The position numbers and the translations under genes were made by a program. 64,000 nt of DNA from contig PMUI01000058.1 in the NCBI GenBank assembly GCA_003166955.1, forward strand, positions 1 through 64,000, read 5' to 3'. Under the pieces are notes generated by a model that searched no databases, had not been told where the DNA came from, and saw nothing but the letters and a program-made list of their open reading frames with translations. This stretch comes from Acidobacterium sp. GTDB lineage: Bacteria; Acidobacteriota; Terriglobia; Terriglobales; Acidobacteriaceae. Below are positions 1-64,000 of this stretch, in pieces (the stretch's first letter is position 1; every line of letters begins with the position of its first letter).

Positions 1-1608
1 GGCCGCCTGCGCCCCCGAGTTCATCGCCAACCCCACGTCGGCCTGGGCCAGCGCCGGTGCGGCGTTGGTGCCGTCGCCGGTCATGGCCACCAGCTTGCCT
101 TTGGCCTGCTCGCGCTTGATCAGATCCATCTTGTCTTTGGGCCTGGCTTCGGCGAGAAAGTCGTCGACGCCGGATTCGCGCGCGATCACCGCGGCGGTGA
201 GCGGATTGTCGCCGGTGATCATGATGCTGCGAATGCCCATGGCGCGCAGGCGCGCGAGGCGGTCTTTGAGGCCACCCTTGACGATGTCCTTGAGGTAGAC
301 GACGCCGAGCGCGGTGGAATTTTCGGCGACCACCAGCGGCGTGCCGCCCTGGCGCGCGATCTCTTCGACGCGGTCGGTAACCTGACGGGGAAGGCTCGAT
401 CCCTGCGATTCGAGATAACGGGCAATGGCGTCAGCGGAGCCTTTGCGAATCTTGCTGCCGGGCAGATCCACGCCGGACATGCGCGTCTGCGCGGTGAAGG
501 GGACGAATTCGGCGCGCATCCCGCTCAGGTCGCGGCCGCGGAGGTTGTACTTATCCTTGGCGAGCACCACGATGGAGCGGCCCTCGGGGGTTTCGTCGGA
601 TAAAGACGCGAGCTGAGCGACGTCGGCCAGCCGCTCCGTGCTGATGTCCGGGGCAGGGAAGAACTCGGTGGCCTGGCGATTGCCGAGGGTGATGGTGCCG
701 GTCTTGTCAAGCAGCAGCGTGTTGACGTCGCCCGCGGCTTCGACGGCGCGCCCGGACATAGCCAGCACGTTGTACTGCACGAGGCGATCCATCCCCGCAA
801 TGCCGATAGCAGAGAGCAGCGCCCCGATCGTGGTGGGAATGAGGCAGACCAGCAGGGAGACGAGCACGAAGATGGTCTGCGGCGCGTGCGAGTAAATGGC
901 GTAGGGCTGCAGCGTGGCGACCGCGAGCAGAAAGATGACGGTGAGGCCGGCCAGCAGAATGCTCAGCGCGATTTCGTTGGGCGTCTTCTGCCGCGTCGCG
1001 CCTTCGACGAGGGCGATCATGCGGTCGAGGAACGTCTCGCCGGGGTTCGAGGTGATGCGGATCCTGATCCAGTCCGAAAGCACGCGCGTGCCTCCGGTGA
1101 CTGCCGAACGGTCGCCGCCGGCTTCGCGGATGACGGGCGCGGACTCGCCGGTGATGGCGGATTCGTCGACGGAAGCGACGCCTTCGACGACCTCGCCGTC
1201 GCCGGCGATGAACTGGCCGGCTTCGACCCTAATGACGTCATCGACGCGCAGTTGCGAACTGGAGACGGCTTCGAGACTGCCGTCGGGGCGGAAACGGTAA
1301 GCCATGGTCTCGCCCTTGGCCTTGCGAAGGGTGTCCGCCTGAGCTTTGCCGCGGCCTTCCGCAATCGCCTCGGCGAAGTTGGCGAAGAGCACCGTGAACC
1401 AGAGCCAGAGCGTGATCTGGAGATCGAAACGGATGGGCTGATGGCGGAGAGCTTCTTCGATCAGCAAAGCGGAGGTGACGACGCTGCCAACTTCGACTAC
1501 GAACATGACGGGGTTCTTCATCATGACCCGCGGGTCGAGCTTGTGGAAAGAATCGATGATCGCCTGACGAAAAATGGCGGAATTCCAGACGTTTTGTTTT
1601 TTGGCCAT
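1..1608 (-). CDS. kdpB: Potassium-transporting ATPase ATP-binding subunit KdpB (3' part cut by window edge)
   Basis: P-type ATPase subunit of the KdpFABC high-affinity K+ uptake complex in the inner membrane. About 536 N-terminal residues are visible of the usual ~680; the gene runs off the window. The start MAKKQNVWN lies 15 bp after the kdpA stop. Visible hallmarks are an early membrane hairpin, the actuator-loop motif TGES, the phosphorylation site DKTGT with Asp at about residue 301, and the hinge motif TGDNPLTA followed by [18 protein letters not shown]. These are diagnostic of KdpB rather than another P-type ATPase. Transcribed after kdpA. kdpC would be expected just beyond the edge but cannot be seen. 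Confidence 0.97.
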
Positions 1609-1623
1609 GAACTTATCTCGCAG

Positions 1624-3336
1624 TTAGGAAAACAGAGTCCCGTGCTGAAGCAATAAGTGCTCCAGGATGGGACCCAGGCTAAGCGCCGGGAAGAATGTCA
1701 GCGCACCGACGATAAGAATCACGCCGGTGAGTAACACGGTAAAGAGCGCGGTATTCACTGGAAAAGTGCCGGGCGAAGGAGGAATGCTCTTCTTGCGGGC
1801 GAGATTGCCGGCAAGGGCGAGCATGGGGATCATCATGAGAAAGCGGCCGCCGAGCATGGTGAAGCCAAGCAGCGAGTTGTACCAGGTGGAGTTGGCGTTG
1901 AGGCCCGCGAACGCAGAGCCGTTATTGCCGGCAGCTGAGGTAAAGGCGTAAAGAATCTGGCTAAGACCGTGAGGTCCAGGATTGGTGATCCCAGCGAGGC
2001 CAGCTGGATGAAGGACAGAAAGGGCAGAGAGCGAAAGAATGACCAGCGGGAAGATGAGCACATAAAGCATCGTCATCTTCACGTCATACGATTCGATTTT
2101 CTTGCCGAGATACTCCGGTGTGCGGCCGACCATCAGGCCGGCAATAAATACAGACAGGACGACATAGATGATCATGCCATAGAGGCCGGCGCCCACACCG
2201 CCGATGATGATTTCGCCAAGCATGATGTTGACGAGGGGAATCATGCCGCCCAGCGGCGTGAAGGAATCATGCATGGAGTTGACCGCTCCGCAGCTCGCGT
2301 CGGTGGTGATGGTGGCGAAGAGCGCGGAATCGGCAATGCCGAAGCGGGTCTCCTTGCCCTCCATGTTGCCGCCGGGCTGGTGGGGGCTGCGGAGCTGAGC
2401 GACGTTGTGGACAGCCGGATTCGGCTGCGATTCGGCCCAGTAGGCGGTGGTGAAGCCGGCTAAGAAAAGAATCGACATACAGGCGAAGACAGCCCAGCCG
2501 TGGCCGGGCGATCCCGTCATGCGGCCCAGCGTGACGGTGAGCCCCGCGCCGATGAGGAAGATCGAAAACATCTCAAGGAAATTGCTGAAGGGCGTCGGAT
2601 TCTCGAAGGGATGGGAGCTGTTGGCCGCGAAGAAGCCACCGCCGTTGGTGCCCAGCATCTTGATGGCTTCCTGCGAGGCAACCGGGCCCTGAGCGATGGT
2701 TTGCGTCCCGTGCTCGAGCGTGCGCGCTACCGTGTAGGGGTGCAGGTTCTGGATAACTCCCTGGCTGACGAGCACAAGCGCGTACACAATGCAGATGGGA
2801 AGCAGAACATAGAGACAGGCACGCGTGGTATCGACCCAGAAGTTGCCGATGGTTTTTGCCTCGCGGCGGGCGATACCGCGGACCATAGCAATGGCGACCG
2901 CGATACCAACAGCAGCGCTGAGGAAGTTATGGTAGGCCAGCGCAGCCATTTGCGTGAAGTAACTCATGGTCAGGTCGGTGGTGTAAGCCTGCCAGTTGGT
3001 GTTGGTCGTGAAGGACGCGGCGGTGTTCCAGGCCAGCAGGGTGGCCAGGCCCGGTACATGCTGTGGGTTCCAGGGAAGATGGAGCTGCAGGCGCTCGATG
3101 AAGTACATCAGGAGCATCGAGACGAAGCTGAAGAGGAGCATTGCCGCAGCATATTCGCGCCAGTCCATCTCTTCGTCGACACTCACGCCGCAGAGCCGGT
3201 AGATCAGCTTCTCGACCGGGCCCAGAAAGTTGTACTTTCCGGAGAACACGCCAGCCATATAGATACCCAGCGGCCGCATACACGCCAGGAGTACGGCAAA
3301 GTAGACCAGGAACTGGAGCCATCCATTGACAGTCAT
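1624..3336 (-). CDS. kdpA: Potassium-transporting ATPase potassium-binding subunit KdpA
   Basis: Channel-like K+-selecting subunit of KdpFABC, 570 residues, the normal family length, with about ten membrane segments. The selectivity-filter repeats are visible, for example TNGGGFFAANS near residue 230 and SAAGNNGSAF near residue 465. It starts 1 bp after the kdpF stop and is followed at 15 bp by kdpB, so FAB are clearly one transcript. The assignment is by direct recognition of the family sequence. Confidence 0.97.
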   Translation of the reverse strand: MTVNGWLQFLVYFAVLLACMRPLGIYMAGVFSGKYNFLGPVEKLIYRLCGVSVDEEMDWREYAAAMLLFSFVSMLLMYFIERLQLHLPWNPQHVPGLATLLAWNTAASFTTNTNWQAYTTDLTMSYFTQMAALAYHNFLSAAVGIAVAIAMVRGIARREAKTIGNFWVDTTRACLYVLLPICIVYALVLVSQGVIQNLHPYTVARTLEHGTQTIAQGPVASQEAIKMLGTNGGGFFAANSSHPFENPTPFSNFLEMFSIFLIGAGLTVTLGRMTGSPGHGWAVFACMSILFLAGFTTAYWAESQPNPAVHNVAQLRSPHQPGGNMEGKETRFGIADSALFATITTDASCGAVNSMHDSFTPLGGMIPLVNIMLGEIIIGGVGAGLYGMIIYVVLSVFIAGLMVGRTPEYLGKKIESYDVKMTMLYVLIFPLVILSLSALSVLHPAGLAGITNPGPHGLSQILYAFTSAAGNNGSAFAGLNANSTWYNSLLGFTMLGGRFLMMIPMLALAGNLARKKSIPPSPGTFPVNTALFTVLLTGVILIVGALTFFPALSLGPILEHLLLQHGTLFS

Positions 3337-3337
3337 G

Positions 3338-3427
3338 TCAGAACTTCTCCGGATACAACAGGGCTACGATGAGATAGCCCAGCAGGAAGACGGTGATGAT
3401 GAGGATGGTAATAGTCGTTATGCTCAT
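3338..3427 (-). CDS. kdpF: Potassium-transporting ATPase subunit KdpF
   Basis: A 29-residue single-pass membrane peptide beginning MSITTITIL and ending LLYPEKF. Length, position immediately before kdpA (1 bp between stop and the next ATG) and the C-terminal YPE(K/R)F pattern identify KdpF, which stabilises the KdpFABC complex in the membrane. It is often missed by gene callers because of its size. Confidence 0.9.
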   Translation of the reverse strand: MSITTITILIITVFLLGYLIVALLYPEKF

Positions 3428-3431
3428 TGGC

Positions 3432-3518
3432 TTACCTCAGCTTCTCGCAGGCGGTGACATAGAGGAGCGCAATCGCGAAGAAGGCGACGGAGAAGACGAT
3501 CATGAGAAGGTCGGACAT
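3432..3518 (-). CDS. Small membrane peptide upstream of kdpF (28 residues)
   Basis: Reads MSDLLMIVF... with one hydrophobic helix and ends in TACEKLR. It stops 4 bp before the kdpF start and begins 12 bp after the stop of the barrel gene upstream; a GAAAGG ribosome site precedes the ATG. Peptides of this size ending in C-E/D-(K/R)-L occur before kdpF in many genomes, so I consider it a real member of the operon. Its function is unknown; an accessory or assembly factor for Kdp is an inference from position only. Confidence 0.7.
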   Translation of the reverse strand: MSDLLMIVFSVAFFAIALLYVTACEKLR

Positions 3519-3530
3519 CGGTGAACCTTT

Positions 3531-4991
3531 CTACCAGGAGCCTTGTTTGCCGCCGTACCACCAGACCAGCCCGAGCGCGGCGGTGTCCTGATGGCTGGAG
3601 GGTGAGGCGGGGTTATTCGTGACGAAGTAGGGGCGATTGCTCCAGTCGCGGCGGTATTCGAGAAAGGCGTCGAAGTTATCGCCCAGACTGTATTTGTAAG
3701 TACCAGTGACTTCCTTGAGAGCCTGCGTGGCATTGCTGAAGAGGCCGCCACGGTCGGAGAGGTACTCGGCGCGGGCAGCAAGAGCGCCGCGCGGGACGAT
3801 CTGGTACTGGGCGTAGGCCGCGCCGCCATCGACGTGCGATGGCGCCGAGGATTCGCCGGGAGCGGAGTTGACCCACTCGCGCTGGATAACGTAGTCGCCT
3901 TCGAGGGACAGAGTAAGTTTTGGACTGGCTTGCCACGTGGCGTAGCTATCGAAGATGTGAAGCTTACCGTTAGGGGCGGGGTTGAGGGGAGCAAGACAGA
4001 GTCCGGGCTGAACGGGAACGGGGCAGTTGGTGGCCGGGACAGTGTCAGGATGTTCCTGACCGATGTAGTAGTTGGTAGTCCAGCTAACAGATTTGGAGGG
4101 CTGCAGGTTAAATCCGAAGAGCTCATCCTTGAATCCGTTGGTGGGCTCGGATTGGTTGTTTCCGTTGACGATCCAGTAGTTGGCAGTGAACTTGTCGTTA
4201 AATTTGTAGCTGATGCGCGCGCCCGCGTGATAGAACGGCAGGAAGTAGAAGTAGTAAGAGCGGGTGTAGTTGGGTTGGTCTTTGGTGTAGTTGCTCTCGA
4301 TGCCGAGAGAGCTGGCCCACTTGCCAACGTCGAGGTCGATGCCGTGTCCGACAGGCGCGATATACGAGCCGTAGGCCTGGAAAATGTTGCGGTAGATCTC
4401 CGGGCGGGTTTCGTTAGCGGGGTTGCCCTGCAGAGTCTCCGTGGCCTGACCGAACTGGAGGTCGATGCGGAAGCCATAGCGGCGCTTCGCGGCTAAGTCG
4501 GGATCCAGGTCAAAGATGAAGTCGGCCTGGTTGATGCTGAAGACGTCGCTGAGAACGTCGTAGGCGCGGAGATCGTTGACGCGGCCGGTTGGCTGGTTGA
4601 GGTTGAACTCGTAATAGCCGTCGAAGGTGTAGTTGAGGGTCGCGCCACTGGGAAGAGTGCCGGGAAGCAGCGGCGCCGGAGTGGATGCCGGTAAGACTGC
4701 CTGGGCTGGGAGCGGGGATGATGCGCCGGGAACGCGTAACTCCGCAGTTGCTCGGACCAGCGAGGCGGCAGAGTCCGGGCCAGAACGATCCGGCGGTGAG
4801 GCGGAGGAACGAAGCTGCTGGTTTTGCTGTTCGAGGACGGCAACGCGGCGCTCCAGGTCAAAGACCAGCTGCTTCAGTTGTTCCACATCCGATGTGCTGG
4901 AGGACGTTTGTGCCGTTCCGTGCTGAGCGATCCAGAGAAGGGCGACGGGAAGGAACGCGTAGCGAATTACCAGCGGAAGGCGGTGTGTCAT
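3531..4991 (-). CDS. Putative outer-membrane beta-barrel porin (BBP2/OmpL-like family)
   Basis: About 486 residues. The start at 4991 (MTHRLPLVIRY) is chosen because it opens a clean signal peptide ending TAQ; the frame is open further upstream but without one. After the signal comes a short coiled coil (about residues 30-60, heptad-like VEQLKQL...RRVAVLEQQ), a low-complexity linker rich in Pro/Ala/Ser, then a barrel domain of alternating aromatic strands (YTFDGYYEFN, DFIFDLDP, GFRIDLQFG, ANYWIVNGNNQ). This matches the putative beta-barrel porin-2 family. It sits 12 bp before the kdp peptide gene, so it probably shares the kdp transcript and may form the outer-membrane entry path for K+ (inference). 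Channel specificity cannot be read from the sequence. Confidence 0.8.
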   Translation of the reverse strand: MTHRLPLVIRYAFLPVALLWIAQHGTAQTSSSTSDVEQLKQLVFDLERRVAVLEQQNQQLRSSASPPDRSGPDSAASLVRATAELRVPGASSPLPAQAVLPASTPAPLLPGTLPSGATLNYTFDGYYEFNLNQPTGRVNDLRAYDVLSDVFSINQADFIFDLDPDLAAKRRYGFRIDLQFGQATETLQGNPANETRPEIYRNIFQAYGSYIAPVGHGIDLDVGKWASSLGIESNYTKDQPNYTRSYYFYFLPFYHAGARISYKFNDKFTANYWIVNGNNQSEPTNGFKDELFGFNLQPSKSVSWTTNYYIGQEHPDTVPATNCPVPVQPGLCLAPLNPAPNGKLHIFDSYATWQASPKLTLSLEGDYVIQREWVNSAPGESSAPSHVDGGAAYAQYQIVPRGALAARAEYLSDRGGLFSNATQALKEVTGTYKYSLGDNFDAFLEYRRDWSNRPYFVTNNPASPSSHQDTAALGLVWWYGGKQGSW

Positions 4992-5041
4992 AGGCCCGTA
5001 CAATCCCTCCCCCAGTAGAGGTGCGCTGGCGCTAAGACCGA

Positions 5042-5069
5042 CATAAGGAAATCGTAAGGATTTCGTAAA
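5042..5069 (-). promoter_or_regulatory. Candidate KdpE operator: three 11-bp-spaced repeats upstream of the second barrel gene
   Basis: On the plus strand CATAAG (5042-5047), CGTAAG (5053-5058) and CGTAAA (5064-5069) recur at exactly 11-bp spacing with similar linkers (GAAAT, GATTT). They lie 51-78 bp upstream of the start at 4991. Direct repeats at about one helical turn are the usual binding pattern of OmpR-family regulators such as KdpE. A similar pair is found before the other barrel gene at 7157-7173. Confidence 0.5.
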
Positions 5070-5154
5070 GAGGACCGCGGGATCGAGACTAACCGGAGTC
5101 TGCGGTCCCGATTGAGAGAAATACGGTGCTGGGCTCAAACTGCGCACGACGGCC

Positions 5155-7041
5155 TCAGAACTTGACGAGAATGGCGAAGGTGACGATCTGTTGGTCGCGA
5201 CGCAGATCGGCCTGCCAGAGACTGGGATAATTCGCATTCGCGGCGCAAACGGCTTTGGCAGCGGCAATATTGGCGGCATACTCCTGGTCGTACTTCAGGC
5301 CGGGCATCGTCGTGTATCCAACGCCGGAATCGGCTGAGGTTGATCCGTTCGTGCAGGTAAAGTCTGCCGGACTGCCGATCGCGGTGAGGGTAGTGCCTCC
5401 AGGAGGCGTTGAGCCGCCGCGACCGGCCCAGTACGGCACATCCGAATGGCGATAGCTGTACTCACTGCGGAAGGTGACGTATTGGTTGGGCATGTAGTCC
5501 CAGGTGATGGTTCCGTCGGTGCCGTGGTAGGGCTGGCCCGGATCCTCCGGGAAGTAGGCAGTGCCGGTTACAGCGGTGGCTCCATTGATGGGAGGCAGCA
5601 GGACGAGATAGCGGCCGGGATTGTCGATCTGGCCGCCGCCAACAGTCAACCCATACTTGTCCTTATCGAACCAGGCACGGTTGTAGAGCATCCAGCCCAG
5701 AAAGCTCTGCTTCTGGTAGTAGACGGCGGGCGTTGTGGACGTGGCCGGTGTGAAGATCTTGTGATCGGCCGACCCGGTGCAGGCCACTCCGCTGCCGCTT
5801 TCGCAGCCCGCGTCGGCGGTCAGCGAGAAAGCCATCCGGTCGAGTTTGTTATCCGGCCTGTCGTAGTACTTCAACTCAAAGCTGTTGTCGGTGTGGAATC
5901 GCGTACGGCCGTGAATGCCGAAGTCATCCTCGCCGTAGCCGTAGTTGTTGGAGATGATATTGATGCTGTTGGTCGGGGTCCACTTGATCTGTCCACCCAT
6001 GCCGGGCTTGGTGCCGAAGCGTCCATAGGATTGCCAGCCATTGATGAACCAGGGCTCGATCTTCAGGTGTTGCGTAGGGAAGATCTGGACGCGCGCTCCG
6101 TTGAAGAACCATGGCGTGTTGGAGGAGACGAACGAGGGCTGATAGGCCCAGTTATCGAAGTTATAAAAGCTGAACAGGCCGATGTAGGAGAGGAAGATGC
6201 CGCCGTCGAGGTTGACACCGTGCAGGACATCCCAGTGATAACCGCCGTAGGCCTCCGAAACATAGCGATAGGCATCGTCCAGGTTCCACTGGCCGCGCGA
6301 GGCGCTGGCGTCGTTGCGCGGTGTGGTTACTGAATACATGCCGAGCTGGGTCATCAACCGAGCATGCACATGGTCGATCAACAGGTCGCCGCCCACGCCC
6401 ATTTGTTCCAGCTGGATCTCCTGCGCACGAAAGACTTCGCTCGAACCGCCGATGGTGTCGTCGGCGGGGTGGTTCAGGTCCAGGTTGTAGTTCGTATCGA
6501 CGCGGATTTCCGGCGTGAAGTATTTCGTGCACAGCGGGCAATCGATGGTGCGCGGATTGCCGTTCAGCCAACCCCACCATGCGTCCGCAAACGGCGTCAT
6601 TTTATCGACGGCAGGAGTCGTGGCGGGCGCTTCCGTTGCCGCGAGCATGGTTACCGGCACGAGGGAAGATGCGCTGGCCACAGCCGGTTGAGAGCTGGCC
6701 GGGACAGGCAGGAGGTGCTCCTTTGCGGCGGTCAGCTCGGCGGCGGTTGCGGCTGCTGAGGCATCTGCCGGCGCGTCGCCGCGCGCTTTGAGCTGCGCTT
6801 CCAGCTCGGCGATGCGCTGCCTCATGGCCGCGAGTTCGCGCAGGATTGCGGCGTTATCGCTGGCCGGCGTCGCGACGGGGCCGCCGGAGTTCGTGTCGGT
6901 ACTGACCTGGGAAGTGGTAGCGGGCGTGGTTTCCTGGGCCTGGGCAACGCAGATCTGGGAAATCAGAACGAAGAGCGTCAGCGCGATCGCGAAATGCGCA
7001 GCGATCTGCCGACACACGAAGAATGGGCGGATTAGCGACAT
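5155..7041 (-). CDS. Putative outer-membrane beta-barrel porin (BBP2/OmpL-like), first of two in the kdp locus
   Basis: About 628 residues starting at MSLIRPFF with a long signal peptide ending AQAQ; an in-frame ATG 21 bp earlier is possible but would spoil the signal. A coiled-coil segment (AAILRELAAMRQRIAELEAQL, about residues 65-90) is followed by an Ala/Pro-rich linker and a large barrel domain with conserved strand motifs (PEIRVDTNYNLDLN, GGIFLSYIGLFSFYNFDNW, ARVQIFPTQHLKIEPWFINGW). The layout is the same as in the neighbouring barrel, so the two are probably paralogues. It is 158 bp downstream of kdpE and 163 bp upstream of the next barrel, each gap holding repeat motifs that could bind KdpE. 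Probable role: outer-membrane channel co-regulated with potassium uptake (inference). Confidence 0.78.
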   Translation of the reverse strand: MSLIRPFFVCRQIAAHFAIALTLFVLISQICVAQAQETTPATTSQVSTDTNSGGPVATPASDNAAILRELAAMRQRIAELEAQLKARGDAPADASAAATAAELTAAKEHLLPVPASSQPAVASASSLVPVTMLAATEAPATTPAVDKMTPFADAWWGWLNGNPRTIDCPLCTKYFTPEIRVDTNYNLDLNHPADDTIGGSSEVFRAQEIQLEQMGVGGDLLIDHVHARLMTQLGMYSVTTPRNDASASRGQWNLDDAYRYVSEAYGGYHWDVLHGVNLDGGIFLSYIGLFSFYNFDNWAYQPSFVSSNTPWFFNGARVQIFPTQHLKIEPWFINGWQSYGRFGTKPGMGGQIKWTPTNSINIISNNYGYGEDDFGIHGRTRFHTDNSFELKYYDRPDNKLDRMAFSLTADAGCESGSGVACTGSADHKIFTPATSTTPAVYYQKQSFLGWMLYNRAWFDKDKYGLTVGGGQIDNPGRYLVLLPPINGATAVTGTAYFPEDPGQPYHGTDGTITWDYMPNQYVTFRSEYSYRHSDVPYWAGRGGSTPPGGTTLTAIGSPADFTCTNGSTSADSGVGYTTMPGLKYDQEYAANIAAAKAVCAANANYPSLWQADLRRDQQIVTFAILVKF

Positions 7042-7156
7042 GGGTAATCCTCTCGGCTGCACGATGAATTCTGCGAGTAAAGCGTTGGTGTCCGCGGCAG
7101 CCTTGCGGACAATTTCAAAGATTAAGGTGCAAACCGGAAAGGAAGGCGAAGGAAGT

Positions 7157-7173
7157 CGTTAGGGATTCATAAA
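7157..7173 (-). promoter_or_regulatory. Candidate KdpE operator upstream of the first barrel gene
   Basis: CGTTAG (7157-7162) and CATAAA (7168-7173) lie 11 bp apart with linker GGATT. The block AG-GGATT-CATAAAGA closely resembles AAG-GATTT-CGTAAAGA at 5056-5071 before the other barrel. A weaker third unit may lie at 7146. The distance to the start codon at 7041 is 116-132 bp. The evidence is the repeat pattern alone. Confidence 0.42.
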
Positions 7174-7199
7174 GACCGCACCGATTTGGGCCTGTGGGA

Positions 7200-7889
<690 letters not shown>

Positions 7890-7919
7890 GAATCGAGCCC
7901 CGGTTTATGATCGCCTGTC

Positions 7920-9377
7920 ATGGAGAAGCATACGCCGCGGGGGATAAAGATTTTGTTGCGATACGCTGCGCTCACCGCGGCGGCGTTTCTCCTCGTGTGG
8001 TTGTTCAGGAGAGTGGTGTCGGCGAATCAGACGACGGTGGCGCTGAGCTTCGTCATGCTGATCCTGCTGACGGCTTCGCGATGGCGGCTGGCGTACTCGG
8101 TTTATGCGTCGGTGCTGTGCGCGCTGCTGTACGACTTTTTCTTTCTACCTCCGCTGGGGAAGCTGGTGATCGCGGACCCCAGAAACTGGGTGGCGCTTGG
8201 CGCGTTCCTGTGTTGCGCCGTTACGGTAAGTCATCTGGCGGAGCGGGAACACCTGCACGGGGAGACGGCGGAGGGGCGCAGACGGGAGGTGGAGCGGCTG
8301 TACGAATTCAGCCAGCAGTTGTTGTTGCAGGAGGACCTGCGCGGCGTGGGCAGAACAACGCCGTCGGTGGTCGCGGCTGTTTTTGAGCTGCGCGCGGTAG
8401 CGCTGTACGTGCGGGATGAAGAGGCGGCGTGGTATTCCGATCCGAGGAACGAGCTGCTGCCGCTGGTGGACCTGAAGCTGGCGGCGAACCAGAGCGAGGC
8501 CGGGGTGACGCGGCGCGATGGATGCCAGGTGATTCCGCTGACGCTGGGGATGCGATCGCTCGGCGTGCTGGCGGTGACGGATGGCGGATACTCGCCGCAA
8601 ATTTATGAGGCGATGGGGAGTCTGGTGGCGATCGCGCTGGAGCGCGCGGCCACGGTAGAGCGGAGCAGCCGGCTGGAGGCATCGCGGGAAGGCGAGCGGC
8701 TGCGGAGCGCGCTGCTCGATTCGGTGACGCACGATCTGCGCACGCCGTTGACGGCGATCCGCGCGGCGGCGACGACGATGGTGAGCCAGCCCGATTTGCC
8801 CGAGACAGAGCGAGCCGATCTGGCCGCGGTGGTGGATGAGGAGAGCGCGCGGCTGGATCGGCTGATTGGGCAGGCGGTAGAGATGGCGCAGCTCGACGCG
8901 GCGGCGGTGCAGATCAACGCCCGCCCGCAGGATGTGCGGGAGCTGATCGAGACCACGGTGGAAGAGATGCGGCCGCTGTTACGGAATCGCCCGGTCGAGG
9001 TGGAGGTGGCCGCCGATGTGTCGAAGGCGCCGATGGATCGGGCGCTGGTGTATCGGGTGCTGCGGCATCTGATGGAAAACGCGACGCGGTATTCGCCGGC
9101 TGGGTCGCCGATTGAGATTCATGCCGTGAAGGACGAATACCGGCTGCTGGTGACGGTGGCGGATCGCGGGCCTGGCATCGATCCGGGCGAACAGCCGTTT
9201 GTCTTCGACAAATTCTTTCGCGGCAAGAAGCAGCGCAGTCAGGTTGCGGGGACGGGCATGGGCCTGGCGATTGCGAAGGCCATTCTGGAGGCGCACGGGG
9301 GCGGCATCGAACTCAGGAGCGAGGCGGGCAAAGGAACACGATTCACATTTTGGTTGCCGCTGGCGGTGGCTGAGTAA
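7920..9377 (+). CDS. KdpD-like sensor histidine kinase without the N-terminal KdpD/Usp domains
   Basis: 485 residues. Four membrane helices of the DUF4118 type occupy about residues 12-105, with the FFFLPP turn typical of KdpD. A GAF-like region (about 130-240) follows, then a HisKA dimerisation domain with phospho-acceptor H271 (SVTHDLRTPLTAI) and a HATPase domain with N box (ENATRYSP), G1 (DRGPGI) and G2 (GTGMGLAI). Canonical KdpD has about 900 residues and begins with a KdpD sensor and a Usp domain; both are absent here. It is the obvious partner of KdpE next door. The missing N-terminal module could be a separate gene beyond kdpB. Starts are only 30 bp apart, so the promoters must lie within or overlap the opposing genes. 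Confidence 0.88.
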   Translation: MEKHTPRGIKILLRYAALTAAAFLLVWLFRRVVSANQTTVALSFVMLILLTASRWRLAYSVYASVLCALLYDFFFLPPLGKLVIADPRNWVALGAFLCCAVTVSHLAEREHLHGETAEGRRREVERLYEFSQQLLLQEDLRGVGRTTPSVVAAVFELRAVALYVRDEEAAWYSDPRNELLPLVDLKLAANQSEAGVTRRDGCQVIPLTLGMRSLGVLAVTDGGYSPQIYEAMGSLVAIALERAATVERSSRLEASREGERLRSALLDSVTHDLRTPLTAIRAAATTMVSQPDLPETERADLAAVVDEESARLDRLIGQAVEMAQLDAAAVQINARPQDVRELIETTVEEMRPLLRNRPVEVEVAADVSKAPMDRALVYRVLRHLMENATRYSPAGSPIEIHAVKDEYRLLVTVADRGPGIDPGEQPFVFDKFFRGKKQRSQVAGTGMGLAIAKAILEAHGGGIELRSEAGKGTRFTFWLPLAVAE

Positions 9378-9388
9378 AACGATTGAGT

Positions 9389-10299
9389 ATGATGTTGGAT
9401 GCGATGCAAACACGACGGGACTTTCTTCTGAATTCGGCAGTTTTGGCGACGGGCGCAGCGCTGGCCGGGCCGGCTGCCTGGGCCGCGGAGCACGTTCCGC
9501 TGGGCGTGCAACTCTACACCGCGCGCCATCAGGCGGATCAGGATCTGCCCGGGATCCTGAGGCGCATCCACGCAATTGGATACCCGGAAGTGGAGACCTA
9601 CTCAGGCCTCTATCAGCGTCCGGCGGCGGAGTTGCGGCAGATGATTGCCGATGCGGGATTGCGCGCTCCGAGCGGGCACTTCGGCTACGGCGAACTCGAC
9701 AGCCGCTTCGATTATGCGAAGGCGCTGGGGCTGGAGTGGATCGTCTGCTCGGTCATCGACCGGCCGCTGTGGGGTTCGGCGGAGGGATTCACTACGGCGG
9801 CGAAGCAATTCAATGTGTGGGGGCGGCGCGCGAAGGATCTCGGCATACGCTTTGCGTTTCACAACCACGACTATGAGTTTCGGCCTCTCCCACCCCAGCA
9901 AGCCAAAACCGGGCTTTCCGGGGACCCCGCGCTGGGCTCGAAGACAGACTACGACGTGCTCATCCCGAGACCGATCCCGAGCTGGTGTTCTTTGAGCCCG
10001 ATGTTTACTGGGTCGCGCAGGCGGGAGTGGACCCGCTCGAACTGTTGCGGCGGCAGGGCCGGCGGGCGAGACTGCTGCACCTCAAGGATCGCAAGCCGGG
10101 ATTTGTAACGTCGTTCGATATGAATGCCGAGTCGAGGCATTTCGCTGAAGTGGGCAGCGGCAACCTCGACTGGAAGCCGCTGCTGGCCGAGGCGAATCGG
10201 CTCGGTGTCGAGCACTATTTCGTCGAGCAGGATGAAACGCCTGGCGATCCGATCGACAGCCTGCGCAAGAGCTATCAGTATCTGCGCAGCATTACATAG
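9389..10299 (+). pseudogene. Tat-exported sugar phosphate isomerase/epimerase (TIM barrel), frameshifted
   Basis: The N-terminal part (from ATG 9389) carries a twin-arginine signal (TRRDFLLNS... AALAG) and TIM-barrel isomerase motifs (GVQLYTAR, EVETYSG, FHNHDYEF). The reading frame then drifts out of homology after YDVLI. The family's continuation (ETDPELVFFEPDVYW, LHLKDRK, EVGSGNLDW, FVEQDE) resumes one frame over and ends at 10299. Only two bases (9965-9966) separate the last good codon of frame 1 from the first of frame 2, so one base is missing. Just before the break is an extra ~20-residue stretch encoded by a hairpin-forming element (9890-9928). Either a true pseudogene or a sequencing deletion. 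The exact substrate cannot be determined; homologues act on inositol- or sugar-like compounds. It starts 11 bp after the kinase gene. Confidence 0.75.
9890..9928 (+). repeat. Small palindromic element inside the isomerase gene
   Basis: An imperfect hairpin: CCCC-AGCAAGCC (9893-9904), loop AAAACC, then GGCTT...GGGG (9912-9923), followed by ACCCC. It encodes residues PPQQAKTGLSGDPALG, which are not expected in the isomerase family between the EFRP strand and KTDYDVL. This suggests a REP-like element inserted in frame. Nothing marks its borders exactly. Confidence 0.45.
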
Positions 10300-10326
10300 C
10301 TGCGAAGTGCGGTCCTGATAACCGCG

Positions 10327-11988
10327 TTACTGGTGCAGGTACCCGCGGTTCGCCTTGTAGTCGAAGTGGATGAGGCCGTCGCGATAGTCGATGCGCAACG
10401 TGGTGAGGGCGATAGTATTGGCCCCGATCAGCCCGGAGACCTCGAGGCCGGCGCTGCGGCTAATATTGGAAAGATCGAAGGTGGGCGTGTCCACCGCGGG
10501 CTGATCCAGGCCGGCGAAATAGAAAGTGAGATTGTCCGCCAGGTAAGTATCCTTTACTGTTCCGCTGATGCCCTTCACGGTCAGCCGATCGCCGGCTGGA
10601 TGAACCTTCGTGACCTCGCGGGCGGCCTCCGGAGTTATTGAGGTGGAAAAGGCGCCGGTATCCAGGATGAACAGCTTCGTCACTTTGCGATTGAGGGAGA
10701 CGGCCAACATCAGCTCATGACCGACACGAAAGACCGGGGTCCAGTCCTTCATCTCCGGAGCGATGTAGCGATCCCAGGGGCCGTGGGGTTTTGGCGCCGC
10801 GGTGGTTGCCCGGGCCGCGCTTTCGTCCGCGGTCTCCTGATCCGCGGTTGCGCCGTTGGCAGGCTGATCCGATTCGAGGCTTGCCGGAGCCGCTTCTTCG
10901 CCGGGCCGCGGCGGCAGGGGATCGAGGCCCATTTTGCGCATCGGGTAGTCGAGCGTCACCAGGAACCTGGCAAACACATCCATGCCGATGAGCCCGTCGG
11001 AGTCCGTAACGTTGCGGCTGTCGAGAACGCGAACCGCACAATCCTGAAACTCGAGATCGCCGATGCGGATGGAATCGGCAAAGGCCGTGTAGCCCGGCTT
11101 GTAGCCCTGCGAGCCGATGCCGCCCACCTCCATATGGCTGACGGCCTTCAGACCGGCGTGTTCCGCCACCGAGCGGCTGACAAGAATGCCTCCCGCTCCG
11201 GTGTCGATGACCAGTCTGGCTCTCTCGCCATTCAGCCGGACGTCGAGGGCGAAGGCGCTGATGCGGGAGGCATCGTCCATCAAATAACTAAACGGCAACT
11301 GAGTCGATGTGGTCTTCGAGACCAGCCTGCACGGCTTACGCGGCTCAGCGGCTTGCTTCTTCAGGAACTCCAGAAACTGCTGCATGTGGCGGATATCGTC
11401 GGGATCGTCGCCGGTGGGCGAAGCGAGATAGGCCTCGAGCTCGCGGATGCGGTCGGCCGCCGGCAAGGTCTGGATCCACTCGCTCCGAATCTCCGGGTTC
11501 GTGGGATCGAGCATGTGGGCGGTGCGGGCCTGCTGCGCAGCGGTGGCGTAGAGCGAGCGAAGGGCCGCCTGGCGCGCCAGCCAGAGGTGGATGAGCGGAT
11601 AGCAGGGATCGGCGTCGAGGGCGGTCTTGCTCGTGTCCCATGCCTTCCAGGGCAGCCCCGCTCGATACTGCGCGGCGACCAGCGCCGTCAGCACCTCCGC
11701 GCTGTGGGGATCGGCGGTTGCGCCCTTCTCCGCGGCATCGAGAGCTTCGGCGATCTTCTGCTGGCGGAGCAGGGTCTCCACTTCACCCGCGATGGCGACA
11801 CGGTTGTTCGGAGATTGGGCGAGCTGCGCCTGGTAACGAGAGAGGGCTTTGCCGTAGTCGCGATGGAGAAGCGCGGTTCTGGCGTCGGAAGCAGTCTCGC
11901 TGGTAACGGGGCAGGAGACGGCACAAGCCGCGGGCAAAGCTGCAGCGAAAAGGCTGGCAAGGCAGACGGACATCAGGATCGAGCGCAC
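10327..11988 (-). CDS. Secreted TPR protein with two retropepsin-like aspartyl protease domains
   Basis: About 553 residues. GTG at 11988 is preferred because GGGAGG lies just upstream and it opens a good signal peptide (LASLFAAALPAACA); an earlier ATG lacks a ribosome site. Residues ~30-200 form TPR-like helical repeats. Two retropepsin-like halves follow, each with a D-T-G-A motif (VIDTGAGGILVS near residue 270; ILDTGAFSTSI near residue 430) and the downstream hydrophobic-Gly pairs LIGMDVF and LIGANT. In classic retropepsins two such halves dimerise; here both are in one chain separated by an Ala/Glu-rich linker. Likely periplasmic proteolysis or peptide binding. The target is unknown. It is convergent with the frameshifted isomerase. 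Confidence 0.8.
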   Translation of the reverse strand: MRSILMSVCLASLFAAALPAACAVSCPVTSETASDARTALLHRDYGKALSRYQAQLAQSPNNRVAIAGEVETLLRQQKIAEALDAAEKGATADPHSAEVLTALVAAQYRAGLPWKAWDTSKTALDADPCYPLIHLWLARQAALRSLYATAAQQARTAHMLDPTNPEIRSEWIQTLPAADRIRELEAYLASPTGDDPDDIRHMQQFLEFLKKQAAEPRKPCRLVSKTTSTQLPFSYLMDDASRISAFALDVRLNGERARLVIDTGAGGILVSRSVAEHAGLKAVSHMEVGGIGSQGYKPGYTAFADSIRIGDLEFQDCAVRVLDSRNVTDSDGLIGMDVFARFLVTLDYPMRKMGLDPLPPRPGEEAAPASLESDQPANGATADQETADESAARATTAAPKPHGPWDRYIAPEMKDWTPVFRVGHELMLAVSLNRKVTKLFILDTGAFSTSITPEAAREVTKVHPAGDRLTVKGISGTVKDTYLADNLTFYFAGLDQPAVDTPTFDLSNISRSAGLEVSGLIGANTIALTTLRIDYRDGLIHFDYKANRGYLHQ

Positions 11989-12075
11989 AGGGCCTCCCAC
12001 AAATCGCCAATAAGCTAACATAACGACTTCGGAATACAAGCCGCCACGGAGTCGCGCCGGGGCGACCGCGCCAGG

Positions 12076-12567
12076 CTACCGAAGAGGCACGCGCACGACG
12101 ACTGCCCCGCCGCTCTGCACCATCATCTCGGAGAAAGAATAGTTGCCTGGCATCGTGAACGACTGGTACTTCGCGTTGAGCGCGACCACTTCGCCGCTCG
12201 GCCGCGCGTGCGGATCGGCGGGCACCGTGAAGCTGACGCGCACATCCGGCTGACCGTCGCCATCGAGGTCAATCTCCTCGCTGACGTGCCGGGGCAGCGC
12301 AGCGACGGGCCGGAACGCAATCTGCACGAAGGCGGCGACCTGCTGCAGCGCGCGTGGCCGCACCGGCGCGTACACATCCATCTGATAACCACTGTGGGCT
12401 ACCGTCCGCACAATCGTGCCGCCGCTGTACGAAGGGTCCAGGTGCAGCCCCGCATGGGCCACCGCGTTGGAGAAGACGCCCATCAGCACGAAAGGCACGC
12501 AGGCCGCGATCAGCAGCGTCACCGCCGCGCCTATGTAAGCCAGAACCGCGAGAATCCGCGCGCGCAT
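12076..12567 (-). CDS. Small membrane-anchored protein of the 4Fe-4S/CcdA-like cluster (unknown function)
   Basis: 163 residues beginning MRARILAVLAY with one N-terminal membrane helix (about 8-32), then a periplasmic domain. It carries a D-x-D-G-D-G-x-x-D stretch (EIDLDGDGQPDVRVSF, about 98-113) resembling a calcium-binding loop. No family was recognised. It starts 11 bp after the NapH-like ferredoxin gene and ends the minus-strand cluster 14487-12076, so it probably works with those two membrane redox proteins. It could be an extracytoplasmic subunit; this is inferred from position. Confidence 0.65.
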   Translation of the reverse strand: MRARILAVLAYIGAAVTLLIAACVPFVLMGVFSNAVAHAGLHLDPSYSGGTIVRTVAHSGYQMDVYAPVRPRALQQVAAFVQIAFRPVAALPRHVSEEIDLDGDGQPDVRVSFTVPADPHARPSGEVVALNAKYQSFTMPGNYSFSEMMVQSGGAVVVRVPLR

Positions 12568-12578
12568 CACGCCCTCCT

Positions 12579-13760
12579 TCACCGCAGCGGCAAAAAGCCG
12601 ATGATGGTTGAGATCGAATTCGCCAGGATGCTGCCGCCGAACATCGTGGCCATCGCCCAGGCTCCATAGAGAAACAGCAGCCGCGCGCGCTCCGGCTTCA
12701 GCGCGACCTTCGTGCCCTTCAGGTGCCACACCGCCGCGCTCTTTTTGCAGCTGTCCACGCAGGCCCCGCACTTCATGCAGTTCAGCAGGGTCTTGCCCTC
12801 GCGAATCGACTCGGCAGAGAGCGCCATGGTCGGGCATGAGGTCTGGCAGAGCGTGCAGTCCACGCACTTTTCGCGGTCGAACCGAATCTCGAAGAGATTG
12901 ATCTTGTTGAACAGCGACTGAAACGCCCCGAACGGGCAGAAAAATGCACACTGGGTCCGCTTTTTCGTCAGATACGGCAGCACCACCACCAGCCCCGCGA
13001 AGAGCGTGATGAAGATCCCCATCTGGATCGCCGTTGTGACCGAGTGCACTGCGGGATATTCCGTCACCGTCTTGAACGGGCACAGCCACATGCAGTAGAC
13101 GGGCTCGAACAGAGCCGCCGACAGCACTACCACGAAGAGCAGAATCGCCCAGGGCACCAGCCTCAGCCGCGGATCGAGCTTGCGGATCTTCATCCGTTTT
13201 GGCAGCGCCGCGAAGCCCTCCTCGATCCCGCCGAAGAAGCACACATAGCTGCACCACGCCTTGCCGACCACCAGCGTGAGCGCCAGCCACAGCCCGATCA
13301 TGATGGCGATGGAGTGCGGGTTGCTGGCCGTCGGCAGAATTGACCCCGGAAAGATGATCGTCCTGGTCACCGCTGCGGGCAGAATCAGCATCGGGATCAC
13401 CATGTAGCAGAACGGCGTGTCGCCGGAGACCATGCGCTCGATGGGAATGCTCATGGTGCCGCGCACCGCGACCAGGCTGGCGATGAACCCTACGGGGAAG
13501 AGGAGCCCGAGCGCGACGAAGAAGTAGCGCCGCCAGCGGTAGGTCTTGCCGGTACGCATCATCAGGAAGAACAGCGCCGTCATGAACAGGATCACAAGCA
13601 GCGCGCCGATGTGCAGGTTGCGCCCCGGCTGACGGAACGAGGGCGTGAACATCAACAGCGCCCACAGCGCCATCGGAAGCGTGAGCAGCACAGACCGGCC
13701 GATGCTGCGAAACGCAGGGCTGCGCAACGCGGGCGGCCGGGTGAGAACGCGGCTAGCCAT
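12579..13760 (-). CDS. Membrane-bound 4Fe-4S protein (NapH/CcoG-like)
   Basis: About 393 residues from MASRVLTRP (an ATG 15 bp earlier is possible). Six or so membrane helices hold three Cys-x3-Cys-(P/F) motifs facing the same side (AWCSYVCFF, CMWLCPFK, CAFFCPFG), characteristic of NapH/CcoG polyferredoxins. Two ferredoxin clusters follow: CVDCTLCQTSCP and CMKCGACVDSCK (about residues 285-330). A final helix follows. Role: moving electrons across or along the membrane. It overlaps the upstream CcdA/TauE-like gene by 8 bp, showing translational coupling. The electron donor and acceptor are unknown. Confidence 0.85.
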   Translation of the reverse strand: MASRVLTRPPALRSPAFRSIGRSVLLTLPMALWALLMFTPSFRQPGRNLHIGALLVILFMTALFFLMMRTGKTYRWRRYFFVALGLLFPVGFIASLVAVRGTMSIPIERMVSGDTPFCYMVIPMLILPAAVTRTIIFPGSILPTASNPHSIAIMIGLWLALTLVVGKAWCSYVCFFGGIEEGFAALPKRMKIRKLDPRLRLVPWAILLFVVVLSAALFEPVYCMWLCPFKTVTEYPAVHSVTTAIQMGIFITLFAGLVVVLPYLTKKRTQCAFFCPFGAFQSLFNKINLFEIRFDREKCVDCTLCQTSCPTMALSAESIREGKTLLNCMKCGACVDSCKKSAAVWHLKGTKVALKPERARLLFLYGAWAMATMFGGSILANSISTIIGFLPLR

Positions 13761-14487
13761 AAATCGCCTTCTCAATCAGGAGGGAGCCTCCGGTGAACCC
13801 GTACCAGCACGCCAGCAGCACCGCGGCCATGCGGGCGACAGTCAGGAACGAGGGCGTGCGGCGCACCACCCCCAGGGAGAGGAACGGCATGAACCACACC
13901 GCTGTTCCCACAAAGAAGACGGCGAAGAACATCAGCGCCGCGGCGAGCGTGGGAAGCTGCGCGGCGCGAACGCCGGCGACGAGGAATGGCGGGCAAAGAT
14001 TGATCCCGGTGAGGAAGCCGAGCGCGATGGCTCCAGTGGGCCGCGGTTTCGGGGTCGCAGTCGAAGCGGCGTCGATTTGCACCAGATCGTTCTTCCGGCG
14101 GCGCACGAAACCGCAGCGCGCATGCGGCCAGGCCGCGGCGTAAATGAGCAGGCCGACGGCCAGCAGCACCTGCACCCCGCCCATGATCCAGGAGCGCGCA
14201 GTCCCCGAACGCGCCAGCGCGATGCCTGCCAGCCAGATGACCGCCGCGAAAGCCAGGTATCCGGCAAGCCGCGCGCCGAGGAAGATCGATAACTGCCGCA
14301 CGTGGGACCGCACCCTCTGCGGCTGCACCAGCATCCACGGCAACACCACGGGTCCGCACGATGCCAGGCAGATCGGCCCCGTGGCCAGTCCGAGCATCAG
14401 TGCCTCAACTGCACTCGTCGAAATGGAAAGGGCCGCCATTGCGGCGGATCGTATCGCGGCGGACGCCTCCGAGGCAGTGACCGCCAT
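13753..14487 (-). CDS. CcdA/DsbD-type or TauE/SafE-like membrane protein
   Basis: About 244 residues, start MAVTASEAS at 14487 chosen over in-frame alternatives on length. Six to seven membrane helices; the first carries CLASCGP (C-x3-C) and a central one NLCPPF, the cysteines expected in the CcdA/DsbD transmembrane electron-transfer superfamily, often labelled sulfite exporter TauE/SafE. It begins the cluster leading to the polyferredoxin (8-bp overlap), which suggests thiol- or ferredoxin-based electron transfer through the inner membrane. It could alternatively act in cytochrome or copper maturation. Confidence 0.75.
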   Translation of the reverse strand: MAVTASEASAAIRSAAMAALSISTSAVEALMLGLATGPICLASCGPVVLPWMLVQPQRVRSHVRQLSIFLGARLAGYLAFAAVIWLAGIALARSGTARSWIMGGVQVLLAVGLLIYAAAWPHARCGFVRRRKNDLVQIDAASTATPKPRPTGAIALGFLTGINLCPPFLVAGVRAAQLPTLAAALMFFAVFFVGTAVWFMPFLSLGVVRRTPSFLTVARMAAVLLACWYGFTGGSLLIEKAIYG

Positions 14488-14598
14488 CACGGGGTCCGCC
14501 TGCGGCTTTCTTCTGTTACGGTCGCGCGGCGAGGTCGACACGCGGACACCGATCTGCCCTTCACTTCGTGCAAAAATCATGCATTACAATCAGGGAGA

Positions 14599-14850
14599 AT
14601 GGTCATGTCCCAACTGCAGCTCTGGGTTGTTATCGCGGCTCCATCGATTCTGGCGCTGGTTGGCATCCTGCTGAACCAGACTGGGCTGCACCATCTCGAG
14701 CAGCGCCTTGGTGGCCGTGTGGACAGCGTTGAGCAGCGCATGAACCAGATGATGGACATCTGGAACCGGGACGTGAAGGATCTGCTGGGCATGATCTCCG
14801 ATCACGGTGAGCGCATCGTTCGTCTGGAAGAGCAACAGCGCCGCTCCTAA
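14599..14850 (+). CDS. Small membrane protein with coiled-coil tail (unknown function)
   Basis: 83 residues starting MVMSQLQLW (CAGGGAG lies just upstream). One membrane helix (about 8-25) is followed by an amphipathic coiled coil (LEQRLGGRVDSVEQRMNQMM...) ending in EEQQRRS. Divergent from the CcdA-like gene. No family was recognised; small proteins of this build are common in Acidobacteriota. Confidence 0.65.
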   Translation: MVMSQLQLWVVIAAPSILALVGILLNQTGLHHLEQRLGGRVDSVEQRMNQMMDIWNRDVKDLLGMISDHGERIVRLEEQQRRS

Positions 14851-14880
14851 AAAGCGCTGAACCAGTCGAAGTCTTGAAGG

Positions 14881-14966
14881 GGCACGAGTTCACTCGTGCC
14901 GAAAACGCCGCGAATTGAATTCGGGCTTTAGCCCCTGAGGGATGTTTTCCGCCCTCTTCAGAGGGC
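14881..14966. repeat. Intergenic cluster of four short hairpins (REP-like)
   Basis: Successive inverted repeats: GGCACGAG/CTCGTGCC (14881-14900, loop TTCA), GAATT-G-AATTC (14912-14922), GGGCT-TT-AGCCC (14923-14934) and GCCCTC/GAGGGC (14951-14966, loop TTCA). It fills much of the spacer between the small coiled-coil gene and the TonB-like gene. The first hairpin may also end the upstream transcript, though no T run follows. Confidence 0.6.
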
Positions 14967-15074
14967 CCCTAACCAGCCCGCCCTTGATCCAAACCCTGCC
15001 GCAAACCATGGGGCCTTTTCGCCCCTCAGCCGTCTGTTATCATCGTGCGTTTCCTGAGGGAGAAGGGGCCCGCT

Positions 15075-16043
15075 ATGCGGAGTCTCGTGTCCGCGCTGTT
15101 TCTCGTGCTTTTGGTGCCTGCAGGGCGGGCGCAGGTTCTCGCCAACCAACCCTTTGACACAGCCCTCAGCCGCGCTCGTGCCCTCGAAGCCGGAGCCACC
15201 GCCACCGACCTTCCTCACCACGTCCACTACGACCTGAAACTCTACAATCACAAAGGCAAGCTCACCACGGGAACCTGGGACATCTGGCGCGACCCGCAGC
15301 ACTACATCCGCGCCGACATCGTCGCCGGCGATTTTCATTACACCCACATCGAAGACCTGATCCTCAAAAAACAGTGGCGGCACTTCAACACGCTCATGCC
15401 GCTGAAGGTCTTCGACCTCCGCGAGAACTACCGCGAGCCCGCCTACGCTGACTCGGTGTTTTCCAGCAAACAGCCGAGGCGTTACGTGCGCTTCCAGCAG
15501 ATCGAGGGATCGCCTTTCGAGTGCACGAATCAGATCCTCGAGATACGCGTCTGTTTCGATCCGCTGGCGCACGTGCTGGCCTTCGCGGAGATGTTCAACC
15601 AAACGGTGACGTGGGAAGACTGGCAGCCACTGGGAACGCACAGCGTGCCGCGTCGCTTCCGCATTTATGACGCCGGGCGTGTGATGGTAGAAGCCGCGGG
15701 CAGCGCGGATGTCGTGAAGACCTTCCCGCCAGACCTGTTCGTAATTCCGCCCGATCAGCCCGACATGGGCGAGCCGGAAGACGACGGATCAACGCCACAC
15801 AAACTTCTCCAGGCAGGGCAGGCGCACCTCGATCTGCTCTACGGAAACGCCCTGGTGCAGGTGGAGGTTGGCCCCGATGGCAAGGTGAAGAAGGTGAACC
15901 TCGTCGATGCGGACGATGATGACATCATCCATGAGTCGGAGCGCTTCGCGAAACACCTGACCTTCGCGCCGCAGATGAAGGACGGCGTGCCTACGCCCTT
16001 CGACCAGTACATCTATCTGCACTATCAGATCCCGCCGCAGTAG
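15075..16043 (+). CDS. Secreted protein with TonB-like C-terminal domain
   Basis: 322 residues from MRSLVSALFL, a start with a good signal peptide (ending GRAQ). A ten-codon upstream extension is possible but would not add to the signal. The middle region (about 40-235) has beta-rich outer-membrane lipoprotein-like strands (HVHYDLKLYNHKGKL, TWDIWRDPQHYIRADI). The C-terminal ~70 residues (ALVQVEVGPDGKVKKVNLV...FAPQMKDGVPTPFDQYIYL) match the TonB_C pattern. Probably a periplasmic protein; no membrane anchor is seen after cleavage. Its role is unknown. Confidence 0.75.
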   Translation: MRSLVSALFLVLLVPAGRAQVLANQPFDTALSRARALEAGATATDLPHHVHYDLKLYNHKGKLTTGTWDIWRDPQHYIRADIVAGDFHYTHIEDLILKKQWRHFNTLMPLKVFDLRENYREPAYADSVFSSKQPRRYVRFQQIEGSPFECTNQILEIRVCFDPLAHVLAFAEMFNQTVTWEDWQPLGTHSVPRRFRIYDAGRVMVEAAGSADVVKTFPPDLFVIPPDQPDMGEPEDDGSTPHKLLQAGQAHLDLLYGNALVQVEVGPDGKVKKVNLVDADDDDIIHESERFAKHLTFAPQMKDGVPTPFDQYIYLHYQIPPQ

Positions 16044-16070
16044 CGGCCCGGCGCCGCTCAGCGGGACGAC

Positions 16071-16337
16071 TCAGCGCTGCATCTCCTCCACGCGCAGCGT
16101 CTCCTCCGCCTTCAGATAGCCTTTGCGCCGGAACCAATCCTGCATGGCCGCGCGCAGCCGATCCAGCGGAACCCGCGATCCGGCCTCGAGCACGCCGTCC
16201 GCGACCGGCAGCGTGTCGTCGAAGATCGCATCGTTGGTGAAGTTGCGCATTGCGAAGTTGTCGATCCACGCGATGGGGCAGGGAACTGCCTCACCCGCGG
16301 CGGTGAGGCGTTCGATGCGCAGCCTGCGAATCCACAT
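16071..16337 (-). CDS. Hypothetical protein, 88 residues
   Basis: Starts MWIRRLRIERL, contains CPIAWIDNF and a C-terminal helical part rich in charged residues (LRAAMQDWFRRKGYL). No signal or membrane segment. Codon use fits the neighbours and it occupies the space between the convergent TonB-like gene and uppP. No family was recognised. Confidence 0.5.
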   Translation of the reverse strand: MWIRRLRIERLTAAGEAVPCPIAWIDNFAMRNFTNDAIFDDTLPVADGVLEAGSRVPLDRLRAAMQDWFRRKGYLKAEETLRVEEMQR

Positions 16338-16346
16338 AAGAAGCCA

Positions 16347-16374
16347 GCGTACAGCGTTCGGCGTTCAGCGTTCA
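16347..16374. repeat. 7-bp tandem tract
   Basis: Four units at exact 7-bp period: GCGTACA, GCGTTCG, GCGTTCA, GCGTTCA, in the spacer upstream of the 88-residue gene. One of several tracts of the same period but different sequence in this window. Confidence 0.75.
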
Positions 16375-16421
16375 GAAAAGGCTACGGCCAGAGCCCCGAT
16401 CCCACCCGTTACTGCGGAATT

Positions 16422-17273
16422 TCAGTAGCCGCGAGCATGAAGAGCGAAAACCACGATCGAGGCAATGATGCAATAGATGCCGAAGTAGAACCAGCGCCCC
16501 TTCTCCAGCCACGCGCTCAGCCACTTCAGCGCCACCAGTCCGGCGAGAAACGCGAAGACCATCCCCAGCAGGCTCGGGAGCGCGGCCTGCGCGAATCCGC
16601 TCGTGTCAGCGTGGTGCAGGCGCAGCGCCTCGCGGCCGATCGCCAGCGGCGTGATGATCACCGCCAGCGCAAAGCTGAACGACTCCGCGCGCACCTTCTT
16701 GATGCCCTGCAAAATGCCGACGGAAATCGTGGCGCCGGAACGAGAGAATCCACGAAAAGGAAGACACAGCCCCTGCACCGCGCCGATGATGCCCGCCTGG
16801 CCGAAGCCGATCTGGTCCGATTCAGCAGAGTCCGGTCGCCGCCCTTCCTTCAGCCCCGCCACCAAAATTAAAATTCCCGCAGCCAGCAGTGCCGGGGCCA
16901 CAATTTCGAGATGGCTGAAGAGGTCTTCGATCTGCGCTTTGGGCGCGTGCCGGAACAGCGTGTGCTCGATCACCTTAATGACCGCCTCGCCCACAACCGC
17001 CGTGAAGAAGGTCGCGATCACCGCCAGCCACACGAAGCGCTTTTTCGCCTCGGGCTCCGCGAAGTACGTCTCCTTCCACTGTTTCCAGAAGTAGACGATG
17101 ACAGCGAACATCGTGCCCGTGTGCAGCATCACCAGCAGCAGGGTCATGGTTGGCGAAGAGGGGTCCATCCCCATCAGCTTTTCAGCAACCACCACGTGAG
17201 CCGAACTGGAAACCGGGAGCAGCTCGGCCAGGCCCTGAATGACGGCCAGCAGAATCACCTTGAGAAGCGACAT
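16422..17273 (-). CDS. uppP: Undecaprenyl-diphosphatase (UppP/BacA)
   Basis: 283 residues with about eight membrane helices. It recycles undecaprenyl pyrophosphate to the carrier lipid for peptidoglycan and O-antigen synthesis. Family motifs are present: QGLAELLPVSSSAH (about 14-27; the catalytic Glu and the Ser-rich loop) and PFRGFSRSGATI (about 170-181). Length is normal. It is read away from the pfp gene; the 189-bp gap between them must hold both promoters. Confidence 0.95.
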   Translation of the reverse strand: MSLLKVILLAVIQGLAELLPVSSSAHVVVAEKLMGMDPSSPTMTLLLVMLHTGTMFAVIVYFWKQWKETYFAEPEAKKRFVWLAVIATFFTAVVGEAVIKVIEHTLFRHAPKAQIEDLFSHLEIVAPALLAAGILILVAGLKEGRRPDSAESDQIGFGQAGIIGAVQGLCLPFRGFSRSGATISVGILQGIKKVRAESFSFALAVIITPLAIGREALRLHHADTSGFAQAALPSLLGMVFAFLAGLVALKWLSAWLEKGRWFYFGIYCIIASIVVFALHARGY

Positions 17274-17462
17274 GCACCGATTCTAACGATGGTCTACGTT
17301 ATTTTCGTCATTTGAATCGTGTGACGGACGGCCAGTATCATGACCGTAAAGGTCACGCGTTTTATTTCACCTTGAGAAAGCCATCGAAACCCGGCTTCTC
17401 GCGAAGAACGCTGTGGTTCTTCGGAAAATCTGATGCGGTTCAGAAAAAACAGGGAGACAGCG

Positions 17463-18500
17463 ATGCGAATTGGTGTGCTAACGGGCGGCGGAGACTGCCC
17501 AGGTCTGAATGCCGTGATTCATGCGGTCGTCAAAAAAGGCATCACCCATTATGGAGACGAGTTTGTCGGCTTCCTCGAAGGCTGGCGCGGCGTGCTCGAC
17601 AACAACACCGTCGCGCTGACGATGGAAAAAGTCGACGGCATTCTCGACGAGGGCGGCACCATCCTGCGCACCTCGCGCACCAACGTCCGCAAGGTCGAAG
17701 GCGGCATTCAGAAATGCGTGCAGGTCCTCAAGGCCAATAAGCTGGACGCCCTGATCGCCATCGGCGGCGACGACACACAGTCCGTCACCAACGCGCTCAT
17801 CGAGGCGGGCGTGCCCGGCGTCGGCGTGCCCAAGACCATCGACAACGACCTCAACGGCACCGACGTCTGCTTCGGCTTCGACACCGCCGTCATGATCGCC
17901 ACCGAGGCCGTCGATCGCCTGCACACCACCGCCGAGTCGCATAACCGCGTCATCGTCTGCGAAGTCATGGGTCGCGATGCAGGCTGGATCGCCCTCACCG
18001 CGGGCGTTGCCGGCGGAGCGCACGTCATCCTCGTCCCCGAGAAGCCCATCGACCTCGACCACGTCTGCGCCATCCTGAAATACAACCACGAGCACGGCAA
18101 GAAGTATGGCATCGTGGTCGTCGCCGAAGGCGCCAAGCTGCCCGAGATCGGCGGCCAGGCGACCAAAGGCACCAAGGTCGACTCCTTCGGACACGCGCGT
18201 CTCAGCGGCATCGGCGAGCACCTCGCCGAGGAGATCGAGAAGAAGACCGGCTACGAGACCCGGTCCGTCAACCTCGGCCACACGCAGCGCGGCGGCACGC
18301 CCACCGCCTACGACCGGATGCTCGCCACCCGCTACGGCCTTGCCGCCATCGACCTCGTCCACCAGGACAAATTTGGCCGCCTCGTCGTCCTCCACGGCAC
18401 GAAGATCGAGGACATCCCGCTGGCCGAGGCCATCGCGAAAAACCGCACCCTCGACGACAGCTTCTTGTCCATCATCAGCTCCCTGGAGCCAAAACTTTAA
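17463..18500 (+). CDS. 6-phosphofructokinase, probably pyrophosphate-dependent
   Basis: 345 residues; ATG 17463 follows AGGGAGA at 6 bp. Phosphorylates fructose 6-phosphate in glycolysis. Key motifs: GVLTGGGDCPGLNAV (4-18), GGDDT (101-105), PKTIDND (123-129), MGRDAGWIAL and GGTPTAYDR. In this family Gly at 104 and Gly or Lys at 124 go with ATP use, whereas Asp104 with Lys124 is the PPi-dependent signature. Here both are D104 and K124, so a reversible PPi-dependent enzyme of group III is predicted. A bare 'pfkA' label would miss this. Confidence 0.88.
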   Translation: MRIGVLTGGGDCPGLNAVIHAVVKKGITHYGDEFVGFLEGWRGVLDNNTVALTMEKVDGILDEGGTILRTSRTNVRKVEGGIQKCVQVLKANKLDALIAIGGDDTQSVTNALIEAGVPGVGVPKTIDNDLNGTDVCFGFDTAVMIATEAVDRLHTTAESHNRVIVCEVMGRDAGWIALTAGVAGGAHVILVPEKPIDLDHVCAILKYNHEHGKKYGIVVVAEGAKLPEIGGQATKGTKVDSFGHARLSGIGEHLAEEIEKKTGYETRSVNLGHTQRGGTPTAYDRMLATRYGLAAIDLVHQDKFGRLVVLHGTKIEDIPLAEAIAKNRTLDDSFLSIISSLEPKL

Positions 18501-18506
18501 ACACTC

Positions 18507-18550
18507 ACCCCCATCTCGTTCAGTATTCGCAACTTGAACGGGGTGGGGTT
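18507..18550 (+). terminator. Possible terminator after the phosphofructokinase gene
   Basis: An imperfect stem, ACCCC...TCTCGTTCA / TGAACGGGGTGGGGT, spans about 18508-18550 shortly after the stop. The stem is interrupted and followed by TTGATATTC rather than a clear T run, so it is only a candidate. Confidence 0.3.
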
Positions 18551-18612
18551 GATATTCAAATACCCCGCCAATTCGTCATTCCTTTCCTCATCCGGACTAT
18601 GGTATACAGGGC

Positions 18613-18930
18613 GTGCCTCACTCCTCTGCTCTGGAGAAATTCGTGAAAGCCTCGCCGGCCCAACCTGAGATCCGCGAAGTTATGGACATTCGTCAGGCTG
18701 CCCACTACATGGGCATCAGCGCTGACAGCCTTTATCGCTATGCCGCTACGGGGTTTATCCCGGCCTTCCGCCTCGGCAACCGCTGGCGCTTTCGCAAATC
18801 GCGGCTCGATGAATGGATGGACCGCCGCTCCGGCCTCGAAGAAGCAGCCGCTCCCAAGCTGGTCCGCACGCAGAAGAAACCGGTCCGCTCCACCCGGGTC
18901 ATCGGCCGCGCCGTCCGCACCGGCTCGTAG
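18613..18930 (+). CDS. Helix-turn-helix protein, excisionase/MerR-like DNA-binding domain
   Basis: 105 residues if GTG 18613 is used; ATG at 18682 is an alternative that would keep the whole domain. The DNA-binding part (about 24-75) has DIRQAAHYMGISADSLYRYAATGFIPAFRLGNRWRF split over the typical winged-helix pattern of excisionase-family proteins, then a basic Arg/Lys-rich tail. These small proteins are common chromosomal regulators and do not imply a prophage; no integrase is seen nearby. Confidence 0.8.
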   Translation: MPHSSALEKFVKASPAQPEIREVMDIRQAAHYMGISADSLYRYAATGFIPAFRLGNRWRFRKSRLDEWMDRRSGLEEAAAPKLVRTQKKPVRSTRVIGRAVRTGS

Positions 18931-19059
18931 CCCGGAATCTGAAGCGCCGACGGTACCAAAGAGAGTGGTCCGGTCGCGCGCGGAACGCCGATTGCGCAGA
19001 AACCCGAAATAAGTCGCTCGCAGTGCTATATCCTGCGCTTCAGAAAGCGAGGTTCCAGC

Positions 19060-19335
19060 GTGAAACCCTGGATCCCAATCGCCGTTGTCTGTTGCGCCTC
19101 TCTCTGTGCCTCGGCCCAAACCGCAATCAAGCCCTGCGAAGACCTGAAAGCCGAAATCGCAAAGAAACTGGATGCCAAGGGCGTGACGAACTACACGCTG
19201 ACCATCGTAGATAAGGGGAAAGACTCAGACGGCAAGACCGTCGGCAGTTGTGATGGCGGTACGAAGAGCATCGTCTATCAGAGAGCGGCGCCAGCCTCTG
19301 AGCCTAAGCCCGCGCAAGAGCAAAAGCCGCGTTAA
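19060..19335 (+). CDS. DUF1161 family secreted protein
   Basis: 91 residues with GTG start and signal peptide (VVCCASLCASAQ). The mature part has the DUF1161 pattern: CEDLKAEIAKKLDAKGV, TLTIVDKG and VGSCDGGTKSIVYQR, with two conserved cysteines that could form a disulfide. A Pro/Glu/Lys-rich tail follows. Function unknown; periplasmic. Confidence 0.8.
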   Translation: MKPWIPIAVVCCASLCASAQTAIKPCEDLKAEIAKKLDAKGVTNYTLTIVDKGKDSDGKTVGSCDGGTKSIVYQRAAPASEPKPAQEQKPR

Positions 19336-19371
19336 CGACTAGCCTTTCGCCAGCGAAATTTCCAACCCAAC

Positions 19372-20127
19372 TCAGACTGCCACAGGCTTCCTGCGCGCCT
19401 TCTTCGTCGCCTGCCCATTTTCCGGCGGCGGCGGAGGACCCCCGGAAATCTCCAGATCCTGCGCTGACTGGGCCGCGGTCAGGTGCCGCTCCATCACCGC
19501 GCGCGCCTCCCTGGAATTCCGCGACCGGATCGCCCGATAGATTTCCCGGTGCAAATCCGCGGACTCCTTCAAGTCCCGCGAGCGCTCCGCCGTCTTGCGC
19601 CGCTCATCGTAGAGGGCCGACGTGATGGTCTCCATCAGCGCCGCGAGGATCGGGTTCCCCGAGGCCTGCGCGATCACGCGATGAAAGCGCACATCGTGGA
19701 TCAGGTACTCGATGGGGTCGTTGACCGTCGCATACATCTCCGCGATCTCTTCCGACATTGCCGAAATGTGCTGCTCGCGCCCGCGCTCGGCCGCCAGCGC
19801 CGCCAATTCGCTTTCGAGGATGCGCCGAGCCTCAAACATCTGCCATGATTGAAATCCATGCAGCGCGCCCAGCAAACTCAGCGACGACTTGCCCAGCTCC
19901 GGCGGCCCGTCGGCCACAAACGTGCCCACGCCGTGGCGCACATCCATCACGCCCATCGCCGCCAGATACCCAATCCCAGTCCGCAGGCTCGCGCGGCTGA
20001 TCCTCAACCGCCGCGCAAACTCCCGCTCCGGCGGAATTCGGTCGCCAGGCTGCAGGTCTCCGGTTTCGATGAGGGTCCGGATGTGGTTGACCACCCGCAT
20101 CGTCATGTGTGTATCGGATTTTGCCAT
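19372..20127 (-). CDS. FadR-family GntR regulator of the hexuronate operon
   Basis: 251 residues from MAKSDTHMT; the frame is open further upstream but without a plausible start. Residues ~5-75 are a GntR winged helix (LIETGDLQPGDRIPPEREFARRL, LRISRASLR), followed by an all-helical FCD ligand-binding domain (about 95-225) with conserved metal/ligand residues in the pattern D-x3-H (HDVRFHRVIA) and DLHREIYRAI, and a basic C-terminal tail. It is divergent from uxaC by 190 bp. It probably represses the operon until a hexuronate or its ketose form binds, by analogy with UxuR/ExuR. Confidence 0.85.
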   Translation of the reverse strand: MAKSDTHMTMRVVNHIRTLIETGDLQPGDRIPPEREFARRLRISRASLRTGIGYLAAMGVMDVRHGVGTFVADGPPELGKSSLSLLGALHGFQSWQMFEARRILESELAALAAERGREQHISAMSEEIAEMYATVNDPIEYLIHDVRFHRVIAQASGNPILAALMETITSALYDERRKTAERSRDLKESADLHREIYRAIRSRNSREARAVMERHLTAAQSAQDLEISGGPPPPPENGQATKKARRKPVAV

Positions 20128-20225
20128 GGCTTCTCCGGTCCGCCGATCATCTTCGGCCTTGCCTAGTTCCTCACGGTGGGATTCACAATACCTTACGTCT
20201 CTTTTGTTTGGCAGGCCAACGAAAG

Positions 20226-20269
20226 TTCCACTAATTTTCCCGCTTCTTGTATATTTTAGTGGTCGGACC
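20226..20269 (+). promoter_or_regulatory. Candidate uxaC promoter and GntR operator
   Basis: TATATT (20250-20255) could be a -10 box with a weak -35 TTCCAC (20226-20231). The near-palindrome GGTCGGACC (20261-20269) lies where transcription would start; the form GGTC-N-GACC suits FadR-type regulators. A strong ribosome site, GGAGGT (20301-20306), precedes the uxaC start. Based on sequence pattern only. Confidence 0.4.
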
Positions 20270-20317
20270 TCTGCAGCACAACCCCGCTGTTGGCGGTCCC
20301 GGAGGTCAACCAGGCCT

Positions 20318-21727
20318 ATGTCCACCGGCGCCATGACTCTGCTGAACGACGACCGTCTATTCCCCGCCGATCCCACCATGCGCAACATAGCGCGTCGACT
20401 GCACGCCGAAGTTCGCGACCTGCCCCTGATCAGTCCGCACGGACACACGCAGGCCGCCTGGTTCGCGTCCGACCAACCCTTTCCCGATCCGGCAAAGCTC
20501 TTCGTGCAGCCCGATCACTACATCTTCCGCATGCTTTACAGCCAGGGTATTGCGCTCGATGATCTGGAAATCGGCGTCGAGCATCTGAAGGATCCCCGCC
20601 GTGTCTGGCGCATCTTCGCCCAAAACTACTATCTGTTCCGCGGAACCCCGACCCGCATCTGGCTCGACTACGCCTTCCAGGAGCTCTTCGGACTCGAAGA
20701 GCGGCTCTCGGCCGCCACCGCGGACCTCTATTTCGATGTGATCTCCGAACGCCTGCAAACGCCGGAGTTCCGCCCTCGCGCCCTCTATGAGCGCTTCCGT
20801 CTCGAGGTCCTCGCCACCACCGACTCGCCCCTCGATTCGCTCGCCGCGCACCAGGCCATCCGCGACTCCGGATGGAAAGCGCGCATCATCCCCACCTTCC
20901 GCCCCGACTCGGTCGTCGATCCCGCCTTTGCCGGCTTTGCTGAGAACATCGCGAAGCTCGGCCAGCTCACCGGCGAAAACACAGAATTGTGGCAGGGCTA
21001 CATCCGCGCTCTGGAAAAAACGCGCGCCCGTTTCAAGGCTCTGGGCTGCACCTCCACCGATCACGGCCATCCCACCGCGCTCACCGCGGATCTGGCTCCC
21101 GCCGAGGCGGCGAAACTGTTCGAGGCGGTGCTGACGGACCGCGCCGATGCCCGCCAGCAGGAGCTGTTCCGCGCGCAAATGCTCACCGAAATGGCGCGTA
21201 TGAGCGTCGAAGACGGCCTCGTGATGCAGCTCCACCCCGGTGCCTTCCGCAATCACAACCGTAAACTCTACGAGCGCTATGGCCGCGACGTCGGGGCCGA
21301 CATCCCGGTCATCACGGACTACGTCCACGCGCTGCATCCGCTGTTGAACCGCTTCGGCAACGAGAAGAACTTCACGCTCATCCTCTTCACCCTCGACGAA
21401 ACCACCTACACGCGCGAGCTCGCCCCGCTGGCCGGGCACTATCCCTGCCTGCGCCTCGGCCCGCCCTGGTGGTTCCATGACAGCCCCGAGGGCATGCTCC
21501 GCTTCAGGGAACAGGTGACCGAGACGGCTGGCTTCTACAACACCGTCGGCTTCAACGACGACACGCGCGCCTTCCTCTCCATCCCGGCTCGCCACGACGT
21601 CGCTCGCCGCATCGACTGCGTCTGGCTGGCGCGCCTCGTCGCCGAACACCGCCTCTACGAAGACGAAGCCGTGGAGGTCGCGCGCGACCTCGCCTACAAC
21701 CTGGTCCGCAAAGCATATAAACTCTGA
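20318..21727 (+). CDS. uxaC: Uronate isomerase (glucuronate/galacturonate isomerase)
   Basis: 469 residues, normal length. It interconverts D-glucuronate and fructuronate, or D-galacturonate and tagaturonate, in the cytoplasm. The start at 20318 (MSTGAM) follows GGAGGT; another Met at 20333 is possible. It has an amidohydrolase-like barrel with an early H-G-H metal-binding pair (LISPHGHTQ, where many homologues have DYHCHL), WLDYAFQELFGL, the RPDSVVDP motif, QLHPGAFRNHN and WWFHDSP near the end. First gene of the operon; the transporter follows at 18 bp. Confidence 0.92.
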   Translation: MSTGAMTLLNDDRLFPADPTMRNIARRLHAEVRDLPLISPHGHTQAAWFASDQPFPDPAKLFVQPDHYIFRMLYSQGIALDDLEIGVEHLKDPRRVWRIFAQNYYLFRGTPTRIWLDYAFQELFGLEERLSAATADLYFDVISERLQTPEFRPRALYERFRLEVLATTDSPLDSLAAHQAIRDSGWKARIIPTFRPDSVVDPAFAGFAENIAKLGQLTGENTELWQGYIRALEKTRARFKALGCTSTDHGHPTALTADLAPAEAAKLFEAVLTDRADARQQELFRAQMLTEMARMSVEDGLVMQLHPGAFRNHNRKLYERYGRDVGADIPVITDYVHALHPLLNRFGNEKNFTLILFTLDETTYTRELAPLAGHYPCLRLGPPWWFHDSPEGMLRFREQVTETAGFYNTVGFNDDTRAFLSIPARHDVARRIDCVWLARLVAEHRLYEDEAVEVARDLAYNLVRKAYKL

Positions 21728-21745
21728 AGGCTTCAATTTCCCGGC

Positions 21746-23068
21746 ATGAAAAGTCCCGGCACTGCGACACAACAGGTGGAGAGCCCAGATACGAGTCCCG
21801 ACACCGGCGGCAAGTTCCGCCTCGGTCATGTGCGCTGGACCATCTGCGCCATGCTCTTCGCGGCGACCTCTATCAACTACATGGACCGCCAGGTCATCGC
21901 GATCCTCAAGCCGACGCTCCAGCACAGTATCGGCATGAACGAGGTCTCCTACGGGTACATCATCTTCGCCTTCCAGCTCGCCTACGCCGTGGGCGTGCTC
22001 GCGGCCGGCCGCATCATCGATAAGCTCGGCACCCGCATCGGCTATTGCATCTTCATGGGCCTCTGGAGTCTTTCGGCGATGGGCCACGCGCTCGCCAGTT
22101 CCGCGCTGGAGTTCGGCTTCGCGCGCTTCTTCCTAGGCCTCGGCGAATCCGGCAACTTTCCTGCCGCCATCAAGACGGTCGCCGAATGGTTCCCGCAGCG
22201 GGAGCGTTCGCTCGCCACCGGCATCTTCAATTCAGGCGCCAATGTGGGAGCCATCCTCGCGCCCCTCATCGTGCCCTGGATCGCGTTGCACTACAGCTGG
22301 CGCGCCGCGTTTCTGGTCACCGGCCTCTTCAGCCTGATGTGGATTTTCTGGTGGTATCGCAATTACCGCAAGCCCGCGGACCACCCCACGCTCACCGGTC
22401 GCGAGCTGCGCCATATCTATGAAGAAGCCGCCGCGCAACTCGGCCCCAACGTGCCGTGGCTGCGCCTGCTCAGCTACCGGCAGACCTGGGCCTTCGCCGC
22501 CGGAAAATTTCTCACCGACCCCATCTGGTGGTTCTTCCTCTTCTGGCTCCCGTCGTACTTCAGCGCAAGGTTCCACCTGAATCTTTCGCACCTCGGCTTG
22601 CCGCTCATCATCATCTACACCACCTCCTCGGTGGGCAGCATCGGCGGAGGCTATCTGCCAGTTCCGTTTCGTCGCCTGGGACTTTCAGCCTCCGGCGCCC
22701 GTCTCACCGCCATGCTGGTTTGCGCCTGCGCCATCGTCCCCATCTTCATCGCCGGAAATCTGAACTCGGAATGGGCCGCCATCGGTCTTCTCAGCCTGGC
22801 CACCGCGGCGCACCAGGGCTGGTCGGCGAATCTCTTCACCACCACCTCCGACATGTTCCCCAAGAGCGCCGTCGGCTCCGTCGTCGGCATCGGCACCTGT
22901 GCCGGTTCGTTCGGCGGCATGATCCTGGCCGCCAGCGCCGGTTGGATCCTGCAGATCACGCACAGCTACGTCAGCCTCTTCATCCTCGCCTCGAGCGTGT
23001 ACCTGGTTGCGCTGCTCCTCATCGTCCTGCTCGCCCCAGGACTGAAGAAAGTCGAGCTGGCCGCATGA
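21746..23068 (+). CDS. MFS transporter, ExuT-like hexuronate importer (ACS family)
   Basis: 440 residues, twelve membrane helices. Family motifs: INYMDRQVIAIL in helix 1, the loop GRIIDKLGTRIGY and RFFLGLGESGNFPAAIKTV. These identify the anion:cation symporter branch that contains ExuT (hexuronate/H+ symport). The location between uronate isomerase and UxaE supports glucuronate or galacturonate as substrate. Its stop overlaps the start of the next gene (ATGA). Confidence 0.85.
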   Translation: MKSPGTATQQVESPDTSPDTGGKFRLGHVRWTICAMLFAATSINYMDRQVIAILKPTLQHSIGMNEVSYGYIIFAFQLAYAVGVLAAGRIIDKLGTRIGYCIFMGLWSLSAMGHALASSALEFGFARFFLGLGESGNFPAAIKTVAEWFPQRERSLATGIFNSGANVGAILAPLIVPWIALHYSWRAAFLVTGLFSLMWIFWWYRNYRKPADHPTLTGRELRHIYEEAAAQLGPNVPWLRLLSYRQTWAFAAGKFLTDPIWWFFLFWLPSYFSARFHLNLSHLGLPLIIIYTTSSVGSIGGGYLPVPFRRLGLSASGARLTAMLVCACAIVPIFIAGNLNSEWAAIGLLSLATAAHQGWSANLFTTTSDMFPKSAVGSVVGIGTCAGSFGGMILAASAGWILQITHSYVSLFILASSVYLVALLLIVLLAPGLKKVELAA

Positions 23069-24339
23069 GCCTCTATCTCGCCCACGGTGGCGCGCAGATG
23101 GAAATCTCCTGCTCCGAGCTGCAGTCTCTGCTCGGCCACGCGCTCGACAAGCTCGGCCCGCGCCGCCGCGTGCTCGTCATCCCGCCGGATATCACCCGCC
23201 TGCATTCGCGCGCCGGCGAGCTCACCCGCTTCGCCTGGGAATACTACGGCGAACGCCTGGCCGCCGTCCTGCCCGCGCTGGGCACGCACGCTCCGATGTC
23301 CGCCGATCAGCTCACGCGCATGTTCGGCGATGTGCCACAGTCGCTGTTTCATATTCACAACTGGCGCACCGACATCGAAACCATCGGCGAAGTCCCGTCG
23401 TCCTTCATCTGCGAACAATCCGAAGGCAAGCTCAACTTCTCCTGGCCTGCTCAGGTCAACCGCTTGCTGCTCGAGGGTGACTTCGACCTCATCCTGTCCG
23501 TCGGCCAGGTCGTCCCGCACGAAGTCATCGGCATGGCGAATTACAACAAGAACGTCCTCGTCGGCTCCGGCGGCCGCGAAGGCATCAACCGCAGCCACTA
23601 TCTCGGTGCGGTCTACGGCATGGAGCGCATCATGGGACGCGCCGACAACCCCGTGCGCCGCGTTCTCAACTACGCTTCCGACCGCTTCCTCAAACACCTG
23701 CCCATCGTCTACGTGCAGACCGTCGTGGGCCGCGCTCCCGACGGAGGCCTCGCCACTCGCGGCGTCTTCATCGGCGATGACGTCGAGTGCTTCCTGCGTG
23801 CCTCCGAGCTCAGCCTCAAAGTCAACTTCGAAATGCTCGACCAGCCGCTGCGCAAGGCCGTTGTCTACCTTGACCCGCATGAGTTCCACAGCACCTGGCT
23901 CGGCAACAAGGCCGTCTACCGCACCCGCATGGCGCTGGCCGACGGAGCCGACCTCATCATCCTCGCACCCGCCGTGAAGGAATTCGGCGAGGACCGCACC
24001 ATCGACGCGCTCATCCGTAAATATGGATACCGCGGCACCCCCGCAACCCTCGACGCCGTCGCGAAGAACCCCGACCTGGCCGCCGACCTGAGCGCCGCCG
24101 CGCACCTCATCCACGGCTCGTCGGAAGGCCGCTTCACCATCACCTGGTGCCCGGGTCATCTCACCCGGGAAGAGGTGGAGGGCGCCGGTTTCGCCTATAG
24201 CGACCTGCCCGAGATGCTCCGCCGCTACGATCCCGCAAAGCTCGCGCACGGCTTCAACACCGTCGACGGCGAGGAGGTTTTCTTCGTCGCGAACCCTGGG
24301 CTCGGTCTCTGGGCCCATCGCGACCGCTTCATCAACTGA
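23065..24339 (+). CDS. LarA-superfamily nickel-pincer racemase/epimerase, candidate sugar-acid 2-epimerase
   Basis: 424 residues starting MSLYLAHGG; the start overlaps the transporter stop by 4 bp (ATGA). It belongs to the DUF2088/lactate racemase family. Residues corresponding to the Lactobacillus LarA site are in place with matching spacing: R45 in PPDITR (LarA R75), H75 in GTHAPM (H108), H152 in VVPHEVIG (H174), K162 (K184; the pincer-cofactor lysine, +10) and H178 in NRSHYLG (H200; nickel ligand, +26). The family includes enzymes acting on lactate, malate and gluconate. In an operon that should make mannonate, a mannonate/gluconate 2-epimerase role is plausible (inference). No larB, larC or larE gene for the cofactor is in this window. 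The overall sequence is divergent from lactate racemases, so lactate is unlikely to be the substrate. Confidence 0.82.
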   Translation: MSLYLAHGGAQMEISCSELQSLLGHALDKLGPRRRVLVIPPDITRLHSRAGELTRFAWEYYGERLAAVLPALGTHAPMSADQLTRMFGDVPQSLFHIHNWRTDIETIGEVPSSFICEQSEGKLNFSWPAQVNRLLLEGDFDLILSVGQVVPHEVIGMANYNKNVLVGSGGREGINRSHYLGAVYGMERIMGRADNPVRRVLNYASDRFLKHLPIVYVQTVVGRAPDGGLATRGVFIGDDVECFLRASELSLKVNFEMLDQPLRKAVVYLDPHEFHSTWLGNKAVYRTRMALADGADLIILAPAVKEFGEDRTIDALIRKYGYRGTPATLDAVAKNPDLAADLSAAAHLIHGSSEGRFTITWCPGHLTREEVEGAGFAYSDLPEMLRRYDPAKLAHGFNTVDGEEVFFVANPGLGLWAHRDRFIN

Positions 24340-24346
24340 GGTGAGT

Positions 24347-25645
24347 ATGACTACGCACACACTCGAACTCGGCAAATTCTCCATCGGAGTGGGCGATCGC
24401 TTCGCGCATCAGGCCAAGGCCCAGCTCCAGGCCTGCATCGAAGCCGCGCACGCAGGCGTCGAAATCATTCCCGTCTGGAACAAATCGAACCGCGAGCACA
24501 ACATCATCGGCTCCGAGCCGTCTTCAACGCGCGCCGCTGCCGACGCAGCCGTGAAAGCGCTGCATTGGAACAAGCCACACTTCTGCGACGCGGACCACAT
24601 CAACCTCACTACGGTCGACCGCTTCCTCGCCCCCTGCGACTTCTACACCATCGACGTCGCGGATTACATCGGCAAGCCCGCCGATCCCGCCACCATCGAG
24701 AAATTCCTGAAACACCGCTCCGACCTTACTGGCACGCTCCGTCTCGAAGGCGTGCGCGAACCGCTCGAGATCACGCCTCATCTGCTGCGCGCCACCGCCA
24801 CCAAGTTCCTTTTCGCCGTGCAGGAAGCCGGCAAAGTCTATCGCCACATCGAAGCCGCCAAAGGGAAGGGAGGTTTCATCGCCGAAGTTTCCATGGACGA
24901 GACCGATGCCGCGCAAACGCCCGCTGAGTTGCTCATCATCCTCGCCGCCATCGCCGACGAAGGCATTCCGGTGCAGACCATCGCGCCGAAATTCACCGGC
25001 CGCTTCAACAAAGGCGTCGACTACGTTGGCAACGTCGATCAGTTCCGCCGCGAAATTATCCTAGACGTCGCCGCCATCGCGTGGGCCACGGCCAATCTCG
25101 GCCTGCCGAAAAATCTCAAGCTCAGCATTCACTCCGGCAGCGACAAGTTCTCCATCTACTCCGCCATCTACGAAGCTACCAAGCACTCCGGCGTCCACCT
25201 TAAGACCGCCGGAACCACCTGGCTAGAAGAAATCATCGGCCTCGCCGAAGCCGGCGGCGATGGCCTTGCCCTGGCGAAGGAGATCTACGCCGAGGCATGG
25301 GCGCATCGCGAAGAACTCTGCGCGCCGTATGCCACGGTGATCGACATCGGCCCCGCGAAACTCCCCGTGCCCGCCACCGTCGCCAAATGGACCTCGCAGC
25401 AATACACCTCCGCCCTGCGCCACGACCCGCATTCCCCCGCGTATAACTCGAGCCTGCGCCAGCTCCTCCACGTAGGCTTCAAGGTCGCCGCCAAAATGGG
25501 CGACAAATACATCCGCCTTCTGGAGACCAACGAGAAAGTGATCGCGAAAAACGTCACCGAGAACCTCTACGCCCGCCACATCGGCCCCGTCTTCCTCGGC
25601 CAGCCGTCGCCCGTCGCCGCACTCGCCCACGCGGAGGCGAAATGA
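24347..25645 (+). CDS. uxaE: Tagaturonate/fructuronate epimerase UxaE
   Basis: About 432 residues from ATG 24347 (GAGGTG just upstream; GTG at 24341 is possible). UxaE epimerises tagaturonate to fructuronate, merging the galacturonate branch with the glucuronate branch. Recognised from family sequence: GVGDRFAHQAKAQL, PVWNKSNREHNIIG, DADHINL, APKFTGRFNKGVDYVG, LSIHSGSDKFSIY and HLKTAGTTWLEE. His and Asp residues in DADH and HSGSDKF are probable metal or catalytic positions. It starts 7 bp after the LarA-like gene and its stop overlaps the SDR start. Confidence 0.88.
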   Translation: MTTHTLELGKFSIGVGDRFAHQAKAQLQACIEAAHAGVEIIPVWNKSNREHNIIGSEPSSTRAAADAAVKALHWNKPHFCDADHINLTTVDRFLAPCDFYTIDVADYIGKPADPATIEKFLKHRSDLTGTLRLEGVREPLEITPHLLRATATKFLFAVQEAGKVYRHIEAAKGKGGFIAEVSMDETDAAQTPAELLIILAAIADEGIPVQTIAPKFTGRFNKGVDYVGNVDQFRREIILDVAAIAWATANLGLPKNLKLSIHSGSDKFSIYSAIYEATKHSGVHLKTAGTTWLEEIIGLAEAGGDGLALAKEIYAEAWAHREELCAPYATVIDIGPAKLPVPATVAKWTSQQYTSALRHDPHSPAYNSSLRQLLHVGFKVAAKMGDKYIRLLETNEKVIAKNVTENLYARHIGPVFLGQPSPVAALAHAEAK

Positions 25646-26418
25646 GCCTCCCCTCGCTGCAGCTCAACGGCAAAACCGCAGTCGTTGTCGGCGGAACCTC
25701 CGGCATCGGCCGCGCCATCTCGCTCGGCCTCGCCGAAGCGGGCGCCGACGTCGTCGCCTCCGCGCGCCGCCAGGAACAAGTCGACCAGACCGCCGCCGAA
25801 ATCGAATCCCGCGGACGCAAAACCCTGCGCCTCACCTGCGACATGCAGGATCGCGCCTCCCTCCAGCGCCTCCTCGATGAAACCCTCTCCGCATTTGGCA
25901 AGGTCGACATCCTCGTCAACAGCGCCGGCAAAATCAAACGCGCCCCCACGCTCACTTTTCCTGAAGACGAGTGGCGCGACATCATCGACACTAACCTCAC
26001 CGGCACGCTGCGCGCCTGCCAGATCTTCGGCACACACATGCTCGACCGCAGCTACGGCCGCATCATTAACATCGCCTCGCTGAACTCCTTCGTCGCCCTC
26101 AGCGAAGTCGCCGCCTACGCCGCCAGCAAAGCCGCCGTCGCCTCGCTCACGCGTTCGCTCGCCGTCGAGTGGTCGAAGAAAGGCGTGCTCGTCAACGCCA
26201 TCGCTCCCGGCGTCTTCCGCACCGCACTCAACGCCGACCTCCTCGACAACACCCCGCGCGGCAAAGAACTCCAGATGCGCACCCCCATGAACCGCTTCGG
26301 CAAAACCGAAGAAGTCGTCGGAGCCGCCATCTTCCTCGCCTCCGACGCGGCCTCCTTCGTCACGGGTCAGGTCCTCGTCATCGACGGAGGCTTTTTGGCC
26401 AGCGGTGTCAATCAGTAG
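25642..26418 (+). CDS. Short-chain dehydrogenase, probable fructuronate (keto-uronate) reductase
   Basis: 258 residues. Rossmann start GGTSGIG (17-23), NSAG (93-96) and the catalytic triad S146-Y159-K163 with YAASK are intact; it resembles KduD or gluconate 5-dehydrogenase-type classical SDRs. Start overlaps the uxaE stop (ATGA). The context suggests reduction of fructuronate to mannonate with NAD(P)H, in place of the usual UxuB, which is a different family. An alternative is oxidation of a sugar acid. Last gene of the operon. Confidence 0.8.
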   Translation: MSLPSLQLNGKTAVVVGGTSGIGRAISLGLAEAGADVVASARRQEQVDQTAAEIESRGRKTLRLTCDMQDRASLQRLLDETLSAFGKVDILVNSAGKIKRAPTLTFPEDEWRDIIDTNLTGTLRACQIFGTHMLDRSYGRIINIASLNSFVALSEVAAYAASKAAVASLTRSLAVEWSKKGVLVNAIAPGVFRTALNADLLDNTPRGKELQMRTPMNRFGKTEEVVGAAIFLASDAASFVTGQVLVIDGGFLASGVNQ

Positions 26419-26426
26419 GAGCAGCC

Positions 26427-26454
26427 GGTAGCCCGTAGCCAGTAGCCAGTAGCG
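26427..26454. repeat. 7-bp tandem tract after the hexuronate operon
   Basis: Four units: GGTAGCC, CGTAGCC, AGTAGCC, AGTAGCG. It begins 8 bp after the SDR stop. Confidence 0.8.
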
Positions 26455-26490
26455 AAGGGGCCGCGGAACCATTAGCGGCCCGCCGTTCTT

Positions 26491-26525
26491 CTGTGCCCTG
26501 AGGCCTGTGCCCTGTGCCCAGTGTT
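26491..26525. repeat. Second 7-bp tract upstream of mnmA
   Basis: Units CTGTGCC, CTGAGGC, CTGTGCC, CTGTGCC, CAGTGTT at exact 7-bp period. The sequence is unlike the tract at 26427, 37 bp away, but the period is the same. Confidence 0.75.
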
Positions 26526-26548
26526 CCTGTCATACTGATGACAGGAAC
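26523..26548 (+). promoter_or_regulatory. Perfect 11-bp inverted repeat covering the mnmA ribosome-binding site
   Basis: GTTCCTGTCAT (26523-26533), loop ACTG, ATGACAGGAAC (26538-26548), two bases before the mnmA ATG at 26551. The presumed Shine-Dalgarno AGGAA (26543-26547) is inside the right arm, so in RNA the hairpin would hide it; in DNA it could be an operator. Confidence 0.6.
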
Positions 26549-26550
26549 GC

Positions 26551-27660
26551 ATGCTCAACAACACCATCGCCGTCGCTATGTCCGGTGGAGTCGACTCCTC
26601 GACCGTCGCCGCCATGCTCCGCGCCGAGGGCTACGACCTCGTCGGCCTCACTCTCCAGCTCTGGAACCAGCGCCGCCTCGCCGGCAAGGAGGGCATGCCC
26701 GAGCAGGTCACCGGCCGTTGCTGCTCCCTCGACGATGTCTACGACGCGCGCCGCGTCGCCGAGACTCTCAACATCCCCTACTACGTCGTCAACGAAGAGG
26801 AGCGCTTCGAGCAGGACGTCGTTCGCCCCTTCGTCCAGGAGTACCTCAACGGCCGCACGCCCATCCCGTGCTCGCTCTGCAACAACCACATCAAGTTCGA
26901 TCAACTCCTCGTCCGCGCCCGCCAGATCGGCGCCGACCGCATCGCCACTGGCCACTACGCGCGCAACCAGTACGATCCCGCGCGCAATCGCTGGGTCCTC
27001 TCGCGCCCCGCCGACCACAGCAAGGACCAGACCTACTTCCTCTTCGGGCTCACCCAGGAGCAGCTTTCGCGCACCCTCTTCCCGCTCGGCAATCATCAGA
27101 AGTCCGCCGTCCGCGAGATCGCCGCGCAGCACGGCCTCGCCGTCGCCATCAAGCCTGACTCGCAGGAGATTTGCTTCATCCCAGGCGGCGACTACAAGAC
27201 CTTCATCTCCGCCTACCTCAACGAGCAGGGCGAGCAGATCCCCGACACCGCAGGCGAACTCGTCTCATCGTCGGGCGAAGTCATCGGCCGCCACACCGGC
27301 GTGCACAACTTCACCATCGGCCAGCGCAAGGGACTCGGCGTCGCATCACCCGACCCGCTCTACGTCATCCAGATCGATAACGCCAGCCATCGCGTCACCG
27401 TTGGTTCCGACAGCGAAGCGACGACGCAGACGCTCCGAGCCCGCGACCTGAACTGGATTTCCATTCCATCGCTCGAAGGCGAAATGCGGATCCGCGCAAA
27501 GATTCGTCACCGCAACGAACCAGCCCCGGCCACGATCCGTATGCTCAGAGACAATGAAGTGGAAGCCACGTTCGATGACCCCCAGCGAGCCGTCACCCCA
27601 GGCCAGGCCGCAGTCTTCTATAGCGAAGACGAAGTAGTCGGAGGCGGTTGGATCGTCTAA
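26551..27660 (+). CDS. mnmA: tRNA-specific 2-thiouridylase MnmA
   Basis: 369 residues. Adds sulfur to U34 of tRNA-Lys, Glu and Gln. The PP-loop SGGVDSS (11-17) binds ATP; the nucleophilic Cys is C110 (SLCNNHIKF) and the sulfur-carrying Cys is C208 (DSQEICFI). Other family marks are KDQTYFLF and IGQRKGLG. An additional CC pair at 57-58 (GRCCSLDD) is a normal variant in some phyla. Start is fixed by the ATG two bases after a ribosome-site-bearing hairpin. Confidence 0.95.
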   Translation: MLNNTIAVAMSGGVDSSTVAAMLRAEGYDLVGLTLQLWNQRRLAGKEGMPEQVTGRCCSLDDVYDARRVAETLNIPYYVVNEEERFEQDVVRPFVQEYLNGRTPIPCSLCNNHIKFDQLLVRARQIGADRIATGHYARNQYDPARNRWVLSRPADHSKDQTYFLFGLTQEQLSRTLFPLGNHQKSAVREIAAQHGLAVAIKPDSQEICFIPGGDYKTFISAYLNEQGEQIPDTAGELVSSSGEVIGRHTGVHNFTIGQRKGLGVASPDPLYVIQIDNASHRVTVGSDSEATTQTLRARDLNWISIPSLEGEMRIRAKIRHRNEPAPATIRMLRDNEVEATFDDPQRAVTPGQAAVFYSEDEVVGGGWIV

Positions 27661-27665
27661 GAGCA

Positions 27666-27759
27666 GGGAGTAGGCAGTAGCCAGTAGGGAATAGGAATCA
27701 CCGCGGGCAAATGCTCAGGCAACCGGCGACAGGTTCCGCCAATCGCCGGCTCCCGGCTG
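27666..27759. repeat. Two 7-bp-periodic tracts between mnmA and the GH20 gene
   Basis: 27666-27693: GGGAGTA, GGCAGTA, GCCAGTA, GGGAATA. 27718-27759: GGCAACC, GGCGACA, GGTTCCG, CCAATCG, CCGGCTC, CCGGCTG, more degenerate. They fill the spacer between two convergent genes. Confidence 0.65.
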
Positions 27760-27765
27760 CTCTTT

Positions 27766-29832
27766 TCACCTCACCTCGTTGACCAAATCCCGCATCGCCT
27801 TCAACACCGTGAACCGCGTCAGCGCCACCGGCGCCTCCGCGTCATCCAGAATCGCCAGCTTCTGCGGCTTCCACATCGGCGGCGCCGGCACCCCCGACGA
27901 CAAATACGACAGCGCCTCCAGCCCCATCGTCCCCAGCTCCGCGAGTTGCAGCGCACGTGGCAGCCCTTCGGCCAGCTGCGGTGAGCTCGACATCAATTCC
28001 ATCATCTCCGGCTGCACTGACCACGACCGGAACGTCGAAGTCAGCGCGCTTTCCTCGTCGGGATGCCCCACCGGATCCTGCAAATATGTGCTCATCAGAT
28101 CGCCGAAATCGTGCCGCGACGGCGGATCGGGCGGCAGCGCGTCCACCAGGCGATTCATCGGGCTCAGCGTCGTCCCGCCGTGCGCCTGCGTCCACTCCGA
28201 GCGCGTGTCGAAATTCACCGGCTCCAGCACCGCCGCCAGCGGCCGCAGCGCGTCGATCTGCTGCGTCCCGGCCAGAGCGCGCAGGCTCGCGTCCTCCTGC
28301 GAGATGTGCGTGAGCCCCAGCTCCTCCAGCCGCAGCGACTCCACCGCCAGCCGCCGGTACATATCGTCTTCGCTGGACACCGATTGCGGCGACCACAGCC
28401 GCTCGGCAATCGCCGCCGTTCTCGGCCAGATGCGCGAATCAATCGTGCGCGGCTCGACGTACTCGCTCCACATGCATGCCTCGCCGCCCAAAATCCGAGC
28501 CGCCTGCTCCGGCGTCAGATCGCTGCTCGCCGGCACCGGATCGACCGCATAGTGCGTCGAGGCCGGGTCGATGTGGTCCAGATAGTAGCCGGCGGAAAGG
28601 ATTCCGCTGTACCCCTGCTTCGCGCCCGCCGACAGCGATGCAAACCCGCGCCACGACTGCACTACAACGTCCTTTGGCAGATCGGGCGTCATCACCTCGT
28701 CCCACCCGATCATCTTTTTCCCGTGTTTTTTCAGAATTTGTAACAGTTGCTGATTGAAATAGTTCTGCAGCGCGCCCGTGTCCTTCAAATTGTGTGTCGT
28801 CATGAACGCCTGAATCGCAGGATTCTGCTTCCACTCCACTCCGTTGTTCTCGTCGCCGCCGATGTGCATGTACTCATCGGGAAAAATCCCCGCCATTTCG
28901 CCGATGAATTTGTCCAGAAACGCGTAGGTGCTCTTCTTCGCCGGATCCATCGTCGCGTCGAATACGCCAAAGTTGTGCCCCACCGTAAACGGCCCCGGCG
29001 CGCTCGCCAGCTCTGGATAGCCCACCGCCCACGACGTGCTGTGCGCGGGCATGTCGAACTCGGGCACCACGCGAATCCCCAGCCCCCGCGCGTACTCCAC
29101 CACTTCCCGCGTCTGCTCCTGCGTGTAGTACTGCCCGTCCGAGCCTTCCCCTGTCAGTTTCGGAAAAATCCGGCTCTCCATCCGAAATCCCTGATCGTCG
29201 CTCAGGTGCCAGTGGAAGACGTTCATCTTCACCGCGGCCATGCCGTCCAGCGTGCGCTCGATCACGCCCACCGGCTCAAAGTGCCGCGAAACGTCGATCA
29301 TCAGCCCGCGCCATTTGAATCGCGGCGAATCCTGAATCGAAACCGCCGGCAGCCAGAAACCCATTCCGTCCGACTGCACCAGCTGCAGTAGTGTGTCGAG
29401 TCCGTGCATCGCGCCCACATCGGTCGAGGCGTGCAGATGCGCAGCCTGCGCCGTGATCTCCAGCGTGTACGATTCATCTTCGTTCACGCTCTGCACGGCC
29501 TGCCCAGGGCCATCCACCGAGACGACCAGCGTCCCCGTCGCGCCCGCAGCCGCATTCTGCATCAGGACGCCGGTCTGGTTCTTCAGCCGCTGCATCGCCC
29601 ACTCCACAGCGCCCTCCAGCCGCTCGTCGTGCGTCTTGTCAAAGCTCACCGTGACACCGGGTGCAACCGCCAGCCGCCCATCTCCCGCTGTCAGTTGAGC
29701 GGGCTGTGGCATCAGCGTGTTGACGAAAGATGGTTGTACCGTCGTTGCATTTTGCGCCATCAGCGTTCCCACCAGCATCGCTCCGGCGGCCATTCCGCCA
29801 CAAACGATTCTCCGCACACGTTTCGCATCCAT
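27766..29832 (-). CDS. Beta-N-acetylhexosaminidase, glycoside hydrolase family 20
   Basis: About 688 residues from MDAKRVRRIV; an in-frame ATG five codons earlier exists. A signal peptide-like segment (GGMAAGAMLVGTLMAQ) implies export. Residues ~35-160 are the GH20b-type N-domain; the catalytic barrel follows with RGLMIDVSRHF, WHLSDDQGFR and the acid pair in YMHIGGDENNG (about residue 320). GH20 enzymes cleave terminal GlcNAc/GalNAc from chitin or glycans using substrate-assisted catalysis. The C-terminal ~170 residues are extra helices. Confidence 0.92.
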   Translation of the reverse strand: MDAKRVRRIVCGGMAAGAMLVGTLMAQNATTVQPSFVNTLMPQPAQLTAGDGRLAVAPGVTVSFDKTHDERLEGAVEWAMQRLKNQTGVLMQNAAAGATGTLVVSVDGPGQAVQSVNEDESYTLEITAQAAHLHASTDVGAMHGLDTLLQLVQSDGMGFWLPAVSIQDSPRFKWRGLMIDVSRHFEPVGVIERTLDGMAAVKMNVFHWHLSDDQGFRMESRIFPKLTGEGSDGQYYTQEQTREVVEYARGLGIRVVPEFDMPAHSTSWAVGYPELASAPGPFTVGHNFGVFDATMDPAKKSTYAFLDKFIGEMAGIFPDEYMHIGGDENNGVEWKQNPAIQAFMTTHNLKDTGALQNYFNQQLLQILKKHGKKMIGWDEVMTPDLPKDVVVQSWRGFASLSAGAKQGYSGILSAGYYLDHIDPASTHYAVDPVPASSDLTPEQAARILGGEACMWSEYVEPRTIDSRIWPRTAAIAERLWSPQSVSSEDDMYRRLAVESLRLEELGLTHISQEDASLRALAGTQQIDALRPLAAVLEPVNFDTRSEWTQAHGGTTLSPMNRLVDALPPDPPSRHDFGDLMSTYLQDPVGHPDEESALTSTFRSWSVQPEMMELMSSSPQLAEGLPRALQLAELGTMGLEALSYLSSGVPAPPMWKPQKLAILDDAEAPVALTRFTVLKAMRDLVNEVR

Positions 29833-29963
29833 TACTGACACCTTCACCTTCCGCGATCAGCTTACGCAAACAGGTATGAAGACGCCAGGGCGCAAAACTT
29901 CGCAGGGACAATCGCCCGCAATCTGTTACCTTGTCTCTTCACCCGCAACAGGAGCCCACCTAC

Positions 29964-31406
29964 ATGCGAAATCGCTTCGCAGTCCTGATCGTCTTTGCCC
30001 TCGCTGTGTCGTCCGCACTCGCCCAAAGCGCGCCCACCTGGACGCCGCCCGATCCCGCCACCAAAAAGCTCGCCCTCGACATCTTCCGCCAACTCATCGA
30101 AATCAACTCCACCGATTCCGTCGGCAGCGTCACCGCCGTGTCGAAGGCCGTGCAGCAGCGCTTCCTGGACGCCGGTTTTCCCGCGAGCGACATCTTCCTC
30201 GGCGGCCCCAACGACCGCAAGGAGAATCTCGTCATCCGCTATCGCGGCACTGGTGCGCATCCGCCCGTTCTCTTCATCGGCCACGAAGACGTTGTCGAAG
30301 CGCGCCGCGAAGACTGGACCACCGATCCCTTCCAGTTCCTCGAGAAGGACGGCTTCTACTACGGCCGCGGCACCCAGGACATGAAAGAGAGCGACGCGAT
30401 CCTTGTGACGACCTTCCTCCGCCTGCATCAGGAGGGATTCAAGCCCGACCGCGACCTCATCCTCGCCCTCACCGCCGATGAAGAAGGCGGCAAATCCAAC
30501 GGCGTCGAATGGCTCCTGAAGAATCAGCCCGAGCTGATGAAGGCCGCTTTCGCCTTCAATCCTGATGGCGGCGGAGTGGAATTGCAAAACGGCAAAGCCA
30601 TCTCCGCCGACGTCGACGCCAGCGAGAAGCTCTACGCCGACTATCAGCTCATCGTCACCAACCCCGGCGGCCACAGCTCGCTGCCCGTGCCTGACAACGC
30701 CATCTACCATCTCGCTGATGCGCTCCAGCGCCTGCAGAACTACCAGTTTCCCTTCGAGCTGAACGCCATCACGCGCGCCTACTTTGAAAAGCTCGCCACG
30801 CTCGAACCCGCGCAAACCGCGGCTGACATCAAAGCCATCCTCGCGACGCCACCCGATCCCGCCGCCATCACGCGTATCTCCGTTTCGCCGGAGTGGAACT
30901 CGACCATCCACACAACCTGTGTCGCGACGCGGCTCCAGGCCGGCCACGCCAACAACGCGCTGCCGCAGATGGCACAGGCCAACGTGAATTGCCGCATTCT
31001 ACCCGGACATTCGCGTGAGGAAGTACGGCAGGAACTGATCCGCCTCTTCGACGACCCGAAGATCAACGTGAAGTATGTCGATAACGGCGGAGGCATTCAC
31101 AGCGGCGCACCCGACTCCAAAGGCCCGCCGCCGGTCGCACTGCAGCCTGAAGTTATGAAGCCCCTCGAGAAGCTCGTCGCCGTCTACTGGCCGGGCACGC
31201 CCGTCGTGCCGGACATGGCCACCGGAGCATCCGACAGCATCTTCACCAACGCCGCCGGCATTCCCACCTACAACTGGTCCGCGATTGAACTCGAAACGAA
31301 CGACGTTCGCGCGCACGGTAAAGACGAGCGCCTCCCCGAGGCTTCGTATTGGAAGGGAGTGCAGTTCTGGTATCAGTACGTGCGCATGATGACGAGCGGC
31401 GACTGA
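29964..31406 (+). CDS. Secreted M20 family metallopeptidase
   Basis: 480 residues; ATG 29964 follows AGGAG. Signal peptide MRNRFAVLIVFALAVSSALA. Zinc-site motifs: LFIGHEDVVEA (His and Asp), YYGRGTQDMKE (bridging Asp), ADEEGG (Glu-Glu) and a late ELETNDVRAHGKDERL (His). The dimerisation domain (about 200-310) is normal. Likely exopeptidase or amidohydrolase in the periplasm. Divergent from GH20 with a 131-bp spacer. Confidence 0.9.
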   Translation: MRNRFAVLIVFALAVSSALAQSAPTWTPPDPATKKLALDIFRQLIEINSTDSVGSVTAVSKAVQQRFLDAGFPASDIFLGGPNDRKENLVIRYRGTGAHPPVLFIGHEDVVEARREDWTTDPFQFLEKDGFYYGRGTQDMKESDAILVTTFLRLHQEGFKPDRDLILALTADEEGGKSNGVEWLLKNQPELMKAAFAFNPDGGGVELQNGKAISADVDASEKLYADYQLIVTNPGGHSSLPVPDNAIYHLADALQRLQNYQFPFELNAITRAYFEKLATLEPAQTAADIKAILATPPDPAAITRISVSPEWNSTIHTTCVATRLQAGHANNALPQMAQANVNCRILPGHSREEVRQELIRLFDDPKINVKYVDNGGGIHSGAPDSKGPPPVALQPEVMKPLEKLVAVYWPGTPVVPDMATGASDSIFTNAAGIPTYNWSAIELETNDVRAHGKDERLPEASYWKGVQFWYQYVRMMTSGD

Positions 31407-31433
31407 TCGGAAGGTATCGCGCCACAGGTGCGA

Positions 31434-31455
31434 GCCGGAGCCCAAAGGCTCCGGC
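31434..31455. terminator. Hairpin between convergent genes
   Basis: Perfect 9-bp stem GCCGGAGCC (31434-31442) / GGCTCCGGC (31447-31455), loop CAAA, followed by a C/T-rich tail. It lies between the M20 peptidase stop and the stop of the convergent secreted-protein gene, so it may serve either strand. Confidence 0.6.
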
Positions 31456-31463
31456 CCTCCTTC

Positions 31464-32009
31464 TTACGGTTCGGTTGTTGACCCCGACAACCGTGTGCCC
31501 GCCGCTTTGGCGCAGCCCGTTGTTGTCGTCCCGTCGTTGTTGAAGAATGTGACGGTTGCGTTCGAGGTCCAGCTGTCGTCGCCCTTCATCGTGATGCACT
31601 GCACGATCTTCTGCACGCCCTTCTTCAGACCAGGAGGATTCGTTGGCGAATCCGACAGAATGAACGCCTCTGTAGCGCTGATATAGTCTGCCTCTGGATC
31701 GGCCGAACAAGAGTCGGCCTCGCGCGCCGGTTTCCAGAAGCCGTAGCTCGAGGTGCGCTGGCCCGGTTGCAGCGCCGGATTGCTGGTTGTCTCCGATTCG
31801 GTGCCGCCGCGGTGAAAGCTGAGCAGCGACCAGAACGATGGGACCGCCGCCCCCGTCGCGCAATTGTATTGCGTCACCTGCACGCGCCACGTCCCTTGCA
31901 GCGAATGCCCATCGTCGTCGTCCGCAAAAGCTGTGCCCGCCAGGACGAATGTGATTGCCAAAGCCAGGACCGGGATGCCGCCGAACTTCCGTGAGCCCCT
32001 TGATTTCAT
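31464..32009 (-). CDS. Hypothetical secreted protein
   Basis: 181 residues with a clear signal peptide (LALAITFVLAGTAFA) followed by DDDDGH. The mature part has LQGTWRVQVTQYNC and YGFWKP strands, a pattern seen in small lipocalin-like sensor proteins, and four cysteines that may pair. No family was recognised with confidence. Confidence 0.65.
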   Translation of the reverse strand: MKSRGSRKFGGIPVLALAITFVLAGTAFADDDDGHSLQGTWRVQVTQYNCATGAAVPSFWSLLSFHRGGTESETTSNPALQPGQRTSSYGFWKPAREADSCSADPEADYISATEAFILSDSPTNPPGLKKGVQKIVQCITMKGDDSWTSNATVTFFNNDGTTTTGCAKAAGTRLSGSTTEP

Positions 32010-32164
32010 GGTGAACTCTCCTTAGGTTGATTCAGGTCCCGTAGGACCAGTGAGCTGCATCCTGGCATTCCTCATCGAGCCCAGGCCATGGAGGGCTTCT
32101 GAAGTTCATCTGCAGCTTTCCTGTAGGCGCCGGAACATGAGAGAATCTCGGACACCGTGAGCCT

Positions 32165-33946
32165 ATGCCAGTCGGGGATCAAAACCGCGCCTTAGCCTTT
32201 GGCGAATTCGAGCTTGACCTGGCTGCCTGCGAACTGCGCCAGCGCGGCAAACCCGTGCACCTGGAGCGCAGGCCCATGGACCTGCTCATCCTGCTGGCGC
32301 AGCGGGGGGGGCAGCTGGTCTCGCGCGACGATATTGTGGCCCGCTTGTGGGGTTCGGACGTCTTCGTGGATGTCGACACCGGTGTCAATACGGCCATCCG
32401 CAAGGTTCGGCTGGCTCTCCAGGATTCCAGTGATGCCCCTCAGTTCATCGAAACCGTCTCCGGAAGAGGCTACCGCTTTATCAGCACAATAACCCGACCG
32501 GGTACATCGGCAATCCCCGCTGCGTCTGCAAAGTCACGCATCATGCTGGCGGTTCTGCCCTTTGAGAACCTATCCAACGACCCCGAGCAGGAATACTTCA
32601 GCGATGGCCTCACCGAGGAGACGATCAGCTATCTGGGACGCATCGGTCCCGCGCATATGGGGGTGATCGCACGGACCACCAGCATGGCCTATAAGCACAC
32701 GCAGAAGAGCATTCGCGACATTGGCGCTGAGCTCAATGTGGACTACGTGCTCGAAAGCAGCGTGCGTCGGGAAAGCAACCGCGTGCGCATCACCTCCCAG
32801 CTCATTCGTGTGAGCGACCAGACCCACCTCTGGGCCTCAACGTACGATCGCGACCTCATCGGTGTGCTCGCCATTCAGGACGAGCTGGGAACTGCGATCG
32901 CCAACCAGGTTCATCTCCAGCTCGCCCCCGAGCGCCTGCGCGCGCTGGCCTCCTCGCAGCCTGCAAGCCCCGAGGCCTACGACCTGTATCTTCGTGGCCG
33001 CCATTTCTGGAACCAGCTCTCACCGTCGACCACCCGCCGCGCGATCGAGTACTACCAGCGCGCCACCGATCTTGACCCGCACTACGCGCTCCCATGGTCT
33101 GGGCTGGCCGACGCATACACCAGCTCTCCCATCAGCGCCGATATGCCGCCGCTGCAGGTGTGGCCAAAAGCCCGCGACGCGGCCCAGCGCGCGGTTCAGG
33201 CTGCTCCTGAGATGGCGGAAACGCAAACCTCTTCGGGCTTCGTGAAACTCTGGCTGGACTGGAAATGGGTCGAAGCCGAAGCCGCATTCCGGAAAGCGAT
33301 AGACCTGAACCCCAGCTATGGACTGGCGCATCGGCTGCTTGGCATCGTTCAGATGCACCTGCGCAAGCACCAGGAGTCGGTAGCCGCCATCGCACGCGCA
33401 CGGGAAATCGATCCGCTCAACGCCGGGCACCACGCGCTCTCCTCGCAGGTCGCTTTTGCCGCGGGGGATTATCCGGCGGCCGTTCGCTTCTCCCAGCAGG
33501 CCATCTCCATTGATCCTCAATTCTGGATCGGCTACATGCAGCTGGGCCAGGCGTATGAACGCCTCGATCAGCCGGACCTGGCCCTCGAGGCGCTCACCAG
33601 CGCCGGACGGCTGAGCGGCGGCAACAGCAAGCCAATCGCTCTTCGCGGATACGTCCTCGCCAGGCAGGGAGATACCCAGGCAGCCCTCGATCTGCTGCGC
33701 CTCCTCCAGACCGTCGCCAGCGAGAAATTCGTTCCGCCCTATGCGTTTGCGCTGGTTCTCGAAGGACTCGGCGAGAGGGATCGTGCGCTGCAGTTCCTGG
33801 AGCGGGCCCTCGAAGCCCACGACGTTCACCTTGCGTTTCTCGTGTTCGATCCCAAGTGGGACCCGCTCCGACCCGATCCGAGGTTCACCGCATTGATCGA
33901 TCGTTGCTTCTCGGCCGCAACCGCTCAGGGAGAACCCGTGTTGTGA
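32165..33946 (+). CDS. CadC-like winged-helix regulator with TPR domain
   Basis: 593 residues. N-terminal OmpR/PhoB-type DNA-binding domain (about 10-110; LERRPMDLLILLAQRGGQLVSR, TAIRKVRLAL, GRGYRF) fused to a TolB/adenylate-cyclase-associated segment (ILAVLPFENLSNDPEQEYFSDGLTEE split by linker) and then tetratricopeptide repeats to the C-terminus. No receiver domain and no obvious membrane helix. Such proteins are highly expanded in Acidobacteriota; targets cannot be predicted. The coding sequence contains a run of eight G at 32304-32311. Confidence 0.88.
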   Translation: MPVGDQNRALAFGEFELDLAACELRQRGKPVHLERRPMDLLILLAQRGGQLVSRDDIVARLWGSDVFVDVDTGVNTAIRKVRLALQDSSDAPQFIETVSGRGYRFISTITRPGTSAIPAASAKSRIMLAVLPFENLSNDPEQEYFSDGLTEETISYLGRIGPAHMGVIARTTSMAYKHTQKSIRDIGAELNVDYVLESSVRRESNRVRITSQLIRVSDQTHLWASTYDRDLIGVLAIQDELGTAIANQVHLQLAPERLRALASSQPASPEAYDLYLRGRHFWNQLSPSTTRRAIEYYQRATDLDPHYALPWSGLADAYTSSPISADMPPLQVWPKARDAAQRAVQAAPEMAETQTSSGFVKLWLDWKWVEAEAAFRKAIDLNPSYGLAHRLLGIVQMHLRKHQESVAAIARAREIDPLNAGHHALSSQVAFAAGDYPAAVRFSQQAISIDPQFWIGYMQLGQAYERLDQPDLALEALTSAGRLSGGNSKPIALRGYVLARQGDTQAALDLLRLLQTVASEKFVPPYAFALVLEGLGERDRALQFLERALEAHDVHLAFLVFDPKWDPLRPDPRFTALIDRCFSAATAQGEPVL

Positions 33947-33955
33947 AACCGAAGA

Positions 33956-33988
33956 CAGGGAATCGCGCGAAGCGCGTCTATTTCCCTG
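33956..33988. terminator. Bidirectional terminator hairpin
   Basis: Nested stem: outer CAGGGAA (33956-33962) / TTCCCTG (33982-33988), inner CGCGC-GAA-GCGCG (33964-33976), between the convergent regulator and exbD genes. Confidence 0.6.
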
Positions 33989-33992
33989 CAGG

Positions 33993-34418
33993 CTACTTCT
34001 TCGGAGCACTCTCCGCCGGCTGCGTCACGATGCTCACATTCGTGATGCCCGACTGCTTCACCGCGTCCATCAGCGTGGCAAACGCGCCAAACGGCACCTT
34101 CTCGTCAGCGCGCAGATAAATCACCTGATGCGCCGTGTCCGAGCTCTGCGCCCGCAAGATATTCGGCAAATCGTTCAGGTTTACCAGCTTGTCATTCAGA
34201 AAAACCTGCTGATCCTTGTCGATCGTCAGCACCGTCCGCAGTTCGGTGATTTCGCGCACCGTCTTCGTCTTCGGCACGTTCACCTGAATGCCCGACTGCA
34301 GCACCGGCGCGGTCAGCATGAAGATCACCAGCAGCACCAACACCACGTCGACGAGCGGCGTGATGTTGATCTCGGCCAGCGCCGTTTGCGTGTGCCCGCT
34401 TCTACTTGTGAACGCCAC
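33993..34418 (-). CDS. Biopolymer transport protein ExbD/TolR
   Basis: 141 residues. Single membrane helix with the essential Asp in NITPLVDVVLVLL (D25), followed by a periplasmic domain (VNVPKT, LRADEKVPFG). It forms the proton-driven motor with ExbB/TolQ. Its start overlaps the end of the exbB-like gene by 17 bp. TonB or TolA is not adjacent, so ExbD versus TolR cannot be decided. Confidence 0.9.
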   Translation of the reverse strand: MAFTSRSGHTQTALAEINITPLVDVVLVLLVIFMLTAPVLQSGIQVNVPKTKTVREITELRTVLTIDKDQQVFLNDKLVNLNDLPNILRAQSSDTAHQVIYLRADEKVPFGAFATLMDAVKQSGITNVSIVTQPAESAPKK

Positions 34419-35166
34419 GAATGTCTCCGGGGTCCTGATTGGGCCCGAGCGCGGCTTCTTCCATGCTGTTCAGCAACTCGCGCGCAAAATCATCCATGCG
34501 CGCGGCAAAGTCGCGGCAGCTGGCCGTGAACTGGTTGTAGGCAATCACTGCCGGGATCGCGACCAGCAGTCCGGCCGCTGTTGTGATCAGCGCTTCCGAA
34601 ACGCCCGGCGCCACCGCGCGCAGCGTCGCCGTGCCTTCGGTGCCCAAACCGTGGAACGCATCCACGATGCCCATGATGGTTCCAAACAGCCCGATGAACG
34701 GCGAGATGGCGCCGATGCTCGCCAGCCACGTCAGCCGCTGCTCCATCGACGTTAACGATTCGCTGGCCGCCGTCTGTCCCGCACGCTCCAGTGAAGTGAT
34801 GTTGCGCGGCGGTCCGAAGCCGCCCGTCTGCCGGCGATACGTCTCGTACACTTCATCGAAAACATTCACCAGCGGGCTCGGCTTAAACTGCTCGCTCACC
34901 GTTGCGATTTCCTGCAGCCGGTTGGCCTTGCGGAAGGCGCGCAGAAAACGCCGGCTCTGCGCGCGCGCGCGCCGGAAGCTGACCCACTTGCCGAGAATGA
35001 TCGCCCAGGAAAAAAGGCTCGCCACCAGCAGCACACCGAGCACCGTCATCGCGATCGGTCCGCTGTTCTGGAGCATTTCCACGATCGCGCTGCCGTTGTT
35101 CACCGGAGGGGGCGCGACCGGGTTCGTATCCTGAAAGAGAAGTAACGCGGTAATGAGACTTAACAT
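34402..35166 (-). CDS. MotA/TolQ/ExbB proton channel family protein
   Basis: 254 residues with three membrane helices (about 28-50, 150-172, 185-210). The conserved segment TWLASIGAISPFIGLFGTIMGI and the small-residue-rich APGVSEALITTAAGLLVAIPAV are family hallmarks. Partner of the overlapping exbD. Powers TonB-dependent uptake or Tol-Pal envelope maintenance. Confidence 0.92.
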   Translation of the reverse strand: MLSLITALLLFQDTNPVAPPPVNNGSAIVEMLQNSGPIAMTVLGVLLVASLFSWAIILGKWVSFRRARAQSRRFLRAFRKANRLQEIATVSEQFKPSPLVNVFDEVYETYRRQTGGFGPPRNITSLERAGQTAASESLTSMEQRLTWLASIGAISPFIGLFGTIMGIVDAFHGLGTEGTATLRAVAPGVSEALITTAAGLLVAIPAVIAYNQFTASCRDFAARMDDFARELLNSMEEAALGPNQDPGDIRGVHK

Positions 35167-35251
35167 TGCCTGCTTTCACGTTACCAGAAGCAGGAAATGG
35201 ACGGGGGGTTGCACGGTTAGCCATTTCGGCACCTGTTGCAACAACAAGTTC

Positions 35252-35602
35252 TCAGGCCGCGGCGCGCAGCAAAGCCCGCAAACTGAACGCTGCGAGCACT
35301 AGGCTGACGATCAGATTCACCAGCGGACGAAAGTCAAAGAAGTTGCCGATCAGCCTGCCAAACCACAGACAAAATCCCGCCCAAATTAGGCAACCCACCA
35401 GGCTGATCCACGCCAGACCGCGATCGCCGGGCCTCGCCGTACGCAGCAAATTGATCGCCGCCAGCATCAGGATCGCAAACGAAGCGGACAGCGCCCAAAG
35501 CAGCGTCATCGGTGTGTTGTGGTACGCCTGAAACGTTCCGAGGCCATGCCCAACAGCGCCGAGTGCGAGAAGACATCCGAAAATCCTGTCAAGAAGTTTC
35601 AT
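35252..35602 (-). CDS. Hypothetical four-helix membrane protein
   Basis: 116 residues with four predicted membrane helices and short loops (LLDRIFGCLLALGAVGHGLG at the N-terminus). No family was recognised. It lies 9 bp downstream of the ABC permease gene on the same strand, so it may be the last gene of that operon. Confidence 0.6.
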   Translation of the reverse strand: MKLLDRIFGCLLALGAVGHGLGTFQAYHNTPMTLLWALSASFAILMLAAINLLRTARPGDRGLAWISLVGCLIWAGFCLWFGRLIGNFFDFRPLVNLIVSLVLAAFSLRALLRAAA

Positions 35603-35611
35603 GTGATTGGC

Positions 35612-36409
35612 CTACACCTCGATCCTTGAAAACAACCACGCGCTGCTTCCCAGAAAGATCGCCGCCAGCGCGGCCAGCAGCCCCAGGTCGAGCGCGAAGT
35701 TAAACTGCGCGCCGTAGCTGAACTGCCAGTTCCCGATCAGTACGCCGCGCAGTCCGTCGATGCCATACGTCAGCGGATCGGCGCGCGTGATCCACGAAAA
35801 AACGCCCGAATGCCCCTTCAGCGGATACAGCGCCCCCGACAAAAAGAAAATAGGCATGACCAGAAAATTCATCAGCACCTGGAACCCCTGCATATCTTTG
35901 ATCGTCGACCCAACGGAAGACCCGAGCGCCGCGAACACAATCGCGATCATCGCGATGAAAATCCCCGCAACCGGAAGCGCCAGCCAGTTGTGCTGCGCCG
36001 CCGTCCCCACAGCATGCTGGTGCACCGGCCGAAACCCGGCAATCAAGCACACGATCAGCATCAGCAGTCCCTGCAGGCTCGCCACCGTCGCGCCGCCCAG
36101 CGTGCGTCCCAAAATAATGTGCAGGCGCGGCACCGGCGCCACCAGTGTCTCCTTCAGAAAACCAAATTGCCGGTCCCACAGCATCGCCATGCCCGAAAAA
36201 ATCGAGCTGAACAGCACCGTCATCCCCACCACTCCCGGCGCCATGAACTGGATGTAATTGCCCGCGCCCGCCTTCGCGAACACCGGCCCGAACCCGAACC
36301 CCAGCGCCAGCAAATACAGCGTGGGCTGCCCCAGCGAAACGACGATCTGCGCCTTCGAGCGAAAATACCGCTTCAGTTCGCGCAGCCACATGATGTAAAT
36401 CGCGCCCAT
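35612..36409 (-). CDS. ABC-2 type transporter permease
   Basis: 265 residues, six membrane helices typical of DrrB/ABC-2 exporters: N-terminal LRELKRYFRSKAQIV, central GQPTLYLLALGFGFG, and the late MNFLVMPIFFLSGALYPL motif before the last helix pair. It starts 9 bp after the ATPase gene. Probably exports a lipid, antibiotic or polysaccharide; the substrate is not evident. Confidence 0.9.
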   Translation of the reverse strand: MGAIYIMWLRELKRYFRSKAQIVVSLGQPTLYLLALGFGFGPVFAKAGAGNYIQFMAPGVVGMTVLFSSIFSGMAMLWDRQFGFLKETLVAPVPRLHIILGRTLGGATVASLQGLLMLIVCLIAGFRPVHQHAVGTAAQHNWLALPVAGIFIAMIAIVFAALGSSVGSTIKDMQGFQVLMNFLVMPIFFLSGALYPLKGHSGVFSWITRADPLTYGIDGLRGVLIGNWQFSYGAQFNFALDLGLLAALAAIFLGSSAWLFSRIEV

Positions 36410-36418
36410 CTGCTCTCC

Positions 36419-37210
36419 TTACCGTTTCTGCTGCCACATCTGCGCGAATCGCCGCAGGTTGTCCGCCGAGCTCGCGCCCTCGTCGCGCAGCGAAGTTCCC
36501 GTCAGCGCCAGAAAAGCCGCCTCCAGCGATTCAGTGTTCGTCTTCGCCTTCAGCTCTGCCGACGTGCCCATGGCCACAATCGCCCCGTGATCCATGATCG
36601 CGATCCGGTGCGCGACGCGATCCGCTTCATCCATGTAGTGCGTGGTCAGAAAGACCGTCGTCTTCTCCCTCTCATTGATGGCCTTCACATGCGTCCACAG
36701 CTGATTGCGGCTTTGCGGATCGAGCCCCAGCGTCGGCTCATCGAGAAACAGAATCTTCGGCGTGTGCAGAAACCCGCGCGCAATCTCCAGCCTGCGTTTC
36801 ATACCTCCGGAAAACGTCTTCACATAATCGCTGCGCCGCTCCCACAGCTCGAACTGCCGCAGCAGCAACTCAATGCGCTCCACGCGCACGCGTTTCGCGA
36901 TGTGGTACAGGACCCCGTGCAGTTCCATGTTCTCGTAAGCAGTCTGCTCACCGTCGAGACTCGGATCCTGAAACACGATCCCGAACCGTTGGCGCGCCTC
37001 CCGCTGCTTCACCCATGGATCGAACCCGTCCAGATGAATGCGTCCCGCGGTCGGCCGCAGCAGCGTCGTCAGCATTTTGATGGTCGTCGTCTTGCCCGCG
37101 CCATTCGGCCCCAGAAACGCGAAGATCTCCCCGGCGTCCACCTGGAACGTGATGTCTTTGACCGCAGTAAATTCGCCGAACGTCCTGGTCAGGTTCTCAA
37201 CCCTGATCAC
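36419..37210 (-). CDS. ABC transporter ATP-binding protein (DrrA-like)
   Basis: About 263 residues if GTG 37210 is used, which has GGAGG five bases upstream and gives the usual opening (V/M)IRVENLTRTFG; ATG at 37222 is an alternative. Walker A GPNGAGKTT, Q-loop FQDP, signature FSGGMKRRLEIARG, Walker B ILFLDEPT and switch LTTHYMDEADRVAHR are all intact. Pairs with the permease downstream. Confidence 0.92.
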   Translation of the reverse strand: MIRVENLTRTFGEFTAVKDITFQVDAGEIFAFLGPNGAGKTTTIKMLTTLLRPTAGRIHLDGFDPWVKQREARQRFGIVFQDPSLDGEQTAYENMELHGVLYHIAKRVRVERIELLLRQFELWERRSDYVKTFSGGMKRRLEIARGFLHTPKILFLDEPTLGLDPQSRNQLWTHVKAINEREKTTVFLTTHYMDEADRVAHRIAIMDHGAIVAMGTSAELKAKTNTESLEAAFLALTGTSLRDEGASSADNLRRFAQMWQQKR

Positions 37211-37314
37211 ACACGCCTCCATGGCCACGAATTGCAATTGGGAACAGTCTGTCTAGTTTGCCAGAAAGAATCACGCGAAAGCTATGAACCTGTCCAGCCC
37301 GCGCAGGATCGACG

Positions 37315-37677
37315 TCAGTGCCCGCTCGTCAGCGCCGGCGTCCACGTCACACGATTCCCAGGCTGGATGTCGATGCGCAGCGAGCCTTCCTGCTTCTGCT
37401 TCAGCTCCGGACCCGTCGCCGTGTGACTTTGCCGCGCTGCATCAGTGAACGAGAGACTCAGCGTGTCCGTGCTCAGCGAGTGGAACCGGTAGTGGTAGCT
37501 CGCGCCTGCCGCAATCGTCTGCACTCCGAACGACCCGCCAGGATAATTCACCTCCACCAGCGACACCGGCGCGTTCTCATGATTCACGATCGTGCACTGA
37601 ATCCACGGAGAGCGGCACCCGGCGAGCAGAAGCAGTAACCCAAACGTCACGATCAACCGCCCAGACCCACGCATCAT
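37315..37677 (-). CDS. Putative lipoprotein, unknown function
   Basis: 120 residues with lipobox LLLLAGC (Cys at about residue 21). The mature part is a small beta-sandwich-like sequence (IQCTIVNHENAPVSLVEVNYPGGSFG...). It follows the HTH gene by 17 bp. No family was recognised. Confidence 0.65.
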   Translation of the reverse strand: MMRGSGRLIVTFGLLLLLAGCRSPWIQCTIVNHENAPVSLVEVNYPGGSFGVQTIAAGASYHYRFHSLSTDTLSLSFTDAARQSHTATGPELKQKQEGSLRIDIQPGNRVTWTPALTSGH

Positions 37678-37694
37678 CGCTGCTCAGACTACCA

Positions 37695-38000
37695 TCAACG
37701 GCTCCGCTTCGAGCCGTCCTTCCAGGGGGTCATCACTTTGTAGCAGGGAACTGCCGTTGCGTTCGCTTTGCTCGCGTGCAGCAGCTTGCGCCGGACCAGC
37801 CAGCGCACCGCTGCCTGTGCCGAGCTCTTCGAAACGCCCACCGACTCGGCCATCTCCTGAAAACTCACCTTCACGTCCTTGCCGGTGCGCGCATGCGCCG
37901 CAGCCAACCACAAATACACCAGAAAACTCACCGGGCGCCGGTCATGTCCGACCAGGTCCCGCATCAGCACATCGGTGATGTAGTCGTCGAGCGCTGGCAT
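37695..38000 (-). CDS. Helix-turn-helix protein
   Basis: 101 residues from ATG 38000 (GTG at 38030 would add ten residues). Contains a winged-helix pattern: VSFLVYLWLAAAHARTG, then FQEMAESVGVSKSSAQAAVRWLVRRKLLHA. It resembles the DNA-binding domains of small GntR/replication-type regulators. Divergent from the VOC gene. TATAGT lies 12-17 bp before the ATG and could be a -10 box, making the message almost leaderless. Confidence 0.7.
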   Translation of the reverse strand: MPALDDYITDVLMRDLVGHDRRPVSFLVYLWLAAAHARTGKDVKVSFQEMAESVGVSKSSAQAAVRWLVRRKLLHASKANATAVPCYKVMTPWKDGSKRSR

Positions 38001-38089
38001 CGCTATATCAACCGGTACTATAGCAGGCACTGGACGATTGCGCCCCTCCGCGCTCGCGGTTATGCTCCAAAAACTGAGGAGAGAGAAAC

Positions 38090-38455
38090 ATGATCAAAGG
38101 AATCAAATTCGTCGGCGTCCCCGTCACCGACCAGGACAAAGCTCTGAAATTCTGGACCGAGGCTGTCGGCATGATCGTCGCCACCGATCAGCCCTTCAAC
38201 GAAAAGCAGCGCTGGATCGAGCTGAAGATCCCCGGCGCCGACACCGGCATCGCGCCCTTCACGCCCGAAGGCCACGAAGATCGCATCGGCCAGTTCCAGT
38301 CCATTTCGTTTTGGTGCGACGACGTCTTCGCCACCGCCGCGGTCATGAAGCAGAAGGGGGTCGTCTTCGCGCAGGATCCAAAGAAAGAGCAGTGGGGCAC
38401 GTCCGCGATCTTCAAGGACCCTGACGGCAACCTCTACGTGCTCTCGAGCAGGTGA
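38090..38455 (+). CDS. VOC family (glyoxalase/bleomycin-resistance fold) protein
   Basis: 121 residues; GAGGAGAGAG precedes the ATG. Two beta-alpha-beta-beta-beta modules: KFVGVPVTDQDKALKFWTEAVG and SISFWCDDVFATAAVMKQKG...FKDPDGNLYVL. Metal-ligand residues are partly conserved. Probably an enzyme of the dioxygenase/isomerase superfamily; the substrate is unknown. Confidence 0.88.
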   Translation: MIKGIKFVGVPVTDQDKALKFWTEAVGMIVATDQPFNEKQRWIELKIPGADTGIAPFTPEGHEDRIGQFQSISFWCDDVFATAAVMKQKGVVFAQDPKKEQWGTSAIFKDPDGNLYVLSSR

Positions 38456-38461
38456 GGGAAC

Positions 38462-39265
38462 TCAGACGATCATCGGCTTGCGTTCAAGCGCCCGTGCCGT
38501 CAGCACTACGCCGGTCTCCCGCGTATGCAGCGTGATCGGAAACGCCAGCACATTCCACACCCAGCGATCCCCCTTGCTGGGCAGGTTCAGCACGCCGCGA
38601 AACGTCCGGTCGATATAAGTCTCGCGCGTCTCGGCCACGGTGCTCAAAATGTCAGCCCAGTCGACGGCCAGCTCCGGCATTTCCTCGAACATGTTGCGCC
38701 CCGGGAACCAGTCCCTCGGCTTCTCCAGCACGCGGGCGCATGTCTCGTTCACGTAGTGCCACGTCCCGTCGCCATCGAGGATCTCCAGCACCACGTCATC
38801 GCCCATCGCCATGTTGATCCGCGAATAGAAGAAGTCGCGCGCGTCGACCACCACCGGCTTGCCCCGCCGCTTCGCCTCAAACGACCGCAGCGCCGTCACC
38901 AGATCGTCGATGGAACTGTAGCCCTTCAGCAGGTGCATATCCTCGACGCCGCCAAACCGCCGCTCCAGGGTCGCCGACAAAATAATGATGGGCACCTGCG
39001 GATGCCGCGCACGCAAATGCGTCGCAACGTCCGTTCCGAACTTGCCCGCGCCCAGGTGATAGTCGAGCACCGCAATGTCGATCTCATCCAGCATCTGCTC
39101 GGCTTCTTCCACCGTGCTTGCCGTCTCGGTGACGTACCCGTACTTCCTCAGGATCGTCGACCGCAGCAGCAAATTGTCCGGATGATCGTCGAGCAGGAGC
39201 ACCCGAATCGGTGCGCTGGGGGCTTGCACAAGCGTCAGCGATGAATCCTGATCGTTCGTTGACAT
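38462..39265 (-). CDS. Response regulator with PAS-like output domain
   Basis: 267 residues from MSTNDQDSS; the frame is open far upstream but lacks a sensible start. Receiver domain (about 20-130) with D26/D27 and phosphoacceptor D68 (AVLDYHLG); the usual Lys-Pro is replaced by K-G (LLKGYSS). A PAS-like region follows (VLEILDGDGTWHYVNETCARVLEKPRDWFPGRNMFEEMP). No DNA-binding or enzymatic domain, so it may act by protein contact. It is 73 bp downstream of lpxD. Confidence 0.78.
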   Translation of the reverse strand: MSTNDQDSSLTLVQAPSAPIRVLLLDDHPDNLLLRSTILRKYGYVTETASTVEEAEQMLDEIDIAVLDYHLGAGKFGTDVATHLRARHPQVPIIILSATLERRFGGVEDMHLLKGYSSIDDLVTALRSFEAKRRGKPVVVDARDFFYSRINMAMGDDVVLEILDGDGTWHYVNETCARVLEKPRDWFPGRNMFEEMPELAVDWADILSTVAETRETYIDRTFRGVLNLPSKGDRWVWNVLAFPITLHTRETGVVLTARALERKPMIV

Positions 39266-39338
39266 AAGCTTTCTTTGATGCAATAGACGGCGGGACCGCT
39301 GTGTCCGACGCAGGGAATTTTCGCCTGTTTTGTCTACT

Positions 39339-40343
39339 TTACTCTTCGCGTTTCGGTTTGCGTTGGAATTGTCGCAGCAATTCGGGCAGCCGGCTGAACA
39401 ACGCCGTCGCCCGCAGCCACTGCTTGTGGTCGAACGCCGGCGATCCGGCCAGCATCGACCCCGACGGAATGTCCCCGTGCAGCCCCGCCTGCGCAATCGC
39501 AATCACGTTATCGCCGATGTTACAGTGCCCCGCCACCCCCACCTGACCCGCCAAAATCACGCTTTTGCCCACATGCGTCGACCCGGCCAGGCCCACCTGC
39601 GCGCACAGCAGCGTGTTCTCGCCCACCGACGAGCCGTGCCCCACCTGCACCAGGTTATCCACCTTCACGCCGTCGCCGATCCGCGTTGCGCCCACGCTGG
39701 CGCGGTCGATACAGGCATTGGTCTGCACCTCCACCCGATCCCCCAGAATCGTCGGCCCCGACTGCGGAATCTTGTGCCACCGCCCGTGCTCGTCCTTGGC
39801 AAAACCGAACCCGTCCGACCCCACCACGGCGCCGTTCTGCAGAACCACATCGTCGCCCAGGCGGCAGTTCTCGCGCACCACCGCATGCGCATGCGCAAAG
39901 AATCGATCCCCGATCTGCACCCCCGGATAGATCACCACATGCGGCAGAATCGTCGCATCGTTGCCAATAACCACGTTCTCCGCAATCACGGCATAAGCGG
40001 CGATCCGCGGATTGGCCCCGACCTTCGCGCTCTTGTGAATCACCGCCGTCGGGTGAACCCCCGCAGGCCACGCCGGTGGCTGATAGAAAATATCGACCGC
40101 GCGCGCAAAGGCCAGATACGGATTCTTCAAACGCAAAGTGACCGCAGGAACCTCGGGAAAATCCGGCGTGACCAGAATCGCCCCCGCCCGCGTCGTCTTC
40201 GCCTGGGCCGCATACTTCGGGTTGGCGACGAATGTTATCTCGCCCGGACCGGCCTCTTCGATTCCCGCAACCCCGGTGATCTCCACGTCAGGGTCGCCGC
40301 GCAGCTCGGCCTCCAGCGCGCGCGCCAACTCGGCAACTTGCAT
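39339..40343 (-). CDS. lpxD: UDP-3-O-(3-hydroxymyristoyl)glucosamine N-acyltransferase LpxD
   Basis: 334 residues. Adds the second acyl chain in lipid A synthesis. N-terminal uridine-binding domain (1-100) then left-handed beta-helix made of hexapeptide repeats, with the catalytic His in NLVQVGHGSSVG (about residue 245) and SDGFGFA before it. Confirms a lipopolysaccharide-bearing outer membrane. It is a stand-alone gene here, away from lpxA/fabZ. Confidence 0.93.
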   Translation of the reverse strand: MQVAELARALEAELRGDPDVEITGVAGIEEAGPGEITFVANPKYAAQAKTTRAGAILVTPDFPEVPAVTLRLKNPYLAFARAVDIFYQPPAWPAGVHPTAVIHKSAKVGANPRIAAYAVIAENVVIGNDATILPHVVIYPGVQIGDRFFAHAHAVVRENCRLGDDVVLQNGAVVGSDGFGFAKDEHGRWHKIPQSGPTILGDRVEVQTNACIDRASVGATRIGDGVKVDNLVQVGHGSSVGENTLLCAQVGLAGSTHVGKSVILAGQVGVAGHCNIGDNVIAIAQAGLHGDIPSGSMLAGSPAFDHKQWLRATALFSRLPELLRQFQRKPKREE

Positions 40344-40404
40344 GCTGCGATTGTAAATCTCCGCAAAACCAGGCGGTTCGCACCTAACTGCTTACCCCCT
40401 GCGT

Positions 40405-40851
40405 TTGGAAAACGTCCAACCCTGTGGCATCATCATTGCCAGAGCAACTTTGACGATCCCACGCCCCCGTACATTCCGTCAGAAGCAGCGAGGCCTGCGC
40501 ACCCTCGCGTTCGGGCTCGCGATCCTGGGGCTGTGTATCTTCGCGTGGGGACTCAAGTACAAGCTCTCGCTCTACGATCCGCCGCACGCGGTCTCGCACC
40601 ATATTCCCGCAGCCAAGCTGCTCACCGGCAAGGATCGCAATGCCCCCCCGCAGATAGCTGCCCCGCGCGCCGCTACTTCCGCGGTCCCGCTGGCCCTCAG
40701 CACCCTGGCGCTCGCCTTCGCAACCTTCATCGCTGCCAGATTTTCGCCCGGCTTCGGCCGCTCGCCCCTCGGTTCATCCCGGGTTCGAATCGCGCCAGCC
40801 TGCGTCCGCTGCGCCCCAGCCTTCATTCGCCCCCCTCCGCGCGTCCGCTAA
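40405..40851 (+). CDS. Hypothetical membrane protein (148 residues)
   Basis: Uses a TTG start if 40405 is correct. After a basic stretch, one membrane helix (LAFGLAILGLCIFAWG) leads to KYKLSLYDPPH, a pattern I associate with small conserved acidobacterial proteins. A second hydrophobic segment (about 90-112) and an Arg/Pro-rich tail follow. Function unknown; the end of the frame may be imperfect. Confidence 0.5.
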   Translation: MENVQPCGIIIARATLTIPRPRTFRQKQRGLRTLAFGLAILGLCIFAWGLKYKLSLYDPPHAVSHHIPAAKLLTGKDRNAPPQIAAPRAATSAVPLALSTLALAFATFIAARFSPGFGRSPLGSSRVRIAPACVRCAPAFIRPPPRVR

Positions 40852-40975
40852 TCGTCATCTAATTAGGCGTCAGCCGCCCTGCGCTCCTTCTCGTTGAGCG
40901 CGGCGAGCGCCATCTCTGCATTCCGGCCATTTTGCTTTCGGGCCAGGGCCCAATCCCAGGAAGGTCTCCCAGGAT

Positions 40976-42259
40976 ATGCGCAAGCGTTTATGGATCGTCA
41001 TCTCTGTCCTTGTCGTCGCCCTCGCCGTTGTTATTGTGACGTGGCGGGGCCATCGCCGCAGCGCGACCGTTGAAGCCGCGCCTGGACCGCCCGCCGCGCA
41101 GGTGGCTATCGTCCAACGCGGCAACATCGACCAGGTCCTCTCCCTCGCCGGACAGTTCCAGCCCTGGCAGACCGTCGACGTCCACCCCAAGGTCTCCGGC
41201 TTCATCCGCCATATCTACGTCGACATCGGCGACCGCGTGCGCCAGGGGCAGACCCTCGCCGTCCTCGAAGTCCCCGAGCTGAAAGCGCAGCTCTCCGGCA
41301 CCGTCTCTGAGGTCGCCCGCAGCAGCGACGAAATTGTCCGAGCGCAGCATGAAGTCAAGCGCGCCGAGTCGACCCACTCAGCCCTGCACGCCGACTACGA
41401 CCGCCTCCTCCAGACGTCACAGGCGCAGCCCGGCCTGGTCGCGCAGCAGGAACTCGACGACGCGCAGGCGAAAGACCTCTCCTCCGCCGCCGAAGTCGAC
41501 GCGGCCAAAGCAGCCCTCGCCTCCGCGCAGCAGGGAATGGAAGTCTCCAAAGCCGACAACGAGCGGGTGAGCGCCATCGAGGATTACACGAATGTCGTCG
41601 CGCCCCTCGACGGCGTCATCATCTGGCGCTATGCCGATACCGGCGCGCTCATTCAGTCCGGCGTCAGCTCCAACAACCAGGACCTGCCCATCGTCAAGCT
41701 TGCGCAGAGCGGCGTCATGCGCCTGCGTCTGCCCGTTCCCGAGTCGTATGTCCGCTACGTGCATCTCGGCGACACTGTCCAGGTCCGCGTCGATTCGCTG
41801 GGCCGCTCCTTCAACGGCACCGTCGAGCGCTTTACCCGCGAGCTCAACTTCGAAACCCGCACCATGGAAACCGAAGTCGATGTCGACAACAAGGACCTCA
41901 CCATCGATTCCGGTATGTATGCCAATGCGCTGCTGCGCCTCAACCACGCCGACAATGTGCTCACCATTCCCGTCGGAGCCATCGTCCTGCATGGCAACCA
42001 GAACCAGGTCTACGTTCTCGACAGCGACGGCCGCGTCCACATTCGCAGCGTCCAGATCGGCATTCGCGGCAACCAGCTCGCCGAAATTCAAAGCGGCCTC
42101 AGTCCAGGCGACCGCGTCATCCTCGCCGCGCAGGCCAAATACGCCGAGAATGAAGCCGTCACACCGGTTGTCGAGAAGTCGCCCGCGTCAGAGACCGCCC
42201 CACAATCCGGCGGCATGATCGACATGAACGCGGAGTCAGCCGGCGGAGGCGCACAGTAA
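40976..42259 (+). CDS. RND efflux periplasmic adaptor (membrane fusion protein)
   Basis: 427 residues. N-terminal membrane anchor (LWIVISVLVVALAVVIV), biotinyl-lipoyl-like halves (GFIRHIYVDIGDRVRQGQTLAVLEVPEL and NVVAPLDGVIIWRYADTGALI), a coiled-coil hairpin (about 110-190), then beta-barrel and membrane-proximal domains. It links the permease to the outer-membrane channel. The next gene begins right after its stop codon. Confidence 0.93.
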   Translation: MRKRLWIVISVLVVALAVVIVTWRGHRRSATVEAAPGPPAAQVAIVQRGNIDQVLSLAGQFQPWQTVDVHPKVSGFIRHIYVDIGDRVRQGQTLAVLEVPELKAQLSGTVSEVARSSDEIVRAQHEVKRAESTHSALHADYDRLLQTSQAQPGLVAQQELDDAQAKDLSSAAEVDAAKAALASAQQGMEVSKADNERVSAIEDYTNVVAPLDGVIIWRYADTGALIQSGVSSNNQDLPIVKLAQSGVMRLRLPVPESYVRYVHLGDTVQVRVDSLGRSFNGTVERFTRELNFETRTMETEVDVDNKDLTIDSGMYANALLRLNHADNVLTIPVGAIVLHGNQNQVYVLDSDGRVHIRSVQIGIRGNQLAEIQSGLSPGDRVILAAQAKYAENEAVTPVVEKSPASETAPQSGGMIDMNAESAGGGAQ

Positions 42260-45200
42260 ATGCCGAAGTTCGCCCTTCGCTTTCCCTACTTCATCCTGAT
42301 GCTGTGCCTGATGGTCTTCCTGATCGGCATGGTCAACCTCTTCTCCATGCCCGTGGACCTCTTCCCGGACATCGACATGCCCGTCGTCGTGGTGGCGACG
42401 TTCTACAACGGCATGCCGCCGCAGCAAATCGAAGCGGACATCACCAACACCTTCGAGCGCTTCTTCACCCTCGCCGCCAACGTCGACCACAGCGAGTCGC
42501 GATCCCTCACCGGCGTCAGCCTCATCAAGATTTACTTCAAGCCCGGCACCGACCCCAACGCCGCGCTCAGCAACGTGGCTAACTTAGCCATGGCGGATCT
42601 GCGGCGTCTCCCGCCCGGCACCTTACCACCCGTCGTCCTTGGACTCACCGCCTCCACGCAGCCCGTCTGCCTCGTGACCCTGGAAGGCAAAGGCCTGAAC
42701 GAAACGCAGCTAAAGGACCTCGCGCAATTCCAGGTGCGCAACCAAATCTCCAACGTCCAGGGCGCGTCCGTCCCGCAGCCCTACGGCGGCACCTACCGGC
42801 AAATCCAGGTCTACGTCGATCCCCTCAAGCTCGAAGCCCGCAACCTCAGCCTCCAGGATGTAGTGACCGCCGTCAACAGCTCCAACCTCATCCTCCCCGC
42901 CGGCGACGTTCGCATCGGCAACAAAGACTTCAATATTTACGCCAACAGCCAGTTTCCCAGCGCCGAGTCGATGAACCAGATGCCGCTCAAGTCCGTCGGT
43001 AATGGCTCCGTGCTGGTCGCCGACATCGGCCACGCCGTTGACTCCGGCGCGCTCCAGTACAACATCGTCCGCATCGACGGCCAGCGCTCCGTCTACGTCC
43101 CCGTCTTCAAGCAGGGCGGCAACAGCAACACGATCACCATCGTCGACGGCATGAAAGACGCCATTAAACATCTCGTCGACATCCCCGCCTCGCTGCGCAC
43201 CGCCGTCGTCTTCGATCAGTCTCTCTTCGTCAAGCTCGCGCTCAAGCAACTCGTCAATGAAGCCGCCATCGGCCTGGTCCTCACCGGCATCATGATCCTG
43301 CTCTTCCTCGGCAGCCCGCGCGCCACCATAGCCGTCATGCTCTCCGTTCCGCTCTCGGCCTTGGCCTGTCTGCTAATGGCCAACGTCCTCGGCGGCACCA
43401 TCAACACCATGATCCTCGGCGGCCTCGCCCTCGCTTTCTCCCGCCTCATCGACAACGGCGTTGTCGTGCTGGAAAACATCTTCCGCTACATGGAACTCGG
43501 CGAGCCCCCGCGCATCGCCGCGGAGAAAGGCGGCACAGAAGTCTCGCTCGCCGTCCTCGCCGCCACCGTCACCACCTCCATCGTCTTCCTCCCCGTCGCC
43601 GCGCTCTCCGGAGTCAGCAAGTATCTCTTCACTCCGCTCGCGCTCGGCGTTGTGCTCTCCATGTTCGCCTCCTACGCCTTCGCGATGACCGTGGTCCCGC
43701 TCTTCTGCGCCATGTTCCTGCGCGGCCACGGCCACGGCGAGCGCGACGACGCCGGCGAACTCGTCGACCAACAGGAACCGAAACCTAAACGCCGCTTCGG
43801 CCTCCAGCCCATCGTCAAAAAGTTCAACTTCCACTTCACGCGCATGCTGAACTGGTACGAGGGCCTCGTCCGCCGCTCGCTCTCGCGCCCCGGCCTCACC
43901 ACCGCCGGCATCCTCGGCGGCGTCGCCGTCCTGCTCCTCATCACCTTCCCGTTCCTCGGCCGCGCCTACTTCCCGCGCACCGATCCAGGCCAGTTCGTCA
44001 TCAACGTTCGCATGCCCTCAGGCACCCGCCTCGAAGTCAGCGACCAGTACATCGCCCGCGTCGAAAAAATAATCCGCGAAGAGGTTCGACCCCGCGACCT
44101 GGGCATGATCGTCTCCAACATCGGCGTCTATCCTGACCTCTCCTCCATCTTCACCTCCAACGCCTCTATGGACACCGCCTTCGTCCAGACCAGCCTCAAA
44201 CAGGACCCGTCCATCGGCAGTTACGAATACATGCACCGCGTGCAGGAGCGCCTCTCCCGCGAGATGCCCGAGCTCACCACTTACTTCCAGGCCGGCGGCC
44301 TCATCGACGGCGTCATCAACCAGGGCTTGCCCGCGCCCATCGATCTCCAGGTCAGCTCCATGGACATCAATGGCGCCTACTCGCTCGCCGAACAGCTCGC
44401 CGCAAAGATACGCACCTTCCCCAACGTCAGCGGCACCTACATCCCGCAGGACGTGAACTACCCAGGCCTCGCCCTCAACATCGACCGCGAGAAAGCCAGC
44501 CTCATCGGCCTCTCCGCCAGAGACGTCGTCGACAACGTCATCACCGCCCTCACCTCCGACGGCATGGTCGCCCCCAGCTACTGGATCGACCCGAAGAGCG
44601 GCAACAACTACATGGTCACCGTCCAGTACGCGAATCGCTGGATTCAAAACATGTCCATGCAGGATTTTGAGAGCATCCCCCTGCGCGGTATTCGTCCCGT
44701 CGGCTACAGCCCCCTCGAAGACGCCCTCCAGGCATCCGACGCCAGTCCAGACCAATGGAGCGGCTCCCATCGCGCTGGCTATACGCCGCTCAACTCCGTC
44801 GCAAGCATCCAGCTCATCAACACGCCCACTGAAGTTGACCACTACCAGATACGCCGCGTCATCGATGTCTACGTCGCTACCGAATCCGAAGCCCTCGGCC
44901 AAACCGGCAAACAGATTCGCAACCTCATCGCGCACACCCCCACCGACCGCAATACCCGCCTCACCCTGCGCGGCGCCGTCGTCAACATGAACCAGGCCTT
45001 CCAGGACTTCGGCCTCGGCCTCATCGTAGCGGTCGCTCTCGTCTACCTCGTCCTCATGGCTCAGTTCACCTCCCTGGTCGATCCCTTCATCATCCTCATG
45101 GCCATCCCGCCCGGCATCGCCGGCGTCGTGCTCACCCTCCTCGTCACCGGCAGCACGCTCAACATCATGTCGCTGATGGGCACCATCATGATGACCGGCA

Positions 45201-45526
45201 TTGTCGTCTCCAACTCCATCCTCATCGTCGACTTCTCCAACATCCTCCACGGCCAGGGCCTGCCGCTCCTCGAAGCCACCGTCGAAGCCTGCAAAATGCG
45301 TCTCCGCCCCATCCTCATGACCTCCATGGCCACGCTGCTCGGCATGATCCCCATGGCCCTCGGCTTTGAAGCCGGCTCCGAGCAGTACGCGCCCCTCGCC
45401 CGCGCCATCATCGGCGGTCTCGGCGTCTCCGTCGTCGCCACTATGTTTCTGGTGCCCGCCGTCTACCTGATGACCCATGCGCGTCGCGAACAGAAGCTCA
45501 GCGAGCAGCAGGGAAGTGCTGCATGA
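42260..45526 (+). CDS. RND family efflux permease (AcrB/HAE1-like)
   Basis: 1088 residues with the RND layout: helix 1, porter domain, helices 2-6, linker (GHGHGERDDAGELVDQQE), helix 7, second porter domain, helices 8-12. In helix 4 the proton-relay site reads SRLIDNGVVVLENIF, i.e. one Asp followed by Asn where AcrB has a D-D pair. The usual helix-10 lysine region was not resolved. Drug or metabolite export driven by protons; substrate unknown. Confidence 0.93.
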   Translation: MPKFALRFPYFILMLCLMVFLIGMVNLFSMPVDLFPDIDMPVVVVATFYNGMPPQQIEADITNTFERFFTLAANVDHSESRSLTGVSLIKIYFKPGTDPNAALSNVANLAMADLRRLPPGTLPPVVLGLTASTQPVCLVTLEGKGLNETQLKDLAQFQVRNQISNVQGASVPQPYGGTYRQIQVYVDPLKLEARNLSLQDVVTAVNSSNLILPAGDVRIGNKDFNIYANSQFPSAESMNQMPLKSVGNGSVLVADIGHAVDSGALQYNIVRIDGQRSVYVPVFKQGGNSNTITIVDGMKDAIKHLVDIPASLRTAVVFDQSLFVKLALKQLVNEAAIGLVLTGIMILLFLGSPRATIAVMLSVPLSALACLLMANVLGGTINTMILGGLALAFSRLIDNGVVVLENIFRYMELGEPPRIAAEKGGTEVSLAVLAATVTTSIVFLPVAALSGVSKYLFTPLALGVVLSMFASYAFAMTVVPLFCAMFLRGHGHGERDDAGELVDQQEPKPKRRFGLQPIVKKFNFHFTRMLNWYEGLVRRSLSRPGLTTAGILGGVAVLLLITFPFLGRAYFPRTDPGQFVINVRMPSGTRLEVSDQYIARVEKIIREEVRPRDLGMIVSNIGVYPDLSSIFTSNASMDTAFVQTSLKQDPSIGSYEYMHRVQERLSREMPELTTYFQAGGLIDGVINQGLPAPIDLQVSSMDINGAYSLAEQLAAKIRTFPNVSGTYIPQDVNYPGLALNIDREKASLIGLSARDVVDNVITALTSDGMVAPSYWIDPKSGNNYMVTVQYANRWIQNMSMQDFESIPLRGIRPVGYSPLEDALQASDASPDQWSGSHRAGYTPLNSVASIQLINTPTEVDHYQIRRVIDVYVATESEALGQTGKQIRNLIAHTPTDRNTRLTLRGAVVNMNQAFQDFGLGLIVAVALVYLVLMAQFTSLVDPFIILMAIPPGIAGVVLTLLVTGSTLNIMSLMGTIMMTGIVVSNSILIVDFSNILHGQGLPLLEATVEACKMRLRPILMTSMATLLGMIPMALGFEAGSEQYAPLARAIIGGLGVSVVATMFLVPAVYLMTHARREQKLSEQQGSAA

Positions 45527-46917
45527 AAAAATCCCTGGCCCTCGCCGCGATGTTCTTCTTCACCGGACTCGTCTCCGCTCAGGCCACCCTCCCCGCCGCG
45601 CCCGGTCCGAAGCTGATCTCCGCGCTCCAGGCACCTGCCGCAGCACCCGCGCAGCAAGAGCCCGCGACCCCCGACAGCTCCGCGCAGAATCTCCCGCCCC
45701 TCACCCTCGTCCAGGCCGAGCAGATGGCCATCCATAACAACCCCCGCGTCACAGTCGCCAAACTCGCCGCCCTCGCCCAGCACGAAATCACCGTTGAAGC
45801 CAGGTCCGCCGAGCTGCCCACCGCCACCGCCAACGCTACCGCCGTTCAGGCCGAAGAAGCCAGCCGCCTCTCCGCCGGATCGCTCACCGCCTCGCGCCTC
45901 CTGCAGCACGTGGGCGGCGGCGCCAACGTCAGCCAGCTTATCTACGACTTCGGCCACACCCACAACCTCGTCCTCTCCCGCAAGCTCGAAGAGAAAGCCG
46001 CCGACTCCAGCGCCCTCGCCACCACCGAAGAGATCGTCCTCGCCACCGACCAGGCCTTTTACGACGCGCTCACCGCCCAGGCCGAGCTCAACGTCGCCCG
46101 CCAAACCGTCCTCTCGCGCCAGACCACGCAGGCCCAGGTCAACCAGATGACACAGAACAAGCTCAAGTCGACCCTCGACCTCAGCTTCGCCAACGTCGAT
46201 CTCTCCCAGGGCCAGCTCCTGCAGCTTGACGCGCAGAACAACACCGACGCCGCCATGGCCGCCCTCGACGCGGTCCTCGGCCTTGACCACAGCGTCCAGT
46301 ACGCCCTCGTCGAAGATCCGGCAGCGCCGCCGCCTCCACCCACCGCCGCCGATCCGCTCATCCAGACCGCGCTGCAGCAGCGCCCCGATCTGCAATCGCT
46401 AACCTGGGACACGCAGTCGGCGCAGAAATTCGCCCGCGCCCAGTGGGACCAGCTTCTGCCCACCGTCTCCGCGGCCGGAACCGCGGGCATCATCCCCGTC
46501 CACCCCGGCACCTACTACATCACCAACTGGTGGGGCGCGATCGGCGGCAACATCAGCATCCCCATCTTCAACGGCTTCCTCTACACGTCTGAAGCCAGGG
46601 AAGCGAAATACCGCGCTCAGGCCGCCTCAGAAAATGCGCGCGACCTCCGCGACCGCATCGTGCGCGATGTGCGCACCTCCTGGCTGCAGGCCAACAACAG
46701 CTGGCAGCGCATGAACGTCACCGCCCAGCTCGTCCAGCAAGCGAACCTCGCGATGAATCTCGCTTCGACCCGCTACAAACTCGGCCTCAGCTCCATTGTC
46801 GAACTCAGCCAGGCGCAACTCCAGCAAACCAGCGCGCAGATTCAGGACACCAGCGCGCGCTACCAGTACCGCCTCGCGCTCTCAACGCTGAACTACGAAA
46901 CCGGCACAGCTCCGTAA
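45523..46917 (+). CDS. TolC family outer-membrane efflux channel
   Basis: 464 residues with signal peptide (ALAAMFFFTGLVSA). Two TolC-type halves of coiled-coil helices and strand pairs; LTLVQAEQMAIHNNPRV opens the first and an internal repeat PLIQTALQQRPDLQSL opens the second. The start overlaps the permease stop (ATGA), completing the tripartite pump operon. Confidence 0.92.
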   Translation: MKKSLALAAMFFFTGLVSAQATLPAAPGPKLISALQAPAAAPAQQEPATPDSSAQNLPPLTLVQAEQMAIHNNPRVTVAKLAALAQHEITVEARSAELPTATANATAVQAEEASRLSAGSLTASRLLQHVGGGANVSQLIYDFGHTHNLVLSRKLEEKAADSSALATTEEIVLATDQAFYDALTAQAELNVARQTVLSRQTTQAQVNQMTQNKLKSTLDLSFANVDLSQGQLLQLDAQNNTDAAMAALDAVLGLDHSVQYALVEDPAAPPPPPTAADPLIQTALQQRPDLQSLTWDTQSAQKFARAQWDQLLPTVSAAGTAGIIPVHPGTYYITNWWGAIGGNISIPIFNGFLYTSEAREAKYRAQAASENARDLRDRIVRDVRTSWLQANNSWQRMNVTAQLVQQANLAMNLASTRYKLGLSSIVELSQAQLQQTSAQIQDTSARYQYRLALSTLNYETGTAP

Positions 46918-46921
46918 AACA

Positions 46922-46949
46922 GGGATTAGAGTTTAGAGATTAGGGATTA
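46922..46949. repeat. 7-bp tandem tract, left arm of an inverted pair
   Basis: Units GGGATTA, GAGTTTA, GAGATTA, GGGATTA, 4 bp after the TolC stop. Matches 47035-47062 in inverted orientation. Confidence 0.8.
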
Positions 46950-47004
46950 GAAACGGGGCTTCGAACAACGGCGAAACAGCGCCATCTACTCCGCCGGCAA
47001 ACAA

Positions 47005-47033
47005 AAATCCCGGCGCGAAAAGCGCCGGGATTT
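47005..47033. terminator. Strong bidirectional terminator
   Basis: Perfect 12-bp stem AAATCCCGGCGC (47005-47016) / GCGCCGGGATTT (47022-47033) with a GAAAA loop and A/T-rich flanks, between the convergent TolC and YVTN-lipoprotein genes. Confidence 0.85.
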
Positions 47034-47034
47034 C

Positions 47035-47062
47035 TAAACCCTAATCCCTAAACTCTAATCCC
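47035..47062. repeat. 7-bp tandem tract, right arm of the inverted pair
   Basis: Units TAAACCC, TAATCCC, TAAACTC, TAATCCC. Reverse complement of the pattern at 46922-46949; the two arms flank the terminator. Confidence 0.8.
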
Positions 47063-47067
47063 TGTCC

Positions 47068-48552
47068 TTACGGTGCTCCCGAACCAACAGACCTGCTCTC
47101 CGTCTGATAATTCAGCGCCCCCGGCGAGGACTGCCCAGGATACTGCGCGTTCACGTGCATGTCCACGATGTTGCCTTCCATCTCCACCGTGCTGCTCACA
47201 ATATCCGTGTCCGTCCGGATGATCGTCAGGAACGGGCTGTTCTGCGCCGCCACGTACACCTTCCCGATCGGATAGTTGTAAATCGCCCCAATCGTGTGCG
47301 GATTCGCCGCCAGCGGAATCGTCTTCAGCACCGTGTAATTCGTCAGGCTCACCACCGACACGCTGCCTGGAGTCCCCGCGGCGATGTCCCCCTGGTCGGC
47401 GACATACACCCGGCTCCCGTCCTGCAGCACCGCCACTTCCACCGGATGCAGCCCCACCGCCACCGTCGCCCGCACCGTCCCGAAGGTCGCGCTGTCGTTG
47501 CCGTAAGCGTCCAGGCTGGTGTCGATGATGGTGATCGTGCCCGAGTCGTAATTCGCCGTCACCAGCAGCTGCCCGGTGCGGTAATAGTCCGCGAACACCG
47601 GCCCCGCGCCCACCGTGATCGTCGGGTGCGCCGCATCAATCGCGTTCAGCTCCGAGTTGATCACCGTCACCGTCCCGCTGCCCCGGTTCATGATGAACGT
47701 CCGCTGCGTATCCTGCGTCATGAAGCCGTAAACCGGGCATATTCCCAGCGGCAGCCGTGCGGAAATCGTATTCGTGTTCGTCTCGATCGCGTCCGCCTCG
47801 CCATTGGCCGTCACCGCCGCCGGATTGGCGCAGTCTCCCCACGCCGGCTGCGCGCCCCCACCCGAGTTCCCCTGGCTGATGGAGTAAATCCTCTCCCCAC
47901 CGCTGAACCCGGCCAGATTGATCAGCGATGGCGCCACCGGTATCTCCTGCTTCAGCGCATCCGGGATGCCCGTCATCTGCGCCACGCAGTTCGTCGTCAG
48001 GCACGTCGGTCCGTGCAGCCCGGCCTCCGTCACATACAGGTTGCCGCTGGCCAGCAGCGTATTCGTCGGCACCGATCCCGGCAGCAGCGTGCTGGTCAGC
48101 ACGTTCTTCGACTGCAGCGACGACGTCGTCGACGCCGCCGTGGTCAGCGTTCCGTCGCAGTTCGGCGAGTACACGCTCGCCCCGCCCGACTCCAGCGAAA
48201 ACGTAATCGGCCCGTTGCCGCCATTGGCCTGTGCCGCGATCGAGTCGCCCGAAAAATCCAGCAGCGTATACACCGCAGGCGTCGAGTACGTCACGCCCGC
48301 GCACGGCCCCGTCACTCCCGCCGGCAAGGGACCGAACCCCGGCTGCGACACCACCGTGATGTACGCCGTCGGAAACGCCGCCGGTCCTGTGGGATTGATC
48401 GGCGTGATCACCGGCCGGTACTGGTTTCCGCAGCCTACCGCCAGCGCCACGATCCCGCCCGCCACAGTGGCTACAACCGCCGCCACTCCCGCCCGATAAC
48501 GATGAAGGATGCTTCCGGCCCCGCGCCCCGGCCGGCCCAGATCAGATGCCAT
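47068..48552 (-). CDS. YncE-like YVTN beta-propeller lipoprotein
   Basis: 494 residues from MASDLGRPG, with a hydrophobic segment ending VALAVGCGNQ, a plausible lipobox (an ATG five codons earlier is possible). Beta-propeller blades recur through the C-terminal half (RTFIMNRGSGTVTVINSE, LLVTANYDSGTITIIDTS, SRVYVADQGDIAAG, IGKVYVAAQNSPFLTII), typical of 40-residue YVTN repeats. Probably a surface or periplasmic binding protein; partner unknown. Confidence 0.85.
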   Translation of the reverse strand: MASDLGRPGRGAGSILHRYRAGVAAVVATVAGGIVALAVGCGNQYRPVITPINPTGPAAFPTAYITVVSQPGFGPLPAGVTGPCAGVTYSTPAVYTLLDFSGDSIAAQANGGNGPITFSLESGGASVYSPNCDGTLTTAASTTSSLQSKNVLTSTLLPGSVPTNTLLASGNLYVTEAGLHGPTCLTTNCVAQMTGIPDALKQEIPVAPSLINLAGFSGGERIYSISQGNSGGGAQPAWGDCANPAAVTANGEADAIETNTNTISARLPLGICPVYGFMTQDTQRTFIMNRGSGTVTVINSELNAIDAAHPTITVGAGPVFADYYRTGQLLVTANYDSGTITIIDTSLDAYGNDSATFGTVRATVAVGLHPVEVAVLQDGSRVYVADQGDIAAGTPGSVSVVSLTNYTVLKTIPLAANPHTIGAIYNYPIGKVYVAAQNSPFLTIIRTDTDIVSSTVEMEGNIVDMHVNAQYPGQSSPGALNYQTESRSVGSGAP

Positions 48553-48739
48553 ACTACGCAATCGCAAGTACCTGACTCCTCAGCCCGCCCACACCTGCAT
48601 GCGCGGGTTCAACTCCATTGCTGATAGAAAAGATGATTGTACTGTACACGCCGCTCGCCGGAATCGCGAACAGCAACGCGAAGCATCAGCCCAGGAAGAA
48701 AAACCCAAACATCAGGCCCCGTCACACCAGCCACCCGAT

Positions 48740-49666
48740 ATGAACCAGCCCGAACCATCCATCGTGAGCAACCCCGCCGACGACCCTCGACCCCACCAGT
48801 CCTCGCTGCGCTGGCAGTCGCAGGCCGTCCTCCTCGCCTTCGTGCCCGTCACCGCGGTCTGGGTCACCATGGAAGCCGGCCAACTCTGGTACGCGCACAA
48901 CGCCGCCCTCTTCCCTGGAGCCATCATCGCCGTCGCGCTCGCCGCCCTGGTCCTTATCACCCGCGCCGCCACTCCGGGAGCCGCGCTCACCGGCGCCGTC
49001 TTCACCGCCGCGCTCTGGCTGCAAACGCCCGGCCTCCACACCGCCCTCTGGCCTCTGCTCGCGCTCCTCGTCCTCACCTTCTCCGCCACCCGCTTCGGCC
49101 GCCATCGCAAAGAAGCGCTCGGCACCGCGGAAGCTCGCCGCGGACGCACCGCCTCCCAGGTCGCCGCCAATCTTGGAGTCGCCGCCCTTGCCGGCATCCC
49201 GCTTTCCGCAGCCCACGTCTTCTCGCCCGTCGCCTTCGGAGGCCGCGCCGCCATGGTCGCCATGCTCGCAGCCATGGCCGAAGCCACTGCCGACACCGTC
49301 TCCTCCGAACTCGGTCAGGTCCTCGGCGGCATCCCGCGCATGATCACCAATCTCCGCCGCGTCCCCGCCGGAACCGATGGCGCAATCTCGCTCGCCGGAA
49401 CCCTCTGCGGGTCTCTCGCCGCCGCCATCCTCGTCCTCGTCGGATACGTCGCGCTACGCCACGCTGGCGAGATCGGCCTAGCCGGGCTCGGGTTCTCGGG
49501 CCTCGACGCCGTCCTGGCGCTGGCCGCCGGCATCGCCGGCACCTTCATCGACAGCCTCCTCGGAGCCATCCCCGAAAGAAAAGGCTGGCTCAACAACGAC
49601 GCCGTCAATGCGCTTTCAACATTGGCGGCGGCTTTGTTAGCCGCCTGGCTGACTCGGTGGCTCTGA
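48740..49666 (+). CDS. DUF92 family integral membrane protein
   Basis: 308 residues from MNQPEPSIV with about seven membrane helices. Family marks include AEATADTVSSELGQVLG and GTDGAISLAGTLCG, with GIAGTFIDSLLGAIPERKGWLNNDAVNAL at the end. DUF92 relatives in plants and cyanobacteria (VTE6-like) phosphorylate phytyl phosphate; whether that applies here is unknown. The reading frame is open 5' of the ATG but no start is better. Confidence 0.85.
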   Translation: MNQPEPSIVSNPADDPRPHQSSLRWQSQAVLLAFVPVTAVWVTMEAGQLWYAHNAALFPGAIIAVALAALVLITRAATPGAALTGAVFTAALWLQTPGLHTALWPLLALLVLTFSATRFGRHRKEALGTAEARRGRTASQVAANLGVAALAGIPLSAAHVFSPVAFGGRAAMVAMLAAMAEATADTVSSELGQVLGGIPRMITNLRRVPAGTDGAISLAGTLCGSLAAAILVLVGYVALRHAGEIGLAGLGFSGLDAVLALAAGIAGTFIDSLLGAIPERKGWLNNDAVNALSTLAAALLAAWLTRWL

Positions 49667-49917
49667 AGGTGTGGTTTCGCGTTTCGTACGCCTCGTGCGA
49701 GTTTTTTGCGGGGGTACAGATTACAGATTCTTTGTTTTGAAGCGGCTGGCGATGTTGACAGACTCGACAACAATTGGCGAACTCAGGCAAGCGCGGTACC
49801 AAGGTCATGAATCGGCGCGACTGCCGAGCGATTCGCGAACGAGTGTTCGGCGAAGCAGGATTCAGCGAAAAGTCGGTTGGCGAAAGATGCGCGAGGGCGC
49901 TTCGCCCCCTGGGGGTT

Positions 49918-50017
49918 AACCTTTTGATCAGATGATTGATTTCGGGCGATTTGCGGATCTGGCACTCAGGCCCTTTTGCCTCAGGTGATTCGCGGGAGAT
50001 CACTTGCGACGAGCCCC
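49918..50017 (+). repeat. Copy 1 of a ~100-bp direct repeat
   Basis: Begins AACCTTTTG, contains CTCAGGCCCTTTTGCCTCAGG and ends GATCACTTGCGACGAGCCCC. The same landmarks in the same order occur 190 bp downstream; the middle is diverged. CTCAGG itself occurs twice inside the unit. Confidence 0.75.
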
Positions 50018-50025
50018 TTAAAGCA

Positions 50026-50053
50026 GCCAATAGGCAACAGGGAGCAGGAAACA
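50026..50053 (+). repeat. 7-bp tract following repeat copy 1
   Basis: Units GCCAATA, GGCAACA, GGGAGCA, GGAAACA, starting 8 bp after the direct repeat. Confidence 0.6.
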
Positions 50054-50107
50054 GTTGCGAATCGCCGTTATGCTGCCCCGTTATCCCCCGGGTTCCCTGG
50101 GTAGTCA

Positions 50108-50206
50108 ACCTTTTGGCTCCTTGATTGATACGGCACAACTTACGATTTCCTCTCTCAGGCCCATTTGACTCAGGTGATGGAAATGAGATCACTTGCAACG
50201 AGCCCC
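50108..50206 (+). repeat. Copy 2 of the ~100-bp direct repeat
   Basis: Begins AACCTTTTGG, contains CTCAGGCCCATTTGACTCAGG and ends GATCACTTGCAACGAGCCCC. Length 99 bp against 100 bp in copy 1. Confidence 0.75.
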
Positions 50207-50211
50207 GTCGG

Positions 50212-50267
50212 GGAGCCGGAAGCGGGATGAGGGAAGCGGGTAACTGGAAGCTGGCTCCGGGTTGGGT
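50212..50267 (+). repeat. 7-bp tract following repeat copy 2
   Basis: Eight units in register: GGAGCCG, GAAGCGG, GATGAGG, GAAGCGG, GTAACTG, GAAGCTG, GCTCCGG, GTTGGGT, starting 5 bp after the direct repeat. Confidence 0.6.
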
Positions 50268-50543
50268 GTAAGTCGGCATCGCACAACGAGAAATGTAGCC
50301 TAAGTGGCGATCGTTTTTGAGTTATATATCCCTACTATTAGAATATCAGATTGAGTTATTAAACCTGCCAAATTTGTTTGGGTTTTGGGGCGGGGAAGGG
50401 TCGTGGAATGAGGGAGAACACTTTCGTACCGTGCGCGGAAAGCTTGACAAGTTTCCACACACGTGGGGACGTGCCAGCGAATCGGACTTTGGTGCCGGGT
50501 CGAAAGGTGAGAAAATTTGGGACCAGCGAGGTGCGTGGCAACA

Positions 50544-51527
50544 ATGAGCGACATTGGCCTCCAAAACAGGCCTGATAATAGCGGGGAACTACCGCTGCCC
50601 GATAAATGCGATGTTTCCAGTGTGACGAGGTTAATCGATTACCGGAATAAGCGCGCCGAGTGGTTAAGGTGGTATTCGTTTCGCAAAGACGACCCGAACA
50701 GCATCGAGGGACAGATAATCGTCATGACGTTCCTTGACCTGAGCTATCGGGTTCTGGCCAGGGCTCGCGGAGACATGGCCCTTGGTCCGAATATCGCTGC
50801 CAGAAGCGGTATTCTCGCCCACATGCTCGATCAAGGTTACATCGCGAACCAGATCCTTGCGATCAGGAGACTGCTGGATAAGGGCAAAGACGTCTTCTCG
50901 GTGCGCAGGCTGCTCGACGATATTGAGGCCAGCCGGGACGTGATCACTCGTGAGAATTATGTCGCTTACGACGGCAAACCCTACGACCCTGAGGGGTGGA
51001 GGTCCTTGCCGCCAAGTCCACTAGGGCAGATATGGGGCATCGAAGCGCCGGAGTTTTTCGAGTTTTTTCGCTCCAGCATACGTCACGAGATGTTCGACAA
51101 GCTCTCGGGCGTCAAGCCGTCTGAGCGCCATCGCGAGGATCGAATCCGGGAACAGGTATTCGCTAAGCTGCGATCCTGGCTCACGGCGGCTAAACCGGGC
51201 AAGCTGATGACGCTTAGTAATAAATTCTTCGCGCATGCCGCAAGCATGGCCTCGCGCCAGTCGTTGACCTACTCCGGAGTTTTACTAAAAGATATTGAAT
51301 CGGCTCACAGGGCGATCATTAGTGTCGAGCGCGCAATAACGGACGACATCCTCTTCATTGGCGTCGCCAGGGATGTCGTGGCAATGACGCCACTCGGCTT
51401 TTTTAAGGGCTTGGATGCTGTTTATGCTCCTTCTGAGGCTGTGGAGGAAATGCAATCTCAGTGGGATGAGCTCGAGCGTGAGCGGAACAAGTGGAAGGAC
51501 GCCTACGAGACCGAGCTCTATGCATAG
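50544..51527 (+). CDS. HEPN/AbiU2-like protein, first gene of a putative two-gene nuclease module
   Basis: 327 residues, all-helical. Start MSDIGLQNR at 50544 is preferred to a position nine codons earlier. Visible segments are ILAIRRLLDKGKDVFSVRRLLDDI (about 112-135), REN-YVAYDGKPYDPEG and, near residue 230, LSNKFFAHAAS, which resembles the R/N-K-x-x-A-H motif of HEPN domains; the first Arg of the usual R-x4-6-H motif is replaced. The C-terminus is a coiled coil. I recall related uncharacterised proteins sharing the VAYDG motif. Its 3' end overlaps the PIN-like gene by 8 bp, so the two are translated together. HEPN proteins are often RNases in defence or toxin systems. The assignment is by motif only. 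Confidence 0.6.
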   Translation: MSDIGLQNRPDNSGELPLPDKCDVSSVTRLIDYRNKRAEWLRWYSFRKDDPNSIEGQIIVMTFLDLSYRVLARARGDMALGPNIAARSGILAHMLDQGYIANQILAIRRLLDKGKDVFSVRRLLDDIEASRDVITRENYVAYDGKPYDPEGWRSLPPSPLGQIWGIEAPEFFEFFRSSIRHEMFDKLSGVKPSERHREDRIREQVFAKLRSWLTAAKPGKLMTLSNKFFAHAASMASRQSLTYSGVLLKDIESAHRAIISVERAITDDILFIGVARDVVAMTPLGFFKGLDAVYAPSEAVEEMQSQWDELERERNKWKDAYETELYA

Positions 51528-52383
51528 CGTCGCGCCAGTGAAAGTGCTTGTCGACAACGGCATTGCGAGCTCTGCCAATTTTCTGGTTCCTGCCCAGAAA
51601 CTACAGGAAGTCAGGTGGGGTGATCGGGTTAAGCAGCTCCCAATCGCCGGCTTTGCGCGGAAAGAAATTACCCTCGATGCCGAACAGCAGGTCGAAATGG
51701 ATGCACTTTTTACTGTCGGAAGGCTCGCGCGGAGTGGGCGCATCTCGCTGTTCACGTATGGTGAGTTATCTGCCGAGCTGTGGAGGGGTTCTCCTCGCAG
51801 AGAACCATTGGTGAACGCATTCGGTGGGTATCGTGTCAACCAATGTCCACCAGCAATAGAAAGGACGAAATTTCGAGGGACGATCGGATTTGACGAATGG
51901 ATGTCGAAGGGGGGCAAGAAGGACAGGAAGCGGGGCCGTGAACCAAGCGATTTTGGGCAAATCCCGTTCTTCGATTGGCTCGCCTCCCTTCGAGCCGCTG
52001 AGATCGACGCGCTGATCGGCATTGCTGCGAATCTGAGGTTGACCAAATTCGAGGTGGACAGTCTGCGAGATCTGGGCTGGTTCCAGATGCTCGCAAAGGC
52101 GCGTCCGAGTCAGGAAAACTTGCCGGATTGCTTTCATATCTGGACGGCGCGACGGAATGGGATTTCGGTGTTTCTGACTCTCGAGAAAACTCTTCCCACG
52201 GCGATCAGGCAGATCCTAAGCCGTCGGGAGAAGACTCTGGATATCGACGTTGCCGTCTTGAGGCCCGGCGGCCTCCTTCAGCTTTTGGGTGTGCAAGAGC
52301 GCGACCCGGTTCCTCTTCAGCCCGGGCGTTTCTACACTGTTGCTGAGGTCTTCGCGATCAACAGCAGGCTAGGCCGGATGTAG
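51520..52383 (+). CDS. PIN-like domain protein, second gene of the module
   Basis: 287 residues from MHSVAPVKVLVDNG. The N-terminus KVLVDNGIASSANF and the late DCFHIWTARRNGISVFLTLEKTL match the beginning and end of a PIN nuclease fold (first Asp; then D-x-x-H, G-x-x-x-F-L-T-x-D/E). Other acidic residues (YGELSAEL, AEIDALIG) could complete the active site. The middle insert with KKDRKRGRE is basic. Start overlaps the HEPN-like stop by 8 bp. Expected to cut RNA; target unknown. Confidence 0.6.
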   Translation: MHSVAPVKVLVDNGIASSANFLVPAQKLQEVRWGDRVKQLPIAGFARKEITLDAEQQVEMDALFTVGRLARSGRISLFTYGELSAELWRGSPRREPLVNAFGGYRVNQCPPAIERTKFRGTIGFDEWMSKGGKKDRKRGREPSDFGQIPFFDWLASLRAAEIDALIGIAANLRLTKFEVDSLRDLGWFQMLAKARPSQENLPDCFHIWTARRNGISVFLTLEKTLPTAIRQILSRREKTLDIDVAVLRPGGLLQLLGVQERDPVPLQPGRFYTVAEVFAINSRLGRM

Positions 52384-52450
52384 GCCTTCCCGTGGCTTCC
52401 GAATCCTACGCTTCTGGCGTACAGTCGAGCTGGCGGGCGGAGGAGATAGG

Positions 52451-52774
52451 ATGACGAAACGGAAGGTGTTCGACGAGATGATGGAAGGGGTTCGGGCGAT
52501 GGGGGCGCATGGGGAGGGAAAGATTACGCTGCGCAGCTTCCGCCACGAACCGGCTCCGCTGCCTGCGCTCGACTCGGCGTTCATTCGGGAGACGCGGGAG
52601 CAGTTGGGCTGTTCGCGGGCGGTTTTTGCGCGCCGGCTGCGCATCAACGAGCGCACGCTGGAGAAGTGGGAGCAGGGGCGGGCGAAACCGAATCCGCAGG
52701 CAGTTGCGCTGTTGCTGCTGGTTCGGTCTTACCCGGACACGCTGCAGCGGTTGGAGAAGGTTGTGAGGCCCTGA
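52451..52774 (+). CDS. NadS/HigA-type helix-turn-helix antitoxin-like protein (no partner toxin)
   Basis: 107 residues, with a perfect ribosome site (GGAGGAGATAGG) before the ATG. N-terminal part FDEMMEGVRAMGAHGEGK, then the HTH (FIRETREQLGCSRAVFARRLRINERTLEKWEQG, split as two helices), characteristic of NadS proteins. These normally follow a RelE/HigB-type toxin gene; only 67 bp separate this gene from the PIN-like gene and no toxin is present, unless the upstream pair plays that part. Confidence 0.78.
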   Translation: MTKRKVFDEMMEGVRAMGAHGEGKITLRSFRHEPAPLPALDSAFIRETREQLGCSRAVFARRLRINERTLEKWEQGRAKPNPQAVALLLLVRSYPDTLQRLEKVVRP

Positions 52775-52804
52775 TTCGAGTGAGAACCGGCAGACGAAAT
52801 GCAG

Positions 52805-52883
52805 GTCCATTCGACTCGCGTCTGAATTGATTGTTGCGCCCAAAAGCGGGCGCAACGTATTTGGCGGCTTCGCTCAGGATGAC
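52805..52883. repeat. Dispersed intergenic repeat, copy 1
   Basis: Outer landmarks GTCCATTCGACTC-GCG (52805-52820) and GGCGGC-TTCGCTCAGGATGAC (52863-52883) also occur at 53168-53241. Its centre contains a 9-bp hairpin. Confidence 0.65.
52833..52856. terminator. Hairpin after the NadS-like gene
   Basis: GTTGCGCCC (52833-52841), loop AAAAGC, GGGCGCAAC (52848-52856). Perfect 9-bp stem with no T run, so it may be a terminator or simply part of the dispersed repeat. Confidence 0.45.
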
Positions 52884-52894
52884 GGAGTATCTTC

Positions 52895-53032
52895 TTACCG
52901 CAAGATTTGCGGGAGTTCCAGCGGGCTGCGGCCGTGTGTGAGGCGTTCCTTCTCCATCGCTCGCAAGGCGAAGGCTCGCATGAGAAGCGCCGCTGCCACA
53001 AATCCCGTAATGCCGATGGTCAGATTGATCAT
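52895..53032 (-). CDS. Small membrane peptide (45 residues)
   Basis: Reads MINLTIGITGFVAAALLM..., one membrane helix, then a charged tail ending LELPQILR. GAAAGG lies upstream at suitable spacing. It fits between two repeat copies and no other reading frame in the spacer is as coherent. No family was recognised. Confidence 0.45.
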   Translation of the reverse strand: MINLTIGITGFVAAALLMRAFALRAMEKERLTHGRSPLELPQILR

Positions 53033-53167
53033 GGTCTACGCCTTTCGAAGGTATTTTAGCCGCTCGTGAAGAATTCGTTCACCGCTTGAGATTTTGTCGG
53101 TCGCGTTGCGCCCGAGTCCCCTCCGCCCGAGATTTGAGGCCAATCGAGGGCGCGTTGGCTACGGGGG

Positions 53168-53241
53168 GTCCATTCGACTCCGCGCCGGGAGGCAGCGTTC
53201 ACCGCTGGAAGGGTCCTCGGCGGCGCTCCGCTCAGGATGAC
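53168..53241. repeat. Dispersed intergenic repeat, copy 2
   Basis: GTCCATTCGACTCCGCG (53168-53184) and GGCGGCGCTCCGCTCAGGATGAC (two parts, 53219-53241), same landmarks as copy 1 with an unrelated core. Confidence 0.65.
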
Positions 53242-53281
53242 AGTCGTTGGTTAGGAGAAAAAGCGGCCGATGAGGCTCATC

Positions 53282-53337
53282 GCTATCAGCTAACCGCTAA
53301 CCGCTGACTGCTGACTGCCGGCCGCTGGCCGCTGCTC
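53282..53337. repeat. Eight-unit 7-bp tract abutting the sugar-porter stop codon
   Basis: GCTATCA, GCTAACC, GCTAACC, GCTGACT, GCTGACT, GCCGGCC, GCTGGCC, GCTGCTC, in perfect register and ending at the base before the porter's stop. The unit drifts along the tract. Confidence 0.85.
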
Positions 53338-54666
53338 TCAGTCGATTCCGAGCTTGTGCTGCAGCTGCTCGAGGCTCACGCCTTTCGTTTCCGGATACGC
53401 CAGCAGCACGACGATGAACTGCAGCACCATCATTGCCGAGAAAAACGCAAACGGCGCTGCGGTGGAGTGCTTCGCGACCCAGGGAAATAGCCCTGAAATC
53501 AGTGCATTCATGATCCAGTGCGACGAACTGCCCAGGCTCTGCCCCTTCGAGCGAACCCGCGTCGGGAAGACCTCGCTGATGTACACCCAGATGACCGCGC
53601 CCTGCGAGATGGAGAAGAAGAAGATGAAGCCCACCAGCAGCCAAAGCAGATCGGCCTGGTGGCTGTGCGCGTGGAAAATGGCCGCGACGCCCGCCAGGCA
53701 AATCGCCGTCCCGACGGAGCCGATCAGCAGCAGCGACTTGCGGCCCAGCTTGTCGATCACCGACATCGCCAGCAGCGTTGCGCAAAAATTCATCGCGCCC
53801 AGCAGCACCGCCTGCTTCGAGCCCGACAATCCGCTGAAGCCGCCGAAGGCGAAGATGTCGTTCGCGTAGTAGAGAATCGCGTTGATGCCGGCAAGCTGGT
53901 TGAACATCCCGATCGAGATGGCGAGAAAAATCGGCAGCCGGTATTTGCGCTGGAAGAGCGGCTCGGTCTGGCCTGCACGCTCGAGGTGAATCGAGTCGAC
54001 GATCTCCTTCAGCTCGGCCTCGCTGTTCGGCGTGCCCATCCTTACGAGCACTTGCCGCGCTTCGTCGATGCGGTTCTGCGTGACCAGCCAGCGCGAGCTG
54101 CGCGGAATGCCGAATAGGAAGAGCGCAAACAGGATCGCAGGGATGGTCGCGACGCCGAACTGCCAGCGCCAGGCGTCGCCGCCATCGATGAGCCGAGCGA
54201 CCGCGTAGTTCGACGCGTAGGCCAGCAGAATGCCCGCAACAATATTGATCTGGAAGAGCCCGACGAGGCGGCCGCGCAGGCGTGCCGGGGCGAGTTCAGC
54301 AAGATACACCGGCCCCAGCACCGAAGAGCCGCCGATGCCGAGGCCGCCGATCAGCCGGAAACAGAGCAGGGAAGGCCAGTTCCAGGCCAGCGCGCAGCCT
54401 GCCGCCGAAATTACATAAAGGATCGCCATGATCCGCAGCGCCTCGCGCCCGCCGATCTTCTGCCCCAGCGGCCCGGCGCCAATCGCGCCGATCACCGTGC
54501 CCCAGAGCGCGATCGAAACCGTGAGCCCGAGCGCGCCGGCGCTGAGGTGAAAGACCTCGGTCAGCTGATGCGTGGTTCCGGCGATCACCGCCGTGTCGAA
54601 GCCGAAGAGCAGCCCGCCCAGCGCGCCCACCAGGGTGCTGCGGAGCAGAAGGGGATTGAGTCTCAT
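53338..54666 (-). CDS. MFS sugar porter family transporter
   Basis: 442 residues from MRLNPLLLRSTL; upstream frame without a plausible start was ignored. Twelve helices with sugar-porter marks: GALGGLLFGFDTAVIAG in helix 1, GRREALR-like GGREALRIM, the PESPRWL-equivalent IPRSSRWLV, QLAGINAILYYA in helix 7, DKLGRKSLL and PETKGVSLE at the end. Imports a hexose or pentose with protons; which one cannot be told. Confidence 0.9.
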   Translation of the reverse strand: MRLNPLLLRSTLVGALGGLLFGFDTAVIAGTTHQLTEVFHLSAGALGLTVSIALWGTVIGAIGAGPLGQKIGGREALRIMAILYVISAAGCALAWNWPSLLCFRLIGGLGIGGSSVLGPVYLAELAPARLRGRLVGLFQINIVAGILLAYASNYAVARLIDGGDAWRWQFGVATIPAILFALFLFGIPRSSRWLVTQNRIDEARQVLVRMGTPNSEAELKEIVDSIHLERAGQTEPLFQRKYRLPIFLAISIGMFNQLAGINAILYYANDIFAFGGFSGLSGSKQAVLLGAMNFCATLLAMSVIDKLGRKSLLLIGSVGTAICLAGVAAIFHAHSHQADLLWLLVGFIFFFSISQGAVIWVYISEVFPTRVRSKGQSLGSSSHWIMNALISGLFPWVAKHSTAAPFAFFSAMMVLQFIVVLLAYPETKGVSLEQLQHKLGID

Positions 54667-54793
54667 GGTGTCCTTCGAGCCTGACTTGGAAGATGCCTGG
54701 TTCGCAAAGTGCCAAGGATAGCACCGCGAGAAGAAGTGCGATTTACGCACGGCTTCACGCCGTTCTTGCTCGCCGGATTTCTGGTTGTCGGGT

Positions 54794-55273
54794 CTACGCT
54801 GCGGGAACGGTCCCGGAGGTCGGCTCATCGACCACGTCCCTGGCCGCGTGTTCTGCCTCGTCCATGTGGATCGGCGCGACGCGAGTGGTCGTGTTCTGCA
54901 GCCGCAGCAGGAGCTGCATCGGATGCAGCGGCTTATCGAGCAGCTCGAAGTCGTAGCCGCGGCGGCGCGCGTCGCAGAGCAAATTCAGCGCGCTCGATTG
55001 CCCAGAGAAAAGAAGGATGCGGCAGCCGAGCCCAGCGCAGCGCAGCGACACCGCCAGATCCACGCCGGTCAGGTCCGGCATCATCACGTCGCTCAGCAGA
55101 ATGTCCGGCGGCTGATCCATCGCGCGCACCAGCGCCCGGTTGGGGTTGTGGAAAGCCTGAGCGCGGAAGCCGTTCCTCGCGAGAATCGCCGCGAGGGTCT
55201 CAGCGATGATCCACTCGTCGTCAACGACGTAAATACGCGGGCTGTCGGACTCGTTTGAAACTGCCTGTGCCAC
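54794..55273 (-). CDS. Stand-alone receiver-domain response regulator
   Basis: 159 residues. Receiver domain (about 13-125) with DDEW, phosphoacceptor Asp in LLSDVMMPDLTG (D63) and LLDKPLHP. No output domain; the C-terminal tail is disordered. Likely a phospho-relay or single-domain signalling protein. Divergent from nothing obvious; the partner kinase is not in the window. Confidence 0.85.
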   Translation of the reverse strand: MAQAVSNESDSPRIYVVDDEWIIAETLAAILARNGFRAQAFHNPNRALVRAMDQPPDILLSDVMMPDLTGVDLAVSLRCAGLGCRILLFSGQSSALNLLCDARRRGYDFELLDKPLHPMQLLLRLQNTTTRVAPIHMDEAEHAARDVVDEPTSGTVPAA

Positions 55274-55895
55274 CGGTGACCCCTGGCCAATCAGAGATGG
55301 AACTGAAACAGCGACGTCGCGGGCCTTGAAAATCGACTACCGGGGGAAGGGGAGCAGGAATACAGATCGATTACGATGCAGCCCACCCATTCCCTGGTTG
55401 CACAACTGCACGAGCCGGTGAGCGATCGGTAAGGACCAGCCGTTTTCGGAGCGTATTGGCCGGCTTCGGAAAGCCCTTCCCATCCCGCCGTGGGCTTGCT
55501 AAACTATGGTTTAAGGGATCGTGCGGTTACGATCCCTTTTTCATTGTTGCCTGTTTTTGTTTGTACCACGATTTCCGGGACTTCGGTAACAGACTCCAAT
55601 GGGGGATGCTATTACGACAGTTTCGAATCGGCCCGTCCCGAAACCGGAACATGTTTTCGAATTCGTTAACATCGTCAAGTGGTGCATTTTCAAAGCTCAG
55701 GAGGAAGCCAGACAAAACGATGTGCACCGACTACTCGACATTCAATTACCTGAGTACTTGGTCCCCCGAAGGGTAGATTGACCGCTCATCGGGCTGCTGT
55801 TACTTTTCAAGCCATAACAAAGCAGCATTGATTTTCTTCCTTGGCTTCAAGAGATCGATTTGAGGGGTTACTCCGGGAACATCCGGAAAAAGAAC
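55274..55895. other. 622-bp spacer with an orphan terminator
   Basis: I see no convincing protein gene. A 60-codon frame at 55599-55781 (plus) is possible, but it has no ribosome site and unusual composition. The spacer is notably A/T-richer after 55500. It contains a strong terminator (55513-55541) with no coding gene upstream on the same strand, which suggests a small RNA. Confidence 0.55.
55513..55541 (+). terminator. Intrinsic terminator with no upstream gene
   Basis: Perfect 10-bp stem AAGGGATCGT (55513-55522) / ACGATCCCTT (55529-55538), loop GCGGTT, then a T run. TAAACT at 55499-55504 might be a -10 box but is too close for a useful transcript, so the promoter is probably further upstream. 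Confidence 0.75.
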
Positions 55896-56852
55896 TTGCG
55901 CACACGTTATTACATCATTTTCGTTGCACGTGAGAAAGACGGGCCTCTCCGCAAGATCCCTGTCCCCCTGCACTACGCCGGCGTGTTCGTGGCCGCGGCC
56001 GTGGTGGGCGCATTCACTATCACCGGCATGGCCGGCGCGTACTCCCGCATGCTGCTCAAGACGGCCAGCTTCAATCAGGTGCGCCAGCAGCAGGAAGCAC
56101 TGCGCAAGGACTACAGCCAGCTGCAGCGTGTAGAGCACGAAAAGGATATGCAGGCCGCCTCGCTGGGTTCGCTCGCCAGCGAAGTGAGCGCGCTGTACGG
56201 TCTGCGCCAAAACCGCCAATCGAAGAGCGCCGCGACGCCGGTGGCTCCCGGCAGCGCCGACAGCTCCGCGCCGTTCACCGAACAGGCCTACGCGCAGTCG
56301 CTCGATCAACTCGCCTCGCTGCGCAGCACCGCGCTTTCCGGCCGCGTTCGTTCCTTCGATCTGGGCGTCGCCTCGGCGGTGCTCACCGATTGGGTCAATC
56401 TGGCCGGCTCGCCCTCGCTGTGGCCGGTTCTTGGACGAATCACCAGCTCGTTTGGCGAACGCGAGGATCCCTTTAACGGAGAGGGCGCTTTCCACTCCGG
56501 CATCGACATCTCTGCTGAGTTCGGCGAAGCCGTCCGGGCTACCGCCGATGGCGTGGTCGAGGTCGCCTCGATGGCCAGCGGCTATGGCCGCGAGGTCGTC
56601 GTCAACCACGGCAACGGCATTCAGACCCTCTACGGCCACCTCTCCGGCTTCGCTGTTACGTCAGGCCAGCAGGTGAGCCGCGGTCAGGTTATCGGCTACG
56701 TGGGCATGAGCGGCCGCACCACGGGCCCGCACCTGCATTACGAAGTGCGCATCCACAGCACGCCGGTCAACCCCTACCGCTATCTGCGCGAGACCATCCA
56801 GCAGCTTGCCACCGCGGATGCTGACGCGGGCCTGGGCAAGGGCGGCAAATAG
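55896..56852 (+). CDS. M23 family peptidase (LytM-like), periplasmic
   Basis: About 318 residues. No ATG exists at the 5' end: TTG 55896 (LRTRYYIIFVAREKDGP) fits the family's usual opening and follows GGAAAAAG; another TTG at 55860 is possible. One membrane anchor (YAGVFVAAAVVGAFTITGMAGAY), a coiled coil (about 60-100), then the LytM domain with HSGIDISAEFGEAVRATADG (zinc His and Asp), GNGIQTLYGHLS and HLHYEVR. Cleaves peptidoglycan cross-bridges or activates amidases. Confidence 0.88.
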   Translation: MRTRYYIIFVAREKDGPLRKIPVPLHYAGVFVAAAVVGAFTITGMAGAYSRMLLKTASFNQVRQQQEALRKDYSQLQRVEHEKDMQAASLGSLASEVSALYGLRQNRQSKSAATPVAPGSADSSAPFTEQAYAQSLDQLASLRSTALSGRVRSFDLGVASAVLTDWVNLAGSPSLWPVLGRITSSFGEREDPFNGEGAFHSGIDISAEFGEAVRATADGVVEVASMASGYGREVVVNHGNGIQTLYGHLSGFAVTSGQQVSRGQVIGYVGMSGRTTGPHLHYEVRIHSTPVNPYRYLRETIQQLATADADAGLGKGGK

Positions 56853-56876
56853 CCCGCCGTACCCGTCGTCCTCACG

Positions 56877-58196
56877 CTACTTCCTGAAAGGCTGCTGATC
56901 CGTAATCTTCGGCCGCTCTCCCGACTGCGCCTGCAGTTCCTTCGCCGTCGCCTGCACTTCCCGGAAAAACCGCAGAAAATTCCCGCCCAGAATCTTCCGG
57001 CAATCCTCCGCTGAATACCCGCGCTTCACCAGCTCCGCCGTGATCTTCGGCAGATCCGCCGCCGAGTCGATCCCCTCCGGCGACGACGGAATCCCATCGA
57101 AATCCGATCCCAGCCCCACATGATCGATCCCTGCTACTTTGGCCACGTGATCGATGTGGTCGATCAGCAGGCTCAGCGGCGGCCGCGGAATCTTCGCCGC
57201 CCACTGTTTGTCCATCGCGTCGATCATCCCGTAGCTGACGGTCTTGCCGTCGGCCTTCCACTGCGCGATCTGCGCCTGCTCCGCCGCCTGCCGCTCGGCC
57301 GCCTGCGCATTCCACGCATTCCGCCACGCGTCGCTGATGAATCCCGAGTAGAAATTCACCATTACCACGCCGCCCCTGCTGTTCGGCCCACCGCTCCGCG
57401 CCACTGCCCGCAGCATGTCGTCCGTCATGTTGCGCGGCGCGCTGGCCAGTGCCCGCGCCGACGAGTGCGATGCGAACACCGGGGCCCGCGACGTGATCAC
57501 CGCACGATAAAACGTCTTGTCCGAAACATGCGAGATGTCCACCATCATCCCCAGCCGGTTCATCTCGTACACCACATCCTTGCCAAAATCCGTCAGCCCA
57601 TCCTGCGTGTGTTTCACCTTCTCGTCGTCGATGTCGCCCGAAGAATCCGCCCAGTCATTCGAGTTCGACCACGTCAGCGTCATGTATCGCACGCCCAGCC
57701 TGTAGTAGTCGCGCAACAGCCCCAGCGAATCTTCAATGGAGTGGCCGCCCTCGATCCCCATCAGCGCCGCGAATTTCCCTTCATGCCGCGCCCGCTCGAT
57801 ATCCTCGGGGGAGTAGGCCATCATCATCTTGTCCGGATGCTTCCGGGCCTGCTCCAGCACCGTGTCGATCAGCTCCAGCGTCCGCCGCGCGTAGTGCCCC
57901 TCATACAGCTTCGGCTCCACCCAGATCGAGAAAAACTCCGCCCCCAGGTTCCCCTGTTTCGCCGATGTAAAGTTCAGATACCCGCCATTGAGCGGCTCCG
58001 TCAGATCGTAATGATCGTCCAGCATTCGCTGCGGCGTGTCGGCATGGGTGTCAATCACGATGGCCGACCGATGTACGGCGGCCGGTGTTTGCGACGAGGA
58101 TGGATGGGTCACAGGCTTCTGGCTGGGCTGGGAAGTGGATTGAGCAAGAATGGGCAAGGTCAAAACGAGAATCGCAAACAGCCGCAGGGTCTTCAT
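56877..58196 (-). CDS. Membrane dipeptidase (renal dipeptidase family, M19)
   Basis: 439 residues with signal peptide (LFAILVLTLPILAQS). Zinc motifs: IDTHADTP, GIEGGHSIEDSLG, VDISHVSDKTF, FASHSSARAL and HVGLGSDFDGIPSSPEG. Hydrolyses dipeptides, including D-amino-acid-containing ones, in the periplasm. It is convergent with the M23 gene; the two may share cell-wall substrates. Confidence 0.93.
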   Translation of the reverse strand: MKTLRLFAILVLTLPILAQSTSQPSQKPVTHPSSSQTPAAVHRSAIVIDTHADTPQRMLDDHYDLTEPLNGGYLNFTSAKQGNLGAEFFSIWVEPKLYEGHYARRTLELIDTVLEQARKHPDKMMMAYSPEDIERARHEGKFAALMGIEGGHSIEDSLGLLRDYYRLGVRYMTLTWSNSNDWADSSGDIDDEKVKHTQDGLTDFGKDVVYEMNRLGMMVDISHVSDKTFYRAVITSRAPVFASHSSARALASAPRNMTDDMLRAVARSGGPNSRGGVVMVNFYSGFISDAWRNAWNAQAAERQAAEQAQIAQWKADGKTVSYGMIDAMDKQWAAKIPRPPLSLLIDHIDHVAKVAGIDHVGLGSDFDGIPSSPEGIDSAADLPKITAELVKRGYSAEDCRKILGGNFLRFFREVQATAKELQAQSGERPKITDQQPFRK

Positions 58197-58291
58197 GGCT
58201 GGATTATCCAGTAAAGGGATTGTAGCAACCAGATTTCAAGGGGAAGCCTCCGGAGGCGGTACGGCGAAACAGTAGTAGCATCGAAGACGCC

Positions 58292-58705
58292 ATGAAGAAA
58301 ACCGGTACTATCACGGTCATCCGTGCGCCAGGCGATCCCTTTCCGGAGACCAAAACCGATTGGGCCAAAGTTGCCGCTCTCACTGACGAACAGATTCACG
58401 AAGCCGCGCTTGCCGATCCCGACGCGCAGCCTCTGCCCCGCGACATGCGTGGCCTCACCAGGATCCCCAACGTAAAAAAGCTGCGCGAGACACTCGGGAT
58501 GACCCAGGAGGAGTTCGCTGCCACCTACCGGATCCCGATCGGCACATTGCGCGATTGGGAGCAGCGGCGCAAATTCCCCGATGCTCCCGCACGCGCGTAT
58601 CTATTGGTCATCGAGGGAAATCCGCAAGGCGTGGCGGCGCTGCTGGAAGCAAGCCCCCTGGCGAGAGCCACCTGGCTTACTTCTCTCCGAACTCCCACCC
58701 CGTAA
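58292..58705 (+). CDS. XRE-family helix-turn-helix protein (antitoxin-like, no toxin)
   Basis: 137 residues. The N-terminal half is like BrnA/HigA-type antitoxin extensions ([27 protein letters not shown]); the HTH ([31 protein letters not shown]) is in the C-terminal half. A toxin gene would be expected upstream, but only 95 bp lie before it. Its 3' end overlaps the convergent sdhB gene by 29 bp. Confidence 0.78.
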
Positions 58706-59477
58706 CCGGAGCAATCGCCGTCACCACCGACTTCCGCTCCTTCCACGCCCCGAGCAAATAGTCGTGGTTCATCTTCGCGATCGCCTCCAGCGGAATCTCC
58801 TTCGGACAAACGCCCGTGCACTCGCCAATATTCGTGCAGCTCCCAAATCCCTCGGCATTCATCTGCGCCACCATCTGCACCGCGCGCCGATCCTGCTCCG
58901 GCTTGCCCTGCGGCAAAATTCCCAGGTGCGCGATCTTCGCCCCCGTAAACAACGCCGCCGACCCGTTAGGACAAGCCGCCACGCATGCGCCGCACCCAAT
59001 GCACGCCGCCGCATCCATCGAGCGATCCGCATCGTCTTTCCCGATCGGAATCGCATTCCCATCCGGCACATTCCCCGTCGATACCGAAACGTAGCCGCCC
59101 GACTGAATAATCCGGTCGAACGAACGCCGGTCCACCACCAGGTCCTTCACAAACGGAAACGCCCGCGAACGCCACGGCTCCATCACCAGCTCTTCGCCGT
59201 CCTTGAAGTGCCGCATCGTCAGCTGGCAAATCGTCGTCGCCGGCATCGGCCCGTGCGCCACGCCGTTGATCATGAACCCGCACGTCCCGCAGATCCCCTC
59301 GCGGCAATCGTGCTCGAACGCCACCGGTTCCTCGCCCCGCTCGCTCAGCGTCTCGTTCAGCACGTCCAGGCACTCCAGCACCGACATCTCGCCGTTAGGA
59401 ACTTCGACCGGATAGCTCACGAATTTGCCCTTGCTCCCCGGATTCTTCTGCCGCCAGATGCTCAGTGTCAGTTTCAT
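58677..59477 (-). CDS. sdhB: Succinate dehydrogenase iron-sulfur subunit
   Basis: 266 residues from [10 protein letters not shown]. [2Fe-2S] ligands are in [19 protein letters not shown]; the [4Fe-4S] motif is [15 protein letters not shown]; the third cluster motif is [15 protein letters not shown]. Passes electrons from FAD to quinone in the TCA cycle and respiratory chain. Its ATG overlaps the sdhA stop by one base (TAATG). The 3' end overlaps the convergent XRE gene. Confidence 0.95.
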
Positions 59478-61390
59478 TACTTGTAGCTCCTCTGGCTCGG
59501 GTGGACGTACACAAACTCCAGCGGCTCTTTCGTCAGCTCCGGCTTGTTGCCCGGCCCCGTGTAGCCCCACGCCGCCACATAGCCGTAGTGCTCATCGTCG
59601 CGCTGCGCCTCGCCCTCCGGTGTCTGATACTCCTCGCGGAAGTGCCCGCCGCACGATTCATTCCGCTCCAGCGCGTCAATGCAGATCAGCTCGCCCAGCT
59701 CGAAGAAATCCGCAACCCGTCCCGCCTTCTCGAGGCTCTGGTTCAGATCGTCGCCCGATCCAGGCACGTTCAGGTTCTGCCAGAACTCCTCGCGCAGCGC
59801 GCGAATCCTGCCGATTGCATCCCTCAGCCCGGCAGCGTTCCGGGACATGCCGCAGTCATCCCACATAATCTTGCCCAACTCGCGATGGAACGAGTCCACC
59901 GTCCGCTTGCCCTTGATCGACAGCAGCTTCGCAATCCCTTGCTCCGTCGCCGTCAGCGCAGCCTGTACCGCCGGATCCGACGCCTTCACATCCTTCAGCT
60001 TCGAGCTCGCCAGATAATTGCCCACCGTGTACGGAGTGATGAAGTACCCATCCGACAGTCCCTGCATCAATGCGCTCGCGCCCAGCCGGTTCGCCCCGTG
60101 ATCGGAAAAGTTCGCCTCCCCAAGCACAAACAACCCAGGAATCGTGCTCTGTAGTTGGTAATCCACCCACAGCCCGCCCATCGTGTAGTGCATCGCCGGA
60201 TAAATCCGCATCGGCACCTTGTACGGATCTTCGTCCGTGATGCGCTGATACATGTCGAACAGATTCCCGTAGGAATCGCGAATCGTCTCCACTCCGAGCC
60301 GCTGGATCGCGTCGGCGAAATCCAGATACACGCCCAGCCCGGTCTCGCCCACGCCGCGGCCCTCGTCGCACACCGCCTTCGCATTCCGCGAAGCCACATC
60401 GCGCGGCACCAGATTGCCGAAAGCAGGGTATTTCCGCTCGAGATAATAATCCCGCTCGTCCTCAGGAATCTGATCCGGCCGCCGCTTGTCGCCCTTCTGC
60501 TTCGGCACCCAGATCCGCCCATCGTTGCGCAGCGACTCCGACATCAGCGTCAACTTCGACTGATAATCCCCCGACACCGGAATGCACGTCGGATGAATCT
60601 GCGTGAAGCATGGATTGGCAAACAGAGCGCCCCGCTTGTGCGCCCTCCAGATCGCCGTTGCATTCGATCCCTTGGCGTTCGTCGACAAATAGTAGACGTT
60701 GCCGTAGCCGCCCGTCGCCAGGATCACCGCCTCGGCCAGATGCACGCTCAGCTTGCCCGTGATCAGGTTCCGCGCCACAATCCCGCGCGCCTGTCCGTCG
60801 ATCACGATCAGGTCCAGCATCTCCGTGCGCGGAATCATCGTCACCTGCCCGGCGTCCACCTGCCGCTCCAGCGCCTGGTACGCGCCCAGCAGCAACTGCT
60901 GACCCGTCTGTCCGCGCGCATAAAAGGTCCGCGAAACCTGCGCGCCGCCAAACGAACGATTCTCCAGCGACCCACCGTACTCGCGCGCAAATGGAACGCC
61001 CTGCGCCACGCACTGGTCAATGATGTGTACGCTGTTCTGCGCCAGCCGATACACATTGCCCTCGCGCGCGCGAAAATCGCCGCCCTTCACTGTGTCGTAA
61101 AAGAGCCGGTAAATGCTGTCGCCGTCGTTTTGATAATTCTTCGCTGCGTTAATGCCGCCCTGGGCCGCAATCGAGTGCGCGCGACGCGGCGAATCCTGGA
61201 AGCAGAAGCACTTCACGTTGTAGCCCAGCTCACCCAGCGTCGCAGCGGCCGACGCTCCGGCCAGCCCCGAGCCGACCACGATCAGATTGTGCCGCCGCTT
61301 GTTGGCCGGATTCACCAGCTTCATTTCGAACTTTGCGCTGTCCCATGCGTCTTCGATGGGGCCCGTAGGAATCCTTGCATCCAGTTTCAT
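59477..61390 (-). CDS. sdhA: Succinate dehydrogenase flavoprotein subunit
   Basis: About 637 residues from [10 protein letters not shown]; a GTG 12 bp earlier (overlapping the sdhC stop) is possible. FAD-binding motif [12 protein letters not shown], the covalent-FAD His in [28 protein letters not shown] and the [11 protein letters not shown] active-site segment. Resembles B-type SQR (Bacillus-like) together with the single cytochrome b subunit. Oxidises succinate to fumarate. Confidence 0.95.
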
Positions 61391-61398
61391 CTCGGCTG

Positions 61399-62091
61399 TC
61401 ACCTCACCCACCCGGCGAGCACGCTCACCGGTATCGATATGTAACCGCCGATGATCAAAATTGTGATCCACAGAGCCGCCTGCTTCAGCACCGGCGTGTG
61501 GCGCGGATGATTCATTCCCAGCGACTGGAACATGCTCCACATCCCGTGCCGCAGATGAAAGCCGAGCAGGATCATCGAGAAGATGTACCACGCCGAAACC
61601 CACCATACGCGGAAGCCGGAGATCACGTTGTAGTAGACGTCCTCCTCGCTGAAGGCGGGTGCGCCCGGATGCAGCGTGCCTGCCGTGAACTCCAGCAGGT
61701 GGAAGATCACGAACGCCAGGATGATCGGCCCGCTCCAGTACATGGTGCGATCCGCATAGTTCGAGGCGACGGACTTCTTCACCTTATAGCCGACCGGCCG
61801 CGCTTTCAGGTTCAGCAGCACCAGCTGCACCGTAGCCACAATGTGCAGCACCACGCAGACAATCAGGGTGCCGCGGGCGATCCACAGCAGCTCCCCAAGG
61901 TTTTTCAGGAAGTGGCTGTAAGCATTCAGCCGTTCGCGACTGTCGAAGATTTGCAGGTTCCCCAGCAGATGGCCGACGACGAACAGGAACAGGATCGCGC
62001 CCGTCACCGCCATTACGGCTTTCTTTCCGTTGGTGGATTGCCAGAAACTCGGCGCCCGGTGCTCGCGCGGGCCAGCGACCGCTGTGCTCAT
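61399..62091 (-). CDS. sdhC: Succinate dehydrogenase cytochrome b558 subunit
   Basis: 230 residues from [10 protein letters not shown], five membrane helices. Haem-ligand histidines lie in helices ([36 protein letters not shown]). Single-polypeptide cytochrome of B-type succinate:quinone reductases, with two b haems expected. First gene of sdhCAB; sdhA starts immediately after. Confidence 0.93.
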
Positions 62092-62451
62092 CGTGCGTGT
62101 CCTGCCCAGTTGTCTTTCGTCACGTCGGGGTGTTCCTTCTTTGCTGTGGTCGCCATGCGTCACTGCCGCCGGATGTTGCCGGTCCGCTGCTCCGCGCAAA
62201 GCGCCGTGAATGTCTTCAGCAGCCCGAGGAAAATTCCGGACTGCGGGGATGCCGCCCACCGCCGCGGTCAGTCTCTATTCCGCTGCGGTGCGTTGGGGAA
62301 ACGCCTGGCGAGTGCTACCGGTCGCCAGACGTATGGGGATGCGTCGCTTCATGAGTGCGAATCTTTATTATTGGTTCCCGGAAGAACCACCGTCAACTCG
62401 GCCGTCCGCTTTGGAGCGACGGCGGGCGGGTGTTCCCACCACCTGTGAGGC
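62092..62451. other. 360-bp spacer upstream of sdhC
   Basis: Lies between the ackA stop and the sdhC start, both on the minus strand. I see no convincing gene, hairpin or repeat; it must contain the sdhC promoter. Confidence 0.55.
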
Positions 62452-63600
62452 TTACGGCTTGCCGTGCCGGAGGCGGCAAACGATGCGGGCAATTTGCAGC
62501 TCTTCCTCGCTCTCGAGCACGCGAACTTTGCTGCACTGGTTCGGATCGCCGCTCGAGATTCCCATAAAATCAAGCCCATCGCAGATCCAGTCGCGCATCG
62601 CGGCACTGTGCTCGCCGATTCCGCCCGTGAACACCAGCAGATCGAGCCCGCCCAACTCAGCCGCATACGCCCCAATCATCTTGCGAACCGCATGCGCGAA
62701 CACCTCAATCGCCAGTTTCGCTTTGGGATCGCCCTTCGCCACACATTGTTCAAGCAATCGCATGTCCGACTCGCCGCCCGACAGCGCGCCGAGCCCGGAA
62801 TCGTGGTTCAGCAGCGACTCCAGCTGATCCGCCGACAGCTGCTCGGTCCGCATCAGGAACAGCACCACGCCCGGATCGAAGTCGCCGCTGCGGGTCGCCA
62901 TCGGAATGCCCCCGACCGGCGTCATCCCCATGCTGGTGTCGATCGATTTGCCGCCACGCAGAGCCACCAGGCTCGCCCCCGCTCCCAGATGAGCGCAAAC
63001 CACGCGCTCCGGCAGGTCGGCTCCCAGCCGCGTGACGACTGATTCATAAGAGAGCCCGTGAAATCCGTAGCGCTCGATGCCCAGGTCGTAGAGCCGCTGC
63101 GGAAGGGGGAAGTGGCGCGCCTTTTCCGGCATGGTGCTGTGGAAAGCCGTGTCGAAGCACGCATATTGCTTCGCCTCCGGCAGTAGCTTCTCAGTCTCGC
63201 GAATCAACGCAACCGCGGCCGGAATATGGATCGGTGCGAACTGCGTCGCGGCCACCAGCTTTTCGAGCAGCGCATCGTCGATCAGCTGGTGCTCGCGCAG
63301 ATGCGGCCCGCCATGCACCACGCGGTGCCCGATCGCCGCCGGTCGGCCGTGTCCGAGGTGCTCAATCTGGTCGAGGACTTCTTTCAGCGCATGGCCCTGC
63401 GAGTTGAGCGTATACGCCTGATCGAGCAACGAGGCACCGCCCGCGTCCTTCACCTGCAGGCGCCCGTTGGAATGGCCGATCCCGCTCGCTCCGCCGGCCA
63501 GTAGCAGCACCGGATTGCAGTCGCCCGGAGGATGCCGATAGAGCCCGAACTTCAGCGACGACGACCCGCTGTTGACCGCAAGAAGCAGTTCATCGCTCAC
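62452..63600 (-). CDS. ackA: Acetate kinase
   Basis: 382 residues; the GTG start overlaps the phosphoketolase stop (GTGA). Family motifs: AVNSGSSSLKFGLY, GHRVVHGG, FDTAFHSTMP, RYGFHGLSYESV, HLGAGASLVALRGGKSIDTSMG and FTGGIGEHSAAMR. Makes ATP from acetyl phosphate. Coupled here to phosphoketolase, which generates that acetyl phosphate. Confidence 0.95.
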   Translation of the reverse strand: MSDELLLAVNSGSSSLKFGLYRHPPGDCNPVLLLAGGASGIGHSNGRLQVKDAGGASLLDQAYTLNSQGHALKEVLDQIEHLGHGRPAAIGHRVVHGGPHLREHQLIDDALLEKLVAATQFAPIHIPAAVALIRETEKLLPEAKQYACFDTAFHSTMPEKARHFPLPQRLYDLGIERYGFHGLSYESVVTRLGADLPERVVCAHLGAGASLVALRGGKSIDTSMGMTPVGGIPMATRSGDFDPGVVLFLMRTEQLSADQLESLLNHDSGLGALSGGESDMRLLEQCVAKGDPKAKLAIEVFAHAVRKMIGAYAAELGGLDLLVFTGGIGEHSAAMRDWICDGLDFMGISSGDPNQCSKVRVLESEEELQIARIVCRLRHGKP

Positions 63601-64000
63601 TGCGGCCAAACCCAGTTGCGGATTTCCGGCTTGTCGATGCCCCAGCGGTGCGCGTACTGCACGCTCTCGTTGATCTGATCGCGCAGCCACTCCTGCGTGT
63701 GAGAGCCGATGTTGCGCAGCCGCGGCACGCGATCGATGATGTCAATCGCCAGGTTGAAGCGATCGACATTATTCAGAATCGCCAGTTCCAAGGGCGTGTT
63801 GATGTTGCCCTTCTCCTTGTAGCCGCGCACGTGGAAGTTGTCGTGATTGTGCCGGCGATAAGTGAGGCGATGGATCAGCAACGGATAGCCGTGGAAGTTG
63901 AAGATGACGGGCTTGTCTGTCGTGAAAAGCGAATCGAAGTCCGCATCGTTCAGTCCGTGCGGATGTTCGCTTTCCGGCTGCAGACGAAACAGATCGACAA
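63597..64000 (-). CDS. Xylulose-5-phosphate/fructose-6-phosphate phosphoketolase (C-terminal part, cut by window edge)
   Basis: About 134 C-terminal residues are visible: HPHGLNDADFDSLF, PVIFNFHGYPLLIHRLTYRR, NFHVRGYKEKGNINTPLELAILN and RDQINESVQYAHRWG, the conserved end of the thiamine diphosphate-dependent phosphoketolase. It splits fructose 6-phosphate or xylulose 5-phosphate into acetyl phosphate plus erythrose 4-phosphate or glyceraldehyde 3-phosphate. The gene continues past the right edge; its stop overlaps the ackA start. Confidence 0.95.
   Translation of the reverse strand, partial: VDLFRLQPESEHPHGLNDADFDSLFTTDKPVIFNFHGYPLLIHRLTYRRHNHDNFHVRGYKEKGNINTPLELAILNNVDRFNLAIDIIDRVPRLRNIGSHTQEWLRDQINESVQYAHRWGIDKPEIRNWVWPQ

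Follow-up and report, generated by a model that had tools for sequence, protein, structure and literature searches.

A putative group 18 LarA-type hexonate epimerase in an acidobacterial hexuronate operon and a candidate PfkB-family kinase for the following step

In 2012, a route from mannonate to gluconate was put forward for Thermotoga maritima (PMC3750489, PMC6978723), and the D-gluconate 2-epimerase of this organism, GntE2, a member of LarAH group 20, was assayed in 2020 (PMC7583248). The UxaR regulon of T. maritima is described as comprising gnd, uxaE, uxaD, gntE, and gntK (PMC3750489). The hybrid isomerase/phosphoketolase pathway described for Lactobacillus suebicus likewise joins mannonate to 6-phosphogluconate (PMC6978723). 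A sequence-only reading of the locus analyzed here had suggested a uronate-to-gluconate route with a LarA-type epimerase, noting that a gluconate 2-epimerase is already known in the LarA superfamily, as the assay of GntE2 bears out (PMC7583248). The suggested route agrees with a named NCBIfam family of putative hexonate epimerases and with the neighboring genes; its core idea is not new, because the T. maritima route and the GntE2 assay preceded it. The new element seems to be a kinase from an unexpected family, PfkB, for the next step.

The locus lies in a 64,000-nucleotide stretch of Acidobacterium sp. DNA, hereafter referred to as the window. The gene at 23065–24339 (plus strand) is intact, with a reading frame open through 424 amino acids, and encodes a LarA homolog, a putative NPN-dependent hexonate C2-epimerase. 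In a profile search, the product matched the equivalog model NF052594 over nearly the full length with 645.3 bits (E = 3e-194), a score that rules out chance as an issue given the cut-off of 500, and matched PF09861 (Lar_N) with 35.6 bits (cut-off 23.3). The protein is a strong member of LarAH group 18 (NF052594, "putative hexonate epimerase"); no difference from this family was found, and the family substrate is named only as a putative hexonate. In the literature searched, we found no report of catalytic activity for any group 18 enzyme.

D42, R45, H75, H152, K162, H178, and the catalytic lysine K282 are all in place and show no variation when the window protein is aligned with 19 relatives. 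They align with D72, R75, H108, H174, K184, H200, and K298 of LarA, and also with R41, K164, and H180 of GntE2 (reference positions from PMC7583248). All the key LarA positions named in the sequence-only reading are thus present, but the exact spacing it claimed is confined to the block of H152, K162 (+10), and H178 (+26), as R45 and H75 are separated by 30 residues here and by 33 in LarA (PMC7583248 numbering). From the signature given for groups 18–20 (E-V/S in a loop, W in alpha-11, and A/V in alpha-14; PMC7583248), E153-V154 and W278 are matched. The best match of the predicted structure (pLDDT 88.9) among solved structures is GntE2 (4nar, TM 0.81), and the fold search gave 19 PDB matches at E ≤ 0.001, every one a LarA-family protein. 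The likeness to GntE2 extends to the fold, the NPN-binding and catalytic residues, and the hexuronate gene context. In contrast, the window protein passes the model of group 18, which places it outside the GntE2 clade (group 20), shares 25% identity with 4nar in the structural alignment, and appears to have another kinase partner.

The gene order of the operon is uxaC-MFS-larA-uxaE-SDR, all on the plus strand, and profile searches agree with the earlier description of larA as lying between uxaC and uxaE with the SDR gene at the end. The uxaC gene (20333–21727) encodes a glucuronate/galacturonate isomerase (NF002794, 573.9 bits, cut-off 387; PF02614). The MFS transporter (21746–23068) exceeds the PF07690 cut-off, and its best NCBIfam match, TIGR00893, remains below the cut-off (237 versus 395 bits); from these matches, its probable function is hexuronate uptake. 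The ATG of larA overlaps the MFS stop codon at 23065–23068, confirming the ATGA coupling. The uxaE gene (24341–25645), which starts at either ATG 24350 or GTG 24341, encodes a tagaturonate/fructuronate epimerase (PF16257, 157.7 bits, cut-off 27.1), the nearest solved chain being UxaE of Cohnella laeviribosi (6ilb, E = 1.3e-24). The SDR oxidoreductase (25642–26418) was identified by profile matches, with 1vl8 as the second-best PDB match. It scored below the cut-offs of the KduD (250 versus 338.85 bits) and D-mannonate oxidoreductase (228 versus 281 bits) models, and no substrate-specific sugar-acid cut-off was passed among the best 25 of its 241 model matches. We regard it as probably a mannonate-forming fructuronate reductase. 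Divergent from uxaC, a GntR/FCD-family regulator is encoded at 19375–20127 on the minus strand (PF00392 and PF07729, both over the cut-off), and it is likely to be a hexuronate-responsive repressor with a role similar to that of UxaR. UxaE, an SDR, a LarA-type epimerase, Gnd, and a GntR-family regulator are thus shared with the T. maritima UxaR regulon, whereas uxaC in the window, in contrast to that regulon, belongs to the operon (PMC3750489).

We propose, with a probability of roughly 0.7, that the LarA homolog works in a hexuronate route as an NPN-dependent C2-epimerase of six-carbon aldonates, most likely interconverting D-mannonate and D-gluconate. This probability and those of the alternatives discussed below do not sum to 1, because the alternatives overlap in part with the proposal. 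In the proposed route, UxaC would yield tagaturonate and fructuronate, UxaE would convert tagaturonate to fructuronate, the SDR would reduce fructuronate to mannonate, and LarA would epimerize mannonate to gluconate. A PfkB-family kinase encoded elsewhere would then form 6-phosphogluconate, from which Gnd would produce ribulose-5-phosphate and NADPH. The mechanism of LarA would be a proton-coupled transfer of hydride between the Ni-pincer cofactor and C2-H; R45, K162, and H178 would bind this cofactor, and H75 and H152 would serve as the acid/base pair. We infer all of the substrates and the sequence in which epimerase and kinase act; if the PfkB step is counted in, the proposal is still probable, at a lower level of confidence. 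The computed support consists of the family assignment, the active-site residues, LarBCE, the operon, the presence of PfkB, Gnd, and ManD genes, the failure to find UxuA and GntK, the complementarity of the two kinases, and a shared dyad.

The genes for cofactor synthesis named in the sequence-only reading, larB, larC, and larE, were all found in the genome, on one contig (NF033503, 284.7 bits, cut-off 175; TIGR00299, 207.4 bits, cut-off 90; and TIGR00268, 308.5 bits, cut-off 150, respectively). Gnd (6-phosphogluconate dehydrogenase) is encoded on contig C52 (TIGR00873, 776.7 bits, cut-off 426.7). The same reading had stressed the lack of UxuA, and no UxuA (PF03786) was found in the cluster or the genome, unlike in T. 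maritima, which has UxuA (PMC3750489). The lack of UxuA does not imply a cell without mannonate dehydratase, because a different enzyme of this activity, ManD, is encoded on another contig (NF043051, 706 bits, cut-off 550), and the idea of a genome devoid of such enzymes was discarded. Regarding the kinases, GntK/IdnK-type gluconokinase (TIGR01313) gave no match in the window genome, with 17 of 37 first-look candidates scored, and a KdgK-like gene is present, adjoining a KdgA-like gene. The T. maritima regulon contains gntK (PMC3750489); in the window genome, a PfkB-family kinase (L087:9911-10993) seems to be the substitute. Its gene and gnd are on other contigs, unlinked to the uxaC-larA operon. 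None of the three PF00920 proteins in the genome exceeded the Edd cut-off: one is IlvD, one belongs to the dihydroxy-acid dehydratase subfamily NF004784, and the third is a xylonate dehydratase of the YjhG/YagF type.

Given ManD and the KdgK-like/KdgA-like pair, mannonate could go to KDG instead. LarA might then feed a dehydratase, either ManD or a gluconate dehydratase, for KDG formation, with the PfkB protein as a second KDG kinase. The strong ManD match, the KdgA-like gene, and the fact that KDG kinases are the closest solved relatives of the PfkB kinase speak for this explanation, whereas a separate KdgK-like paralog already stands beside the KdgA-like gene. Together with the kinase distribution and the dyad sites described below, the latter point leads us to consider it quite unlikely. 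Our preferred reading, epimerization to gluconate followed by phosphorylation, was examined further by comparison with relatives.

Among 200 sampled genomes of the order, 132 encode a LarA exceeding the NF052594 cut-off (132 of the 145 with any match; these are termed LarA-positive). Setting apart the 25 scoring below 610 bits left 107 genomes with close orthologs. LarC is present in 106 of these 107 versus 65 of the other 93. ManD or full-length UxuA occurs in 67 of the 107 and neither occurs in 40, so that LarA in place of a dehydratase is not a general rule. In this count, not all PF03786 matches were taken as UxuA, as many are partial and near 120–130 bits; any match occurs in 69 genomes and a nearly full-length one above ~325 bits in 35. 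In 81 LarA loci (80 from relatives and that of the window), the nearby genes include an SDR of the same cluster (47 loci), UxaC (40), UxaE (33), Gnd (20), and GntK (9), with GntK and Gnd together in none of the 81. The gene set thus recurs among the relatives. UxaC, UxaE, SDR, GntK, and Gnd are LarA neighbors in several phyla. Of the 80 loci from relatives, 17 have a GntR/FCD regulator of one cluster (f7) close to larA, and the regulator of the window falls outside this cluster.

It is rather unlikely, in our estimation, that LarA acts on another hexonate or an aldarate (altronate/allonate or glucarate/mannarate) as a side reaction. The very high KM of the group 19 enzyme GntE1 for mannonate, for which uronic or aldaric acids were suggested as substrates (PMC7583248), would fit such a function, as would the 20 of the 81 loci where genes for hexuronate metabolism, the kinases, and Gnd are all missing from the vicinity of larA. 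On the other hand, UxaE of the operon would channel tagaturonate to fructuronate, and the recurrent Gnd and GntK/PfkB neighbors point to 6-phosphogluconate as the end product. We infer that the neighborhood narrows the NF052594 substrate to mannonate/gluconate.

The distribution of the two kinases was analyzed in the 132 LarA-positive genomes, with GntK scored as present above the TIGR01313 cut-off (119 of the 135 genomes with a match) and PfkB above 600 bits (44 of 159 with a match, the next best being 376 bits). GntK alone was found in 88 genomes, PfkB alone in 38, both in 2, and neither in 4, a complementarity with p = 4e-26 when shared ancestry is ignored. A LarA tree with 53 sequences, taken from 53 of the 132 genomes, requires nine changes of the kinase label, and its well-supported branches force at least three. 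In some genomes, the PfkB gene occupies the operon slot of GntK: the order is UxaC-LarA-UxaE-GntK-SDR in L090 and UxaC-LarA-UxaE-PfkB-SDR in L089 and L096 (and in L100, where UxaC is missing from the stretch), and L095 has both kinases (UxaC-LarA-UxaE-PfkB-GntK-SDR). The candidate clade includes the kinase of the window genome, L036:10764-11843, and others; in the cultivated Terracidiphilus gabretensis (L024), a single 17-kb locus holds UxaC, LarA, UxaE, an SDR, and a PfkB gene of this clade. Among solved structures, those nearest to the candidate kinase are of KDG kinases (2afb, T. maritima TM0067), which have the same fold and ~33% identity to a representative of the candidates. Unlike these enzymes, the candidate alternates with GntK, is near Gnd in part of the loci, and coexists with the KdgK-like paralog. 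It scored 133 bits against the KDG-kinase equivalog NF041332 (cut-off 440), a weak test because the KdgK-like paralog also falls short (151.6 bits). This score and the alternation with GntK, sometimes in the same operon slot, argue against the candidate being a second KDG kinase. No PfkB-family gluconokinase was found in the literature searched.

The gene content of the window genome fits either order of kinase and epimerase. PfkB (or GntK) might phosphorylate mannonate, and the group 18 LarA might epimerize 6-phosphomannonate to 6-phosphogluconate, as in extracts of L. suebicus, where the kinase step comes first: 6-phosphomannonate and then 6-phosphogluconate were formed, and direct conversion of mannonate to gluconate was not observed (PMC6978723). 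The genes behind these activities were not identified in that report, and the assayed enzymes GntE2, LarAH15, and GntE1 use unphosphorylated mannonate; we thus regard the kinase-first order as unlikely. Epimerization before phosphorylation remains our preferred order.

A possible link between the unlinked genes was found upstream of uxaC. The dyad GTGGTCGGACCTC at 20259–20271, a candidate operator whose end is 61 bp from the uxaC start, has one mismatch to GTGGTCNGACCAC, which was derived from the uxaC upstream regions of relatives. In the window genome, a strict dyad match lies 15 bp before the PfkB gene, and a degenerate match lies ~60 bp before the likely gnd start; the latter has two mismatches under the strict form, and dyad positions 2 and 12 were opened to either A or T only once this site was known. 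No dyad was found upstream of ManD or the KdgK-like paralog in this genome. The upstream regions of relatives were sampled for all 25 standalone PfkB genes of LarA-positive genomes and for the gnd, ManD, and KdgK-like genes of the genera g1 and g2, excluding two gnd genes (that of G159 lies at the end of a contig and that of G166 is split). With at most one mismatch, the dyad occurs before 8 of 25 PfkB and 8 of 21 gnd genes versus 0 of 19 ManD and 0 of 29 KdgK-like genes; it is missing from the other 17 PfkB and 13 gnd upstream regions, and three of the eight PfkB sites are 350–500 bp away. Strict perfect sites number 4 of 46 (PfkB and gnd) versus 0 of 48 (ManD and KdgK-like; p = 0.054). This distribution, including the gnd site of the window genome itself, disfavors the dehydratase explanation. 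Through the GWGGTCNGACCWC dyad, which it is presumed to read, one GntR/FCD repressor probably governs gnd and the kinase gene together with the operon. Another dyad, GTGGTTGACCAC, ~250 bp before uxaC, is seemingly conserved; it was rejected as an operator because it falls within the reading frame of the divergent regulator, where it encodes VVNHI. TGGTNNNNACCA had no match within the window.

Taken together, these observations make it reasonably probable that the PfkB clade is an unrecognized gluconokinase or mannonate 6-kinase of a LarA-dependent hexuronate route, repeatedly replacing GntK and sharing a regulator with uxaC and gnd, and that mannonate enters the pentose phosphate pathway by nickel epimerization despite ManD. 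Our reading provides a concrete candidate substrate for a LarA group left by NCBIfam as "putative hexonate epimerase" and predicts a gluconokinase within the PfkB family. It also suggests that, in many acidobacteria, hexuronates from pectin may reach the pentose phosphate pathway through nickel chemistry, which would give NADPH and pentoses in place of pyruvate and glyceraldehyde-3-phosphate.

The genes around larA have the order gntR (divergent)–uxaC–MFS–larA–uxaE–SDR, and the hexuronate-operon placement proposed by the sequence-only reading, between uxaC–MFS and uxaE–SDR, is thus correct. The ORF at 23065–24339 (+) encodes 424 residues, and its start codon shares an ATGA with the stop of the preceding MFS gene, as expected from the translational coupling that had been claimed. 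The key positions named earlier (R45, H75, H152, K162, and H178) are all present, together with D42 and K282, and these seven NPN and catalytic residues (reference positions from an excerpt of PMC7583248) are invariant in an alignment with 19 relatives, which include Acidobacteria, Bacteroidales, Planctomycetes, Ignavibacteriales, and Calditrichia. The closest relatives of the window point to an acidobacterial origin. Elsewhere in the window, 16422–17273 (-) encodes an undecaprenyl-diphosphatase-like membrane protein, whose best score (144.8 vs 260 bits) lies below the cut-offs of the nine models shown.

Against NCBIfam NF052594, the group 18 model named "nickel-dependent putative hexonate epimerase", the protein scores 645 bits (cut-off, 500). 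Among solved sequences 4nar comes closest, and it is also the top structural match (TM, 0.81) of the AlphaFold2 model (mean pLDDT, 88.9), and all 19 PDB matches at E ≤ 0.001 are LarA-family structures. Judged by sequence, the protein is therefore a member of a known, named LarA group with a putative hexonate substrate. According to the excerpt of PMC7583248, 4NAR, whose fold the model shares, is T. maritima GntE2, a d-gluconate 2-epimerase; groups 18, 19, and 20 are handled together there, and for group 18 a hexonate substrate is no more than a hypothesis. A eukaryotic GntE was added by PMC11770544, as its excerpt states. An excerpt of PMC6978723 credits Rodionova et al. (2012) with proposing mannonate-to-gluconate epimerisation from gene context and with noting gntE homologues in Acidobacterium and Terriglobus. 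The LarA protein is of an already known kind, and the uronate-to-gluconate route of the sequence-only reading repeats this published proposal.

LarB, LarC, and LarE, for which a search had been suggested, are encoded on one contig of the window's genome (99.4% complete), each over its cut-off. Among 200 sampled genomes of the order, LarC was found in 106 of the 107 with close LarA orthologues (≥610 bits) vs 65 of the 93 others; it was absent from 17 of the 25 genomes that pass the NF052594 cut-off but score <610 bits. A second LarA subgroup (L121:6186–9314, L122:6145–9128, L123:5076–8232, and L126:6636–9572; 43–47% identity to the window protein, every NPN residue kept) is directly followed by larE and larB, assigned by NCBIfam in L121–L123 (LarE) and L121–L122 (LarB) and otherwise by BLAST; the genomes of these four loci gave no LarC match. 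A more distant LarA (L098:5756–10888; 29% identity, under the group 18 cut-off) shares its locus with Gnd, the PfkB kinase described below, an SDR, and a transporter of the MFS type, in a genome with no LarC match.

ManD is a mannonate dehydratase of the enolase superfamily. UxuA, which the sequence-only reading had missed in the cluster, was not found elsewhere in the window's genome either, but ManD is encoded there at C61:128429–129634 (706 bits; cut-off, 550). The genome also has a KdgK-like/KdgA-like gene pair on contig C138 and a full-length Gnd; no GntK was found among the 17 of 37 candidates scored. In the 107 close-LarA genomes, ManD occurs in 55 and full-length UxuA in 22; 67 have either and 40 neither, 29 of the latter also lacking any UxuA-like match. 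LarA is therefore often found alongside a mannonate dehydratase, and the two likewise coexist in T. maritima.

We compared 81 loci, namely the window and 80 taken among the matches listed from 573 relatives confirmed in a contig scan. ORFs were clustered mechanically, and the counts are lower bounds because many loci are cut by contig ends. Near LarA we found SDR (a cluster that may include other SDRs) in at least 47 loci, UxaC in at least 40, UxaE in at least 33, PfkB kinases, MFS, and 6-phosphogluconate dehydrogenase (Gnd) in at least 20 each, GntR in at least 17, polygalacturonase GH28 in at least 13, GntK in at least 9, and KdgA in at least 8. Twenty of the 81 loci had none of SDR, UxaC, UxaE, PfkB, Gnd, and GntK. 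PfkB and Gnd occurred together in 15 loci, and GntK was never in one locus with PfkB or with Gnd among the 81. The adjacency of Gnd and kinases to LarA points to 6-phosphogluconate as the end product of the route. In five loci (L026, L028, L042, L046, and L074), LarA homologues lie near Gfo/Idh/MocA oxidoreductases, with xylose-isomerase-like TIM-barrel proteins in four of the five and UxaC in L028, L042, and L046.

The PfkB clade that recurs next to LarA and Gnd was searched over the 200 genomes with a profile of seven sequences, and its scores separate cleanly (44 genomes >600 bits; next best, 376 bits). The window's genome has a member at C116:53910–54983 (709.7 bits). In the 132 genomes over the NF052594 cut-off, GntK is the sole one of the two kinases in 88 and this PfkB in 38, while 2 genomes carry both and 4 lack both (Fisher p = 4e-26, with relatives treated as independent though they are not). 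Genus g4 alone has 35, 5, 2, and 0, respectively, and a LarA tree of 53 sequences needs nine kinase-label changes, at least three forced by the best supported branches. In some genomes PfkB and GntK occupy one operon slot: UxaC-LarA-UxaE-GntK-SDR in L090, UxaC-LarA-UxaE-PfkB-SDR in L089 and L096 (all three with one extra ORF of other or unknown kind between UxaC and LarA), LarA-UxaE-PfkB-SDR in L100, and UxaC-LarA-UxaE-PfkB-GntK-SDR in L095. Within 6 kb of LarA lie GntK in 45 of the 90 genomes having LarA and GntK, and PfkB in 14 of 40. At Bacteroidales and Planctomycetes loci, a PfkB type whose N-terminus differs, and which may serve as a further kinase in this role, stands beside LarA and Gnd (L064:6863–7939, L052:6862–7938, and L073:9287–10357); L064 also has a separate KdgK-like gene adjoining KdgA.

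A dyad, GTGGTCNGACCAC, was derived from non-coding DNA upstream of uxaC in 37 loci; 18 of these upstreams match with ≤1 mismatch when positions 2 and 12 may be either A or T (A/T freedom), a choice made after the gnd site of the window's own genome was seen, and 16 do so without this freedom. The copies are GTGGTCGGACCTC at 20259–20271 in the window and, elsewhere in its genome, GTGGTCAGACCAC 15 bp upstream of the PfkB gene, and GAGGTCCGACCTC about 60 bp upstream of the likely gnd start. With A/T freedom, these were the only three matches in 144,638 bases of the genome (0.125 expected from mononucleotide shuffles), bases that include the regions selected for carrying PfkB and gnd. Among relatives, a match with ≤1 mismatch precedes 8 of the 25 PfkB genes that stand alone and 8 of the 21 gnd genes, vs 0 of 19 ManD and 0 of 29 KdgK-like genes (p = 2e-6 with A/T freedom; 14/46 vs 0/48, p = 1.4e-5 strictly; related upstreams treated as independent in the Fisher tests though they are not) and about 1% of shuffled upstreams. 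Strictly perfect copies number 4/46 vs 0/48 (p = 0.054), and 30 of the 46 PfkB and gnd upstreams have no match at ≤1 mismatch even with A/T freedom. We infer that the GntR/FCD protein reads the dyad.

The simplest account for hexuronates is that they would be converted to mannonate, which LarA would epimerise at its nickel centre to gluconate; PfkB would then phosphorylate gluconate to 6-phosphogluconate for oxidation by Gnd. A kinase acting ahead of the epimerase, an order reported for L. suebicus extracts, is a less probable alternative. The closest proteins to the PfkB kinase in sequence and fold are KDG kinases (2afb), so that its specificity would have had to move from KDG to gluconate; it is possible that the protein is itself a KDG kinase, but this role fits less well with the dyad at gnd and with the alternation with GntK. 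The open-access literature matches listed, as far as their excerpts extend, contain no report of the GntK/PfkB exchange or the shared dyad. The PfkB clade, with gluconate as its putative substrate, can be tested as a possible new family of gluconokinases.
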